Source: Planctomycetota bacterium
GTDB taxonomy: Bacteria; Planctomycetota; JACOTG01; JAJDCM01
Direction: 5' to 3'
NCBI GenBank assembly: GCA_029260825.1
Contig: JAJDCM010000170.1
Span: forward strand, 1 to 51,368
Length of the DNA stretch: 51,368 bases
Program-made: the position numbers and the translations under genes
In this document: in pieces, positions 1-51,368 of the stretch
Layout: each line of letters starts with the position of its first letter
Position numbering within the stretch: the stretch's first letter is position 1
The notes under the pieces: generated by a model
Seen by the model: only the letters and a program-made list of their open reading frames with translations
Databases searched by the model: none
What the model was told of the DNA's origin: nothing

Positions 1-3000
1 GGCACCAAGACCATCACGGTTACCGGCGGGATCACCTTTGACGAGGTCAAGGTTGCCTTTCAAGAACAGGCAGTGGGGCTCATCGAAGGAGGATCGGATG
101 TCCTTCTCCTGGAAACCGTTCAAGATACCCTCAACCTGAAAGCGGCGGCGAACGGCATCCTTGCTGCATTTGCCGACACAGGAATCGAGCTTCCTCTGAT
201 GGTTTCGGTCACGATCGAAGCGATGGGAGCGATGCTCGGAGGCCAGGGGATTGAAGCCCTTTACACCTCGATCGAACATTTGCCTCTCTTTTCCATCGGC
301 CTCAACTGTGCGACCGGCCCCGAGTTCATGACGGATCACCTTCGGTCTCTCTCTTCGATGGCGTCGTGTTTTGTGTCGGTGTACCCCAATGCCGGACTTC
401 CCAACGAAGAAGGCGAATATGAAGAAACTCCGGCCATGCTTTCATCCAAGCTCGACCGCTTTCTTGCCGAAGGTTGGGTGAACATCGTTGGAGGATGCTG
501 CGGCACCACCCCCGAGCACATTCGCCTCATCGCGGAAAAGGTCAAGGGAAGAAAACCCAGGGTTCTTGCGACGGACACCGACTCCAGGGTTTCCGGTATC
601 GACTTCCTTTTGGTCGACGATGATAACCGTCCCATCCTGGTCGGAGAACGCACGAACGTCATTGGATCCCGTCGGTTCAAGCGGTTGATCGTGGAGGAGA
701 AATTCGAGGAGGCCTCGGAGGTCGGGCGAGGCCAGGTAAAAGGCGGAGCCCAGGTTGTCGATGTTTGCATGGCGAACCCCGATCGGGACGAGCTCGCTGA
801 TATGAAGCGGATTCTTTCCTTTGTGACCCGCAAGGTGAAGGTCCCGATCATGGTGGATTCCACCGACAAGGATGTCATCGAGGAGTCGCTCAAGCTCATT
901 CAGGGAAAGGGCATCATCAACTCCATCAACCTGGAAGATGGAGTGGAGAGGTTCGACGAAATCGTTCCCCTCATCAAGAAGTACGGCCAGGCGGTGATTG
1001 TGGGTTGCATCGATGAAGACCCGGTGCAGGGAATGGCGGTTACTCGCAAGCGAAAGCTCGATGTTGCCAGGCGATCCTACGATCTTCTGACGAAGAGATA
1101 TGGCCTTGCCGGGCGGGACATCATCTTTGACCCCCTTGTTTTTCCATGCGGAACCGGCGACGCCAACTACGAAGGGTCGGCGGAAGAAACGATCGAAGGG
1201 TTAAAGCTCATCAAGGAAGCTCTTCCCGACACCAAGACGGTGCTAGGAATCAGTAACGTATCGTTCGGCCTACCCGGCGCCGGGCGGGAGATTCTCAATT
1301 CGGTCTTTCTTTACCATTGTGTTCAGGCCGGACTCGATTATGCGATCGTGAATACCGAGAAAATCGAGCGGTATCCGTCCATCCCCGAAAATGAGCGACA
1401 GCTGTCCGAAGACCTGATTTATTTCAGGGGGGCCGATCCGGTCGCCGCGTTTGCCGCCTACTTCAAGGGCGGATCAGCCGTAAAAAAGGCACCTCGAGAG
1501 TCTCTCCCGCTCGATGAGCGACTTGCCAACTACATCCTCGAGGGGACGAAAGACGGCCTCGTAGAAGATCTGGACGAAGCCAGAAAAGACAGGGACCCCC
1601 TCGCGATCATCAATGGTCCTCTCATGGTGGGGATGGACGAGGTCGGACGACTCTTTAATCGCAATGAGCTGATCGTCGCCGAGGTGTTGCAATCTGCAGA
1701 ATCCATGAAGACCGCGGTCGCTCATCTGGAGCAATTCATGGTGAAGGAGGAGAAGACCACAAGGGGAAGGCTCGTCCTGGCCACGGTGAAAGGCGATGTT
1801 CACGACATCGGAAAGAATCTCGTCGATATCATTCTTTCGAACAACGGGTACACGGTGATCAATCTTGGTATCAAGATTCCCCCGGAAAAACTGATCGAGG
1901 CCTGTGCCAAGGAGAAGCCCGACGCGATCGGGCTTTCCGGCCTTCTTGTGAAGTCGGCGCAGCAAATGGTGGTTACCGCGCAGGACCTTCGAAATGCTGG
2001 AGTAACCGTGCCTATCCTTGTCGGCGGGGCAGCCCTCACCAGCAAATTCACCGCTCGAAAGATCGCACCTTCTTACGAGGAAACCGTCATCTATTCGACG
2101 GATGCCATGAACGGTCTTGAAATCATGAATTCGCTGATGGATCCTTCAAAACGATCCTCTTTCATCGAAGCGAACGAGGAGAAACAAAAGAAGGCACGGG
2201 CGGAGAGTACGACTGTTTCTTCCGCTCGGCCGGATGTGGCTCCGGCCAAGGGGAGGAGCCAGGTCTCCCGGGATCATCCCGTTCCTGTTCCACCCAATTT
2301 CGAGCCGGTATTGATCGATTCTCCTTCGGCAGACGAGATCTTCGATCTGATCAACCCCAGCATGCTCTACGGAAAGCACCTTGGCTTGAAAGGGAACCTG
2401 AAGAAGCTCCTTGCCGAAAACGACGAAAAGGCGGTCAAGCTCCATCGCACTGTGACCGAATTCTTGACGGAAGCCAAAGAGGAGGGCTACTACAAGCCTC
2501 GAGGTCTCTACCAGTTCTTCCATGCCGGCGCCCAGGGGAACGACTTACACGTCTACGATCCCACCAACGGGGGAGAAGTGCTCGAGACGTTCCAGTTTCC
2601 AAGACAGCAAAAGAACCCTTATCTTTGCCTCTCCGATTATTGCCAGGAGGTGAAATCCGGAACCAAGGATGTGGTGGCTTTCTTTGTCGTCACCTGTGGC
2701 GAAGGCGTGCGGGAAAGATCACATGCCTGGAAGGAGAAGGGAGACTATCTCAGGTCCCACCTTCTTCAATCCGTAGCGATCGAGGCGGCGGAGGCTTTTG
2801 CGGAGTGGGTTCACCGCAAACTTCGCCATGATTGGGGCTTTCCCGATCCGGACAATTTCGAGCTGCAGGACCTCATCAAGAACCGTTACCGGGGTCTTCG
2901 GGTCAGCTTTGGCTACCCGGCCTGCCCGGATCTATCGGACCAGCGAAAGCTCTTTGGGCTCCTTCAGGTCAAGGATCACGTGGGGGTCGAGTTGACCGAT

Positions 3001-3099
3001 GGGGACATGATGGACCCGGAAGCCTCTGTTTCTGCCCTGGTTTTTCATCATCCCGAGGCTCGTTACTTCAGTGCTGGCGACGCTCAAGACGATTCCTGA
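1..3099 (+). CDS. metH: Cobalamin-dependent methionine synthase, 5' end missing
   Basis: Transfers a methyl group from methyltetrahydrofolate through cobalamin to homocysteine, giving methionine in the cytosol. The reading frame is open from base 1, so the start lies outside the window; 1032 residues remain against about 1200 in full-length MetH. Domains in order: the end of the zinc homocysteine domain, with Cys in GLNCATGP (about base 307) and the Cys pair in GGCCGTTPEH (496-501); the folate domain starting at ILVGERTNVIGS; the cobalamin cap; the B12 domain with GDVHDIGKN, whose axial His codon is 1801-1803; and the reactivation domain with the AdoMet signature GYPACPD near 2908. The C-terminus ends soon after the activation domain and lacks the tail seen in the E. 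coli enzyme. A linker at about 2160-2280 is rich in Lys, Ala and Ser. Identification is firm. Confidence 0.97.
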   Translation, partial: GTKTITVTGGITFDEVKVAFQEQAVGLIEGGSDVLLLETVQDTLNLKAAANGILAAFADTGIELPLMVSVTIEAMGAMLGGQGIEALYTSIEHLPLFSIGLNCATGPEFMTDHLRSLSSMASCFVSVYPNAGLPNEEGEYEETPAMLSSKLDRFLAEGWVNIVGGCCGTTPEHIRLIAEKVKGRKPRVLATDTDSRVSGIDFLLVDDDNRPILVGERTNVIGSRRFKRLIVEEKFEEASEVGRGQVKGGAQVVDVCMANPDRDELADMKRILSFVTRKVKVPIMVDSTDKDVIEESLKLIQGKGIINSINLEDGVERFDEIVPLIKKYGQAVIVGCIDEDPVQGMAVTRKRKLDVARRSYDLLTKRYGLAGRDIIFDPLVFPCGTGDANYEGSAEETIEGLKLIKEALPDTKTVLGISNVSFGLPGAGREILNSVFLYHCVQAGLDYAIVNTEKIERYPSIPENERQLSEDLIYFRGADPVAAFAAYFKGGSAVKKAPRESLPLDERLANYILEGTKDGLVEDLDEARKDRDPLAIINGPLMVGMDEVGRLFNRNELIVAEVLQSAESMKTAVAHLEQFMVKEEKTTRGRLVLATVKGDVHDIGKNLVDIILSNNGYTVINLGIKIPPEKLIEACAKEKPDAIGLSGLLVKSAQQMVVTAQDLRNAGVTVPILVGGAALTSKFTARKIAPSYEETVIYSTDAMNGLEIMNSLMDPSKRSSFIEANEEKQKKARAESTTVSSARPDVAPAKGRSQVSRDHPVPVPPNFEPVLIDSPSADEIFDLINPSMLYGKHLGLKGNLKKLLAENDEKAVKLHRTVTEFLTEAKEEGYYKPRGLYQFFHAGAQGNDLHVYDPTNGGEVLETFQFPRQQKNPYLCLSDYCQEVKSGTKDVVAFFVVTCGEGVRERSHAWKEKGDYLRSHLLQSVAIEAAEAFAEWVHRKLRHDWGFPDPDNFELQDLIKNRYRGLRVSFGYPACPDLSDQRKLFGLLQVKDHVGVELTDGDMMDPEASVSALVFHHPEARYFSAGDAQDDS

Positions 3100-3229
3100 A
3101 GAAGCTCACCGGTGTGGTGATTGAACCCGAAGCGCTTGCGGCTCGGGACGAACCCAGTATCCTGGTAGCCAGGGAGGTTCGCCCGATTGCCGTCTCCAAC
3201 CCTTCCTCTCCGTTGTTGAAGGAATCATC

Positions 3230-6200
3230 ATGAAAACCTGTCTCCAACCCTATCTCACTCTCTTCCTTCTGGTTATCGCCTCTCTCTTGCTATCGAAGAG
3301 CGCAGGATCCGAGGAGCAAGCCAAGATCGGCCACTCCAAGCTTTTGGACTGGGTACAGGAGCTTCGCTCTCCGGATCGGATCGCTCGTGACCTCGCCGCA
3401 CAAAGGCTCATTCAAGCCGGTCCCCGGTCATTGCCAGCGATCAGGGAGCTGCTCCGTCAGGCCTCCCCTCCAGCAACCCGGCTTCTGGCCCGTCGGGTGT
3501 TCAGCGCTCTTGTCGGCCTTTCACCCGAACGAGAGGTGGCGGTCACGGACCGGCTCTCTGAACTCTTCGAGGAGGAGCAGCCTGACATCCGAGGTTTGAG
3601 CCGATGGGTGCTTGAGCAGGGTCAGGCGGTCGAGGCCTATGTCCTGGAGCTCCTCAGGCGGGAACAGGATGCTAGCTTCAGTCAAGATCTCAAGAAACGA
3701 CTGATGACTCTTGCCGCGGTAAGAGATCTCTCCCTGGGTCATAATCGAAAGGATCGGGCCATCGAGGTGCTGACGTCACTCGGGGAACCGGTGGTGAAAG
3801 AGCTCTCGTCGGTTGCCGAAGACGAGGACCTTGATCCTGAGTGGCGTGCGATTGCCGCGGAACGATTGTTCGTGATGGGGGGGCGCGAAGCCCTGGAATC
3901 CGGCCTTCGTCTCACCGGGTCTCGGAGTGAGTTCCTTCTCGGCCTCACGATTCCCTTCCTTTGTCGCAACGCTCCCGCCGATCGATTCGTTGACGTCGTG
4001 GATGCAATTGGCCCCGCTGTTCTTGAGGATCAGGATGTTCGGAGCCACATCGCTCAACTGGGTCGTCGAGTGTCTCTCTCGAATCTGAGAGAATACCTCA
4101 AAGACGATCGTCCCCGGGTGAAGGGCCTCACCGCGTTCGTCCTCGGGGAGAGACTCGACCTGGAATCCGCGTCTCCGCTGACGTCCCTTCTTCGGGACCA
4201 AGATCCATTCGTTGTCCGGGAGTCCGCTCTTGCCCTTGGCCGACTCGGTGATGAGGATTCACTTGAAGGCCTTTCCCGGACTCTGACCCACCAGAAACCC
4301 TCGGTAAGACGAGCGGCGGTTGAAGCACTCGCCGGTTGCGGAGGAGGAGGCATCCCCTGGATCGCCACAGCTCTGGCTGATCAAGACCCTTCGGTGCGGG
4401 CCTCGGCGGCTCGCTTCCTTGGACAGTCCGGTGAGGAAATTGCCGTGGATCCCCTCGTCGCCACTCTGGGTGACGCGGATCCGACGGTCCTGGCGGAGGC
4501 GACCCTGGGCCTTTCATACCTGACCGGGGAATCTCTGAAGACTTCCGTCGTGGTGAGTAGTGATCGTCAGCAGCGAGAGGTGCGAACCGCCTGGACTCGT
4601 TGGTGGGAAAAGCGTCGCAAGGAAGAAATCGCCGGGGCTCGGGAAGATGAAGATGAGGAAGCCGAGGGGTTGGACCCCGCAGTTTTGCTTGTCGCTGACG
4701 GTGCCCGCATTCTGACCACTCTCGCCTCGACTCTCAAGACTCAGTTTCGACCCTATGGCGACCTGAAAGGTCAGGGGGGAGCCGAACCCAAGAACCTCAG
4801 CAGCGCCGCCCAGGCTCGGATGGAAGAGGTGTGTCGTCGAAAGACCGGAGCCGAGGATCACGAAGGAATGGCTCTTCGACTTGAAGAGGAGGAAAAAGAA
4901 GTCCTCTCCCATCTACTGTCTCACGGAGTGTTCTCCACCCCCGAGGATCTAGCTCGAATGGTGGGGACTCTCCCGATCGAGATGGAGGCCCGAGACTACA
5001 TCCTTCTTATTTATGAGGGAGCCGAGGCGATGGTGTCGTCTCTTGGAGATCGTTTTACCCGACTTTCCACTCTGGAAGATCCAGAAGGCCTGGTCGAGCC
5101 GGATCAACTTCCGTCCATCTTCGGGAGGGGAAAAAGTCTTGGCATGTTCCTCAAGGAAGTGGAGGGTGGCCTGGAAGTCGAGTTTGTCATGGGACTGAAT
5201 CCGGCCGATCGCGCCGGACTTCGTCGAGGGGATCGAGTCATTTCCATCAACGGCAAGCTTTCTTCCGGGCTTTCGCCCGAGGAGTTAAAAAAGATGATGA
5301 CCGAGGCCGTCGATCTTTCCGTGCTTCGAGATGGATGGACCCGGCCGGTGATGTTCCACCTTGAACCCGATACACAGGATCCGGAACTTCTCGTGACCAC
5401 CGCCCTTCTTCCTGCAAACATTGGCTATCTTCGGCTGCAGCAGTTTGATCTGGGGTGCTCCCAGAAACTCGATTGGGCTGTTCGCAAGCTGGAAAAAGAG
5501 GGAGCGACCTCGTTGATTCTCGACCTTCGTGGAAATCCGGGAGGAACGGTGGTGGATGCTCAAGCGATCGTGGATCTCTTCGTCGGAAAGGGAGAGACCA
5601 TCTCAACGAACTGGTTTAACAGTTCAAAGAAGGGGCAAGACCACCGTGAAGAAAAGCTCGAGTCGACCCATTCAACCGGAGATCGGGACTTTCCCCTTGC
5701 GGTGCTGGTGAACGAGTGCTCCGCAAGTGCCTCGGAGATGACGTCGGGATCTCTCCAGGATCTTGGACGGGCGATCGTGGTCGGGCGAACCACCTGGGGG
5801 AAAGGAATCGGCCAGGGAGCTTCCGGAGTCGCCGGTTTCCCCCGCAGCTCTATCTTCGGAGAGACCCGAACGAGCCTGAACCTGCGGATCACCATGCTGG
5901 AGTATTTCTTGCCGTCCGGAAGGAGCGTGCAAGGAGTGGGGGTCATCCCCGATGTTCCCGTTTCTCAGTTCACCCTTCTGGGGGAGCGGTTTGAGGCTGT
6001 ACGCCGGGCACGGACCGATGGGTCGCTTTCGAAGTACGTGGATGGGCTCCTCAAGAAACCCGATCTGGCTCTCAAACTGGCTCGATACGACGAATGGGAT
6101 CCCGAACTTTATCCAGAGCTCTCCTTGCTCCGGGAGAGGCTTTCGTTTGAAATCTCTCTTGACCTTGTGCGCAAGGCAGTCCGGGAGGAACTACGGATCC

Positions 6201-6340
6201 GTCTTTCGCCCGAGCATCCGGAACTGGCTGTCGTCGACGTACAAGAAGATGATGACGTGCGCGCTGCCGTATCGGCGCTCGCTCCCGACCTCGGGATCGA
6301 TCTCGCCGATGTGCCCGAATACACTGATCTTGAGGAATAA
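3230..6340 (+). CDS. Secreted HEAT-repeat/PDZ/S41 C-terminal processing-type protease
   Basis: A 1036-aa serine protease of family S41 (CtpA/Prc type), probably acting outside the inner membrane. Residues 1-27 form a signal peptide. HEAT-like repeats fill much of residues 35-440 and are clearest at about 321-436, where helices carry the PSVR-AAAxxLG pattern. An acidic linker follows, then a PDZ domain at about 630-705. The S41 core has the SASASE motif (831-836) with predicted nucleophile Ser833, and Lys858 in TWGKGIGQ; the 25-residue spacing equals that of the Ser/Lys dyad in E. coli Prc. The start is supported by AAGGA upstream of the ATG. The gene lies 130 bases after metH and 25 bases before the next secreted protein, so the latter two may be co-transcribed. 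The HEAT array is an unusual addition and may select substrate proteins. Protease class is secure; substrate unknown. Confidence 0.93.
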   Translation: MKTCLQPYLTLFLLVIASLLLSKSAGSEEQAKIGHSKLLDWVQELRSPDRIARDLAAQRLIQAGPRSLPAIRELLRQASPPATRLLARRVFSALVGLSPEREVAVTDRLSELFEEEQPDIRGLSRWVLEQGQAVEAYVLELLRREQDASFSQDLKKRLMTLAAVRDLSLGHNRKDRAIEVLTSLGEPVVKELSSVAEDEDLDPEWRAIAAERLFVMGGREALESGLRLTGSRSEFLLGLTIPFLCRNAPADRFVDVVDAIGPAVLEDQDVRSHIAQLGRRVSLSNLREYLKDDRPRVKGLTAFVLGERLDLESASPLTSLLRDQDPFVVRESALALGRLGDEDSLEGLSRTLTHQKPSVRRAAVEALAGCGGGGIPWIATALADQDPSVRASAARFLGQSGEEIAVDPLVATLGDADPTVLAEATLGLSYLTGESLKTSVVVSSDRQQREVRTAWTRWWEKRRKEEIAGAREDEDEEAEGLDPAVLLVADGARILTTLASTLKTQFRPYGDLKGQGGAEPKNLSSAAQARMEEVCRRKTGAEDHEGMALRLEEEEKEVLSHLLSHGVFSTPEDLARMVGTLPIEMEARDYILLIYEGAEAMVSSLGDRFTRLSTLEDPEGLVEPDQLPSIFGRGKSLGMFLKEVEGGLEVEFVMGLNPADRAGLRRGDRVISINGKLSSGLSPEELKKMMTEAVDLSVLRDGWTRPVMFHLEPDTQDPELLVTTALLPANIGYLRLQQFDLGCSQKLDWAVRKLEKEGATSLILDLRGNPGGTVVDAQAIVDLFVGKGETISTNWFNSSKKGQDHREEKLESTHSTGDRDFPLAVLVNECSASASEMTSGSLQDLGRAIVVGRTTWGKGIGQGASGVAGFPRSSIFGETRTSLNLRITMLEYFLPSGRSVQGVGVIPDVPVSQFTLLGERFEAVRRARTDGSLSKYVDGLLKKPDLALKLARYDEWDPELYPELSLLRERLSFEISLDLVRKAVREELRIRLSPEHPELAVVDVQEDDDVRAAVSALAPDLGIDLADVPEYTDLEE

Positions 6341-6354
6341 CTTTCTCCATGGCC

Positions 6355-6360
6355 AAGGAG
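6355..6360 (+). promoter_or_regulatory. Ribosome binding site deciding the start at 6366
   Basis: AAGGAG lies 5 bases before ATG 6366. The frame is open for a further 414 bases upstream, but that stretch overlaps the S41 protease gene in another frame. This site, together with the signal peptide that begins exactly at 6366, fixes the true start. Confidence 0.7.
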
Positions 6361-6365
6361 CCAAC

Positions 6366-8606
6366 ATGCGTATCCATTTGCCCCTCCATCTCCTGATTCT
6401 TCTGGTCGTCATTCTGGGAGCAAGGTCGGTTGGAGCCCAGGAAGAGCCCAAGGTGACCCCCGTCGCGGCGAACCTTCCCTCCGAGACTCTTCTTCATCTT
6501 GAGATCTCCTCTCTCGATCAGCTTCCCCAGGTTCTTTCCGAGTCCCGGATCTTGAAGCTCTGGCAGCACGAAGAAATTCAGCAGTTCTTCGAGTCGTCGC
6601 TGACGGGAATTGAAGCCGATCTGACCTACCTCTTGCGGGAGGACGAGGAGATGTGCGATCTCATTCTCCAGGGACCTCCGGCGAGCTTGACCGTCAGTCT
6701 TCTTTCCGTGAAGGATCCGCTCGAAGACAACCCGGAAGTCTCGCTGATTGCCACGGTAACCGCTCCAGGTCGAGGCGAGAAATTTTTTGCTCACTATAAA
6801 GACATGGCGCTGAAGGATGGGCCGGACAGTCTTCTCGTCACCACTGTCGCCGGGCGTCCCGCGCTCCTTGGCAAGGATAGCCTGGGAACACCTGAAGAAG
6901 TCGCGATCATTCAGGATGAGGATCGACTTGTGCTGGCAATGGGGGAGGGGCAATCAAAGAGATTCTTTGAGTCTCCGACTTCTTCGCTCCTTGATAATAA
7001 ATCCTACCAGGGAGTGATGGCGGGCATTTCAATGGACAACCCGCTTCTCACCGTCTATGTGAACTGGTCTTTCATTGTTGATGAGTTGCTCGACGGGGTC
7101 TTCTCCGGTCTTGAGGAGGAAGAGGAAGCGGAGATCTCCTCGAAGCTCCTCCGGGAATCTCCCCAGATGCAGGGAATCGAAGGGATGGGATACGGACTTG
7201 CTGCTTCCGGTGAAGATCTGATCGATAGGATCTATGTTCACGCCCCAGGCGACCGATCTGAATGGGGGAAAACTGGAGAGGTGGGAAAGAAGCCTCAGGA
7301 GCATGCGGCTTTGAGCGTGGCCGGAGCCGATCTCTTTTTCTCCACCTGGTTTTCTCTTGAAGACTCTCTTGCGATGGGGCGCAAGGAAAACGAGCGACTC
7401 GAGAAACTTCGAAAAGAATCGGGCCTGGGTCCGGCGGAACCCGGTACCGTTCCGTCGACTTTTGACTTACTCGAGCTCATCGAGGAAAAGACGGGAATCA
7501 AGGTCGAGGAAGAGCTGGTGCCGGCTCTGGGGAACCATGTTTCCTTCTCCCTCTCGGTCCCCACGATGGGGATGGTCCTACCCGAACTCGGACTGATTCT
7601 GGACGTAGCCGATCCTACCGCGATCGATGAGCTTCTCGCTCGCCTCGAGGAAAAAGATGACGAGATCGAAGAGCTCAACTTCACGAAGATGAAGTACAAG
7701 GATCGAGACCTCTTGAGCGCCCGCCTCGTTCATGCAGGTCTCCCGATCATGCCTACCGCTTGTCGTCAGGGCGACCACCTTTTTCTGACTCTCTCCCCGC
7801 TTTCGATGCAGACCTTGCTGCGGTCGGTAGAAGGGGAAAACACTCTCGCGACCGATGAACGACTGGCCGGATACTTCGAGGGTTTGCCAGCGGATTCGAA
7901 TTTTACCGGATGGATGGACCTCGGTTCGGTTGTTGAATACCTGTATAGCTTCATGGGACTCATGTTGAACGCGATGCGCATGAATGGAACCGAGATGACC
8001 CGGTTTGATCCGGCGCTTCTTCCCAGTGGAGATATTCTGGGTTCTCATCTGGGAACCGGCACTTTCATCATGACCCAGTCCGACACCGGGATCACCTATT
8101 CCGGGAAATCCCCGGTCGGGAACCCTCTGACTGGATTGGTGGGAGGAATTCTCACGGTGGGTGGGTTCATCGGAGCATCCGAAGCTCTGGCCAATGAAGT
8201 CGCTGATGAGCGACGAAAGGTGAGCGTTGCGAACCTCCGTGAGCTGGCGCGGGCCATGCAGGCGTACAAGAGTTCGGTCGGGTCAGGATCTTTTCCCTCC
8301 GACCTGGTCAAGCTGGCTGATCGAGGGATTCTTACCGATTTGAAGCGACTCGTTGATCCCTCCGACCCCAAGCCCAAGAAGATTCGGTCCGGTACCGGGA
8401 GCCGGATCAAAGTCTCGTATGCGATGGGTACGGTCAGCTCTCTTCCTGAAAAGCAGCGACGAAACTGTGCCGATGGAGTGACCCAGATTCTTTATTCTCG
8501 AGGGGCGTGGCATGATCGGTTTGGCGAAAAATGTCACTTGATCCTTCCTCTCGCGGGCGATGAAGCAAGAATCCTCTATGTCAAAGCGGACGAGTGGGGA
8601 AAGTAA
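6366..8606 (+). CDS. Secreted 746-aa protein with pseudopilin-like C-terminal region
   Basis: No firm family is recognised. The protein begins with a clear signal peptide ending near ARSVGAQ (about residue 22). The body is acidic and alternates short hydrophobic and charged stretches. A segment reading EEKTGIKVEEELVPALGNHV resembles the core of DUF3352-type secreted proteins (inference by eye). Near the C-terminus, from about base 8190, comes an ERRKVSVANLRELARAMQAY-like helix followed by FPSDLVKLADRGIL, the pattern of the globular domain of type II secretion pseudopilins, without a prepilin cleavage site. It starts 25 bases after the S41 protease, so the pair is probably one operon and the protein may be a partner or substrate of that protease. 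Planctomycete genomes carry many such large secreted proteins of unknown role. Confidence 0.85.
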   Translation: MRIHLPLHLLILLVVILGARSVGAQEEPKVTPVAANLPSETLLHLEISSLDQLPQVLSESRILKLWQHEEIQQFFESSLTGIEADLTYLLREDEEMCDLILQGPPASLTVSLLSVKDPLEDNPEVSLIATVTAPGRGEKFFAHYKDMALKDGPDSLLVTTVAGRPALLGKDSLGTPEEVAIIQDEDRLVLAMGEGQSKRFFESPTSSLLDNKSYQGVMAGISMDNPLLTVYVNWSFIVDELLDGVFSGLEEEEEAEISSKLLRESPQMQGIEGMGYGLAASGEDLIDRIYVHAPGDRSEWGKTGEVGKKPQEHAALSVAGADLFFSTWFSLEDSLAMGRKENERLEKLRKESGLGPAEPGTVPSTFDLLELIEEKTGIKVEEELVPALGNHVSFSLSVPTMGMVLPELGLILDVADPTAIDELLARLEEKDDEIEELNFTKMKYKDRDLLSARLVHAGLPIMPTACRQGDHLFLTLSPLSMQTLLRSVEGENTLATDERLAGYFEGLPADSNFTGWMDLGSVVEYLYSFMGLMLNAMRMNGTEMTRFDPALLPSGDILGSHLGTGTFIMTQSDTGITYSGKSPVGNPLTGLVGGILTVGGFIGASEALANEVADERRKVSVANLRELARAMQAYKSSVGSGSFPSDLVKLADRGILTDLKRLVDPSDPKPKKIRSGTGSRIKVSYAMGTVSSLPEKQRRNCADGVTQILYSRGAWHDRFGEKCHLILPLAGDEARILYVKADEWGK

Positions 8607-8674
8607 GGCATGAGCTCGTTTGTCTGATCGTCTGACCGAGACACCGGCAAGATTTTTCACGAAAAGAGGGATTC

Positions 8675-9241
8675 ATGAGACTTCGTATTGTTTGGGTGCT
8701 GATTCTATCGCTCCTTTGCTTTTGTGGATGCCCATCGTCGAGCAAGCTTGACTCCTCCAATCCAAAAACGAATCCGGAAATCTCGGAGGGTCCATCCTTT
8801 GGTTCTTCCGAGGCCGAAAAAATTGTCAAGACGGACGAGGAGTGGCGAACGATTCTCTCGGATGAGCAGTTTGAAGTCACCCGAAAGAAAGGAACCGAGC
8901 GAGCATTCTCCGGAGAGTTCTGGGACAAAAAAGAGGAGGGGACCTACATCTGTATCTGTTGTGACCAGCCTCTTTTTCACTCCATGACCAAGTTCAAGTC
9001 TGGCACCGGATGGCCCTCTTTTTTCAAACCCATCGATGGAAAGAACGTGGGGGTTGAAGAGGACCATACCTATGGCATGATTCGCACCGAGGTAGTCTGT
9101 GCCAGATGCGACGCGCACCTTGGCCACGTGTTTGACGACGGGCCGGCTCCCACGGGCCTTCGTTATTGCATCAACTCGGCGTCACTCGCCTTTTCGAAGG
9201 ATGGAGCTTCTTCAGAAAAGGCTGCGAATCAGGAGAAGTAG
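8675..9241 (+). CDS. msrB: Lipoprotein peptide-methionine (R)-S-oxide reductase
   Basis: Reduces the R epimer of methionine sulfoxide in proteins. The 188-aa product opens with a hydrophobic leader and a lipobox-like CFCG-C, predicting lipidation at Cys19 and an extracytoplasmic, membrane-anchored enzyme. The MsrB domain spans about residues 52-175. The zinc pairs are CXXC at 93-96 and at 142-145, the substrate region is GTGWPSFF, and the catalytic Cys165 sits in RYCINSASL. No MsrA domain is attached. AGAGGG precedes the ATG by 4 bases. The next gene follows with TTG 9244 only two bases after the stop, so translational coupling is likely. The enzymatic call is secure; lipid anchoring rests on the leader pattern. 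Confidence 0.95.
9231..9235 (+). promoter_or_regulatory. Ribosome binding site selecting a TTG start
   Basis: AGGAG inside the last codons of msrB lies 8 bases before TTG 9244. The alternative upstream start at 9166 would overlap msrB by 76 bases and lacks such a site. Confidence 0.6.
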
Positions 9242-9243
9242 TC

Positions 9244-10029
9244 TTGGTCGATCAAGTGGATTGGTACGACCTTCCGCTCTACTACGACATCATCTTCGAG
9301 GAAGACACGGTTCTCGAAGCTGATTTTCTCGAGTCTTTGCAGCGTCAGCACGGACGAACTCGTGGAAAGAAGGCCATCGAGCCCGCCTGCGGCAGCGGAA
9401 GGCTCCTGGCCGAACTTTCGAGACGGGGCTGGGACGTCCACGGTCTCGATGGAAACGAAGCCATGCTCGAGTTCGCCGAGAAATGGCGAAAAGACGCGGG
9501 CCTTTCCTACACGCTAGCATCGGGAAGGCTCGAGTCGTTTCGAGCAGAAGGTCACCATGACCTGGCCTTTTGCCTGGTAAGCACTTTCAAGTATCTATTG
9601 ACCGAGGAGGATGCGAGGTCGCACCTGCTTTCGGTGTCTCGCTCCTTGAAGCCAGGCGGGATCTACGTGCTTGGCCTTCATTTGACCGACTATGAATCGA
9701 CCTCCCGAAGCCGAGAAAGGTGGACCGGTGAACGTCACGGAGTTCACGTCGTCTCCAACCTTCAATGCTGGCCGGCTGAGAGGGAGGAGCGCCTCGAACA
9801 GGTTCGTGTCCGGCTCAACGTGACCGAGAAGTCGAATCCGGCCCGGACCTTGGAGACACACTGGAAATTCAGGACTTATAGCCTCCAGGAGCTTCGTAGC
9901 TTGCTTGCCACGGCCCCATTCTTCGAGCTCGTTGCCACCCATGATTTCTACTATGACCCGGATACCGAGACGCCTTTTGACGGGGAACGTCTAGATGTCG
10001 TCCTGGTTCTTCGGCGCGTCAAGAAATGA
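9244..10029 (+). CDS. Class I SAM-dependent methyltransferase
   Basis: A 261-aa methyltransferase of Rossmann type. Near the N-terminus is YDLPLYYDIIF, as in many small SAM methyltransferases. Motif I is IEPACGSGRLLAELSRRG, followed by the acidic ribose-binding residue in VHGLDGNEAML, and a later motif is LKPGGIYVLGLHL. The substrate cannot be read from the sequence. I chose TTG 9244 because of the AGGAG eight bases upstream and because homologous methyltransferases begin close to the YDLPLYYD element; GTG 9256 is an alternative. It is coupled to msrB, with two bases between stop and start, which may only reflect operon packing. Confidence 0.88.
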   Translation: MVDQVDWYDLPLYYDIIFEEDTVLEADFLESLQRQHGRTRGKKAIEPACGSGRLLAELSRRGWDVHGLDGNEAMLEFAEKWRKDAGLSYTLASGRLESFRAEGHHDLAFCLVSTFKYLLTEEDARSHLLSVSRSLKPGGIYVLGLHLTDYESTSRSRERWTGERHGVHVVSNLQCWPAEREERLEQVRVRLNVTEKSNPARTLETHWKFRTYSLQELRSLLATAPFFELVATHDFYYDPDTETPFDGERLDVVLVLRRVKK

Positions 10030-10134
10030 TCAATTTCGGGCCAAGATAGTCCCGGATCAGTGTGTTTGCACTTTGGTGGTTCCCGGGTGCCGCGGTTTCT
10101 GCTATCATCGCTCCGTAACTAGGGGGGAGCGGGT

Positions 10135-10146
10135 GGCGATATCGCC
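10135..10146. promoter_or_regulatory. Perfect 12-base palindrome upstream of the SBBP gene
   Basis: GGCGATATCGCC reads the same on both strands and lies 54 bases before the start of the SBBP-repeat gene, in the 171-base gap after the methyltransferase gene. It could be an operator, but short palindromes also arise by chance. In the same gap TTGCTC (10157-10162) and TAATCT (10179-10184), 16 bases apart, form only a weak promoter candidate. Confidence 0.25.
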
Positions 10147-10200
10147 GTGGGTGGGTTTGCTCCAAAGATATCCGCTTCTAATCTAAATTGAGGGGCGAAG

Positions 10201-12711
10201 ATGGGATTACATTCCGGGCTTGGGCTCCGCCGTGGGTCCTCTGCCTTCCTGCGTACTTTGCTTTTTGCTGGTCCTCTTTTGCTATCTAGCTGGCTAGGAT
10301 TTGGGTCAGGGCCGATCCAAAATCAGCGGCAAGTACAGAGTGAACCGCGAGGCGAGACAACCGAGTCCAGGGTGCGTCAACCGATGACGTTCGTCCTGAA
10401 TGAGGGCCAGTGGACCCATGGCGCAAAATTTGTCGCCAGGAAGGGGAGGGAAGCCTATTACCTTTCCCCGCACTCCATTACCGCTCAGGTCGTCTCCTCA
10501 GAATCCCGGTCGAGCCGGGTCCTCAACGTGGCTCTCGAGTTCGAGGGAGCCAGTAAAGAAGTTCAACTGCGAGGTGAGGGGCCTCACGGAGTACGACATT
10601 TCTTTCGAGGCACCGACCCGAAGGAGTGGCGCCGAGACGTTGCCGCCTTTGACCAGGTTCTCTATCAGGATCTTTACCCGGGAATCGATCTTCGAGTTCG
10701 TGAGTTAGAAGGTCATCTTGAGTATGACTTATTACTTTCTCCTGAGGCTGACCTTTCCGATGTGATTTTCCACTGTAAGGGCGGCCAAGGGCTCTCGATC
10801 CTCAAGGATGGTTCACTTGTTGTTTCCACCGCTCTTGGGGACATGCAACAGAAGAAGCCCCGCACGTGGCAGGTTCAGGAAAACGGCAGGAAGCTGCCGA
10901 TTGAATGCAACTATGTCCGGCTCGATGCAAATCGATATGGATTCGAAGTCGAAGGAGTGAAGCCGGGTCTACCGATCGTGATCGATCCAGGGATCGAGTG
11001 GTCCACGTATGTTGGAGGCACCGGCGACGAACATGTTTATGACGTCGTCGTGAGTGCGTCCGGAACGGTCACCATTACCGGTGAAACGAGTTCGAGCGAC
11101 TTCCCACTGACTCCCGGTGTGCACGACAACATGCTCGGGGGGTCAAGCGATGTCTTCGTGACTCGACTGGGTGTGGATGCATCCGAAGTCTTGTTTTCGA
11201 CATTTCTCGGTGGTTCCCTTCGCGAGGCTCCCAAGGTTCTTCTCCTGGACAACAACGAAGATCTGATTATCGCCGGAGAAACGAACTCGCCCGACTTCCC
11301 GTTGACGGCGGGTGCCCCTGACACATCTCGAGATGAACTTGAAGGCTTTCTCGTTCATCTTTCCGGAGACGGAGCAACACTCCTCTATTCGACTTACTTC
11401 GGGGGGACGAACCACGATCGTATCGAGGCGGCAGTGCTTTCCGACACAAACGAAGTGACGTTCACCGGAGAGACGTTTTCCACCGATCTGCCGACCACAT
11501 CGGGTGCGTACGACGAGTCCTCGAACGGAGGGCTGGACGCTTTTGTCGGCCGAATCCAAATGGGGGGGCAAGGTATCAACGACCTTGTGTATTCCTCCTA
11601 TCTTGGCGGCGCAAAGTTCGATTTCGGTCGTGGATTGGCAACGGATTCCTCCGGGCGGACGCTCGTGGTTGGACGCACGTTTTCGCCTCTCTTTCCCACG
11701 ACGGCAGGAGCCTTTGACACGACCTACGGTGGAAAAGGAGACGGCTTCCTGGCTCGCGTCAGTGCGGATGGAAGTACTCTGGAGTATGCAACATTCATCG
11801 GAAGCACCGGATTCGATTCTGCCGAATGTGTCGCCTCATCTTTGCTTGATGAGGTCGTCGTCGGTGGAGATACCTGGAGTAGCGACTTCGAAACCACGGC
11901 AGGAGTTGTCCAGAGCAACCTGAGCGGCTCCAGTGATTCATTTCTTGCTCGCTTTGACCTGCAAGGTTCGGGAGCAGCGGATCGGGTCTGGTCCAGTCTT
12001 TTCGGTGGAGAACGAACCGAGTCGTTGTTCGAGATCTGTCTGGATGAACTGGGTGACATCAATGCGGTCGGCTTTACCCGCTCCCGGGTGTATCCAACGA
12101 CGCCGGACGCCAGCGAAACCGAACCGGTTGAGGTCGGGAGTCGAAATGACGGCTTCTTCGTGCGGCTGAAGGCCGATGGAACCGAAACGCTTCACTCGAC
12201 CTACGTCCGAGGAGATGGAGATGTCCTTGCGTCTGCCATCGCTCTTGAAGGTCTCGGGTCTGCGGTTCTGGTGGGGGAAACATCCACTTCCGTGTCCTTC
12301 ACAACCACGACCGGGGTCTTCCAGAAAAACCCCGCCGGTGGTGACTACGAGGTTTACGTTCGCCGACTGACCATCCCTCAAGACGTCGAGTCCTCCATGG
12401 TTCCTCAGTCGTCGACGGTGGTTGCTGGCGAGCGGATTTCGATGGATGTTACCGCAACGAACAACACCGCCTCGGGGCAAATCCTCAGCGGAAGGATGAC
12501 CCTCTTTCATGTCGATGGGACTCCCAGCGTTGATAATCCGGTGGTCGGTCCCATCAATCGTATTCTTCCTGGTAGTCGCACGGCGAACAAGACGTTCCGC
12601 TATCGAATCCCTGAAGGAACCGCACCGGGGTTCTATATTTTGCGTCTCATTCTCGCGAGACAAGGCGATGTCCTCTCCCTCTCGAGTTTTCCTTTTGAAG
12701 TAACTCCGTAG
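10201..12711 (+). CDS. Secreted SBBP-type beta-propeller repeat protein
   Basis: An 836-aa exported protein. After an N-terminal signal segment comes a region of about 230 residues beginning FVLNEGQW and containing LYPGIDLRV, the domain usually found ahead of SBBP repeats. From about residue 262 (GIEWSTYVGG) onward come some seven SBBP repeats of roughly 50-60 residues, each with variations of STFLGG, a GETxSxDFP-like strand and DVFVTRL. The final roughly 110 residues look like an Ig/CARDB-type beta-sandwich (VVAGERISMDVTATN). Proteins of this kind are usually cell-surface or secreted; ligands are unknown. GAGGGG five bases before the ATG supports the start. No C-terminal sorting signal was seen. 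It is probably a separate transcription unit. Confidence 0.9.
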   Translation: MGLHSGLGLRRGSSAFLRTLLFAGPLLLSSWLGFGSGPIQNQRQVQSEPRGETTESRVRQPMTFVLNEGQWTHGAKFVARKGREAYYLSPHSITAQVVSSESRSSRVLNVALEFEGASKEVQLRGEGPHGVRHFFRGTDPKEWRRDVAAFDQVLYQDLYPGIDLRVRELEGHLEYDLLLSPEADLSDVIFHCKGGQGLSILKDGSLVVSTALGDMQQKKPRTWQVQENGRKLPIECNYVRLDANRYGFEVEGVKPGLPIVIDPGIEWSTYVGGTGDEHVYDVVVSASGTVTITGETSSSDFPLTPGVHDNMLGGSSDVFVTRLGVDASEVLFSTFLGGSLREAPKVLLLDNNEDLIIAGETNSPDFPLTAGAPDTSRDELEGFLVHLSGDGATLLYSTYFGGTNHDRIEAAVLSDTNEVTFTGETFSTDLPTTSGAYDESSNGGLDAFVGRIQMGGQGINDLVYSSYLGGAKFDFGRGLATDSSGRTLVVGRTFSPLFPTTAGAFDTTYGGKGDGFLARVSADGSTLEYATFIGSTGFDSAECVASSLLDEVVVGGDTWSSDFETTAGVVQSNLSGSSDSFLARFDLQGSGAADRVWSSLFGGERTESLFEICLDELGDINAVGFTRSRVYPTTPDASETEPVEVGSRNDGFFVRLKADGTETLHSTYVRGDGDVLASAIALEGLGSAVLVGETSTSVSFTTTTGVFQKNPAGGDYEVYVRRLTIPQDVESSMVPQSSTVVAGERISMDVTATNNTASGQILSGRMTLFHVDGTPSVDNPVVGPINRILPGSRTANKTFRYRIPEGTAPGFYILRLILARQGDVLSLSSFPFEVTP

Positions 12712-12744
12712 GATCCTCAACTTCTTGGACTCATTCGGCTGAAC

Positions 12745-14079
12745 ATGATGAAACAGATACCAACCTTGACCTTTTCTGCAATCGCCCTGGCTATCCTGTC
12801 CTTCACGGGGACAGCGCTTCAAGCCGGCGAACAGAGAGGAACCACACCTCCGAACATTCTTTTCATTCTTGTTGATGATCAGAGATTCGACACCGTTGGG
12901 TACGCCGGGAACTCGGTCATTCAGACACCGGCTCTCGATTTGCTTGCCGCGGATGGTGCCCGTTTCGATGCCCTCTATTCGGCGGGGCCTCGCTGTGCGC
13001 CGAGCCGGGCGTCTCTCCTCACCGGGCTCTACCCCCATCAGCAGGGGAACGGCATCCAGACCAATAAGCTCTACGCGGACTTTTCCAGCGAGACGCCGAC
13101 CCTGGCCGAGTACCTGAATGAGGCCGACTATCTGACGGCGTTTGTCGGCAAGGCTCACCTTGGAGGGGATCCAAAGGCATGGGGTTTTCAGCACACCCCG
13201 ATCTGGTTAGCCACGGGCGCAACAGCCTACGAAGATCCGCGACTCATGCTGGAAGGGCGGCAATCGGTGGTGCGAGGCTCAACAACGGAGATCTTCTCTC
13301 GTGCTGCCGTTGAGTTCCTCGAGGACCATGGGAGCTCGCAGCCCTGGTTTCTCTGGCTGGCAACAACCGCCCCTCACGCTCCCACGTGCCTGGATTGCAA
13401 CACGGATTTTCCCTACAACCAGGCGACCATCGAAGCAACTCCTCCTCCGGGACTTCCCCCGGGTACACCGATGACTGAAGTGGATTGGGCCAGCTATTAC
13501 TCAACGATTACTCATCTTGACAACGAGATCGACCTGATTCTGGATACTCTCATCACGGAGGGGCTTGACTCCAATACCTATGTCTTTGTGATCAGTGACA
13601 ACGGAATCATGAACGGTAGTCATGGAATCACCAGCAAGGGAGTCTGGTACGAGGAATCTGTCCGGCTCATGGGAGTGGCTCGAGGACCAGGAATTGCTCC
13701 CGGGACGGTATTTTCCGATCCGGCGTCCGTGGTCGACTTTCTTCCGACGTTCCTGGAAATCGCCGGTGTTTCCATTCCTTCCGCTCTTGAAGGGGTCAGC
13801 CTTCTTCCCGGCTTGACCGGAGGTTCAACCCCTCGCACGACGATCTTCGCTGAAATGGACTCGAGTTCGGTGGCACCCTGGGAGATGGTGACCGCTTTTT
13901 CCGGGTCGGCTTCCGGCTACAAGTACGTGTCACTCCTTGGCGGGTCAACCGAGATGCTTTTCGATCTCAACGTGGATCCTTTCGAGCTGACGGATCTGAT
14001 CGCTGGCGGTAGTCCCCCGATGACTGTTTTGAATCAGTTGCGCTCCCTTCATTCAACCTGGCAATCCTCGACTCCGTAG
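12745..14079 (+). CDS. Secreted type I sulfatase with canonical CAPSR motif
   Basis: Hydrolyses sulfate esters, probably of a polysaccharide or glycan, outside the cytoplasm. The 444-aa protein has a signal peptide ending near ALQAGEQ. The alkaline-phosphatase-like fold shows the metal ligands Asp44-Asp45 in FILVDDQ and ISDNG later in the protein. The formylglycine signature is CAPSR with Cys84, followed by ASLLTG, so this is the only one of the three sulfatase-family proteins in the window with a standard maturation motif. No genuine formylglycine-generating enzyme is seen here; the FGE-like domain in the kinase at 14936 lacks cysteines in the active region. ATG codons at 12745 and 12748 are both possible and neither has a strong ribosome site. 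It lies 33 bases after the SBBP gene. Confidence 0.95.
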   Translation: MMKQIPTLTFSAIALAILSFTGTALQAGEQRGTTPPNILFILVDDQRFDTVGYAGNSVIQTPALDLLAADGARFDALYSAGPRCAPSRASLLTGLYPHQQGNGIQTNKLYADFSSETPTLAEYLNEADYLTAFVGKAHLGGDPKAWGFQHTPIWLATGATAYEDPRLMLEGRQSVVRGSTTEIFSRAAVEFLEDHGSSQPWFLWLATTAPHAPTCLDCNTDFPYNQATIEATPPPGLPPGTPMTEVDWASYYSTITHLDNEIDLILDTLITEGLDSNTYVFVISDNGIMNGSHGITSKGVWYEESVRLMGVARGPGIAPGTVFSDPASVVDFLPTFLEIAGVSIPSALEGVSLLPGLTGGSTPRTTIFAEMDSSSVAPWEMVTAFSGSASGYKYVSLLGGSTEMLFDLNVDPFELTDLIAGGSPPMTVLNQLRSLHSTWQSSTP

Positions 14080-14144
14080 GCTGATCTTGCCTGGGTTCCT
14101 CGCCTGATCCGTTGACTTCTCCTTCGGTGTCAAAACACGAGCAA

Positions 14145-14179
14145 GCTTCGATTTGATGCCGTGTGAAGCGAGTTTTTTT
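14145..14179 (+). terminator. Possible intrinsic terminator after the sulfatase gene
   Basis: GCTTC (14145-14149) can pair with GAAGC (14165-14169), followed after three bases by a run of seven T (14173-14179). The stem is short and the loop is 15 bases, so this is a weak candidate, but the position between the sulfatase gene and the next promoter fits. Confidence 0.35.
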
Positions 14180-14212
14180 CGGCCTTTCTATAAGGGCAAC
14201 CTTGGTTAGGGC

Positions 14213-14231
14213 TTACGAAACACCCTCGTAA
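14213..14231. promoter_or_regulatory. Inverted repeat abutting the -35 element
   Basis: TTACGA and TCGTAA form a perfect six-base inverted repeat separated by seven bases. It ends one base before the -35 hexamer of the sigma/kinase promoter, the usual place for an activator site or an operator. No family is assigned. Confidence 0.4.
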
Positions 14232-14260
14232 TAGACGCTGGGGAGCTGCTTCGTTATAAT
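14232..14260 (+). promoter_or_regulatory. Sigma-70 type promoter for the ECF sigma/kinase operon
   Basis: The -35 element TAGACG (14232-14237) is separated by exactly 17 bases from a perfect TATAAT (14255-14260). The expected start of transcription is near 14267, giving a leader of about 49 bases before GTG 14316. Confidence 0.6.
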
Positions 14261-14315
14261 GGGGCGGATAATAGGGAAGATTCAGATGACTACGTAACAA
14301 GTAGGGGGTCCAAAC

Positions 14316-14930
14316 GTGATCGAACCGAGGCACGTGTGGTCGCAAAGTCTTGAGACAGCTGTCCTCTTGCGGCGCGTTCAAGGGGGAAGTTCAGGAGCCA
14401 TGGATCAGCTTCTGGATCGATACCACTCTCGAGTCTTCCGATTTGTTCGTCGGAAAATCGGAAAGCGCCTCCGCACTCAGCTTGAATCGGGAGACGTGGT
14501 CCAGGACGTCATGGTCCAGGTATGCCGTTCGGTGAAGGGCTTTGTTCCCAGAAACGAAAGATCGTTCTATCGCTGGCTGAGCCAGGTTGTCGAAAACCGG
14601 GTCCGCAATCTCGGGCGGAGCCAGCTGAGGCGCCCCCTAACTCTGATCGAGCAGCAAGAGCTCGATGAAGTTGAGGACAACATTTCATCCGAGGAACAGG
14701 CGTGGGCGACCGCTCAGCGCCTTGAAGATCGCCAGCTCCTTTCCAGAGCGATGGATTCTTTGTCGACCGATCACTCTCGACTGATTCGACTCCGGAATTA
14801 CTCCGGCTTCTCCTTTGCCAGAATTGGCGAGAAGTTAGGCAAATCGGAAGATGCGGCATGGATGGCCCACAAGAGAGCCAAGGTGGAGCTGGTCAAAGCA
14901 CTCCATTCTCTTCGCCACAGCTCGGTTTAG
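14316..14930 (+). CDS. ECF-type RNA polymerase sigma factor, kinase-linked
   Basis: A 204-aa sigma-70 family factor of the extracytoplasmic-function group. Region 2 covers about residues 25-95, with LDRYHSRVFRFVRR, then GDVVQDVMVQVCRS at region 2.2, then RSFYRWLSQVVENRVRNLGR. Region 4 at about 145-200 carries the helix-turn-helix (FARIGEKLGKSEDAAWMAHKRA). It begins with GTG preceded by AGGGGG at a seven-base spacing. The kinase gene starts five bases after its stop, so the two are surely co-transcribed. Planctomycete ECF factors are often encoded beside Ser/Thr kinases, and control by phosphorylation is a reasonable inference. No separate anti-sigma gene is present. Confidence 0.93.
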   Translation: MIEPRHVWSQSLETAVLLRRVQGGSSGAMDQLLDRYHSRVFRFVRRKIGKRLRTQLESGDVVQDVMVQVCRSVKGFVPRNERSFYRWLSQVVENRVRNLGRSQLRRPLTLIEQQELDEVEDNISSEEQAWATAQRLEDRQLLSRAMDSLSTDHSRLIRLRNYSGFSFARIGEKLGKSEDAAWMAHKRAKVELVKALHSLRHSSV

Positions 14931-14935
14931 ACCCG

Positions 14936-17557
14936 ATGCCTTCCCGGGATGAAGACCGTCCGGCGGCCAAGGACTCCCGAACGAGAGTTGATGTTCTTCT
15001 TTCTGAATTCATCGATCGAGCGGAAGCCGGGCTTGAACCCTCCGAGACATCCTTCGTGGGCCGACTCTCTGATGAAGGGGCACGAAAACGCCTGGCGGTT
15101 CTGATTCAGGAATATCGGAAACTTGGAGATCTCCTTCCCGATCCGTCCGATCCAATCGGAACCTTGGGAAGCTACAAGGTGGGAAAGGAGATCGCGCGGG
15201 GGGGAATGGGAATCGTCTACGCCGCGGTTGATTCAGATGGAAACGATGTGGCGATCAAGATGCTGCCCAAGGGTGTCTACCTGGAGGAGACCACGATTTC
15301 TCGCTTTGAGCGAGAACGGGAGATCCTGAAGAACCTTGACCACCCCGCCGTCGTCAACGTCATCGAGATTGGAGAGGACGGCGGACGACAATTCTTCGTC
15401 ATGGACCGTCTGGACGGAGGCTCGCTTGAAGAGAGGATCCGACTGCGTCGTGCCGAGCCACCGGCTCCTTCCGATGAAGAGGTGATCCTGGCAGTTACTG
15501 TCATGGCGCGTATTGCCAGGGCGACTGCGGCAGCCAACGAGCACGGTGTTGTTCACCGCGACATCAAACCCTCCAACATTCTTTTCGATGATCAAGGAAG
15601 ACCCTACCTTGCGGATTTCGGATTGGCCCACATTCAAGGTGCCTCTCACCTGACTTCGACGACGAAGCTTCTTGGAACCGCGGCGTATATTGCTCCAGAA
15701 CGCGTTCTCCGTCCGGAGATCGCATCCGGACCGGGCGTGGATGTGTTTTCCCTCGGAGTCACTTTGTTCGAGGCCATCACGCTTCAGCGACCCTTCCAGG
15801 GAACCCTGACGGATATCATTGCTGCAGTGCGATCCGGGCCACCGCAGGTCTCGATCTTCCTGGGAAGGTCCCTGGGGAGGGATCTTGATTCCATTCTGGA
15901 GAAGAGCCTCGCTGACCTTCCGTGGTTGCGGTATCCCACGGCAGCTGCTCTGGCGGAAGATCTTGAGGCCTGGCTTGCAAACGCTCCGATTCTTGCCAAT
16001 CGAGGAAGGAGAATGCGGAGGGTTGTTCGCACTCTGCGAAGAAGGCCCGGGGTTTCGGTCGGGGTCTTGATCTCCCTGCTGATCCTTCTCTTTGCGACAT
16101 TTTTTTGGGCAAGAACCAGAGCTCGGTTGAAGCAGGCTGCTCAAGATCGAATTGCCGAGCTGAACAAAGGGGCGGAAGACGCTCTTGCCACCCACAAAGA
16201 TCGCCTTGATTCGCTGGATCGGCTCCTTCATGAGAGCGCAAGAACCGGCCTTCACTCCTGGCCACTCCTCGGGGCATCCGCCGAAAGAATCGTGGACTGG
16301 GACGGCGAATATGCCGCGCTACGAGCATCTGCTGAGGTCGCCCACGACTTCGTCGATCGTGAGCTCAGAAAAGTGCTGACGGAGGACCCAAACAACGAGA
16401 CGGCCAAGGAGCTTCATCAAGAGTTTCATCTTCGGGTGGCACAACGCTTGCAGCGCCTTGGTTTCTGGCGGGAAGCCGAGCTTGAGTGGACGACCTGCGA
16501 CGATTTTCCCTGGATCAAGGAACCGGAGCGCGGAAGGCTGACCGTGAAAGTTTCACCTCCCCACTCCCTTGTTCATGTCAATCGCTATGACCTGGCTGAT
16601 CTTCCGTGGTCGGAGATCCAGGTGGAGGAGCCGGAGGGAGGCTTGACTTCTCCGATAGATCTCCCTCGCCTGGATCCGGGTTCCTACGTGGTACTCCTCC
16701 GTCGGCCAGAGGGCAAACGCTGGATTCGTGTGCCTGTTTTGATTCAACGGGGAGAGACGTCCGAAATCGAAGTCAATCTCCCCGAGGATGATCTCCTTTG
16801 CGATGATTGGGTGTACATCGCGGACGGCGCCTTCCTTGCCGGATCTGACATGCGGGCTCCGGCCAGCGAACCTCTGGTGCGACGAGATGTGGGCGATTAT
16901 TTCATGAAGGTGCATGAAGTAACGTGTGGGGAGTACGTCGAATTTGTCCAGGACGTTTCCCGATCCGGAGCCTGTCCATTCGGATCGAAAGAGAAACACG
17001 ATCCTCACGACCATATTCCCCAGGATAGCAAGGGGAAGCGGTTCGCCGTGGCCGAGAATGGCGAAGTCTTCCTCACGGAGGATGACTATTTCCGCCATGA
17101 CATCGCGATCCATCAGATCGACTGGCGGGATGCGGATCATTATGTCCAGTGGCTCAATCGACGGGGAGTTACCCGGGATGAACCATGGATCTATTCGCTA
17201 CCAACCAGTGATCAATGGGAAAAAGCGGCCCGTGGAGTCGATGGCCGGGCATTTACGTGGGGGGATCAATTCAAGTGGAATTTTGCGGCCACCTGGATAA
17301 GCCGCAACGAGCAATATCACCTGGAGCCGGGGCGATGGAAGACCGACACGTCTCCGTTCGGGGTCATGGATATGGTGGGCAACATTCGAGAGTTCTGTCT
17401 GGAGCATGATCCAAAATCGAATCGACACCTGATCCGGGGTGGGGAGGAGAGCTTCTACACCGAACCTGAGTACCGTCTATCGGCTCGTTGGGGTGGAATC
17501 AAGAGGGAAGTGAACTGGGACTTTGGAATTCGCCTGGTCCGAACTCTGAAGAAATGA
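14936..17557 (+). CDS. Membrane Ser/Thr kinase with C-terminal FGE-like (SUMF1) domain
   Basis: An 873-aa Hanks-type kinase. The kinase domain spans about residues 78-350: glycine loop ARGGMGIVY, Lys108 in VAIK, catalytic HRDIKPSN with Asp209, and metal-binding Asp227 in DFG. One membrane segment (about 372-393) is followed by a coiled, charged stretch (RLKQAAQDRIAELNKG), a beta-rich region, and from about 630 to the end an FGE-sulfatase fold (GAFLAGSD, EVTCGEYVEFV, DMVGNIREFC, LIRGGEESF, GIRLVR). The region matching the catalytic cysteines of true FGE (RGGEESFYTEPEYRLSARW) has none, so the domain is more likely a sensor or binding module. ATG 14936 lies five bases after the sigma stop; an upstream ATG at 14858 would overlap sigma by 73 bases. 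It may phosphorylate the neighbouring sigma factor (inference). Confidence 0.92.
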   Translation: MPSRDEDRPAAKDSRTRVDVLLSEFIDRAEAGLEPSETSFVGRLSDEGARKRLAVLIQEYRKLGDLLPDPSDPIGTLGSYKVGKEIARGGMGIVYAAVDSDGNDVAIKMLPKGVYLEETTISRFEREREILKNLDHPAVVNVIEIGEDGGRQFFVMDRLDGGSLEERIRLRRAEPPAPSDEEVILAVTVMARIARATAAANEHGVVHRDIKPSNILFDDQGRPYLADFGLAHIQGASHLTSTTKLLGTAAYIAPERVLRPEIASGPGVDVFSLGVTLFEAITLQRPFQGTLTDIIAAVRSGPPQVSIFLGRSLGRDLDSILEKSLADLPWLRYPTAAALAEDLEAWLANAPILANRGRRMRRVVRTLRRRPGVSVGVLISLLILLFATFFWARTRARLKQAAQDRIAELNKGAEDALATHKDRLDSLDRLLHESARTGLHSWPLLGASAERIVDWDGEYAALRASAEVAHDFVDRELRKVLTEDPNNETAKELHQEFHLRVAQRLQRLGFWREAELEWTTCDDFPWIKEPERGRLTVKVSPPHSLVHVNRYDLADLPWSEIQVEEPEGGLTSPIDLPRLDPGSYVVLLRRPEGKRWIRVPVLIQRGETSEIEVNLPEDDLLCDDWVYIADGAFLAGSDMRAPASEPLVRRDVGDYFMKVHEVTCGEYVEFVQDVSRSGACPFGSKEKHDPHDHIPQDSKGKRFAVAENGEVFLTEDDYFRHDIAIHQIDWRDADHYVQWLNRRGVTRDEPWIYSLPTSDQWEKAARGVDGRAFTWGDQFKWNFAATWISRNEQYHLEPGRWKTDTSPFGVMDMVGNIREFCLEHDPKSNRHLIRGGEESFYTEPEYRLSARWGGIKREVNWDFGIRLVRTLKK

Positions 17558-17670
17558 CCTTTATTTTTCCACGTTTCTTGTCGGGTGTTCTCCTTTCTTC
17601 GGGCGTTCTTGAATGGGGTGCCGGGGACGGCTTTTGAGCGTGATCAAAATACTGCTTTTGGAGAGTGCCC

Positions 17671-18228
17671 ATGGGGTCGGGCGAAGTTACCGATCTATTG
17701 ATGCAGTGCAGGGTTGACGAAGAGACTGCCCTGATGAAGCTTCTTCCGCTCGTCTACGATGAGTTGCGAAAGGTCGCCGACAACTGCCTCCGGAATGAGC
17801 GGGCGGACCACACTCTTCAATCAACAGCCCTCGTCCATGAGGCGTACATGCGTCTTGTTGATCAGCGCAACCGTAACTGGGAGAACCGACGCCACTTTCT
17901 TTCCATCGCAGCAACGGCCATGAGGCGGATCTTGATTCACCATGCCGAGCGGCACCGGGCAAAAAAGAGGGGAGGAGGAAAAAAGGGAGAGACCCTCTTT
18001 GAAGCCTCCTCGGTCTTCGAGGAAAGGGCTGAGGATGTCTTGGCCCTGGACGAAGCACTGAGCCGTCTTCTGAGGATTGACGAGCAAAAGGCCAAGATCG
18101 TCGAGCTGCGTTTTTTTGCGGGCCTCTCGGTGGAAGAGACAGCTCAGGTCGTCGATGTTTCCGCCCGCACCATCGAGCGGGATTGGCGGCTTGCCAAGGC
18201 CTGGTTAAGAAAAGAGATCCAGGGATGA
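17671..18228 (+). CDS. ECF-like sigma factor of the TIGR02999/Sig-70_ECF type
   Basis: A 185-aa sigma-70 family protein. The N-terminal half has the typical order of this subfamily: LLPLVYDELRKVADNCLR, HTLQSTALVHEAYMRL, NWENRRHFLSIAATAMRRILIHHA, then a basic stretch with RAKKRGGGKK. Region 4 is VELRFFAGLSVEETAQVVDVSARTIERDWRLAKAWL. ATG 17671 is chosen because GGAG (17660-17663) lies seven bases upstream; GTG 17665 would add two residues. The 113-base gap after the kinase gene shows no strong terminator, so read-through from the upstream operon is possible. The sigma activity, its partner and its target promoters are not visible here; members of this family are abundant in Planctomycetota. Confidence 0.93.
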   Translation: MGSGEVTDLLMQCRVDEETALMKLLPLVYDELRKVADNCLRNERADHTLQSTALVHEAYMRLVDQRNRNWENRRHFLSIAATAMRRILIHHAERHRAKKRGGGKKGETLFEASSVFEERAEDVLALDEALSRLLRIDEQKAKIVELRFFAGLSVEETAQVVDVSARTIERDWRLAKAWLRKEIQG

Positions 18229-18395
18229 GCCCGTAGGAAGGATAGGCCGAGAAGATGACCGCCCGTCACCCTCTCGGGTCCGACCTGACGAACCAAAGAT
18301 CCGATCGACAACGAAGGACGGATCGGGCCCGCTCTCCCCAATGGAAAGAACCGAACCCTGAAGATTCCAACGGAAAAACGATCTACAATCTCGTG

Positions 18396-18986
18396 ATGCC
18401 CAAAAAACCTCTCATCGTTCGAGCCCATGATGCAGTGATCGCGCACCTCTGGGATGGTGGGCTGGCCGTGGACGCAACTGCCGGGAACGGGCACGATACG
18501 TGTTTTCTTGCGGAACGTGTCGGGCCCACCGGACGGGTGATTGCCCTCGACATCCAGGAATGCGCGGTCACCGCCACCCGTGCTCAGGTGGAAGATGCGA
18601 AGCTCTCGGAGCGAGTTTCGGTTTTCAAAGCGGATCACGCGAATCTTCTCGACTACGTTCCCGAATCCTGGATCGGGAAGACGTCGGTGGTTCTCTTCAA
18701 TCTCGGCTATCTTCCTGGGAGTGACAAGAAGATCGTGACTCGACCCGAAACCACGGTGAGTGCCCTGACTGCCAGCCTGTCACTCCTTGCTGGCGACGGC
18801 ATCCTCTCGGTTCTTCTTTACCTGGGACACAGCGGCGGGGCGGCGGAGGCTACCGCGGTCTCGAAATGGCTGGAGGAGCTCCCTGTCGAGCATTTTGCGT
18901 GGGAGTCGATTGGCTCGGAGAAGCCGAACGATCCGCTTCGGCACAAGAATGCGACCCCGATCCTCACCCTGGTGACTCGGGTCTGA
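18396..18986 (+). CDS. YtqB-type class I SAM methyltransferase
   Basis: A 196-aa member of the small 'putative rRNA methylase' family. Motif I is AVDATAGNGHDTCFLAERVG, followed by VIALDIQECAV, the conserved VVLFNLGYLPGSDK and VSALTASLSLLAGDGILSVLLYLGHSGG. B. subtilis TrmM (YtqB) of this family methylates the wobble modification mnm5s2U in some tRNAs; transfer of that activity to this protein is inference. The frame is open from 18255, but those extra 47 residues are Arg-rich and unlike the family, so I take ATG 18396, which gives the normal family length. A TACAAT hexamer (18384-18389) ends six bases before it, hinting at a leaderless message. The stop is one base from the convergent response-regulator gene. 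Confidence 0.85.
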   Translation: MPKKPLIVRAHDAVIAHLWDGGLAVDATAGNGHDTCFLAERVGPTGRVIALDIQECAVTATRAQVEDAKLSERVSVFKADHANLLDYVPESWIGKTSVVLFNLGYLPGSDKKIVTRPETTVSALTASLSLLAGDGILSVLLYLGHSGGAAEATAVSKWLEELPVEHFAWESIGSEKPNDPLRHKNATPILTLVTRV

Positions 18987-18987
18987 C

Positions 18988-20367
18988 TCAAGTCTTCTTG
19001 ATGTCAAGCTGGGTCATTTTCTGCTGGAGACTCTGCCGGTGGATCCCGAGAGTCCGGGCGGCCGCACTCACGTTTCCCTGGTTGCGGTCCAGAGCGGCGT
19101 GAATAGCTCGGCGCTCGAACCACTGGAGAAGCTGGTTCTTTGCCTCTGTTAAGGGAAGGCCCTCAAGGGAGGATATGTCCAGATCTGTTTCGCCCTGCGA
19201 GGATGGACAAAGGCCCAGATCCACCGGTTCAATCACGTCCCCCACCGTCATGGCAGCCGCAGCCGTGATGACCTGCTTCAATTCCCGCACGTTGCCAGGC
19301 CAAGAATGTTCGAAAAGCGCTTTTTGGGTTGCGGATGAAAGCCTGGGGAAAGGTCCCTCGTCTCTTGTTTTCATGCCGTCCAGAAAATGGTTGGCGAGCA
19401 AGAGAATATCTTCCCCGCGGGTGCGCAGCGGGGGAACTTGAAGGTGAATTCCCCGGACCCGGTAGTAGAGGTCCTGGCGAAAATGTCCCTCCTCGATCGA
19501 CTGGGTGAGATCCTGGTGTGTGGCGCTGATGACTCGAACATCTACTTTTTCCGTGCGGGAACCTCCCACGGGAGTCACCTCTCTCTCCTGGAGAGCACGA
19601 AGAACTTTCGTTTGAAGCACAGCCGGCATATCCCCGATCTCGTCGAGGAAGAGAGTCCCTCCGTTTGCCTGAACAAAGACCCCATCACGATCGGTCGTAG
19701 CTCCGGTGAAGGCTCCCTTCTTGTGTCCAAAGAGCTCGCTTTCGGCCAAGGATTCGCTGATGGCAGCTGCATTGACCGCGATGAAGGGTCCGGTCGCTCG
19801 GGAGCTGAGGTCATGAATTTGTCGGGCGATCAGTTCTTTTCCGCTACCGGTTTCGCCCCGGAGTAGGATGTCGAGAGGAGCCCGCGAAGCCCTTTCCATC
19901 CGGGTAAAGAGTTCGCGCATGGGACGACTGATTCCAAGAAGAGCACCTTGAGCTGTCTTTCCGTCGATCCGGTCCTGAAGCTCGGAAACCTTCATCTCCA
20001 GGGCGACTCGATTTGCGCTTTTGCGAGCGATGGCCCGGAGTCTTTCCACTTCATATGGCTTGGTCAGGTAGTCGGTCGCGCCAAGACGCATGCAGGAGAT
20101 GGCACTTTCCACCGTGTCATCAGCGGTGACAACGATGATCTCGGGTCGATGAGTCGCCCCTTCCAACCCGGACAGGACAGCTTGACCGTCAAGCTCCGGC
20201 ATGTTCAGGTCAAGAAACACAAGATCGGGGGCCTCATTGCGAATCGACTCGAGAGCCTCCCGTCCGTTCGAGGCTTCGAGGATCTTGTAGTCGAGTTTAT
20301 CCAGTGCCTTTCGAAGGCCGAAGCGTGCGGGCTGTTCGTCGTCGGCAATGAGGATCGTGAGTTTCAT
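18988..20367 (-). CDS. NtrC-type sigma-54-dependent response regulator
   Basis: A 459-aa transcription activator. The receiver domain (1-120) has the acidic pair Asp9/Asp10, phospho-acceptor Asp53 in FLDLNMPELDG and Lys103. The AAA+ domain has Walker A GETGSGKE (171-178), the sigma-54 contact loop GAFTGA (218-223), Walker B TLFLDEIGD (238-246) and the SWPGNVREL element (355-363). The C-terminal Fis-type helix-turn-helix is at about 428-455 (NVSAAARTLGIHRQSL). All parts needed for ATP-driven opening of sigma-54 promoters are intact. The start overlaps the stop of the kinase gene by four bases. The consensus sigma-54 promoter upstream of the PspA operon (27243-27257) is an obvious candidate target. 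Confidence 0.97.
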   Translation of the reverse strand: MKLTILIADDEQPARFGLRKALDKLDYKILEASNGREALESIRNEAPDLVFLDLNMPELDGQAVLSGLEGATHRPEIIVVTADDTVESAISCMRLGATDYLTKPYEVERLRAIARKSANRVALEMKVSELQDRIDGKTAQGALLGISRPMRELFTRMERASRAPLDILLRGETGSGKELIARQIHDLSSRATGPFIAVNAAAISESLAESELFGHKKGAFTGATTDRDGVFVQANGGTLFLDEIGDMPAVLQTKVLRALQEREVTPVGGSRTEKVDVRVISATHQDLTQSIEEGHFRQDLYYRVRGIHLQVPPLRTRGEDILLLANHFLDGMKTRDEGPFPRLSSATQKALFEHSWPGNVRELKQVITAAAAMTVGDVIEPVDLGLCPSSQGETDLDISSLEGLPLTEAKNQLLQWFERRAIHAALDRNQGNVSAAARTLGIHRQSLQQKMTQLDIKKT

Positions 20368-22451
20368 GATGCTTCTGTCTTCCTGGGGAATCGTACGGAA
20401 AAGACGGTGCCCTGGGTTTTTTCGGTCTCACAATGAATGTGGGCGCCAAGCTCTCTCAAGGTTCGACCAACAAGGTAGAGGCCAAGGCCCGTTCCATTGT
20501 TCTTGGTGGTGACGAAAGGTTCAAAAAGACGATCTTGTACCTCGGGCGGAATGCCAGGGCCACTGTCTCGAACTTCAATGGTCAGGTGAGTCTCATCACT
20601 CAGGCCGCAAACGTTGACGACACCTCCCGGGCCAGCGGCGTCGAGCCCATTGGAGATGAGGTTGAAGAAGATCTCCCGAAGAGCGGTCTCATCTTCCTCA
20701 ACAATGGGAAGAGAGTCGGGAAGATCCACCTTGAGAGTGCTTCCCGTTTTTCGAGCAACATGTCCCAGGACATGCAAGGTTTCCTGAACTGCGTGAACAA
20801 TGCCGACTTTCTTTCCGGCGGCTGGTGAGGGACGAACAAAGGAAAGCAAGCGGGTCACCGTCGCTGACAAACGATCGACTTCGGAGCGTACGATCCGCAG
20901 GTCCTCCGCCCCTGGAGCGTCTTTTTCCATGTCTTCTTCCAGTACGGTGACAATGGTCTTGATGGAAGAAAGTGGGTTCTTGACTTCGTGAGCGATGGAG
21001 CTCGCCACCAGCCCAAGGGTTGACAGTTTTTCGTTTTGCATGGCCCGTCGTTCGGCAGCAAGTCGATCCGCCTGAAGAAGGCTGTTATTCAGAGTGATTC
21101 CGAGTTGCTCGGTCAGAAGCTGGGTCATTCCAAGGAGCTCTTCCGTCAGCTGTCGATTTCTTGATCGTCCTCCGATCAGGGCAAGACCCTGGATCTCCGG
21201 ATGGGAAAGAACAACCGCCGTGGAGGCCTTGGCCCTTGTCAGGAGATCCTCGGTGTCTTTCCCCGGTGCACGGTGGACGGTAACGAGCTGATGATTTTCC
21301 TGGAGCAGGATGCGGTGAAGCGAGGCCGCGTCCTCATCGGATAATGGTGGATTTCCTGTCCCGCGAGTCGCAACCGATCCTTCGGAAGAGAAGGTCCATA
21401 CGTACACAAAAGAAACGGAAAGGGCCTCGGCGGTTTGGGCCTGGAACCAGCTCATGACCTGGGTCGGTGGTTGTCCCGAAAGCGCCGTCATCTGAACCGA
21501 CAAGCGCCTGAGCTGATCCCTCTGGGTCGCCATGCGCTCTCCCATGAGGTAACGCAAGGCCTCCGCCGTTCGTTCTCGAAACGGTTGATAGAGAAGAATC
21601 ACGATGACGATGACGATGACCGACATGAGCTTGAAGTCAACCTGGTAACGAATGCTGAGCTCTTCTCGAAGCTGGCTCAAGAAAACATGGTCAAAGAGAA
21701 GGACGGCAAGAATGATCGCTCCGTAAACGATGCTTCTTTCCAGGACGATCTGAAGGAAATTGAAACGAAGGATGGTGTAGGTAAGAAGCAGGGTCAGAAG
21801 AACGGGAGACATGGCCAGCATCAAGAAGAGGGGGGCCGACTCGACATGGAGCAGATCGAGAATCCCCATCGTGACGTCCAGGACGAGAAGGATCACAAGG
21901 CCCAAAGAAACCCGGCTGTAAAAGGCCCGCATCCACGGAACCTCTGTCTTGGAACGGAGTCGATAGAACCCGACCGCGGCGATCGTGTTGACGAGACAGA
22001 GCCAGAACAGGTAAGGAGTCGTATAGGCCCCGAGAACATCCATGATCTTTCCCCGGGGATCGGGCAAGTTGAGAGCCACCATGGCACTCACTCCGAGGGG
22101 AAGGTAAAGAACGGGAACGATCCAGATCTTTAGCCGTTTCCCGCTTTCTCGTTGGGCCGCCCGGACCCACGCGTGAAGCATGGCGGAAGGCATCAGCAGG
22201 AGTCCAACGCTGATGGAAACCAGGCAGACCCGGAGAATCCTACTCATCCACATTCCGGGGGCTGGGCTCAGCCAGCTATGACAAAACGTTGCCGTGTGAA
22301 ACAGCCAGACAGCAAACACAAGCAGATACAAGGGGGACGGAGATCGTTTGCGGTTTCCCTTCTCCAAAAGAACAAGGAGTACGGCGGTATCGAGGACGGT
22401 GGCCCCGCCGTAGCAAAACAGCTCAATATCCTGGAGTGACACGGTTGTCAT
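20364..22451 (-). CDS. Multi-pass membrane sensor histidine kinase
   Basis: A 695-aa sensor kinase. About eight to ten hydrophobic segments fill the first roughly 300 residues. A GAF-like cytoplasmic region follows (about 320-460, ending GLALIGGRSRNRQLTEELLG). The HisKA domain carries His488 in IAHEVKNPLSS. The ATPase domain has the N box (FFNLISNGLDAAGP), G1 (RDSGPGIPPE), F box (LFEPFVTTK) and G2 (GTGLGLYL). Gene order and four-base overlap with the sigma-54 regulator make them a two-component pair. The overall layout (polytopic N-terminus, GAF, HisKA, followed by an NtrC-type partner) recalls PrsK/PrsR of exopolysaccharide/PEP-CTERM systems, though no exosortase genes are seen here. It sits 102 bases after the PspA-cluster small gene on the same strand. 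A membrane or envelope signal is likely; the ligand is unknown. Confidence 0.94.
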   Translation of the reverse strand: MTTVSLQDIELFCYGGATVLDTAVLLVLLEKGNRKRSPSPLYLLVFAVWLFHTATFCHSWLSPAPGMWMSRILRVCLVSISVGLLLMPSAMLHAWVRAAQRESGKRLKIWIVPVLYLPLGVSAMVALNLPDPRGKIMDVLGAYTTPYLFWLCLVNTIAAVGFYRLRSKTEVPWMRAFYSRVSLGLVILLVLDVTMGILDLLHVESAPLFLMLAMSPVLLTLLLTYTILRFNFLQIVLERSIVYGAIILAVLLFDHVFLSQLREELSIRYQVDFKLMSVIVIVIVILLYQPFRERTAEALRYLMGERMATQRDQLRRLSVQMTALSGQPPTQVMSWFQAQTAEALSVSFVYVWTFSSEGSVATRGTGNPPLSDEDAASLHRILLQENHQLVTVHRAPGKDTEDLLTRAKASTAVVLSHPEIQGLALIGGRSRNRQLTEELLGMTQLLTEQLGITLNNSLLQADRLAAERRAMQNEKLSTLGLVASSIAHEVKNPLSSIKTIVTVLEEDMEKDAPGAEDLRIVRSEVDRLSATVTRLLSFVRPSPAAGKKVGIVHAVQETLHVLGHVARKTGSTLKVDLPDSLPIVEEDETALREIFFNLISNGLDAAGPGGVVNVCGLSDETHLTIEVRDSGPGIPPEVQDRLFEPFVTTKNNGTGLGLYLVGRTLRELGAHIHCETEKTQGTVFSVRFPRKTEAS

Positions 22452-22553
22452 CAGGGTCTTCTAAAGAGGTGTTTCTTGGAAACCTTTGAGAGGCTTAGCA
22501 CGCTTCTTTGTAGTTCCCGAAAAGTTCGCCCAGGCCTTCATGAATAATCCTGG

Positions 22554-22889
22554 CTAGCCGAACACGATGACTTCATCTTCGGGGACTTCGAGAGTTTTAC
22601 CATCCTGAGTAAGCCTGGCAGTTCTCCCGAGAGAAAAAGAGACCGGATCGACCGACAAAATGGCCTGATTTCCCTGGAGTTGACAGTCATAGTCGACGAA
22701 GGCTCCCTCCTCCGTGTACCCGACTCTGCGTCGAATCACCTGGATGTTCTCTCCTTCGATTTGAATGAGACAGGGGAGGGGCAACCTCAGGAGCTGCCCC
22801 TCGTAGGGTGAGATCCGGATTCGATCAACTTTCCACCAGTCTCCTAGCATTCTCGAAAGGATCGTCCTCCGGGAGAAGGGATCACTCAT
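22554..22889 (-). CDS. Small protein coupled to pspA
   Basis: I do not recognise this 111-aa protein. It starts at ATG 22889, inside the last codons of pspA (eight-base overlap of the form ATGAGTGA), which argues for translational coupling. The longer open frame running up to 23321 is a shadow of pspA. Residues 1-25 are mixed charged with two tryptophans (GDWWKVDRIRISPYEG). The rest looks all-beta, with short strands such as GQLLRLPLPCLIQI, QVIRRRVGY, FVDYDC and AILSVDPVSFSLGR. There is no signal peptide or membrane segment. By position it may work with PspA at the membrane or modify its action. Confidence 0.75.
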   Translation of the reverse strand: MSDPFSRRTILSRMLGDWWKVDRIRISPYEGQLLRLPLPCLIQIEGENIQVIRRRVGYTEEGAFVDYDCQLQGNQAILSVDPVSFSLGRTARLTQDGKTLEVPEDEVIVFG

Positions 22890-23565
22890 CTTTCTTCTCG
22901 ATCCGCTTGCGTAAAGCTTCGAACTCTGACCGGAGGATTTCCTCTTTCTCCTGGTTTTCGAAATCTTCGGCGAGATCTTCTTGGTCCGGGTCCCGATCCT
23001 CGAGGCGGTCGTAAGCATCCGCCAGAGCTTCAGTTCGCTCGACCTTCTTTTCCAGCTGATCGAACTGGGAAAAGGCCGATTCCCGATTCGCCCGGGACAG
23101 GGTCCGATGAATCTTCTGTTCCGAATTTGCCCGCACAAGTCTGGCAAGTAGAAGGGTTCGCTTCTGCCTCGCTTGCCGGATCTTGTCTCCCAGGTCCTGG
23201 ACGGATCGCTGGAGCTTTGCGGTCTGGGTCTTTTGCTTCCTGTACTCCTCATCAAGGGTCTCTGCTCTCTTGCTGGATTCGACCTTCCGGGCAAGGGCTG
23301 CTCGACTCTTCTCTTCATCATTTCGTGTGAGGGCAGCGGTGGCGCGATCGAGCCAGACCCGAGTCTCCTCCCGAGCCTTTTCGACCTGCCTCTTCAGCTG
23401 GATCTCGTCCGCGATCGCTTCTGCTACACCTTTTCGAACCCGACCTAGCTCCTCTTCCATATCGATGATGAGCTGATGAAGCATTCGCTCCGGATCCTGA
23501 ACTTTTTCTCTGAACGCGGTGACGCTTGAGCGCATGACGAGGGTGAAATCTTGAATCCATTTCAT
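22882..23565 (-). CDS. pspA: PspA/IM30 family membrane-stress protein
   Basis: A 227-aa coiled-coil protein of the ESCRT-III-like PspA/Vipp1 family, which binds and stabilises damaged membranes. The N-terminal amphipathic helix is MKWIQDFTLVMRSSVTAF. Next comes the family hallmark VQDPERMLHQLIIDMEEEL, then long charged helices (about 30-200) with heptad patterns and an acidic tail ending EALRKRIEKKDE. Start 23565 is preceded by AGGAG; the frame extends 12 codons further upstream without a better site. It lies 26 bases after the large membrane protein gene and overlaps the 111-aa gene. In E. coli, pspA is driven by sigma-54 and PspF. Here a sigma-54 promoter and an NtrC-type activator are both in the same cluster. 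Confidence 0.95.
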   Translation of the reverse strand: MKWIQDFTLVMRSSVTAFREKVQDPERMLHQLIIDMEEELGRVRKGVAEAIADEIQLKRQVEKAREETRVWLDRATAALTRNDEEKSRAALARKVESSKRAETLDEEYRKQKTQTAKLQRSVQDLGDKIRQARQKRTLLLARLVRANSEQKIHRTLSRANRESAFSQFDQLEKKVERTEALADAYDRLEDRDPDQEDLAEDFENQEKEEILRSEFEALRKRIEKKDE

Positions 23566-23591
23566 GGTTTTCTCCTGTTGATGTGAGAGGA

Positions 23592-26500
23592 CTAATTCCA
23601 TGCCTTGAGAGCGGCGGAAAGAGCACGAACTCTCTGCAATAGATGTTCACGGTTTCGTTCGGCGAGAGCCCCAAGGCTCATCACCAGGCCGCCGAACCCG
23701 AGCCCGGCAAACCAAAGTAGGTTGGGATGGTCAATCGATCCTCGGACCACCATCGCGACCAGGTCGGCAAGAAGAAATGCACATCCGGTCCACATGAGCG
23801 CCTTGATGCGAAGGCCGACGGCCGCAAGAACAATCAAGGCCGAGAGGACCATCAAAGAAAAGAGATGAAACCAGCTGCCGGTTACGATGTGAAAGATGGG
23901 AGAAACAAGGATGATGAGTGCTCCCGCGTAAGTCAGAGCCGTCTTCACTCCAGGAGACAGTTCCTTTCGAAAGAGATGAGTCAAGCCAAGGACCGAGCCA
24001 CCGACCGGAATGAGAAAAAGTTGGGGATCCGAAAAGGGAAGGTCGAGGGCCAGGAGGATCGTACATACGTTCAGGATTGCAATCGAACCGACGAACGCCT
24101 TCCTTCTTCCTGTTTGCATGCCGTAAACGAAGTAGAAAGAGGAGGCAAGGAGGAGTCCCAGGCTGCTGAGGCCGGGAATCATGCTGGAGAATCCGAGCCC
24201 ATGACGGACCACCGCAAGGAGGGCGGCGGCGGCGGGGAGGAGCAACGATGTCTTCATCAGGGGACCTTGAAGGGCGTTGAGATTCTCCCGAGTTCGAGTT
24301 CTTCGAGCGACGCCGTAGGCCACGAAGGCCAGAATGGAGAGGATGATCTGGCTCGTGCCATTGCCGAAAGTGATGATCTTCTGATAGGCCATCCATCCGA
24401 TCGTGATGCCGAACAGAGCCTCTCCGTACCATACGTAGGTTTCATTATCTCTTTGACATCCAAAGCGGATGGCGTTTCCAGCCAGAACCAGGAGGCTTCC
24501 TATAAAGACAGTCCCTTCCAGGAAGGAAACCCTGGGAACAAAGGTCGTTGCAATGAGAGAGTAGACGAGAAAGACAAGGAGGACACTCTTGATGACCATG
24601 CACAAGTCCTTCTCTTGCCGACTCCGAGGAATCATTCTTCTCCACAGAAGAAGACTTGCTGATGCGGCGGCAAAGAAGATCGCTCCAAGATCATGCTCGG
24701 TCATTTCCCAGACAAAGAAGCTCTCTTTGCGAGTCAGCTGCACGATCCACGAGAGAAGCTGGCCGTTCAAGAAAGCGATCCCGGGAACGCGAAGTTCGTT
24801 CCACGCATTCTTTCTTGCCAGGAGCAAAAGACCAAGGCCCGCGAGGATCCCGGCAATCCTGATTTCATGATGAAAGCCAAGAAAAGACAGACTCCCGACG
24901 CAAACAAAGAGACCGCACAAAAGGAATCGGGCGGAGCGAAGAAGAGTTGGAAGACCTTGATATCCAGACGGGGGGGGATCGACTTCAAAGAGGCGATGAA
25001 CGCGTCGAAGAAGAGGCAAAGCCAGGTGTCCAAGTCCCATGGCAATGGCGGGAATCCAGGAAAGAGAATCCTTTCCCATGAAATCAGTCAAGGCCAGCAG
25101 GATGAAGACCATTGATGCAAGGAGGGTCACAAAAGAGAAGATGGGTCTCTCCCTCTCACTGCATTGATGGAGGGCAAGGAATCCGATGAGGGCCTGGGCG
25201 AAATAGGTATGGAGGGGAGGCGAATCGAACTGGAACACGGCAAAGAACGGTGTGCCGAGATGAACAAGCAGGATCACCGGGACAACCCGCAAGAGAACGG
25301 ATCGAATCGGAGGAAGAAGTGACACTTCGAGGGCGGAGGTTCCTCTGCGGGTCAACAGAACTCTCGCTCCATGGAGGGTGGCCAGGGAGAGGGTCAGAAG
25401 GAGTAGATGAGCGTTCAAGGGCATTCGCGTGGACAGAAAATGAATGGCGGTGAGACTGAAGATGACGGTGCTCATGCCGATCGAGGGTTTTTGAGTTCGG
25501 GCGCAATGGAGAAGGAAGGAGCCGATCAACAGAACCAATGTCCCGATCTCGAGGAACGAGATGGATGGGGAAATTGTTGCTTGAATGATCCACAGAGTGG
25601 CGAGCAAGAAGGTTCCGATGAGCGAGGCAAGATGGCTCGGCGAGGCGGAAGATGCGCAATCATCGTTCCATCGAAAGACTGATTGATCAAGCCTCTTCCC
25701 GAGCAGGCTGGTGTGGAAGATGAGCAGGGCCGGAAGCGTCAACGTGAGTGCAGGATCGACGGGGAAACCAAGGACCTCTCGAGCAAACGGGACGGCACCC
25801 AGGGCTGCAATCAGGGATGAGGCCACGGTAAGAAACGCCATCCTTCGATCTTTGACAGCTCGGGTCCCAAGGAGCAGGAGCAAGGTCATGGCTGCTCCCA
25901 CCGGAAAGGTCGTCTTGAAATGGGTGAGAGATGCTGCAAGAAGGATCACTTCGAGACCGATGATGAAATGGCTGACTGGAGCGGCAAAGAACACTTCCTG
26001 CTTCTTCTTACACCTTTGTAAAAAGAGCGTTCCAGCCAGCAGAAGTGGAAAAAAGGTGAGTCCGTAGAACCCATAGGGGAGTCCGTCCTCCCGCACCACA
26101 TCCGCTCCGAATTGAGCCACCCTCGCTGCTGTTTCCCGAAAGAACGCGGGAGAGAAGTTGTAGGCCGCAGTGAAGGAAACGAGCATTCCCCAGACAAATG
26201 GAGTCATTCGGGTCGACCTCGCCAGGACGGCGAAGATCACCCCGGCGATCGCAGCGGCCGGAGTGAGCTCGGTCGGGACCCTACCGTCAAGAACCGGCAG
26301 AGCGGTGAGAACAACCCCCGACGCCGCCAACAAGATTCCGACGAACAGGGGAAGGATGATCGACGACGGGTAGGGTCGAATGAGATCTCCTGTCCGCTGA
26401 CGATGCACGTGAACCACCGAGTTCGCGGTAAGAAAGATCGGCACCGAAAGAAGAACGCACCCGAGGCCGAGTTGAGCTTGAGTGACATCGCCGCAGAGGT

Positions 26501-27191
26501 GAGTCAGGAACACCGCAAGGAATTGACTCGCAAGAAGGGCTACGGGAAAGAACCCGAAGAGGATGGGACGTTGATTCTTCTCCGCCAGCCAGAAGCAGTG
26601 CCGATTGACCTTGATGATTCCGGCGCAAAGGACTCCCCACAAGAAGAGGCCGAGGAGAGGCGATATCCATCCGACCTGATCGCGAAGACTCGGGATGACT
26701 GCACCCGACACCGAGAGGATCAGGTAGGAGATCAAGAAGGTCGGTTGGGTGCCGCCCAGAAACTCGGAGAAAATCCGTCCTACTGAGATGGTGGCATAGA
26801 CAAGAGTGATGGCTACCATGAAGACCCGGGCGATGACAGTATCAGCGCCGGCAAATGGCATCGAAAGAAACAAGACCGGCACCAGCATCGTGACGAGGGC
26901 CCGCAGGACCGTTCCCGTCTTGCGAAGAGCCAGTCGGTTGAAACAGATCGCGCCGGTCGCATCGATGAGAGCGGTGTAGCCAAGGAGAATCACGATTTTC
27001 CAGAGGGGTGCATAGGATTGCCAGTGTGTGGTGACAAGCATCGCCGAGGAGCCAAGGAGGATCGCCATGCCGATACCCAGAACCCAGATGATGCTGCGCT
27101 CCTGAAGAAAGGTGTCGAGGAAACGGAGGAGTGTGGAACGGGGCTCGGGGGGCGTTTCCGTTTCGAGGGGAGTTGGCAGTTGGATCCTCAT
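23592..27191 (-). CDS. Very large polytopic membrane protein, first gene of the PspA operon
   Basis: A 1199-aa protein almost entirely made of hydrophobic segments; by eye about 35-40 membrane spans separated by short charged loops. No catalytic motif, nucleotide-binding site or known domain stands out. The first 40 residues and the last 20 (NREHLLQRVRALSAALKAWN) are polar and probably cytoplasmic. ATG 27191 is preceded by GGAG and matches the start of a sensible N-terminus; the frame continues 16 codons upstream. The gene begins about 50 bases downstream of a consensus sigma-54 promoter and ends 26 bases before pspA. Its shape recalls the huge membrane proteins of the DUF2339/DUF2157 kind, but I cannot assign it. 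A role as membrane anchor, transporter or stress sensor for the Psp circuit is inference. Confidence 0.85.
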   Translation of the reverse strand: MRIQLPTPLETETPPEPRSTLLRFLDTFLQERSIIWVLGIGMAILLGSSAMLVTTHWQSYAPLWKIVILLGYTALIDATGAICFNRLALRKTGTVLRALVTMLVPVLFLSMPFAGADTVIARVFMVAITLVYATISVGRIFSEFLGGTQPTFLISYLILSVSGAVIPSLRDQVGWISPLLGLFLWGVLCAGIIKVNRHCFWLAEKNQRPILFGFFPVALLASQFLAVFLTHLCGDVTQAQLGLGCVLLSVPIFLTANSVVHVHRQRTGDLIRPYPSSIILPLFVGILLAASGVVLTALPVLDGRVPTELTPAAAIAGVIFAVLARSTRMTPFVWGMLVSFTAAYNFSPAFFRETAARVAQFGADVVREDGLPYGFYGLTFFPLLLAGTLFLQRCKKKQEVFFAAPVSHFIIGLEVILLAASLTHFKTTFPVGAAMTLLLLLGTRAVKDRRMAFLTVASSLIAALGAVPFAREVLGFPVDPALTLTLPALLIFHTSLLGKRLDQSVFRWNDDCASSASPSHLASLIGTFLLATLWIIQATISPSISFLEIGTLVLLIGSFLLHCARTQKPSIGMSTVIFSLTAIHFLSTRMPLNAHLLLLTLSLATLHGARVLLTRRGTSALEVSLLPPIRSVLLRVVPVILLVHLGTPFFAVFQFDSPPLHTYFAQALIGFLALHQCSERERPIFSFVTLLASMVFILLALTDFMGKDSLSWIPAIAMGLGHLALPLLRRVHRLFEVDPPPSGYQGLPTLLRSARFLLCGLFVCVGSLSFLGFHHEIRIAGILAGLGLLLLARKNAWNELRVPGIAFLNGQLLSWIVQLTRKESFFVWEMTEHDLGAIFFAAASASLLLWRRMIPRSRQEKDLCMVIKSVLLVFLVYSLIATTFVPRVSFLEGTVFIGSLLVLAGNAIRFGCQRDNETYVWYGEALFGITIGWMAYQKIITFGNGTSQIILSILAFVAYGVARRTRTRENLNALQGPLMKTSLLLPAAAALLAVVRHGLGFSSMIPGLSSLGLLLASSFYFVYGMQTGRRKAFVGSIAILNVCTILLALDLPFSDPQLFLIPVGGSVLGLTHLFRKELSPGVKTALTYAGALIILVSPIFHIVTGSWFHLFSLMVLSALIVLAAVGLRIKALMWTGCAFLLADLVAMVVRGSIDHPNLLWFAGLGFGGLVMSLGALAERNREHLLQRVRALSAALKAWN

Positions 27192-27242
27192 GATCGATCT
27201 CCAGATTGCAGTCGGGTGTTTCTTGTGTCTCCAGGACAAAAC

Positions 27243-27257
27243 GCAAGGACGGTGCCA
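27243..27257 (-). promoter_or_regulatory. Consensus sigma-54 promoter of the PspA operon
   Basis: Read on the minus strand, TGGCACCGTCCTTGC matches the sigma-54 consensus TGGCAC-N5-TTGC in every fixed position, with the GG and GC doublets at the required spacing. It lies in the intergenic region, about 52 bases upstream of the ATG at 27191, giving an expected leader of about 40 bases. The neighbouring NtrC-type activator gene supports the call. Confidence 0.85.
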
Positions 27258-27310
27258 GGGAGGGAGAATTCAGGAAAAAGAGACCTTACCTGCTATAAAC
27301 AAAATGCTTA

Positions 27311-27333
27311 CGGGCCTCCTGGGTCTTGGCCCG
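27311..27333. promoter_or_regulatory. Intergenic inverted repeat between divergent genes
   Basis: CGGGCC (27311-27316) and GGCCCG (27328-27333) are perfectly complementary with an 11-base loop. The hairpin lies upstream of the sigma-54 promoter, in the 285-base divergent region. It could be an upstream binding site for the sigma-54 activator or only a GC-rich hairpin. No T run follows. Confidence 0.3.
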
Positions 27334-27442
27334 GTCGATCCAGTTCCCCGGTTCCTCCTGCATCCTCTGCAGGGTAGCGACTGCATTTCTTTGAGGAGGT
27401 GAGTCCTCGAATCAAGGAGAGTGCCTTCCGATTCCGATGGAG

Positions 27443-27465
27443 CCTGAAACCTCAATATTTTCAGG
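27443..27465 (+). promoter_or_regulatory. Hairpin covering the ribosome binding site of the cytochrome gene
   Basis: CCTGAAA (27443-27449) and TTTCAGG (27459-27465) can pair perfectly over seven bases with a nine-base loop. The right arm contains the AGG of the ribosome site AGGAAAGA that serves ATG 27477, so folding would hide it. This suggests translational control, though a seven-pair AT/GC mixed stem is only moderately stable. Confidence 0.35.
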
Positions 27466-27476
27466 AAAGAGCCATC

Positions 27477-28949
27477 ATGCAGTGGATCCTCGGACGATTT
27501 TTGATTTCTGCTCTTCTGCTCCTGAGCTTGAGTGCTGGCGTCAGCGCCCAGGTGCAAGGTGCTCCTCAAGAGCGAGTGAACTTCAAGACGGAGGTCTGGC
27601 CGATTTTTCGTGATCGGTGCGTGGAGTGCCATGGGCCCGAGAAACAGAGTGGCGGATTGCGTCTCGATGTCCGAAAAGAGGCGCTCCTTGGCGGCTTCTC
27701 GGGTGGATCGGTTCTCACCGACAACCTTGAGGATAACGAGCTTCTGTACCGAGTAACTTCCTCGGATGAAGATTTCAGAATGCCTCGTTTTGGCGCGGCT
27801 TTGACCGAGGCGGAGATTGGCACCATCGGGCGCTGGTTAACCCAAGGGGCGATCTGGGACGACGACGACGGCTCCGTCAAGGGAACTGTTCCTGACGAGA
27901 AAAACGTTCCGATTGCCGTTCAGCTGGTTCGACCGCTGGAACTCGTGGAGATGGTTTTGATCCATCATCCCTACGTCTTGATTCTTCTCCTCGTGTTGGG
28001 GTTGCTTTCGAGTCGAGGGAGGAAGACCCTGGCTGCAAAGAAGAAGAGTAACCCCTCGTATCGAAATCCTGCTCTTCGCCTGGTGGCGTTTGTTCGCCCC
28101 TCTCACCTGGTGATCGGAGCCCTGATCACCACTGTCCTGGCACTCCGGGAAGACCACGAGGAATTGCAAACTCGAATCGTCAACATCGCGGCGACTCAAG
28201 GGATTGAACACAAGCATATCTTTGGTTCGCCTCCAAAACCGTTTCGCCCTGATCAGGAGGTCGGGCTCTCGTCCACCTACTTCCGCGGAAACTGTGAACG
28301 GCAACTCAACCTCTATAATGGCGGCAACTATCGCACCGCGACCCTTCACCTGCGTCTCTGTGACGCCAAACGAAAGCCGGTCTCTCTGGGGGATCTTGTT
28401 CCCGAGGATGGTTACGTTCTTGAGCTCATCATCGAGAAGGCCCCCCATGCCACAGAGGGGATGTTCTCGGATCGAATGATGGACGGAGTTTTTCTCACCG
28501 AGACTCACTACCCTGATCGGGTCATGAGCGTTGCCGCCGATACGGTTACCCTGGATGTTCTGGAGCCGGGGGAGCGCTGGGCTGCCTACTATCCCATCGA
28601 CGCAGATGCCTCCTTGGAAAAGGAAACGGGTCTTGTTTACCTCTACATCAATCTTCGCACCGACTCAAAGCCCTTCAGGCCCATCGTGCACTACGGTCTC
28701 AGCTATGGGCTCGTGTTTGAAGAGGGACGACTTGCTCAGGGATCCGATGTCTGGTTAGGAAATCTCTTCTGGACTCCCCGTCTTCAGGTGCCAAGGCCGG
28801 GAGGTGTTCCCATCAACGAATGGTTCGATATCAAGCCGATTCCCAAGATTCCTGAGAGTCGAATCATCGAGGTTCCGGCTTCCGAGGAGCCGGTGGTTGA
28901 ACCTCCGGCTCCAGGAGCAAAGCCAGCCTTGCCCCATCCGTTTGGTTGA
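27477..28949 (+). CDS. Stand-alone planctomycete-type cytochrome c (PSCyt1) membrane protein
   Basis: A 490-aa exported protein. A signal peptide (about 1-26, ending GVSAQ) is followed by a PSCyt1 domain at about 35-135 with one heme c site CVECH, then GPEKQSGGLRLDVR and SDEDFRMPRFG. Two hydrophobic segments follow, HPYVLILLLVLGLL (about 162-180) and LVIGALITTVLAL (about 212-226). The C-terminal half is a soluble beta-rich region I do not recognise, rich in aromatic residues and acidic loops. In most planctomycete proteins PSCyt1 is fused to PSCyt2/PSD1 domains; here it is not. ATG 27477 gives the signal peptide directly; the frame extends 26 codons upstream. It is convergent with the downstream lipoprotein gene, 11 bases apart. 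Electron transfer or heme-based sensing is inferred. Confidence 0.88.
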   Translation: MQWILGRFLISALLLLSLSAGVSAQVQGAPQERVNFKTEVWPIFRDRCVECHGPEKQSGGLRLDVRKEALLGGFSGGSVLTDNLEDNELLYRVTSSDEDFRMPRFGAALTEAEIGTIGRWLTQGAIWDDDDGSVKGTVPDEKNVPIAVQLVRPLELVEMVLIHHPYVLILLLVLGLLSSRGRKTLAAKKKSNPSYRNPALRLVAFVRPSHLVIGALITTVLALREDHEELQTRIVNIAATQGIEHKHIFGSPPKPFRPDQEVGLSSTYFRGNCERQLNLYNGGNYRTATLHLRLCDAKRKPVSLGDLVPEDGYVLELIIEKAPHATEGMFSDRMMDGVFLTETHYPDRVMSVAADTVTLDVLEPGERWAAYYPIDADASLEKETGLVYLYINLRTDSKPFRPIVHYGLSYGLVFEEGRLAQGSDVWLGNLFWTPRLQVPRPGGVPINEWFDIKPIPKIPESRIIEVPASEEPVVEPPAPGAKPALPHPFG

Positions 28950-28960
28950 TGGCCAAGCCG

Positions 28961-30397
28961 TCACTCGTTCTTCTTGGCATCTTCCATGTAGCCGAGCTGC
29001 TTCAGTGATTCGCTAGTCTGGTCATCCACGACCCCGGCAGGTCCTGCGGGAAGAGGCACCGGCAGTCCGGCGAGGATCTTTTCGAGTTCCTCCTCCATCG
29101 AGGCTGTTCTTTCAGGATCGTCTTTCTTGAGATTCACCATTTCCTGGGGATCTTGAGACAGGGAATGGAGCATTCTTGTTCCCAGGCTATTCCAGGTGAA
29201 CTTGTAATCACCCTGAAGAAGCACCCGAAAATCACCCATCTTGCTTTCGAGTTCGAGGGGATAGACCTCGGCGATGATCGGATAGTCCGCATCCCCATCG
29301 AGGACTTCGGCAAGAGTGCGTCCCTGAGCGCTTGGGGGAATCTGAAGCCCGGCAAGAGGAAGCAAGATCGAGAGCACATCCGTCTGTTGAACTCGATTGC
29401 TGACGACCATCCCAGCTTCTTTCTGATCGATTTTCTTGAGAAGGAAGGGAATGTGAATCTCCTGCCGGGTCAGAGTCGCTCCGTGGCCAAAGCGTCCGTT
29501 TTCCCCCAGAAGTTCCCCATGATCGGATGTCACGACGATCAGGGTTTGATCGTACTTTCCGATGTCTTTCAAGTGATCGATGAGCCTGCCAAACTCTTGA
29601 TCTGTGTAGAGTATTTCAGCGTCATAGAGAGCATTTTTGACAGAAGGAGTTCCGAGGTTCTTCCGGGTGAGAGGCTCGTCGAGAAAAGCGCTCCGAAACT
29701 CTTCTGGTGGAGAAAAAGGGGAGTGAGGATCGTAGTAATTGAGGAACAGGAAGAAAGAACCCTCCTTCCTTCCAATCCACTCGATGGCCTGGTTGGTGAT
29801 GTCATCAGCCAGGCGACCACTCACGGTGAGAATGTTGTCGTCGTCATAGTCGTCAAAGCCGAGGTCGAGGCCGAAGACCTTCTTCATCCACGGGCCGCCC
29901 ACCACAGCGCCGGTGCGGTAACCGTGACTCCTGAGGATGTTGGCAAGGGTGTTTTCTTGTGGGCTCAGTCCCCTCGCGCGGTATCGGCCCCAGCCCTTTG
30001 GACCATCGATCGCATTCAGCAGTCTCAAAGGCCCCTCGGGATCGTAGCGAGCTCCATGGCTCGATGGAAACTTCCCGGTGAACAAAGAAGCATGAGTGGG
30101 GAGGGTCCAGCTGGAAGTGCTGTAGGCCTCTCGAAAAAGAAGGGAGTCTTTCGCCAGTTGATCCAGGTTCGGGCTCGTATTCCGACTGTAGCCATAGCAA
30201 CCGAGACGATCGGCCCGGGTCGTATCGATGGTAATCAGGAGGATGTTGGGACGCTCACTTTCCTCACTGCCGCACCCGATCAGAGCAGGGAAGAGAAGAA
30301 TCAGGAGAAGATAGGGTGTCAGTGCGAAGACGGGACGCCTCATTCGCGTGGGGGAGAGGTTCAAAAAAGCCTTGTTATTCATGAAGCTCAATTTCAC
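28961..30397 (-). CDS. Lipoprotein sulfatase-like hydrolase with TLPTH motif
   Basis: A 478-aa alkaline-phosphatase-superfamily protein. The N-terminal hydrophobic segment ends in a lipobox ALIG-C with Cys42, so the protein is probably lipid-anchored outside the inner membrane. The fold is sulfatase-like: ILLITIDTTRADRLGCYGY with metal Asp58, and VTSDHGELLGE later. At the nucleophile position the sequence is SSWTLPTHASLFTG, so Thr98 replaces the formylglycine Cys. Such proteins may be phosphoesterases, phosphotransferases or other hydrolases rather than sulfatases. The start is GTG 30397, overlapping the upstream stop as GTGA, with AAGGAGG four bases upstream; the ATG at 30382 has no ribosome site. 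It is last in an overlapping three-gene operon. Confidence 0.9.
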   Translation of the reverse strand: MKLSFMNNKAFLNLSPTRMRRPVFALTPYLLLILLFPALIGCGSEESERPNILLITIDTTRADRLGCYGYSRNTSPNLDQLAKDSLLFREAYSTSSWTLPTHASLFTGKFPSSHGARYDPEGPLRLLNAIDGPKGWGRYRARGLSPQENTLANILRSHGYRTGAVVGGPWMKKVFGLDLGFDDYDDDNILTVSGRLADDITNQAIEWIGRKEGSFFLFLNYYDPHSPFSPPEEFRSAFLDEPLTRKNLGTPSVKNALYDAEILYTDQEFGRLIDHLKDIGKYDQTLIVVTSDHGELLGENGRFGHGATLTRQEIHIPFLLKKIDQKEAGMVVSNRVQQTDVLSILLPLAGLQIPPSAQGRTLAEVLDGDADYPIIAEVYPLELESKMGDFRVLLQGDYKFTWNSLGTRMLHSLSQDPQEMVNLKKDDPERTASMEEELEKILAGLPVPLPAGPAGVVDDQTSESLKQLGYMEDAKKNE

Positions 30398-31821
30398 CTG
30401 GCCTCCTTGTCAGAAAGATTCTCGGTGATCGATTGACGAATCCCGGCCAGAGGCGCCGATGGATTGAAAACGATTCCACTTCGAGGCTTTGAGATTCCAA
30501 GATCACTCCACAACCCATCGAGATCAACCGGATAGGGATCATGCTTCATCGCCGTGTAAAGCTCGGTCATGACCGGATGCCCGATTGCTTGGTCGGCGGC
30601 TGTGAGGGTTCGCTCAAGAGACCAGGCCTGGGATATGTTGCCACCGGCGGCCAAGATTCCCCGGAGCGCATCCATGAGCCCCTTTTGGTTCCGGGTTTTT
30701 CGACGGATCTCGAGCTCGGCGAGAAGGCAATAGAGGGCGCCTCCCCAGTACGTTCGTCCCCAGGTGTGGGTTCGATCGAGCCCCTGATCGCCTTGTTTGG
30801 GCAGTCCTTGGGGAAGGCCGTCGACAAGATCTCCCCAGACTTTTGTCTCCGCCATCAGCCCCAGGCGGTGGCGGGCGAGTGGCTCAACATACGTGGCTAG
30901 CCCCTCGTCGATCCAGTTGTGAAGGGATGGAACCTGTGGAAAGGCCAGATGAACCATCTCATGAACAAGAACCCAGTCCCGTTCAAGCTTGTTCCTCGTC
31001 GCCCGGGAACTCAGGGGAAAATACACCGCAGCTCCGCCATTTCCGCTGGCGCTGGCAATCCCCCGCCCGCCGGGAGCAAGAATGACAAGTGCACGATGAA
31101 CCGGGAATTGACCGTAGTAGGAGGCAACTGCCTCGGCCCTTTTCTGCACCCAATCAATGAGATCATCCGGTTCGAGTCCGATTTGACCCTGAAGGAGAGC
31201 GACGATCACTTCGTCATCGCCGATTCGCAGGTTTCGCCGACGGAATTTTCCAAGAACGGTGTAAGGAAGTCGGTGCATGTGCTCGGCAAGGAACGAATAG
31301 CCGTCTTGAGAGGGGAAAAGACCGGTCGAAAAAGACGTACCCGGGGGCGTTGTCACCCGAAGAGAGATCGGATCGTCGTCGTCCATCCCGTGGGGCCGAA
31401 GGAGCCAGGCGGAGGGAGACGAGAGGTAGGCATCGAAGTGTGCCTTTGCCACCCGCACTTGATTGAAGTCTCTTGCCGCTTGACGTAGGTCAAACGTCCA
31501 CCGAACCGTTGGAGTTTTTTCGACCTTTTCGGGTATCCACCAGACTTCGTCAGAACGGTCAAGCGGAACCCACTCCGGGCCACTGAGGACCTCCGGGGAT
31601 GACACATATTGAGCGAGATCCGGGTCGAGCCAGAGCCTTCTTGAAGACCCCGCAGGGAGGCTCATGACCACTTGAATCGAGTGGGCGCCATCGCCAATCG
31701 TTGCGTGATAGGAGATCCTGCGGTGGCTCTTACTCCTCGATGGCCCTTGACCGGATCGATCCGAAGCGGTGGAGCAGGTTGTGAGCAACAAGAGAAGAAG
31801 CAGGAAGGAGAGTCGGCTCAC
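30394..31821 (-). CDS. Gluzincin (peptidase MA-like) lipoprotein
   Basis: A 475-aa predicted lipoprotein: the leader LLLLLLLTTC gives a lipobox with Cys16. The zinc protease motif is HEMVH (287-291) with the third ligand Glu306 in WIDEGLATYVEP, the spacing of peptidase-MA/M1/M61-like gluzincins. The N-terminal 200 residues look like a beta-sandwich, comparable to the domain that precedes the catalytic part in M61 proteins. No PDZ domain is present. It overlaps apaG upstream by four bases and the sulfatase-like gene downstream by four bases, so all three are made from one message. Protease activity is likely since the metal site is intact; the substrate is unknown. Confidence 0.87.
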   Translation of the reverse strand: MSRLSFLLLLLLLTTCSTASDRSGQGPSRSKSHRRISYHATIGDGAHSIQVVMSLPAGSSRRLWLDPDLAQYVSSPEVLSGPEWVPLDRSDEVWWIPEKVEKTPTVRWTFDLRQAARDFNQVRVAKAHFDAYLSSPSAWLLRPHGMDDDDPISLRVTTPPGTSFSTGLFPSQDGYSFLAEHMHRLPYTVLGKFRRRNLRIGDDEVIVALLQGQIGLEPDDLIDWVQKRAEAVASYYGQFPVHRALVILAPGGRGIASASGNGGAAVYFPLSSRATRNKLERDWVLVHEMVHLAFPQVPSLHNWIDEGLATYVEPLARHRLGLMAETKVWGDLVDGLPQGLPKQGDQGLDRTHTWGRTYWGGALYCLLAELEIRRKTRNQKGLMDALRGILAAGGNISQAWSLERTLTAADQAIGHPVMTELYTAMKHDPYPVDLDGLWSDLGISKPRSGIVFNPSAPLAGIRQSITENLSDKEAR

Positions 31822-32297
31822 GGATTCTCGAGCTGCAGAGGATCCCTGTTGGGCACGAGGAAGAAGCGTGCGACTTCAGCGTCGAACTGCTCGCCGTCCT
31901 CCCGTTCCATGAGGTAGGTTCCTTCCATGGTTCCCCAGGAGGTATTCAACGGGCAGCCACTCACGTATTCAAAGCTTTCGCCTGGACCGAGGTGAGGCAT
32001 CTGGCCGACCACTCCCGGACCTCGGACATCTTCCCGGTGGTTTTCGGCATCGAGGATAATCCAGTGGCGGGCAAGAAGCCTCGCGGGACTTTCACCTTCG
32101 TTGGTGATCACGATGCGGTAGGCGAACATATACCTGCCTTCATCTGGACAAGATTCCGTGGACAAGTACTGGGCTGCCGCCTTGATACGAATCCCGTGGG
32201 TTACGTTGTCAGAGTCAGGTGTTTGGGCTGACTTTTCGGCCTCAGGTATTTGAGTGGACTTTTCAGAGTCAGGTGTTTGTGACGACATGTCTTCCAC
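31818..32297 (-). CDS. apaG: ApaG domain protein with repeated N-terminal extension
   Basis: A 159-aa protein whose residues from about 34 onward match ApaG, a fibronectin-type III-like fold linked in enterobacteria to cobalt/magnesium resistance and Ap4A metabolism. Recognisable parts are YRIVITNEGESPARLLARHWIILDAENHREDVRGPGVVGQ, then LGPGESFEYVSGCPLNTSWGTMEGTYLM. ApaG is normally about 125 aa. The extra N-terminal part holds three copies of a nine-residue unit of the form SxQxPxxEK, encoded by a 27-base tandem repeat. ATG 32288 (MSSQ) is an alternative start but keeps the repeats. It is followed by two lipoprotein genes with four-base overlaps, an unusual partnership. Confidence 0.92.
   Translation of the reverse strand: MEDMSSQTPDSEKSTQIPEAEKSAQTPDSDNVTHGIRIKAAAQYLSTESCPDEGRYMFAYRIVITNEGESPARLLARHWIILDAENHREDVRGPGVVGQMPHLGPGESFEYVSGCPLNTSWGTMEGTYLMEREDGEQFDAEVARFFLVPNRDPLQLENP
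32205..32285 (-). repeat. Three tandem 27-base repeats inside apaG
   Basis: Three adjacent 27-base copies (32205-32231, 32232-32258, 32259-32285) encode SAQTPDSDN, STQIPEAEK and SSQTPDSEK on the minus strand. The copies are imperfect, with most differences confined to a few bases, as expected for a duplication that kept the frame. Confidence 0.8.
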
Positions 32298-32425
32298 TTT
32301 ACCAAATGTACCGGCAATTCTCAGGCGAGGATTCCGATTCCGGCGTCAATCGGCTTTGCCGGGCATCCGGCCGGAAAAAAATGCCCAATTGGCGATCTTG
32401 GCGCTCTTCCAGAATACACGCCCGC

Positions 32426-33040
32426 TCAATCCATCAGGTCGCCCAGCTCTTCACGGAGGCGGTGCAAAACTCGAGACTTCGCCACGCGAACGGCGCCCGG
32501 GCTCATCGAGAGCTCTTCTCCGACGTCACGAGGTGTCTGTCCATCCACCGCTGTTCGCCAGAAAGCTCGCCAGGTCTTGGGTTCAAAATTGTCCCGGATC
32601 AAGGTCAATCCCCGCAAGTAGAGGTCTTGCTCGGCCTCCGCGTCCGGCTCAAGATCATCATCCTGCGGGAGACCGGCCGGAATTTGCGACCAAGCCTGCT
32701 GAGCCTCGGTGCCGCCAGCCCCCTCTGGTTCTTGCTTGCGGTAGCGATCACGGATCTTGTTGCGGGTGATGGTGCGCAGCCATCCGCGAAAGGTATCACC
32801 GGGCTTTTCCTTCTTGAAATGACCGATGCTCCGCGCCACCGCCTGGAAGACTTCCTGGACCACATCGGCAACGTCATGGGCCTGAAGTCCCTGGGAGCGA
32901 CACCAGCCATAGACAAGTGGAGTGTAAAGAGAAACGAGACGGTCCCACGCACTTCGATCCTGAGCCTTGATCCGGGAGAGGAGGCTTCTGGATGTGGAGG
33001 CGGTCGAAGACGGAGGCCGCCCAGGTTCGCTTTCACTCAC
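32426..33040 (-). CDS. ECF-type sigma factor divergent from a heme-domain kinase
   Basis: A 204-aa sigma-70 family protein. The first 18 residues are Ser/Thr-rich and disordered. Region 2 covers about 20-95: WDRLVSLYTPLVYGWCRSQG, then DVADVVQEVFQAVARSIGHF at region 2.2, then FRGWLRTITRNKIRDRYRK. The linker (105-135) is acidic and Gln-rich. Region 4 is at about 150-200, with TPRDVGEELSMSPGAVRVAKSRVLHRL. The start is GTG 33040; no ATG is available in frame near it. The 164-base region to the divergent kinase gene holds an eight-base inverted repeat. Pairing with that kinase, which has an anti-sigma-type zinc finger, is the natural inference. Confidence 0.93.
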   Translation of the reverse strand: MSESEPGRPPSSTASTSRSLLSRIKAQDRSAWDRLVSLYTPLVYGWCRSQGLQAHDVADVVQEVFQAVARSIGHFKKEKPGDTFRGWLRTITRNKIRDRYRKQEPEGAGGTEAQQAWSQIPAGLPQDDDLEPDAEAEQDLYLRGLTLIRDNFEPKTWRAFWRTAVDGQTPRDVGEELSMSPGAVRVAKSRVLHRLREELGDLMD

Positions 33041-33118
33041 GGTTGATGCCTCAGGCAGAGAGTCCGGAGAGGACGGTTTGCATGGATAGGTTCCAGTGGT
33101 TCAGAACACTGATACGAT

Positions 33119-33147
33119 ACGGGAGCCGAAGTGTAACACGCTCCCGT
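33119..33147. promoter_or_regulatory. Eight-base inverted repeat between sigma and kinase genes
   Basis: ACGGGAGC (33119-33126) and GCTCCCGT (33140-33147) are exact inverse complements separated by 13 bases that include the smaller palindrome GTGTAACAC. The element sits between the divergent starts at 33040 and 33205, where an operator serving both directions would be expected. Alternatively it forms a hairpin in one of the leaders. Confidence 0.5.
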
Positions 33148-33204
33148 TAGCCTTGGGGAGGGTGTGAGTGTCTCTCGCCGTCGACACGGATTGAGGTTCG
33201 TCCC

Positions 33205-35067
33205 ATGAACACGGATCGGGTTTGTCCCGCGAAGGAAGAGCTTTCCGCCTTCGCCATCGGGGATCTGAATCGGCTCGATTATGATCGAGTGGAGCAGCAT
33301 CTTGATGAATGCGAAGACTGCAAGGATCATCTCCGGAGCTACGACGATCATGACGACGGCATGCTGAGCCGTCTGAAGTCGGGAACGACAGGGAGCAAGG
33401 AGGATGTCCCTGATGCGATTCTCCGTGTCGCACGGAATGCGGTAAAAGCTGAGGTCCGGGATCAGTTCATGCAGAGCAATGGGCCAAAGACCGTCGGCCC
33501 CTTCGAACTCCTGGAAACCGTGGGAAGGGGGGCGTTTGGTCACGTCTTCCGGGCACGGGATACGGAACTTGGCCGGATCGTAGCCCTGAAGATCCTGAGG
33601 GCCGGTCGGTTCGCCAGTGAGGAGGATCTTGACCGGTTTCGTCGGGAGGCCAGAAGTACGGCGCAATTGAAGCATCCGGGGATCGTCCTTCTCTACGGTG
33701 CCGGCCAGACCGAGGAGGAAACTCCCTATTTGATCGAAGAGTTCATCTCGGGAACAACCCTGGCGGAGGACATGAAACGTCAACCGTACTCTCACGGGAA
33801 AGCGGTGCGAATCGTCCTTGAGATTGCGCAAGCTCTGAGCTACGCCCACCGAAACGGGGTGATTCACCGGGACATCAAACCGTCGAACATCTTGATCGAC
33901 GAAAAAGGACGTCCTCACGTGAGCGACTTCGGCCTGGCGAAGTGGGAGGCGGAAGATGCCACCATGACACCGGACGGACTCGTCATGGGAACTCCCGACT
34001 ACATGTCTCCCGAGCAAGCCAGGGGAGAGGTGCAATCGACCGACGAGCGGACCGACGTCTACAGTCTCGGAGTGATTCTCTACGAGCTTCTCGTTGGAAG
34101 TCGCCCATTTCAAGGAAATCGTCGCCAGGTTCTCTTGCAGGTCCTGGATCATGAGCCCCGCCATCCCCGTCGGCTTGATTCCGGAATCCCTCGGGATCTG
34201 GACACCATCTGCATGAAAGCGATGGCGAAGCTGGCGACGGACCGTTACCGTTCAGCCGGTGCTCTTGCCGAAGATCTTTCCCTGTTTCTTCGGGGCGAAC
34301 CCATACGCGCCAGAAGAATTGGTCTCCCCGAGGCGTTCTGGCGCTGGTGGCGCCGAAACCCGGTGGCGGCAAGTCTATTGCTTGCCGCGTCTCTTGGGTC
34401 TTTGCTGGGTGTTTGGCATCTCTTCCGGTTGACCGAAAAACAGATGATCGGGTCGGCTCTCAAGAGCGCAGCGAATCAGACCCAGGTACTGGAAGAGTTC
34501 ATCGGCCAGTACAGTGCCAAGGTCGTCGATCGGTTGGGGCACCTTGGTATTCAGGCAACGCACAACTATCATGAATCCGAAGGAGACATCCCTCTTCCGA
34601 CAACTCTGCTGATCGAAGTCGGGCGCAGCATCAGTGATCGGAAGCTCGGAATGCAGATTCGTCACTACAGCGATTTCCCTTTTCGCTTTCGACAGGACGG
34701 TGGACTGACGGATGAGTTTGCCAGGAAGGCCCTCGAACAGTTGCGAAGGGCCCCTCAGGACCCCTACTATACGATCGATGAGAACTTTGAGGGGGTGCCG
34801 GCCCTTCGCTATGCCCGAGCGCGTCTCATGTCGGCGAGTTGTGTTTCCTGCCACAACTCCCACCCGGACAGTACAAAGCGAGATTGGGAGGCGGGAGACG
34901 TGCGCGGAGTGCTTGAGATCATCCGCCCTCTCTCAAAAGACCTTGACGAGGCTCGCCGCGGTCTCAAGGGGACCTATGCAGTCATGGGGGGGATCTTCGC
35001 GTCACTCATGTTGTTCTCCCTGGTTGTTCTTGGCGTGTCCGGCGCTAAGAGACGAAATATTTTTTGA
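33205..35067 (+). CDS. Zinc-finger Ser/Thr kinase with exported DUF3365-like heme c domain
   Basis: A 620-aa protein with four parts. Residues 1-45 are a zinc-finger of anti-sigma type (His32, Cys36, Cys39 in HLDECEDC, plus Cys7). The Hanks kinase domain spans about 98-370, with glycine loop VGRGAFGHVF, Lys129, HRD with Asp223, DFG with Asp241, and activation-loop end GTPDYMSPEQARG. A membrane helix lies at about 387-408. The exported region (about 410-588) matches DUF3365 (Tll0287-like) and ends with CVSCH (Cys546, Cys549, His550) in ASCVSCHNSHPDSTKRDW, a heme c site. A second helix at about 590-613 and a short basic tail close the protein. It is divergent from an ECF sigma gene. The parts suggest a redox- or gas-sensing kinase controlling that sigma factor; all parts except the function are visible. 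Confidence 0.93.
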   Translation: MNTDRVCPAKEELSAFAIGDLNRLDYDRVEQHLDECEDCKDHLRSYDDHDDGMLSRLKSGTTGSKEDVPDAILRVARNAVKAEVRDQFMQSNGPKTVGPFELLETVGRGAFGHVFRARDTELGRIVALKILRAGRFASEEDLDRFRREARSTAQLKHPGIVLLYGAGQTEEETPYLIEEFISGTTLAEDMKRQPYSHGKAVRIVLEIAQALSYAHRNGVIHRDIKPSNILIDEKGRPHVSDFGLAKWEAEDATMTPDGLVMGTPDYMSPEQARGEVQSTDERTDVYSLGVILYELLVGSRPFQGNRRQVLLQVLDHEPRHPRRLDSGIPRDLDTICMKAMAKLATDRYRSAGALAEDLSLFLRGEPIRARRIGLPEAFWRWWRRNPVAASLLLAASLGSLLGVWHLFRLTEKQMIGSALKSAANQTQVLEEFIGQYSAKVVDRLGHLGIQATHNYHESEGDIPLPTTLLIEVGRSISDRKLGMQIRHYSDFPFRFRQDGGLTDEFARKALEQLRRAPQDPYYTIDENFEGVPALRYARARLMSASCVSCHNSHPDSTKRDWEAGDVRGVLEIIRPLSKDLDEARRGLKGTYAVMGGIFASLMLFSLVVLGVSGAKRRNIF

Positions 35068-35142
35068 GTCGGAACCTCTCGCCATCCTACGGGCTCTGGA
35101 GTAGGTCATGCACCTGCTTGATCGTCAAAGTCGAAGGCAGGG

Positions 35143-35171
35143 CTGACAATTCGCCGATCCCAGCGTACAGT
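35143..35171 (+). promoter_or_regulatory. Sigma-70 type promoter of the Tricorn gene
   Basis: CTGACA (35143-35148) and TACAGT (35166-35171) are separated by exactly 17 bases. Expected transcription starts near 35178. The leader begins with a possible bulged hairpin (CCCC 35182-35185 and GGGT 35188-35191 pairing with ACCC 35196-35199 and GGGG 35200-35203). AAGGAGG (35227-35232 plus the preceding base) lies six bases before the ATG. Confidence 0.5.
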
Positions 35172-35238
35172 ACTCGGTCCTCCCCGTGGGTTGAGACCCG
35201 GGGATCGTGAGAGAAGGGATGTCTGAAGGAGGTTCATC

Positions 35239-38200
35239 ATGCGTAGATCTGGGTTCTTATCGATTTGTTTGATCGTTTCTTTGCTGTGTCTGATTCCGGG
35301 AGCGGCTCTTGCCCAGGAGACTCTTCTTCTCCAGCAACCCACGGTTTCCCAGGATCACGTGGTTTTTGTCTACGCCAACGACCTCTGGATCGTGGGACGA
35401 GAAGGTGGAGACGCTCGTCGGTTGACCAGCGACTCGGGTACGGAGACCTCACCCAGGTTCAGCCCGGACGGACAGACCATTGCCTATTCGGGGCAGTACG
35501 AGGGAAATACAGATGTCTACACCATTTCCATCGACGGAGGAGTCCCCAAGCGTCTCACGTGGCATCCAGGCGGCGAGGGAGTGCAGGACTGGCATCCCAA
35601 CGGTCTTTCCGTCCTGTTCGGGAGTGGCCGCCAGAGCTTGGCTCCGGTAGGAACCTCATTTCTGGTCTCGAAAGATGGGGGAACACCGGAAGGGCTCCCC
35701 ATGCCCCGCGTTTCTCGAGCAAGCTATCATTCCTCGGGGAATACCATTGCCTACACTCCCTACCCGGATCCATTCCGAACCTGGAAGAGATATCGAGGTG
35801 GGTTGGTCTCTCGCATCTGGATCTACGATACGAAGACTCACGATGTCGAGGTCGTTCCGCATGTGAATGCTTCGGATACTTTTCCCTCCTGGATCGGCGA
35901 CGACCTCTACTTCGCTTCGGACCGGGATCAACAGATGAACATCTGGAAGTATCGACCCGGTTCAGGGAAACCGCCCACTCAGATCACTTTCTTCAACGAC
36001 TATGACGTTCAAAGCATGTCGTCGGGAGCGGGGGCCCTGGCTCTTTCTCAGGCGGGGGCGATTCACCTCTATGATCCTGTGTTGAACCGGCTGACCCGGT
36101 TGAAGATCCGGGTGAGAAGTGACGGCCTCCACGGCCGGCCGAGATGGCAGACCGTTCAAGGACATGTCCGAGGAGCCGATATTTCTCCCAATGGAAAACG
36201 GGCAGTGTTTGAGGCCAGAGGAGAGATCATCACCGTCCCGAAGGAGAACGGCGATACACGAAACTTGACCCGATCGTCGGGAGCCCACGATCGAGATCCT
36301 GCCTGGTCGCCGGACGGAAAAAGTGTTGCCTGGTTCTCGGACGCAAGCGGCGAGTATCAACTCATGGTCTCGGATCGACTGGGTCGCGAAGAGCCAAAGG
36401 CCTATGATCTTGGCGGTGGTGGTTTCTATCATGACGCCCGCTGGAGCCCGGACGGAAAGCACATCCTCTTTCGGGACAAGACCAATCGAACCGCTTTCGT
36501 CACCCTCGAGTCAGGAGAGCTCACTACCGTTGTCCGAAACTCGGGAAGCCTCGGAGTCGTTCCCACTCAAGCAGCCTGGTCGCCGGACAGTCAGTGGATC
36601 GCGTTTGAGCTGAAGAACGAGCGCACCCTCTACGATCGAATCGCACTCTTCAGTGTCAAGGATGGAACAAGTACGGTCGTGACCGATGCCTTTGGCGAGG
36701 CGGGAAATCCCGCTTTTTCGAGCAAGGGTGAATACCTGTACTTCACGGCTTCCGTCGATATCGGCCCAAAGCTCTTTGGCCTCGACATGATGTCATCCGC
36801 ATCAAGAAATGGCCGGAGCAGTCTGTATGTGGCTGTCTTGAAGTCCGACGCCAAGAACCCTCTGGATCCAAAGAGTGATGAGGGCTACGACGAGTCAAAG
36901 GACAAAGAAAAGAAAAAGAAGGAAGACGAAGACGAAGACGATAAGGAAAAAGACGACGAAGAGAAGGACGGGGACGAACCGGACGATTCTTCCGACGACG
37001 CGGAGCCCCAGGCCGAGGACGAAGAAACGGACGGGGAAAAGCCTGCTTCTCCGGAAGACAAAGATGAAGACAAAAAAGACGAAGAGAAGAAGGAGCCGGC
37101 GAAACCTTCGATTGATCTTCAGGGTCTGGATCAACGGATCCTGGCATTGCCCATCCCATCCGGAATCTACGGGCAACTTGGATCGGCCGGAAAGACTCTC
37201 CTCTTCGTGGAACGTTCTTTGGGAGGGCCGCCTGCCATCAAGAGTTTCGATTTTGACTCCCGCAAGGTCAAAACCGTCGCGGAGGGCGCCGGAGGTTTTC
37301 AGGTCTCCGGGGATGGAAAGTCTTTACTTACCTCGAGCCGAGGAAGTTTCCAGATCATGTCCGCCACCGGCGGAAAAAAGAAGACCCTCAATATCAACTC
37401 GGTCAAGGTACGAGTCGAGCCCGCAAAAGAATGGCCTCAACTGCTTCGTGAGGCCTGGCGTTTCGAGCGGGATTACTTCTATGATCCCCAGATGCATGGC
37501 GTTGACTGGGATGCCATGTGGAAACGCTGGAGTGTCTTTCTACCTCATGTGCGACACCGATCTGACCTGAGCTTGTTGATCGGGGAGCTGATCGGTGAGC
37601 TTGCTTGTGGTCACAACTATGTTGCCGGGGGTGAAACTCCGTCCCGTGCTACTGGAGTCTCGGTGGGGCTTCTCGGGGCAGACTATGAAAAGCACGAGGG
37701 GCGCTTCCGGATCAAGACGATCTATCGGGGACAGAACTGGAGTGGTCGATCCCGCTCGCCACTTACGGTGCCGGGAGTGGATGTCAAGGCTGGCGATTAT
37801 CTCATCTCGGTGAATGGTCGGGAGATCACAGCATCCGAGAATCTCTACGCTGCTTTTGAGAATACCGCCGGAAACCAGATCGACCTTGGTGTGTCGGAGA
37901 CCTCCGATGGCAGCAAGGTGCGTTTTTCGAAAGTTGTTCCCGTCGGTAACGAGGGAGCCTTGAGGAGAATGGCCTGGGTCGAAGGGAATCGGCGCAGGGT
38001 TGCCGAGCTTTCCGGTGGCCGCCTCGCCTACATCTACATGCCCAACACCGCGGGCGCCGGAATGGCTTCGTTCGATCGGGACTATTACAGTCAGCTCGAC
38101 AAATCAGGGTTGATCCTGGATGAGCGCTTCAATGGTGGTGGCAAGGTCGCGGACTACATCATCAACGTTCTTTCCCGCAAACGCCTTTGCTACTGGATGA

Positions 38201-38619
38201 ACCGGGAGCAGTGGGTTGCTCAATCTCCGTTTGGAATCTTTGACGGTCCCAAGGTGATGGTGATCAACGAGCGAGCCGGATCGGGGGGAGACGCCATGCC
38301 CTGGATGTTCAGCAATGCTGGCGTCGGCCCTCTGGTGGGGCGTCGAACCTGGGGTGGGCTCGTGGGCATTTCCGGTTATCCGCCTCTGATGGACGGTGGA
38401 ATGGTGACGGCAGCGAGCTTTGGAGTCATGGATGTCGATGGCAACTGGGCGGTCGAGAATGAAGGAGTCGCTCCGGATTATGAGGTCACCCAGTGGCCAA
38501 AAGACGTGATTGCCGGCGGAGATCCTCAGCTCGAAAAGGCAGTTGAAGTTGCTCTGCGCCTGCTGGAGAAGCAACCCAAGAAGAGTCGGCCAAGCTACAA
38601 GCCTCCCGCGGTGAGGTAG
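35239..38619 (+). CDS. Exported Tricorn-type S41 protease with acidic linker
   Basis: A 1126-aa protein with a signal peptide (ending GAALAQ). The N-terminal half holds two beta-propeller regions built from WD-like/TolB-like repeats (SPDGQTIAYSG, WSPDGKSVAWFS, WSPDGKHILFR, WSPDSQWIAF). A Lys/Glu/Asp-only linker covers about 543-625. The C-terminal half has the C1 helix bundle, a PDZ domain (about 820-880), and the C2 protease core with Ser1015 in INERAGSGGDAMPW and the glutamate in VENEGVAPDY (1073-1081). His792 occurs in ELACGHNYV, where archaeal Tricorn has Ser-His; here the residue before His is Gly, as in several bacterial homologues. Tricorn acts in peptide degradation; here it would work outside the cytoplasm. 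Confidence 0.95.
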   Translation: MRRSGFLSICLIVSLLCLIPGAALAQETLLLQQPTVSQDHVVFVYANDLWIVGREGGDARRLTSDSGTETSPRFSPDGQTIAYSGQYEGNTDVYTISIDGGVPKRLTWHPGGEGVQDWHPNGLSVLFGSGRQSLAPVGTSFLVSKDGGTPEGLPMPRVSRASYHSSGNTIAYTPYPDPFRTWKRYRGGLVSRIWIYDTKTHDVEVVPHVNASDTFPSWIGDDLYFASDRDQQMNIWKYRPGSGKPPTQITFFNDYDVQSMSSGAGALALSQAGAIHLYDPVLNRLTRLKIRVRSDGLHGRPRWQTVQGHVRGADISPNGKRAVFEARGEIITVPKENGDTRNLTRSSGAHDRDPAWSPDGKSVAWFSDASGEYQLMVSDRLGREEPKAYDLGGGGFYHDARWSPDGKHILFRDKTNRTAFVTLESGELTTVVRNSGSLGVVPTQAAWSPDSQWIAFELKNERTLYDRIALFSVKDGTSTVVTDAFGEAGNPAFSSKGEYLYFTASVDIGPKLFGLDMMSSASRNGRSSLYVAVLKSDAKNPLDPKSDEGYDESKDKEKKKKEDEDEDDKEKDDEEKDGDEPDDSSDDAEPQAEDEETDGEKPASPEDKDEDKKDEEKKEPAKPSIDLQGLDQRILALPIPSGIYGQLGSAGKTLLFVERSLGGPPAIKSFDFDSRKVKTVAEGAGGFQVSGDGKSLLTSSRGSFQIMSATGGKKKTLNINSVKVRVEPAKEWPQLLREAWRFERDYFYDPQMHGVDWDAMWKRWSVFLPHVRHRSDLSLLIGELIGELACGHNYVAGGETPSRATGVSVGLLGADYEKHEGRFRIKTIYRGQNWSGRSRSPLTVPGVDVKAGDYLISVNGREITASENLYAAFENTAGNQIDLGVSETSDGSKVRFSKVVPVGNEGALRRMAWVEGNRRRVAELSGGRLAYIYMPNTAGAGMASFDRDYYSQLDKSGLILDERFNGGGKVADYIINVLSRKRLCYWMNREQWVAQSPFGIFDGPKVMVINERAGSGGDAMPWMFSNAGVGPLVGRRTWGGLVGISGYPPLMDGGMVTAASFGVMDVDGNWAVENEGVAPDYEVTQWPKDVIAGGDPQLEKAVEVALRLLEKQPKKSRPSYKPPAVR

Positions 38620-38650
38620 GGATTTGGGCTTTTCTATACTCGAGGGATGT

Positions 38651-38673
38651 CTTGCGTCGCGAAACGGCGCGAG
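38651..38673 (+). terminator. Strong hairpin after the Tricorn gene
   Basis: CTTGCGTCG (38651-38659) can pair with CGGCGCGAG (38665-38673) over nine positions including two G-U pairs, closing a five-base CGAAA loop. It lies 31 bases after the stop codon. There is no T run, so it may be a stability hairpin rather than an intrinsic terminator. Confidence 0.4.
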
Positions 38674-38778
38674 GATCAACAAGTTCGAGTCCGGGGTGGC
38701 GTAAGTTTTTATTGACGAGTATGATAGGCCTCGCAGTGGCGAGCGACTTGAGTCCCATTACCCCTTGTCGAGGAATCT

Positions 38779-39324
38779 ATGGAAGGTGTTACGTTCGAAG
38801 CGCTAACGGCAAAGGTGCTTGATGAGGTCCTGGATGCTGTGGTCGAGATTGACCGCTGCCTCTTTGACCTTCACGGAAGCAACTTTAGCGACCATGTCTG
38901 GGAGAAAGATCAGTTCAAGCGGGGTTTGCCACGAAAGTGGGAGCTCAGCTGTATTGCGAAGAACGCCGACGGGAAAGTCGTCGGGTTCTGGATTGGTTCC
39001 CAGCGCACAAAAGACAGCGTTCATACCCATCGGGTCGGAACTCACCCTGATTTTGGGCGAAAGGGAATCGGGCGGGGAATGTTCGAGCTTCACCAGGAAT
39101 ATGTGAAGGAAACGGCGGCGACCCACCTGACCTTGATCGTTGCGGATACGAACGCGATGGCGATCGGTTTTTATGAAGGGTTGGAATTCGAGCGACTGGC
39201 CTCTGACGACCTGGCCAACTTTGCCTCTGATCTTGCCGGCGCCGAGGTCGGTGAGGACACGATGGTCCTTGCCGGGAACAAATACCGGGTCATGAGAAGG
39301 GCACTCGCAAAAGAAGCGTCATGA
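38779..39324 (+). CDS. GNAT family N-acetyltransferase
   Basis: A 181-aa acetyl-CoA-dependent transferase. Motif A, which binds acetyl-CoA, is VGTHPDFGRKGIGRGMFELH; it is preceded by the strand GKVVGFWIGSQ and followed by HLTLIVADTNAMAIGFYEGLEFER, which is motif B. The C-terminal 40 residues are specific to this protein, ending in a basic tail. A GAGGAA site is close to the ATG. The acceptor cannot be predicted. The gene stands alone: the hairpin at 38651 separates it from the Tricorn gene, and the next gene is convergent about 95 bases away, in a gap where I see no clear terminator. Confidence 0.9.
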   Translation: MEGVTFEALTAKVLDEVLDAVVEIDRCLFDLHGSNFSDHVWEKDQFKRGLPRKWELSCIAKNADGKVVGFWIGSQRTKDSVHTHRVGTHPDFGRKGIGRGMFELHQEYVKETAATHLTLIVADTNAMAIGFYEGLEFERLASDDLANFASDLAGAEVGEDTMVLAGNKYRVMRRALAKEAS

Positions 39325-39419
39325 AGGTCGGTATGGGCATGGGAGTGCGGGCGGGAATACGCCGAAATGTTCTACTTGTTGAAGATGGTTGGCTGAAGCT
39401 CGGCTCGGAACAGCATCGT

Positions 39420-40817
39420 TTACCGCGAAGGGCGAAGAAGAGGATACCCGGCATCGGTGAGCCAATCGCTTGCAACCTGACGCATGGTCAAGAGAACATT
39501 CTGAAGCCCTACATCCGAGGTGTTCGTGAGGCTGTTGCGTTCATCCGGATCGAGAAGCAGCCGGTAGAAATCCTCTTCGCCAAGCCCCCTCGTCGGAAAG
39601 TTTGTATAGAAATGCTTGATCCGATTGTCGGGATTCTGAAATGAAGTGATCGGTTTGAGGGCTCTTGCATAGCTCCAGGCCTTCGCTCGCACCAGGACGC
39701 TGTAGGCCTCAAGGAACGGTGCGTCGGCTCGTGATCGCGCCGGGTAGGTCAAATCAACGAGAAAAGAGCGCCAGGGGGCTTCTGGATTCTTCACGATCGG
39801 GAGCAGGCTCTCACCGGACACGGGACCGTGAGTAATCCCGGCGTAATCGAGTAAAGTCGGGAAAATATCTGCGGCTCTTGCCAGGTGATCCCGGGTCTCT
39901 CGCATCGGAACGCGATCGGGATAGGTGAGGATCATGGGAGATTCCCACGCTGCTCGATTGTGAAAACCCTTGCTCGCTTCGCATTCGTAGGACCAGCCAT
40001 TGTCGATGACGGTGACGAACAAGGTGTTGTCCCGTCGCCCGATTTCTCGGATTTTCTCGAGCAATCGCCCGATCTCATGGTCGACCCAGGCAATCGTGGC
40101 CAGATAATACTGCTGGTCGAATCGATAGATTTCTCGATCCCGGGGAGCGATGCAATCGGGAACGATCAGGGAGTTCTTGTCGAAGAGGTCGAGGAAGCGC
40201 TGGGGTGGGTCATGAGGCAAATGAGGCAGCAGGGGAGCCCACCAGATGAAGAAAGGGTTCTCGGACTCAAGAGTGTCCATCCAGTCGAAGAGGTGAGATT
40301 GTTCGTCCACCCGGACAAACACGGAGTTGTTGTTGCCGCTGATCTCGCCGGCATCAAAGCCAGCTTCCTCGATCGTGCCAAAACCTTCCCACCATTTCCC
40401 GCCGGCGTAAGTTTGATAGCCTCCAAGGTCTCTCAATTTCCCGACAAACATCGATCCGGAATCAAGCGTTCGATTCAAGCCCGTCTCGTCGATGTTGAAA
40501 TACCGGCCATGTTCATGGGCCAGGCGACCCGTCAGAATGCTTGCCAGCGAGGGAGCACAACGAGACTGCATGTAGCAGGTTTCGACGACGGTTCCTTTGC
40601 GAGCCAGCCGGTCAAGTGTCGGCGTGAGGGCATCCGGGTGTTCCCGAAAACCGAACATCCCGTAATCCATGTCATCGAGGACGCAAAGAACAATGTTTGG
40701 ACGGGCTTGAGGACCCTTTGCGTTTGCTGCCTCGAGGATGCTGACACTCAGGGCCAGCGAAAGGAGCAGGGCTCCAAATGGGATGGCGATATTTCTTTGG
40801 CCTGGCAGGGAAAACAT
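39420..40817 (-). CDS. Exported sulfatase-family protein with CAPSL in place of CAPSR
   Basis: A 465-aa member of the sulfatase family. A signal peptide ends near EAANAKG. Metal ligands are Asp48-Asp49 in CVLDDMDYG, and later VTVIDNGWSYE. The signature at residues 87-91 is CAPSL, followed by ASILTG: the Cys that would become formylglycine is present, but the Arg normally needed by the maturation enzyme is Leu. Similar variants occur in planctomycete sulfatase-like proteins, and whether they are matured is unclear. Another marked feature is TYAGGKWWEGFGT. It is encoded 128 bases downstream of the yfhO-like gene on the same strand, with no strong promoter between. Sulfated glycan breakdown is possible but not proven. 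Confidence 0.92.
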   Translation of the reverse strand: MFSLPGQRNIAIPFGALLLSLALSVSILEAANAKGPQARPNIVLCVLDDMDYGMFGFREHPDALTPTLDRLARKGTVVETCYMQSRCAPSLASILTGRLAHEHGRYFNIDETGLNRTLDSGSMFVGKLRDLGGYQTYAGGKWWEGFGTIEEAGFDAGEISGNNNSVFVRVDEQSHLFDWMDTLESENPFFIWWAPLLPHLPHDPPQRFLDLFDKNSLIVPDCIAPRDREIYRFDQQYYLATIAWVDHEIGRLLEKIREIGRRDNTLFVTVIDNGWSYECEASKGFHNRAAWESPMILTYPDRVPMRETRDHLARAADIFPTLLDYAGITHGPVSGESLLPIVKNPEAPWRSFLVDLTYPARSRADAPFLEAYSVLVRAKAWSYARALKPITSFQNPDNRIKHFYTNFPTRGLGEEDFYRLLLDPDERNSLTNTSDVGLQNVLLTMRQVASDWLTDAGYPLLRPSR

Positions 40818-40945
40818 CGAGGAATCCGTGGACTAGAAGAATGCAGGTTATCGAACTCTTTCCGATCTCATTCAGTGTAGTCGATCTTGTGTTCGCCAAG
40901 AAGTAGCAAAGTCCTTCACCGCGCGAAAAATCCCGGAGAACCAGG

Positions 40946-43900
40946 TCAGGAGGCCATGGTTCGTCTCCGCCGTCGCCCCATGCTGAACCGCACCACCGGA
41001 AGTAGCAGCCAGATGACCGCCGTGCCGGCAGAAATCCATGCTCCCTTGACCAACGGCCCCGGCCGGTAGGTCATGACCAGTGTGTGCTGACCTTCCGGTA
41101 TGACCACGCATCGAAAAGCGTGATTAGCCCGCAGAATCGGAACTGGATTTCCGTCAAGCTCGGCCATCCAGCCCGGGAAAAACGTGTCGGACTGGAAGAG
41201 AAAGGCATCTTCCTCGGCAGTGATGTCGAACTTGATTCGATTGCGACGATACTCCTGAATCTCGACCGTTCCTTCCACGTTTCGAGGACCCGGGCCCCAT
41301 TTCACTTCTGGATCTTCCTCGAGGTAGACCTGCTCCCGCGGATTGAACGTCAATTCCCCGAGAGCCGAAAGCCGCTCTTTGGATTCGGTGACTTGATAGC
41401 CGCCGACCAGGAACGCCCGGGGAAGAACCTCTTTGTTTTCAAAGATCCCGATCGCTCCCTCCCGATGAATCTCCACGAACTTCTCGGTGTCAAGAAGCTT
41501 GATCGATCGTGGACGGACGGTTTCTCCTGAACCATTGGTTGTGGTCACGCTTTTCGGCGTTCCGCTTTCCAGAGGAACAAAGAGGCGATCCAGATCAAAG
41601 TCTGACTCCCTTGTCGGCACATCGACCCCGACCTGGCTGAACGACACACGACCACCCTTGCTTCCAAGGGCAATCCGAACGGTCGCAGGAGAAAAACTTT
41701 CCAGATCTCGGAATCGAATGGAGGGGTTTTCGTTGTGCACGAGCCGGATCTCGTCGCCGAGCCAGACGAACCGAAGATTGGCCGTTTCTCCTTTGCTTGA
41801 TGAAAGGGAGCGAGTGCCGATACGACCTCGACCCTTCCGGTGAATCAGGGTCAGCCCCTCATCGTTAAAAACCAATCGGTAGAGCTCTTGCGGATGGCTC
41901 AGAGGGCCGGTCAGGATTTTGATGCAAACGGCCGTGTCATCCGTGTCGAGCGGAGTTGACTGGACCGAGACCGAAACGCCAGCGCGAAACGGTATCTCCG
42001 GAGAGACGTAAGGGGTGTCGCCTTTCGAATCAATGAGCAGGAAGTTGCCTTCCCAGGATCGAGTCGAAGGGTCTCCTTGGAGCGTCCAGTTGCGAGGAGG
42101 CAACCTCGTTGCATGCACCGAACTTGGCTCCCAGTCTACTTTGAGTTTTTCTCCATCAAATTGACGGTAGCAGCTAAAAGCTGGTACCTCTTGATGGCCC
42201 GGGAAAACCTGCCTGGTGGTCACCGTTCCCGATTCATCCTCCACCTCGATCGTATACTCTTCTTTTGAGCCCACTTCTCTCCTGGCAATAATTTCCAGCA
42301 TGAGGCTTGAAGCGGGGCGAGGGAGATCTTTGAAAATGGCTCGCCCATCTTTGAAGACAAGAGGATCGGTGATCGGAGAGGAGCCTAGCTCGGTGGTGTA
42401 CATGTATTTCATGTTCACCATGTCAAACAGGGGGGAAAACGGGGCACCTAAAAAGATCATTCGATCCTGAACCCAACGGCCACCCTTCTTGTCGCGAATC
42501 ATGGCGCGGGCCAGTTCTGCATATCTCTCAACCTTGAGGGAATAGAGCCCCTGAGGATCATGAATACCGGTCATCATGGACATGTTCGGGTACACGCAGG
42601 CGATCTTCTCTTCCGCCACGGCTCGGGGAAGAGCGCTTCGCTTCGGAATCCGAAAGCCGTTGTTGTAGACACCACTCCGGTGAATCTCGGGATCTTTCAT
42701 GGTGACCTTGACTGCTTCGGGAGTGCTGAGGAACTTCTCCGTCAGGGGAAACGTAACGGGATAGCGAGTGATATCAAAGTGAAGTAGATCGAAGAGGACC
42801 ATCAGGAAAGCAAGGACCGTGAAGAGATGGCAAGAAAGGCGTCGCTGACACACGAGAACAAGGAGCAACAGGGCCGGAGGTCCCAGGAGAAGCAGGTTTC
42901 GCACGGGAAACGGAAGATCCGGGGCGTCTGGAAGGAGGAGGAACAGAACGCTCCCCGTTGTGAGAAGGATTGCGAAGATCAAAAGGGTTCGTCCAGCAAC
43001 GCGATTCCCGTGGACCTCTTGCCTCTTCTGGCCAAATCTCCGGATGACCGTGTCAAGGCCAAGTCCGGTTAAAGCGGCCATCAACATGGGGAGCACGACC
43101 AACAATCGGGTCGGTTCGTGAAGAGAGTGAAAACCCGGTAGGTGGTCGAACATGAACTCGAACACGGGAGTTTTTAGCCCGACCGATACCACCAGTAGGA
43201 AAGCGGACAGGATCCCGAAGATGAGTCCGATCTTTCGCCTGGAGAAGAGGCCGACAGGAACGAGAAAGAGTGAAAGAATCCCCAGGTAACAGGTTCGATC
43301 GTGGGCCTCGATATCCGGAAAGATTCCTCCCAGGAAGACCCTGGGAATCAACTCAGGATCCAGGGCTGGAGTCGCCGCATAGTTGATGTCAAAACCATCG
43401 GCATAGCGGGTGGCTGCGGTGAATTCAAAGAGGGGGAGCACCTGAACCACCGCTATTCCACCGGCAAGCCCAAGACCGGCAAGGATCAGGCCGCTCGATC
43501 GTAACGTGTTCTTGACGGAGGCCCCGCCTCCCAGATGGAACGGAATCCGTAGCAGTAGATAGATACCCGCCACCATGTAGGCGTAGTAAGTGTTCTGGGG
43601 GTGACCCGACAGGTTCATGCAGGCAGCAACGGAGGTGATCCCGAAGAAGCTCCAGAATCTTCGCGGTTCTCGAATGACTCTCTCGCAGAGCCACAGCAGG
43701 AGCGGAAGCCAGATGACCGGCGTTGCCGCTTCTTGCCAGGCGATCTGGCGGTAGATCGTCGAACTCAAAGTGAACACCATCCCCGCAAAAAGGGCTCCTG
43801 GCTTCGACACCGAGCAACTGCGAAGGAACCCGTAAAGGAAGGCGCCGGCAAGGATGTGTTTCAGCAGTATGTAGACGGTAAACGCCACGCGAGGGCTGAA

Positions 43901-44215
43901 AAAGAAGAAAGGTACGGTAAACGGGGAAAGAACAGCTGATTGGGGATCCGCAAGGAATGGCTGCCCACAGAACATGTTGGGGACCCAGAGTGGAAGTTCT
44001 CCATCAAGAATCGATTGAGCGGCGAAGATCTTGAACGGGAGGAAATTCAGAAGAGTGTCGCCTCGCCCCGGGATATTTCCCTCCTGCAAGAGCGGCCAGC
44101 GAACCGCGACGGTTGCCGTCACAATGACGAACAGAACAAGGAAAAGAGTTCTGAGCCTCGTAAAGAAGCAATCCCCCTTCGGGGGGACGACCTGGGATTT
44201 GTCGGGGTTGCTCAT
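40946..44215 (-). CDS. YfhO family membrane protein with inserted LamG-like region
   Basis: A 1089-aa polytopic membrane protein related to YfhO, a GT-C-like family implicated in glycosylation of cell-wall polymers such as lipoteichoic acid in Firmicutes. The N-terminus has RGDTLLNFLPFKIFAAQSILDG and WVPNMFCGQPFLADPQSAVLSP, typical of the family, then about eleven membrane spans up to residue 500. The exported part ends with the YfhO signature DAFLFQSDTFFPGWMAELDG, then HTLVMTYRPGPLVKGAWIS and a final helix. Between them (about 710-865) lies a beta-rich insertion reading like a LamG or DUF1080 fold (NLRFVWLGDEIRLVHNEN, then GGRVSFSQVGV). This explains the length above the roughly 860 usual for the family. 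Start ATG 44215 is preceded by AAAGGC. Confidence 0.92.
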   Translation of the reverse strand: MSNPDKSQVVPPKGDCFFTRLRTLFLVLFVIVTATVAVRWPLLQEGNIPGRGDTLLNFLPFKIFAAQSILDGELPLWVPNMFCGQPFLADPQSAVLSPFTVPFFFFSPRVAFTVYILLKHILAGAFLYGFLRSCSVSKPGALFAGMVFTLSSTIYRQIAWQEAATPVIWLPLLLWLCERVIREPRRFWSFFGITSVAACMNLSGHPQNTYYAYMVAGIYLLLRIPFHLGGGASVKNTLRSSGLILAGLGLAGGIAVVQVLPLFEFTAATRYADGFDINYAATPALDPELIPRVFLGGIFPDIEAHDRTCYLGILSLFLVPVGLFSRRKIGLIFGILSAFLLVVSVGLKTPVFEFMFDHLPGFHSLHEPTRLLVVLPMLMAALTGLGLDTVIRRFGQKRQEVHGNRVAGRTLLIFAILLTTGSVLFLLLPDAPDLPFPVRNLLLLGPPALLLLVLVCQRRLSCHLFTVLAFLMVLFDLLHFDITRYPVTFPLTEKFLSTPEAVKVTMKDPEIHRSGVYNNGFRIPKRSALPRAVAEEKIACVYPNMSMMTGIHDPQGLYSLKVERYAELARAMIRDKKGGRWVQDRMIFLGAPFSPLFDMVNMKYMYTTELGSSPITDPLVFKDGRAIFKDLPRPASSLMLEIIARREVGSKEEYTIEVEDESGTVTTRQVFPGHQEVPAFSCYRQFDGEKLKVDWEPSSVHATRLPPRNWTLQGDPSTRSWEGNFLLIDSKGDTPYVSPEIPFRAGVSVSVQSTPLDTDDTAVCIKILTGPLSHPQELYRLVFNDEGLTLIHRKGRGRIGTRSLSSSKGETANLRFVWLGDEIRLVHNENPSIRFRDLESFSPATVRIALGSKGGRVSFSQVGVDVPTRESDFDLDRLFVPLESGTPKSVTTTNGSGETVRPRSIKLLDTEKFVEIHREGAIGIFENKEVLPRAFLVGGYQVTESKERLSALGELTFNPREQVYLEEDPEVKWGPGPRNVEGTVEIQEYRRNRIKFDITAEEDAFLFQSDTFFPGWMAELDGNPVPILRANHAFRCVVIPEGQHTLVMTYRPGPLVKGAWISAGTAVIWLLLPVVRFSMGRRRRRTMAS

Positions 44216-44289
44216 GCCTTTTAAGTGTCTCTCCGTTTTGCTCGTTTCTTGGCGGCGTCTGCCCTGGTGTACCAGGCGCCGTCGGCCTG

Positions 44290-45423
44290 CTATTGGGCGG
44301 AAACCTCAAGAGTCTTCAAGAGCTCCCCAAGACGGCTGAGCCCTTCGGCCAGGTGATCTTTCTCGCAACCAAAGCCGATGCGAAGAGAGGAGTCGAGATG
44401 AAAATGTTCCCCCGGAACGAGAAGAACGCCCTTTTCCCTTCTCATCCGATGAACGATCTCCTCCGAGCTCGATGCGTAGGGGTGATGCACCATGGCAATG
44501 GCACCCGCCAGGGGCGGTATCGAAATGAGATCAGGTGCCTCGGTGCAAAGCCATTCGGTAAGGAACTCGTGATTCTCCCGGATCCACCTCCGGGTCCGAC
44601 CGAGCAACTGACTTCGTTTCTCGGGTGCAAGGGCGATCCGAGCCAGCCTTTCGCTGAGGGCCCCGGGAGCAATCGATGTGTAGTCGTGGTAGGACCAAAG
44701 GTCCTCGGCCATCGAAGGAGTGGTTACCGCCCACCCGATCCGGAGCCCTGGCAAACCATAGGCCTTTGAAAGTCCGGCCGTAACGATCACCTTTTCATAT
44801 TGACCAAAGAGAGTGGGGGAGATGTCGCCGGAAAGCTCGGCTCCCCGGTAGATCTCATCGGACAGGATCCAGCAATCATTGGCTCTGGCGAGGTCAACGA
44901 TCCGATCCAGGTCCGGGTCAGTGAACCTGGCTCCTGTTGGATTATTCGGGTTGCAAAGAGCAATCAAGCTGGTCTTTTTTGTCACGACCGACTCGAGCTC
45001 CTTCAGATCGGCGGCCCACCGATTCGCCTCAAAATTCGGACGCAGATTCCACGGGCGGACGTTTGCTCCGAATCCTCGAAGAATCCCCCAGGCCTGAAGA
45101 TAGTTGGGGACCATCATGACGACTTCGGCCCCGGGCTCGACCAGTTTCCAGGCGGCCAGGAAATTTGCCTCCGACCCCCCGTTCGTCACGGTGACACACT
45201 CCTCCGTCGCGCCGGGATAGGTGGCGGCAATTGCTCTTCGCAGTTCGGGAGTACCGTTGGTTTGAGGGTAAGTCAGGGGAAGATCAAGGACTTCATTTTC
45301 GGAGCAATCCGCCAGGAGTTCCCGGACCGTAAGCGGATGAACCCCGCTTTCGGAGAGGTTGATTTCCACCTGGTTTTCGAAGAGAGACTGGTTTCGTTCG
45401 AGAACGAACGGCTCGATTTGCAT
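44290..45423 (-). CDS. PLP-dependent class I/II aminotransferase
   Basis: A 377-aa fold-type I aminotransferase. The cofactor lysine is Lys220 in SKAYGLPGLRIGW. Other family motifs are TYPQTNGTPELRRAIA, VTNGGSEANFLAAW, LCNPNNPTGA and ILSDEIYRGAEL, and the C-terminal arginine in SSLRIGFGCE binds a carboxylate. The substrate is uncertain; the family includes amino-acid transaminases and enzymes similar to those for unusual arginine derivatives. The ATG at 45423 is taken because the protein start fits the family; the frame runs 129 codons further, antisense to the thioesterase gene. It is divergent from that gene by 79 bases and 74 bases upstream of the yfhO-like gene. Confidence 0.93.
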   Translation of the reverse strand: MQIEPFVLERNQSLFENQVEINLSESGVHPLTVRELLADCSENEVLDLPLTYPQTNGTPELRRAIAATYPGATEECVTVTNGGSEANFLAAWKLVEPGAEVVMMVPNYLQAWGILRGFGANVRPWNLRPNFEANRWAADLKELESVVTKKTSLIALCNPNNPTGARFTDPDLDRIVDLARANDCWILSDEIYRGAELSGDISPTLFGQYEKVIVTAGLSKAYGLPGLRIGWAVTTPSMAEDLWSYHDYTSIAPGALSERLARIALAPEKRSQLLGRTRRWIRENHEFLTEWLCTEAPDLISIPPLAGAIAMVHHPYASSSEEIVHRMRREKGVLLVPGEHFHLDSSLRIGFGCEKDHLAEGLSRLGELLKTLEVSAQ

Positions 45424-45447
45424 GGTTTTTTCACCGCAGTGTGAATG

Positions 45448-45474
45448 TTGCACGAGAATCTTGCAGAATATAGT
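45448..45474 (+). promoter_or_regulatory. Candidate promoter for the thioesterase gene
   Basis: TTGCAC (45448-45453) and TATAGT (45469-45474) lie 15 bases apart, shorter than the usual 17, so this is a modest candidate. It lies in the 79-base divergent region and would start about 20 bases before GTG 45503. Confidence 0.3.
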
Positions 45475-45502
45475 AGAGCCCCGAGAATTGAAAGGATGAT
45501 AC

Positions 45503-45931
45503 GTGGACGAATCAGCCAAAGCAGTCCTGATCGATCGAGCAAAGCGGATTCCCATTGCGGATGCTCTCGGAATCGAGTTCCTTGGCTTCGAAGAAGGAGT
45601 TTGTCGCGCTCGCATCCCGAGAAATAGGGCTTTTGACGGTGTTTTCGAGACCGTCCATGGAGGCATTCTCATGACCTTTGCCGACAGCATCGCCTGCTTT
45701 GCCATCATGACCCTCACCGGCGAGGAGGAGATCATGGCGACAACCGACATGGGCATTCGGTTTCTGGCCCCTTGTCTCACCGATGTAACCGGGGTGGCTC
45801 GCGTGATCAAATGTGGGCGGACCCTGTGCCCGGTTTCTGTGGAACTCTTCGATGCCAGGGAAAAGCTCGTGGCGGTCGCTGACGTGACCTACATGCGACT
45901 TCCCAAAATGCCGGAGAGGAAGAACTCGTGA
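45503..45931 (+). CDS. Hotdog-fold acyl-CoA thioesterase, PaaI type
   Basis: A 142-aa protein of the PaaI-type thioesterase family. It shows the hotdog helix with VHGGILMTFADSIACFAI, then ATTDMGIRFLAP, VTGVARVIKCGRTLCPVSVELFD and VADVTYMRLP. Such enzymes release CoA from acyl- or aryl-CoA esters. The start is GTG 45503 with AAAGG seven bases upstream; the nearby ATG at 45496 is out of frame. It is divergent from the aminotransferase gene and its stop is one base from the convergent DUF993 gene. Function is predicted at family level only; the natural substrate is unknown. Confidence 0.92.
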   Translation: MDESAKAVLIDRAKRIPIADALGIEFLGFEEGVCRARIPRNRAFDGVFETVHGGILMTFADSIACFAIMTLTGEEEIMATTDMGIRFLAPCLTDVTGVARVIKCGRTLCPVSVELFDAREKLVAVADVTYMRLPKMPERKNS

Positions 45932-45932
45932 A

Positions 45933-47162
45933 CTACGTGGTCCAGTCCAAGCTTTCCAGTCTCTTCTTGGCCAGCACCGCGTCATCCAGAACTCCTGCCT
46001 CGGAGGCGAGAGAAGCGGTCTTGAGATAGTAGTCTCTCGGGCGACAGTCTTCTTCGTGATTGATCAACATGAAGTTCGATTGACGGCCACAAAGCCAGGA
46101 AAGGAACGCCAGGCCCGATTTGTAGAAATGTGTCGGTTCCTGGAAGATCCAGCGAGACAAGACTTCCGCTGGACGAAGGATCGACCGGAAATGGGCGTCT
46201 TCTCCTCGAGAGAGAAGTCGAAGAGCGAGGCCCGCCGGGCCGGCGATGGCATCGAGGATCCCCAGGAGTGCGTGACTGAAATCACCCAGGGCCACCTCCT
46301 GGTTTCCGATCGTCACCCATCTCTCAACCGGAGCTGCCTTTGTCGCGCTCGGGTCAAAGTTCCCACCAAGAATCAGGTTTGAGAAATGAAAGTCGTCTCC
46401 GGTCAGCACGATCTGTTCTCGCTGGTGGATTTCCCGGCGAATCTGGATTTCTCGATGCGCATCGAGCAAAGAAAGTTTGCACCCGCGAACCTTTTCGGGA
46501 TCAAGTGCGAGAATCCGTTCGAAACTCTCCCCCGGGAAATAGCCGGCGAGATGGGGATGAAAGGCTTCGGAGAGCCAATGAACGAAGATCGGACCCGAAA
46601 GCTCATTTACAATTTCGCGGTAGACTCGAACATACTCATCCTCCTCCAGGTTGTTCAGGGACAGCCACGGAAGGGGAAGGAGGATCGGCATCCCGCCTTG
46701 TTCCTGAATGAAGCGAGCCTGTTCCACGACACCAAGGATGAGGTCTTCCGGATTCTTGACGTTCTTGATGTGATCGGCGCCTGCCCCCGCGATAAAACCT
46801 TTTTCGGGGGCAAGTCGGCCGCACTCCTCGATCAGCCGGCGAGCACTATTCCAGCCAAGAGAGAATCTTTGGGCCGTATCCATGGCCTCGGCGATCCCGA
46901 ATCCTTCAGAAGATAGATTCCGTCGAATGGCCATGGTTGCGTCCCAATCGATGTGGGAAGCAATCTCCTCCGGACTCCCGGGATGGGCAACGCTATGTGG
47001 TACGTCAGCATAGTCGGGAAAAAGCACGACGTGAGCGGCAGCAAGCGCCCATCGAACATCTTTGCCTCCGGAAGAGTCTTGCCACGCCTTCTGAAAAGGG
47101 AGAAGAGTATCGTCTCTTAGATCCAGAGACTGGCCGCCTTGCAGGGTCACGGTTGTTCTCAT
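45933..47162 (-). CDS. DUF993 protein, aldolase-like barrel
   Basis: A 409-aa protein of the DUF993 family, annotated in many genomes as related to dihydrodipicolinate synthase. Family features are ALAAAHVVLFPDYADV, GFGIAEAMDTAQRFSLGW, FIAGAGADHI near the middle, then GPIFVHWLSEAFHP, KVRGCKLSLLD (with the lysine expected for a Schiff base) and VLTGDDFHFSNLILGG. The reaction is unknown. The start overlaps the stop of the upstream oxidoreductase gene by four bases, so the two enzymes are likely consecutive steps of one pathway. No signal peptide; cytosolic. Confidence 0.9.
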   Translation of the reverse strand: MRTTVTLQGGQSLDLRDDTLLPFQKAWQDSSGGKDVRWALAAAHVVLFPDYADVPHSVAHPGSPEEIASHIDWDATMAIRRNLSSEGFGIAEAMDTAQRFSLGWNSARRLIEECGRLAPEKGFIAGAGADHIKNVKNPEDLILGVVEQARFIQEQGGMPILLPLPWLSLNNLEEDEYVRVYREIVNELSGPIFVHWLSEAFHPHLAGYFPGESFERILALDPEKVRGCKLSLLDAHREIQIRREIHQREQIVLTGDDFHFSNLILGGNFDPSATKAAPVERWVTIGNQEVALGDFSHALLGILDAIAGPAGLALRLLSRGEDAHFRSILRPAEVLSRWIFQEPTHFYKSGLAFLSWLCGRQSNFMLINHEEDCRPRDYYLKTASLASEAGVLDDAVLAKKRLESLDWTT

Positions 47163-48595
47163 GGAGCAGCCTTGATCTTCTTCAGGGTTTGTGCTTCTGG
47201 AAGTCGTCTATAATACTCATCGAGCGGATAGCACCCACTGATGAACCCATGCCTGGGGGCGGTGGTGCAATCGCTAAAGGTTCGACAGATTTTTCGGCGC
47301 TGGAGAGGTTTTCCAAAAAGAACGTCTCGAGGGAGGTCCGGATAGATCAATGCCATTCTTCCCAGGCCAACGAAGTCAACATGGCCGAGGCGAACCTCAT
47401 GCTGGGCGACGTGAGGTAGGTAGTCCTGAAGATAGCTGTACCCGCTGCCGACGAAAATCATGTCGGGAAAAGCTTCCTTGCATTTTCGCGTGGCCTGGAT
47501 GTGGGCCAAGACGCTGAGAAGCGGGTCGGTCGGGGGCAGATAGCCGTCGCTTGGTGGGTAGGCAGCTGGTCTTTGCAAGTGTGGCGTCGCGTAGGGAGAA
47601 CCAAGGGTCACGTTGATCAAGTTGATTTGCAGATCGCTTAGCAGTCTCAAAAAGAGTAGCGGCTCTTCCCAATCAAAAGTAAGCGGACGATCGGGACTGG
47701 TTCCGAACCCGAACAGGTAGGGGATGTGATCTTCCCACCCCACGGCTTCTCCAACCCGAGTGTCTTGGTTTGGCGAGTAAGGAAATACATCGAGAATGGA
47801 GGCCCTGACTCCGATCTCAAGTCCGGGACAAGAAGTTCGAATCGCTTCAATGATCTCCCGAACAAGCCGGGTTCGGTTGAGAAAAGTACCCCCGTAATTT
47901 CCTTTTCGATGGCGGGCTGACAGGAGCTCGTGAAGAAGATAGCCGTGGCAACATTTTACATCCACGAAATCGAACCCCGCGTTCCAGGCCGCCTTCGCCG
48001 CCCGCACATAATTCTCCCCGATTGCCGAGAGCTCAAGATCTGTAAGAGTCGGTTGATCCGGGGAGACTCCATACTTTTGATCCAGGATCGGGTGATGTTG
48101 GACCAGCAAGGGAGCAAGTTTGTCCTCTGGCCGGGAAAAGCGGCCGGAGTGAGTGAGCTGAAGCCCCACAACCAACCCGCTCGTTGACCCTTCCTTTTCC
48201 TGATGGGCGCCGCGAAGACAGGAAAGGAGACGGGAGAGACTCTTCTCCGGATCGGCCTTCTTGTTGAAGAAGAGCTGGTTGGGATTGGCCCGTCCCCCGG
48301 GTTCCACCGCATAGGCCTCGCAGCCCCAGATGAACTTGGCACCGCTCTCCCCGAACCGTCGCCATCGCCTCAGCGTATGGGGAGAGGGGAGTCCGTCGTG
48401 GGTTCCGTCCCACCCCTCCATGGGGTGAATACAGAAGCGATTGCCGATGGTTCGCGCCCCGATCTTGAGGGGACGACCCAGAACGCCATTCTGCCCCTCC
48501 AGAGTCAGATCACAGTCAAAGTCGGGATGGATTCTCCGCAGAGTTTCTTGAAAAGCTTCAACACTTTTATGTTTTCCCGGTGAGACCCAGTTCAT
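47159..48595 (-). CDS. Old-yellow-enzyme family NADH:flavin oxidoreductase
   Basis: A 478-aa flavoprotein of the OYE family. The TIM barrel starts at NGVLGRPLKIGARTIGNRF with IHPMEGWDGTHDG; other motifs are VVGLQLTHSGRFSRP, FVDVKCCHGYLLHELLS, GVRASILDVFP and FVGSGYSYLQDYLP, then GLGRMALIYPDL. The C-terminal part has cysteines in KICRTFSDCTTAPRHG and SGCYPLD, a common pattern in this subfamily, possibly metal- or cluster-binding. It overlaps DUF993 by four bases. Substrate is not predictable; reduction or oxidation of a small carbonyl or cyclic compound is inferred. It is divergent from the MBL-fold gene with about 119 bases between starts. Confidence 0.92.
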   Translation of the reverse strand: MNWVSPGKHKSVEAFQETLRRIHPDFDCDLTLEGQNGVLGRPLKIGARTIGNRFCIHPMEGWDGTHDGLPSPHTLRRWRRFGESGAKFIWGCEAYAVEPGGRANPNQLFFNKKADPEKSLSRLLSCLRGAHQEKEGSTSGLVVGLQLTHSGRFSRPEDKLAPLLVQHHPILDQKYGVSPDQPTLTDLELSAIGENYVRAAKAAWNAGFDFVDVKCCHGYLLHELLSARHRKGNYGGTFLNRTRLVREIIEAIRTSCPGLEIGVRASILDVFPYSPNQDTRVGEAVGWEDHIPYLFGFGTSPDRPLTFDWEEPLLFLRLLSDLQINLINVTLGSPYATPHLQRPAAYPPSDGYLPPTDPLLSVLAHIQATRKCKEAFPDMIFVGSGYSYLQDYLPHVAQHEVRLGHVDFVGLGRMALIYPDLPRDVLFGKPLQRRKICRTFSDCTTAPRHGFISGCYPLDEYYRRLPEAQTLKKIKAAP

Positions 48596-48714
48596 GGGAA
48601 AACCCCTTGGTGATTCATGGAGTGGACTTTAGTACAGAGAAAGGCCGATGGGAAGCTCCTCCTCAACTCCCTTCAAATCCTCGGGTTGGCATAGTAAGTC
48701 AGGGGAAGTTTTGG

Positions 48715-49653
48715 ATGTCTCTTTCGAAGGTGCTACTGGAGCCTGCTGGCATGGAAATCATTCCCCTTGACCTTCGCTTTCGCGGCGTGGAAAAAACGAT
48801 TGCCTCCTATCTGGTGATCGGACCCCAAGGCCCGGTCCTGGTCGAGTGCGGCCCGGGATCAACTCTCCCCAACCTCATCGAGGAGCTCGCAAAGAGAGGA
48901 TTCAAGCCAGATGACGTCCGCCATGTCCTTGTCACTCACATTCACCTGGACCATGCTGGTTGCCTCGGGTGGTGGGCCAACAAGGGTGCGAGAGTCTATG
49001 TCCATGAGGTGGGAGCACCTCACATTGTTCAGCCGGAAAACCTTCTGAAAAGTGCCCGGCGCATCTACGGAGATCAACTGGAGCCGATCTTTGGCGACGT
49101 TCTTCCGGCAAGGGCGAGTCAGGTTCAGGCGGTTCGAGGGGGCGACGTACTGGAGGTGGGAGGTCTTCGATTCGAGGCAATCGACACTCCAGGGCATGCA
49201 AAACATCACCACGTCTTTTGTCTTGACGGAGCGGCGTTTACAGGTGATGCCGCAGGTGTCCGCCTGCCCGGGATCCCGTACATCGATGTTCCGGCCGTTC
49301 CTCCAGAATTTGATCTTCCCGCCTGGCGCAAGACCTTTGACATCCTGAAGAGCCGAGATTTTGAAGTCCTGTATCCGACTCACTTTGGTCCCGTCCATGA
49401 TGTGAGCGAGCATCTGGAAGCGTTCGCGGAGCATGTTGAGAACGCTTCGAGCTTCATTCACAAAGAGGTTGAGATGGGAAGTGAGCGCGACCCTCTCATT
49501 GATCGGTATGTTCAATGGAATCGGGAGCGATCCGAGACTCTCGGAGTCACCCCCGCTGTGTTTGATGCCTATCAAAGCGTCAACCCCATGTCGATGTCGG
49601 TCGACGGCATCCGAAGGTACTGGACCAAACAGAGGGAACAGGCGAAGAAGTGA
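48715..49653 (+). CDS. Metallo-beta-lactamase fold hydrolase
   Basis: A 312-aa MBL-fold enzyme. The first strands read TIASYLVIGPQGPVLVECGPGST. The metal site is THIHLDHAGC with His75, His77, Asp79 and His80, followed by HAKHHHVFCLDGAAFTGDAAG and the last ligand in VLYPTHFGPVHD. The C-terminal 60 residues are helical. The start ATG 48715 is supported by AGGGGA eight bases upstream; the frame is open to 48580, but those extra residues would overlap the divergent oxidoreductase gene. The stop is three bases from the convergent HemN-like gene. A hydrolase of thioesters, lactones or phosphodiesters is possible. Confidence 0.92.
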   Translation: MSLSKVLLEPAGMEIIPLDLRFRGVEKTIASYLVIGPQGPVLVECGPGSTLPNLIEELAKRGFKPDDVRHVLVTHIHLDHAGCLGWWANKGARVYVHEVGAPHIVQPENLLKSARRIYGDQLEPIFGDVLPARASQVQAVRGGDVLEVGGLRFEAIDTPGHAKHHHVFCLDGAAFTGDAAGVRLPGIPYIDVPAVPPEFDLPAWRKTFDILKSRDFEVLYPTHFGPVHDVSEHLEAFAEHVENASSFIHKEVEMGSERDPLIDRYVQWNRERSETLGVTPAVFDAYQSVNPMSMSVDGIRRYWTKQREQAKK

Positions 49654-49656
49654 TTC

Positions 49657-51141
49657 TCAGCCGGTGGACGTCTTCCCCCCGGACGGAAGAAGCTGGCGAT
49701 TGTTGACGGGATTCTGATCTTTGAGCCTCCCGGCAATGATCTCCTGGCCGAGAACTTCGCCTTCCCGGATGTACTCGTCGACCGCCTTCTTTCCTTCGGC
49801 TTTCTTGAGGTCGCGAACAACATGGCCCATGAAGACTTCGCCAAGAATCGTGAGGTCAAAGCCGTTTCTGCCGCGGGTGATCAATCCCTCGTTTTCAAGG
49901 GCGCCAAATGTTTCCACCTGTTCGGCAGAGAGAGCATCCTCCTGAATCATCTGTTGAAAGGCACGATGGGGGAGCCCTTCGAATCGAAGCGGGAAGACCC
50001 AGAGGGCCGTATCTTTCTGATGAACCAGGGAACAGTTGGGAAGGCTAAGGGGTAAGTCGCCGGCCTCAACCGCGGTGCACCAGGGAAGGAGCTCACTTGT
50101 TTGTTCAAGCCTCGTTCCGGGGACCGAGGTAATCGAACTTGCCCCGGCGGCGATGAGGAACCCTTCATAGTGATTCTGGCCGATGCACTCGTTGCCGCTG
50201 ATCTGCTCAAGAACCGATCCGGGCATGCCATCGGGAGACACGTAGGTATTCGTGCCGCGTCTTTGCCAGCCCTCTCGCAAGAAAGCGGAGTAGGTGTTGA
50301 GTCGCATGAGAGCTTGCTCTTTTGGAGGTGCTTGCGGTGGAAGATCACCACTGGCCAGCCCGGCCATCATGGAAGGGGATGCTCCCGGGGTGAGCAAGTA
50401 GGAAGAAATGGAGTTGATTGCCGGATGAGTCATGAGAATGCGCAGGTCTTTTTCAACTCGATTCAAAGATTGACCCGGAAGACAGGTGATCAGGTCAGCG
50501 TTGACGACAGGGATTCTTCCCTTGAGCATGGCCAGGACCCGGGGTAAATGGTGCAACCGACGTGGCTGCCGGAGAAGAACTCGTAGTTCCGGATCTAGGG
50601 TTTGAATTCCAAACGACACCTTCGTCACGTTGTACTTGACGAGCTCTTCAATGAATTCGGGAGTTGTGGTTGACAGGGTGATCTCCACCGAAATCTCGGT
50701 TTGATCGGAGATTCCAGGTAGGTCCCTGATGGTGCCCAGAACCCGACCGATGTGCTCATGCAGAAGGTCGGGGCTTCCACCTCCGATGTGAATCGACTTG
50801 ATGGGCGCACCGCATATCCTGGACCGTTCCAGTTGATCCCGGATCTGCCAGGACAGGAGGGTTGCGTAACGGTCGGCGAGAGAAAAGGAAAGGCTATTCG
50901 CACCGGAAAAAGCACAGAAACGACAGTGCTGGGCACAAAAAGGTATGTGAAGATAGAGCTGAAGAGAGGCCTCGGGCAGGACGGCCGCCGTCTCGAATCC
51001 GTGCTGGATATCAGCCGTTCGAAGACCTGGGTCCTGGGGTAGCATCCAGTAGTCAATGGTATTTCGTGCTAGCCGATCGTACCGAGTGCCAAGAAGGCCA
51101 CGATCGGGTAGCGCCGGGTTTTTGAGTAGAGTGTGCGGCAT
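49657..51141 (-). CDS. HemN/HutW-like radical SAM protein
   Basis: A 494-aa radical SAM enzyme of the coproporphyrinogen-oxidase-like group. The cluster motif is CXXXCXXC (Cys69, Cys73, Cys76) in LHIPFCAQHCRFC, followed by IKSIHIGGGSPDLL, EISVEITLSTTT and VSFGIQTLDPELR, the standard core of the family. The C-terminal region (about 380-470) carries the HemN-type winged-helix part (LPHRAFQQMI, then LENEGLITRGRNGFDLTILG). Members include true HemN, HemW heme chaperones and HutW/ChuW heme-degrading enzymes; the sequence alone does not decide between them. No other heme genes are near. Start ATG 51141 lies 79 bases from the divergent lipoprotein gene. Confidence 0.9.
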   Translation of the reverse strand: MPHTLLKNPALPDRGLLGTRYDRLARNTIDYWMLPQDPGLRTADIQHGFETAAVLPEASLQLYLHIPFCAQHCRFCAFSGANSLSFSLADRYATLLSWQIRDQLERSRICGAPIKSIHIGGGSPDLLHEHIGRVLGTIRDLPGISDQTEISVEITLSTTTPEFIEELVKYNVTKVSFGIQTLDPELRVLLRQPRRLHHLPRVLAMLKGRIPVVNADLITCLPGQSLNRVEKDLRILMTHPAINSISSYLLTPGASPSMMAGLASGDLPPQAPPKEQALMRLNTYSAFLREGWQRRGTNTYVSPDGMPGSVLEQISGNECIGQNHYEGFLIAAGASSITSVPGTRLEQTSELLPWCTAVEAGDLPLSLPNCSLVHQKDTALWVFPLRFEGLPHRAFQQMIQEDALSAEQVETFGALENEGLITRGRNGFDLTILGEVFMGHVVRDLKKAEGKKAVDEYIREGEVLGQEIIAGRLKDQNPVNNRQLLPSGGKTSTG

Positions 51142-51220
51142 CGAATCTCCATGCGGGGCTGAGTTTCCAGCGGTCTCCTCCCTAACGTCGGAGTGTTACA
51201 AGGAATTGATTTCGCACCTT

Positions 51221-51368
51221 ATGAGCCGGAAGAAGGACATGAAGCCGATTTCCCCCCCTCGAGTCATCTGGGCTCTCCTTCTTGTAACCACGATCAGCCT
51301 CTCAGCTGGTTGTCGATCTCTTGACCCGACGCGGTTTGACGAACGACTGCGCCAAGCCACTTTTGATG
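51221..51368 (+). CDS. Lipoprotein gene, 3' end cut by window
   Basis: An open frame from ATG 51221 to the end of the window encodes 49 residues. The leader has three basic residues, a hydrophobic stretch (VIWALLLVTTISLSAG) and a textbook lipobox LSAGC, followed by a mature start CRSLDPTRFD. An ATG at 51239 would also keep the signal. The rest of the protein lies outside, so no function is proposed. A GTGTTAC stretch at about 51193 resembles the inner palindrome half of the 33119 repeat, though this is likely chance. Confidence 0.7.
   Translation, partial: MSRKKDMKPISPPRVIWALLLVTTISLSAGCRSLDPTRFDERLRQATFD

Follow-up and report, generated by a model that had tools for sequence, protein, structure and literature searches.

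How is pspA controlled when it is encoded together with a membrane histidine kinase and an NtrC-type regulator? PspA responses were elucidated in Proteobacteria, Firmicutes and Actinobacteria. The psp genes of Escherichia coli are sigma-54 dependent and are activated by PspF, which has no receiver domain and is itself restrained by PspA. The question is raised here by a Planctomycetota bacterium, in which contig JAJDCM010000170.1, analysed as one stretch of 51,368 nt (the window), carries a different gene set around pspA at 18988..27257.

Gene content and gene order of the pspA cluster

The earlier note listed five same-strand genes, for a giant membrane protein, PspA, a 111-aa protein, a sensor kinase and an NtrC-type regulator, and all of them were confirmed on the minus strand at the positions it gave (Table 1). 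The 111-aa gene shares 8 bases with the end of pspA and the regulator gene 4 bases with the end of the kinase gene, and the cluster is likely one operon whose genes would be transcribed together. For the giant gene, ATG 27191 is the probable start rather than TTG 27239, where the longest open reading frame begins, because the N-termini of relatives fit the later start. The Pfam search assigned Response_reg (E=2.2e-28), Sigma54_activat and HTH_8 to the regulator, and the genome itself contains two rpoN genes.

Table 1. Features of the pspA cluster and its upstream region, in window coordinates
Feature	Position	Strand	Characteristics
Predicted activator site, dyad TGCAGTCGCTACCCTGCA	27368..27385	-	11/12 consensus letters; starts 128 bases before the -24 element
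Weak second half-dyad	27345..27362	-	7/12; 23 bases from the first dyad
Sigma-54-type -24/-12 promoter TGGCACCGTCCTTGC (TGGCAC-N5-TTGC)	27243..27257	-	Sequence match; recurs in relatives
1199-aa giant polytopic membrane protein, encoded by the first gene	23592..27191	-	32 hydropathy segments; modelled as all-helical (mean pLDDT 75)
PspA/IM30 family protein, 227 aa	22882..23565	-	Pfam PF04012 (PspA_IM30), E=4.7e-40
111-aa companion protein	22554..22889	-	N-terminal helix with WWxxDRIR, then beta domain; model pLDDT 83
Membrane sensor histidine kinase, 695 aa	20364..22451	-	About 8 N-terminal membrane segments; HisKA and HATPase (Pfam)
NtrC-type response regulator, 459 aa	18988..20367	-	Receiver, AAA+ with GAFTGA, Fis-type helix-turn-helix

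Two of the products could not be assigned to a known family. The window copy of the giant protein reached no Pfam cut-off, its only matches below the cut-offs being DUF2157 and Fumarate_red_C; a weak N-terminal DUF2157 match recurs in 9/18 of its homologues, no solved relative was found, and the fold search returned nothing meaningful (best E 3.2e-3, TM 0.1). For the 111-aa protein, the Pfam search of the window copy was empty, the 17 relatives gave only weak matches in single members (one to DUF4178 at E 0.05), a convincing solved relative was not found, and the best fold matches, IF5A-like structures, were not significant (E 0.13). In a clade without the kinase, the regulator and the enhancer sites, this protein is reduced to a short WWxxDRIR peptide of 23 to 86 residues (longest frame). 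The giant protein and the 111-aa protein with its short form are two unnamed partners for further study.

A search across genomes for the five-gene order and the promoter, as the earlier note had proposed, revealed that both recur among planctomycete relatives. A similar kinase and NtrC-type regulator follow pspA in 14/40 related loci, and also in G321, G545, G569 and G527; gaps of roughly 0.7-0.9 kb interrupt the cluster at L080 and L089, and the kinase match at L106 is split across two frames. Judged by gene order, the five-gene set is a conserved planctomycete locus.

Predicted sigma-54 promoter and upstream dyads

The TGGCAC-N5-TTGC element that had been reported upstream of the first gene is present (27257-27243), and it ends 51 bases ahead of ATG 27191. 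The window holds two matches to this pattern where 0.07 are expected by chance, the other lying at 16437 inside a coding frame. Since the whole genome has 23 exact matches versus 13 for the reversed pattern, the motif alone would be weak evidence; with position, conservation and the upstream dyad added, the evidence for the predicted promoter becomes strong. A site with at most one mismatch was found in 13/17 regulator-positive versus 1/7 regulator-negative genomes, and one with at most two mismatches in 17/17 versus 2/7, the background rates in random 370-nt windows being 4.4% and 27.6%, respectively. Thus, the promoter, whose loss in related genomes would have spoken against the original proposal, is conserved in the relatives with the kinase pair. 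G063/G211 carries a promoter with one mismatch despite having neither regulator nor dyad. As a control, the psp promoter of E. coli reads TGGCACGCAAATTGT; its TTGT also occurs in several relatives.

Further upstream lies an 18-bp dyad that is absent from the earlier note, with the consensus TGCAGT-N6-ACTGCA. In most loci it starts 91-152 bp ahead of the -24 element, a placement as expected for a candidate enhancer site, and is paired at 23-25 bp: a second dyad scoring at least 8/12 stands 23-25 bases from the first in 18/22 loci (chance 2.6%). A dyad of at least 10/12 was observed in 16/17 genomes with the regulator in cis or trans versus 0/7 without it, a comparison for which the consensus had been derived beforehand from 21 loci, including all 17 regulator-positive ones, so that only 16 held-out loci provide a fresh test. 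With the motifs fixed, the dyad was found in 12 of these 16 loci, for 13 of which the regulator status is known in cis only, 14 of the held-out genomes showing no regulator there; the same 12 have a -24/-12 site at two mismatches or fewer, and the promoters of the remaining 4 have 3 or 4. As to single loci, L092 has a dyad score of only 9 with a two-mismatch promoter, and L237 has a 111-aa-type match, yet neither dyad nor promoter. The Fisher test of dyad and regulator co-occurrence (p=2e-5) ignores descent, with the regulator-negative rows coming mainly from one clade, and on the PspA tree the joint absence of regulator and dyad counts as about two events. Genomes that have the switch and genomes that lack it form a natural contrast.

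The dyad-plus-promoter pattern gave 5 matches in 392 genomes of the phylum versus 0 for the reversed control; 3 of them lie outside the window's own genome, and one of these precedes another complete five-gene cluster. In the own genome, the dyad with up to one mismatch is no more frequent than its control (20 matches versus 32), and TGCAGTC-N6-CTGCA has a single exact match there, ahead of the pspA cluster. The recognition helix is near-invariant in 19/21 regulators, namely those with the C-terminus present. The dnaK promoter was dropped as a target of the regulator: its sigma-54 site is perfect, but no dyad was seen in the stretch examined.

A predicted kinase relay and its alternatives

These patterns in the DNA suggest, with a probability of roughly 78%, that the co-encoded kinase and NtrC-type regulator switch on the PspA cluster via the paired dyads and the sigma-54 promoter. 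Membrane or envelope stress would be the signal for the membrane kinase, which likely phosphorylates the co-encoded regulator; the latter would then bind the paired TGCAGT-N6-ACTGCA sites and drive the predicted promoter before the giant gene. Since the cluster ends with the kinase and regulator genes, its activation would also yield more of these two proteins, a positive feedback, and autoregulation would follow only in genomes with the pair in cis. As for the products, PspA would be expected to coat or repair the membrane under stress, the giant protein probably serves as a membrane anchor or as a partner in sensing, and the tryptophan-bearing N-terminal helix of the 111-aa protein probably binds the membrane or PspA, while its beta domain may link to the kinase. 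The predicted binding site gives a testable handle on such a relay. More tentatively, and with odds clearly below even, the cluster may represent a PspA system of Planctomycetia under phosphorelay control, with the membrane kinase replacing the PspA-activator lock of E. coli and the 111-aa protein linking PspA, membrane and kinase; on this wider reading, the beta domain, missing in the kinase-less clade, would be the kinase-contacting part.

It is unlikely, by contrast, that the kinase-regulator pair mainly serves other genes, with the pspA cluster as one of several targets. The earlier note had named as a challenge the occurrence of the pair elsewhere, without pspA and with other targets, and some genomes do encode it away from pspA (4 genomes for the full-length kinase, 6 for the regulator); but in 6/6 genomes with a trans-encoded pair or regulator, the giant-pspA promoter retains its dyads (10-12 of 12 letters), which argues that the pair likely still controls pspA there. 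A second dyad and promoter precede a 367-aa membrane protein gene (C342) in the own genome, but relatives do not support this gene as a conserved second target, since the protein was found in 0/17 regulator-positive relatives and in 2/6 regulator-negative ones, with a weak match in a third. The near-constant dyad upstream of giant-pspA in regulator-positive genomes, and the unique exact match mentioned above, also speak against such a division of labour.

Slightly less probable again is a sigma-54-driven cluster whose activator is kept in check by direct action of PspA, as PspF is, the receiver being a minor input. Sequence similarity fits such a lock, with 41% identity between the regulator and E. 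coli PspF over 289 aligned residues, 27% between the two PspA proteins over 185 residues, and near-identical promoters. However, the Tyr51/Leu52/Trp56 patch by which PspF docks PspA (PMC3791423) is not kept: the Trp occurs in 0/21 regulators, the window's regulator has Asp-Leu-Ala, and the acidic pocket, Asp and Lys of the receiver are present in 21/21 regulator rows. A direct lock of the PspF type is therefore disfavoured, and promoter and dyad conservation that tracks the regulator lends support to the initial idea that a membrane two-component pair replaces PspF. Finally, a chance or compositional origin of promoter and dyads, to which the genome-wide promoter counts and the coding-frame match in the window might point, is highly improbable and was rejected: both recur at an equivalent position although the upstream DNA has diverged, and the held-out loci and the zero-match composite control speak against it.

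Comparison with known systems

The cluster represents a variant form among the known PspA stress systems (PspF, LiaRS), not a separate kind. We found no description of this gene cluster in the literature searched, and by word count two large PspA surveys do not use the stem Planctomycet- in their main text. The regulator combines the receiver, the sigma-54 AAA+ domain with GAFTGA and the Fis-type helix-turn-helix of NtrC-type enhancer-binding response regulators, and the putative binding dyads lie upstream of a sigma-54 promoter, as in that class. ZraSR and AtoSC are sigma-54 two-component systems; they are among the best NCBIfam matches of the kinase core and the regulator and share the same general logic, but the cluster scores far below their equivalog cut-offs and has another sensor and target.

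LiaIHGFSR of Bacillus subtilis (PMC11237479) is likewise a two-component pair encoded with a PspA homologue (PspA/LiaH), and the giant's N-terminus weakly resembles DUF2157, a LiaF membrane domain. Its regulator consists of receiver and winged helix, whereas that of the cluster is receiver-AAA+-Fis with a sigma-54 promoter; moreover, none of the five genes encodes a Toastrack protein, the kinase carries about 8 membrane segments, and the cluster PspA reaches 58.1 of the 380 bits of the LiaH equivalog. PrsK/PrsR of the PEP-CTERM systems (PMC1569441) also pairs a membrane kinase with an NtrC-type regulator, and across genomes their distribution follows that of an upstream motif combined with a sigma-54 site; membership was rejected at 86.2 of 300 and 366.1 of 502.6 bits, below the curated cut-offs, and the predicted target here is pspA instead of PEP-CTERM genes.

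Compared with PspF-pspABCDE of E. coli, the cluster shares PspA, a nearly identical sigma-54 promoter and an AAA+/Fis activator, but its activator comes with a receiver and a partner kinase and lacks the PspA-docking Trp. The partner genes are also different, with no Pfam match to pspB or pspC among the five, and the cluster PspA scores 114.9 bits versus the 242.95 needed for the NCBIfam PspA equivalog. What stays the same is the PspA core and the sigma-54 promoter, whereas the switch seems to have changed from a protein-protein lock to a kinase relay.

The five-gene cluster and its conservation

The source assembly, from a planctomycete to judge by its relatives, comprises 8.37 Mb in 425 contigs, and the window is contig C79. 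As claimed in the earlier note, it carries five same-strand genes (minus strand), encoding a giant membrane protein, PspA, a 111-aa protein, a histidine kinase and an NtrC-type regulator. The giant gene and pspA are spaced by 26 bases, two gene pairs overlap (pspA and the 111-aa gene by 8 bases, kinase and regulator by 4), and one gap of 102 bases lies directly 5' of the kinase gene. The consensus scan listed neither a terminator in this gap nor a sigma-70-type promoter within 18800-27500. The cluster is flanked downstream by an MnmM-type methyltransferase gene on the opposite strand and upstream by a divergent planctomycete cytochrome gene.

Features of the cluster, further sites in the own genome and one gene of a relative
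Feature	Position	Strand	Detail
Giant membrane protein	27191-23592	minus	1199 aa
PspA	23565-22882	minus	
111-aa protein	22889-22554	minus	
Histidine kinase	22451-20364	minus	695 aa
NtrC-type regulator	20367-18988	minus	459 aa
Sigma-54 promoter	27257-27243	minus	TGGCACCGTCCTTGC; ten of ten fixed bases matched
Dyad	27368-27385	minus	11/12; second half-site only weak
Second dyad with perfect sigma-54 site (L176)	C342:25510-25645		before the P0125 gene
Perfect sigma-54 site (L177)	C241:39173-39187		TGGCACTGTCCTTGC; before dnaK
Perfect sigma-54 site (L064)	C253:408-422		before a frame starting MEVQSVISVALR
Perfect sigma-54 site (L076)	C425:48449-48463		before a similar frame, likewise starting MEVQSVISVALR
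Second pspA (L046)	C129:22413-23066		
Receiver-like gene of a relative	L115:13363-13776		137 aa, stand-alone

Searching with an alignment of four PspA sequences returned 40 loci, 39 titled planctomycete and one titled only bacterium. The gene order is conserved in that pspA is followed by kinase and regulator at 14 of the 40 (the cis loci L080, L084, L085, L086, L087, L088, L089, L092, L097, L098, L104, L105, L106 and L112). The giant is present at 13 of these, the exception being L086, whose contig begins at pspA, and a 111-aa-type match of at least 25 bits occurs at 12 (exceptions, L106 and L112). Cluster gaps of ~0.7-0.9 kb are found at L080 and L089, the kinase match of L106 is divided between two frames, and L083 is truncated within the kinase. 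At L115 and L116 the kinase adjoins pspA and the regulator lies elsewhere in the genome; the receiver-like gene of L115 follows its kinase.

Nine of the 16 genomes searched contain a regulator orthologue (E below 1e-100), six of them in trans, that is, away from pspA. It is absent from all seven genomes of L079, L082, L090, L091, L101, L102 and L117, which have kinase-core matches only; the genomes of L093, L103, L108 and L109 hold a full-length kinase orthologue away from pspA. The second pspA of the own genome stands beside DUF4178, DUF350, spermine-synthase and ion-channel genes, and no sigma-54 site with at most two mismatches was listed upstream of it.

Predicted sigma-54 promoter and enhancer dyads

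The TGGCAC-N5-TTGC motif described earlier upstream of the giant gene is indeed present with all fixed bases matched. Alone, this motif is weak evidence, since it matches twice in the window versus 0.07 expected, and 23 times genome-wide versus 13 for the reversed pattern. The own assembly has two rpoN genes, and an rpoN match was found in 16 of 16 relatives tested (above cut-off in 15). Scored as TGGCAC-N5-TTG, the promoter was compared over 29 loci at which the start of the giant is anchored (17 regulator-positive, 6 regulator-negative and 6 of unknown status; 12 of 41 loci omitted), with L044, an upstream piece from the L117 genome, as the seventh regulator-negative entry. Its conservation, proposed earlier as a test, held: at most one mismatch occurs in 13/17 regulator-positive entries and at most two in 17/17, versus 1/7 and 2/7 among regulator-negative ones and 4.4% and 27.6% of random 370-nt windows. 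G063/G211, with a 1-mismatch promoter and neither regulator nor dyad, counts against co-occurrence. Many relatives have TTGA or TTGT at the position of the window's TTGC; the E. coli psp promoter, unlike the window, shares TTGT with some of them.

The dyad TGCAGT-N6-ACTGCA, a predicted activator site, was read off the upstream DNA of 21 loci. It scores at least 10 of 12 letters in 16 of 17 regulator-positive loci (the remaining one, L092, scores 9), in none of the seven regulator-negative ones (7 or 8), and in 186 of 5000 random 420-nt windows. Across 22 loci, the distance from the start of the best dyad to the -24 element is 91-152 bases, and 18 of the 22 carry a second dyad of at least 8/12 at 23-25 bases, versus 2.6% by chance.

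The dyad-negative rows, one 11-row clade (8 scored, 8/8 negative) plus L117, require two changes on the PspA tree; the co-absence of regulator and dyad thus amounts to some two events, an association that the Fisher value of 2e-5 overstates. Better evidence comes from the dyad's reappearance in upstream DNA that has diverged, together with a held-out test in which, with the motifs fixed beforehand, the giant was sought in 397 genomes from the same class as G193 and found in 40. Of 32 stretches fetched, 15 were contigs seen earlier and 17 were new, 16 of these being anchored. Twelve of the 16 have a dyad of at least 10 and a promoter with at most two mismatches (six with at most one), while the other four show dyads of 7-9 and 3-4 mismatches. 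L235, L240 and L244, the three that carry the regulator in cis, are all motif-positive; for the other 13, regulator status is known for cis only.

In 392 genomes of the phylum, the combined dyad and promoter pattern was matched five times and its reversed control not at all. The five matches are the window's cluster, a gene on C342 of the own genome, the full five-gene set again in G321, and two unrelated types of gene, SulP-like and HtpG-like by reading of their frames. The C342 promoter begins 64 bases before the gene for P0125, a protein of 367 aa that has membrane segments and a C-terminus resembling a zinc ribbon; this gene is a candidate second target of the regulator, but no P0125 counterpart was found in 17 regulator-positive relatives. 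The dnaK site begins 137 bases before the gene and follows a predicted response-regulator gene; the available text of PMC12316311 reports that chaperone genes of Planctomycetia are predicted to be controlled by sigma-54. The C253 and C425 sites each lie ~100 bases upstream of their frames.

Regulator and partner proteins

The acidic pocket, Asp and Lys of the receiver are kept in 21/21 regulator rows. All 19 rows with a C-terminus, cis and trans alike, share the recognition region N(V/I)(S/T)xAARxLG(I/L/M)HRQ(S/N)LQ, as would be expected if the DNA site were constant. According to the accessible part of PMC3791423, PspF Tyr51, Leu52 and Trp56 dock PspA. The docking Trp is missing in 21/21 regulators, and the window's regulator has Asp, Leu and Ala at the three positions; regulation through direct PspA binding is therefore unlikely, and phosphorylation is the likely mode of control.

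The structure predicted for the 111-aa protein (pLDDT 83) combines an N-terminal helix with a beta domain, and W18, D22, R25 and L36 are invariant among 17 sequences. Its profile search retrieved 18 proteins including the window's own, and the two with an organism given in the source are from Planctomycetaceae. At 11 loci lacking the kinase pair in the stretch examined (L079, L082, L090, L091, L095, L096, L101, L102, L107, L110 and L111; six checked genome-wide), pspA is followed only by a short WWxxDRIR frame, of 23-50 residues at seven loci and 68-86 (longest frame) at four. G063/G211 is the exception, having a full-length 111-aa-type protein without the regulator. For the giant, hydropathy gives 32 segments and the model is all-helical; DUF2157, a domain placed in LiaF by the consulted portion of PMC11237479, is matched by nine of 18 homologues with E values of 0.1 or lower (best 3.9e-6).

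Comparison with known systems

Comparative sequence analysis supports well the interpretation, advanced in the earlier note, that a kinase and an NtrC-type regulator control a sigma-54 PspA cluster; by analogy with the PspA family, the cluster may serve in membrane stress. PMC9239133 and PMC11237479, as far as their text was available, report PspA alongside PspF, Lia-type two-component pairs, and NtrC-like regulators that carry an ACT or PAS domain; neither main text contains the stem Planctomycet-. A literature search for PspA with kinase and NtrC-type regulator in Planctomycetes found no paper. PspA is listed among the sigma-54-enriched groups in the accessible text of PMC12316311, as is DnaK for taxa including Planctomycetota, and PMC4641369, also in part, reports a PspF-like single-component case in Desulfovibrio. 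Membership of the window's pair in PrsK/PrsR is excluded by scores. The available part of PMC1569441 gives that system the same logic: a kinase, an NtrC-type regulator, an upstream motif and a sigma-54 site sharing one genome profile.
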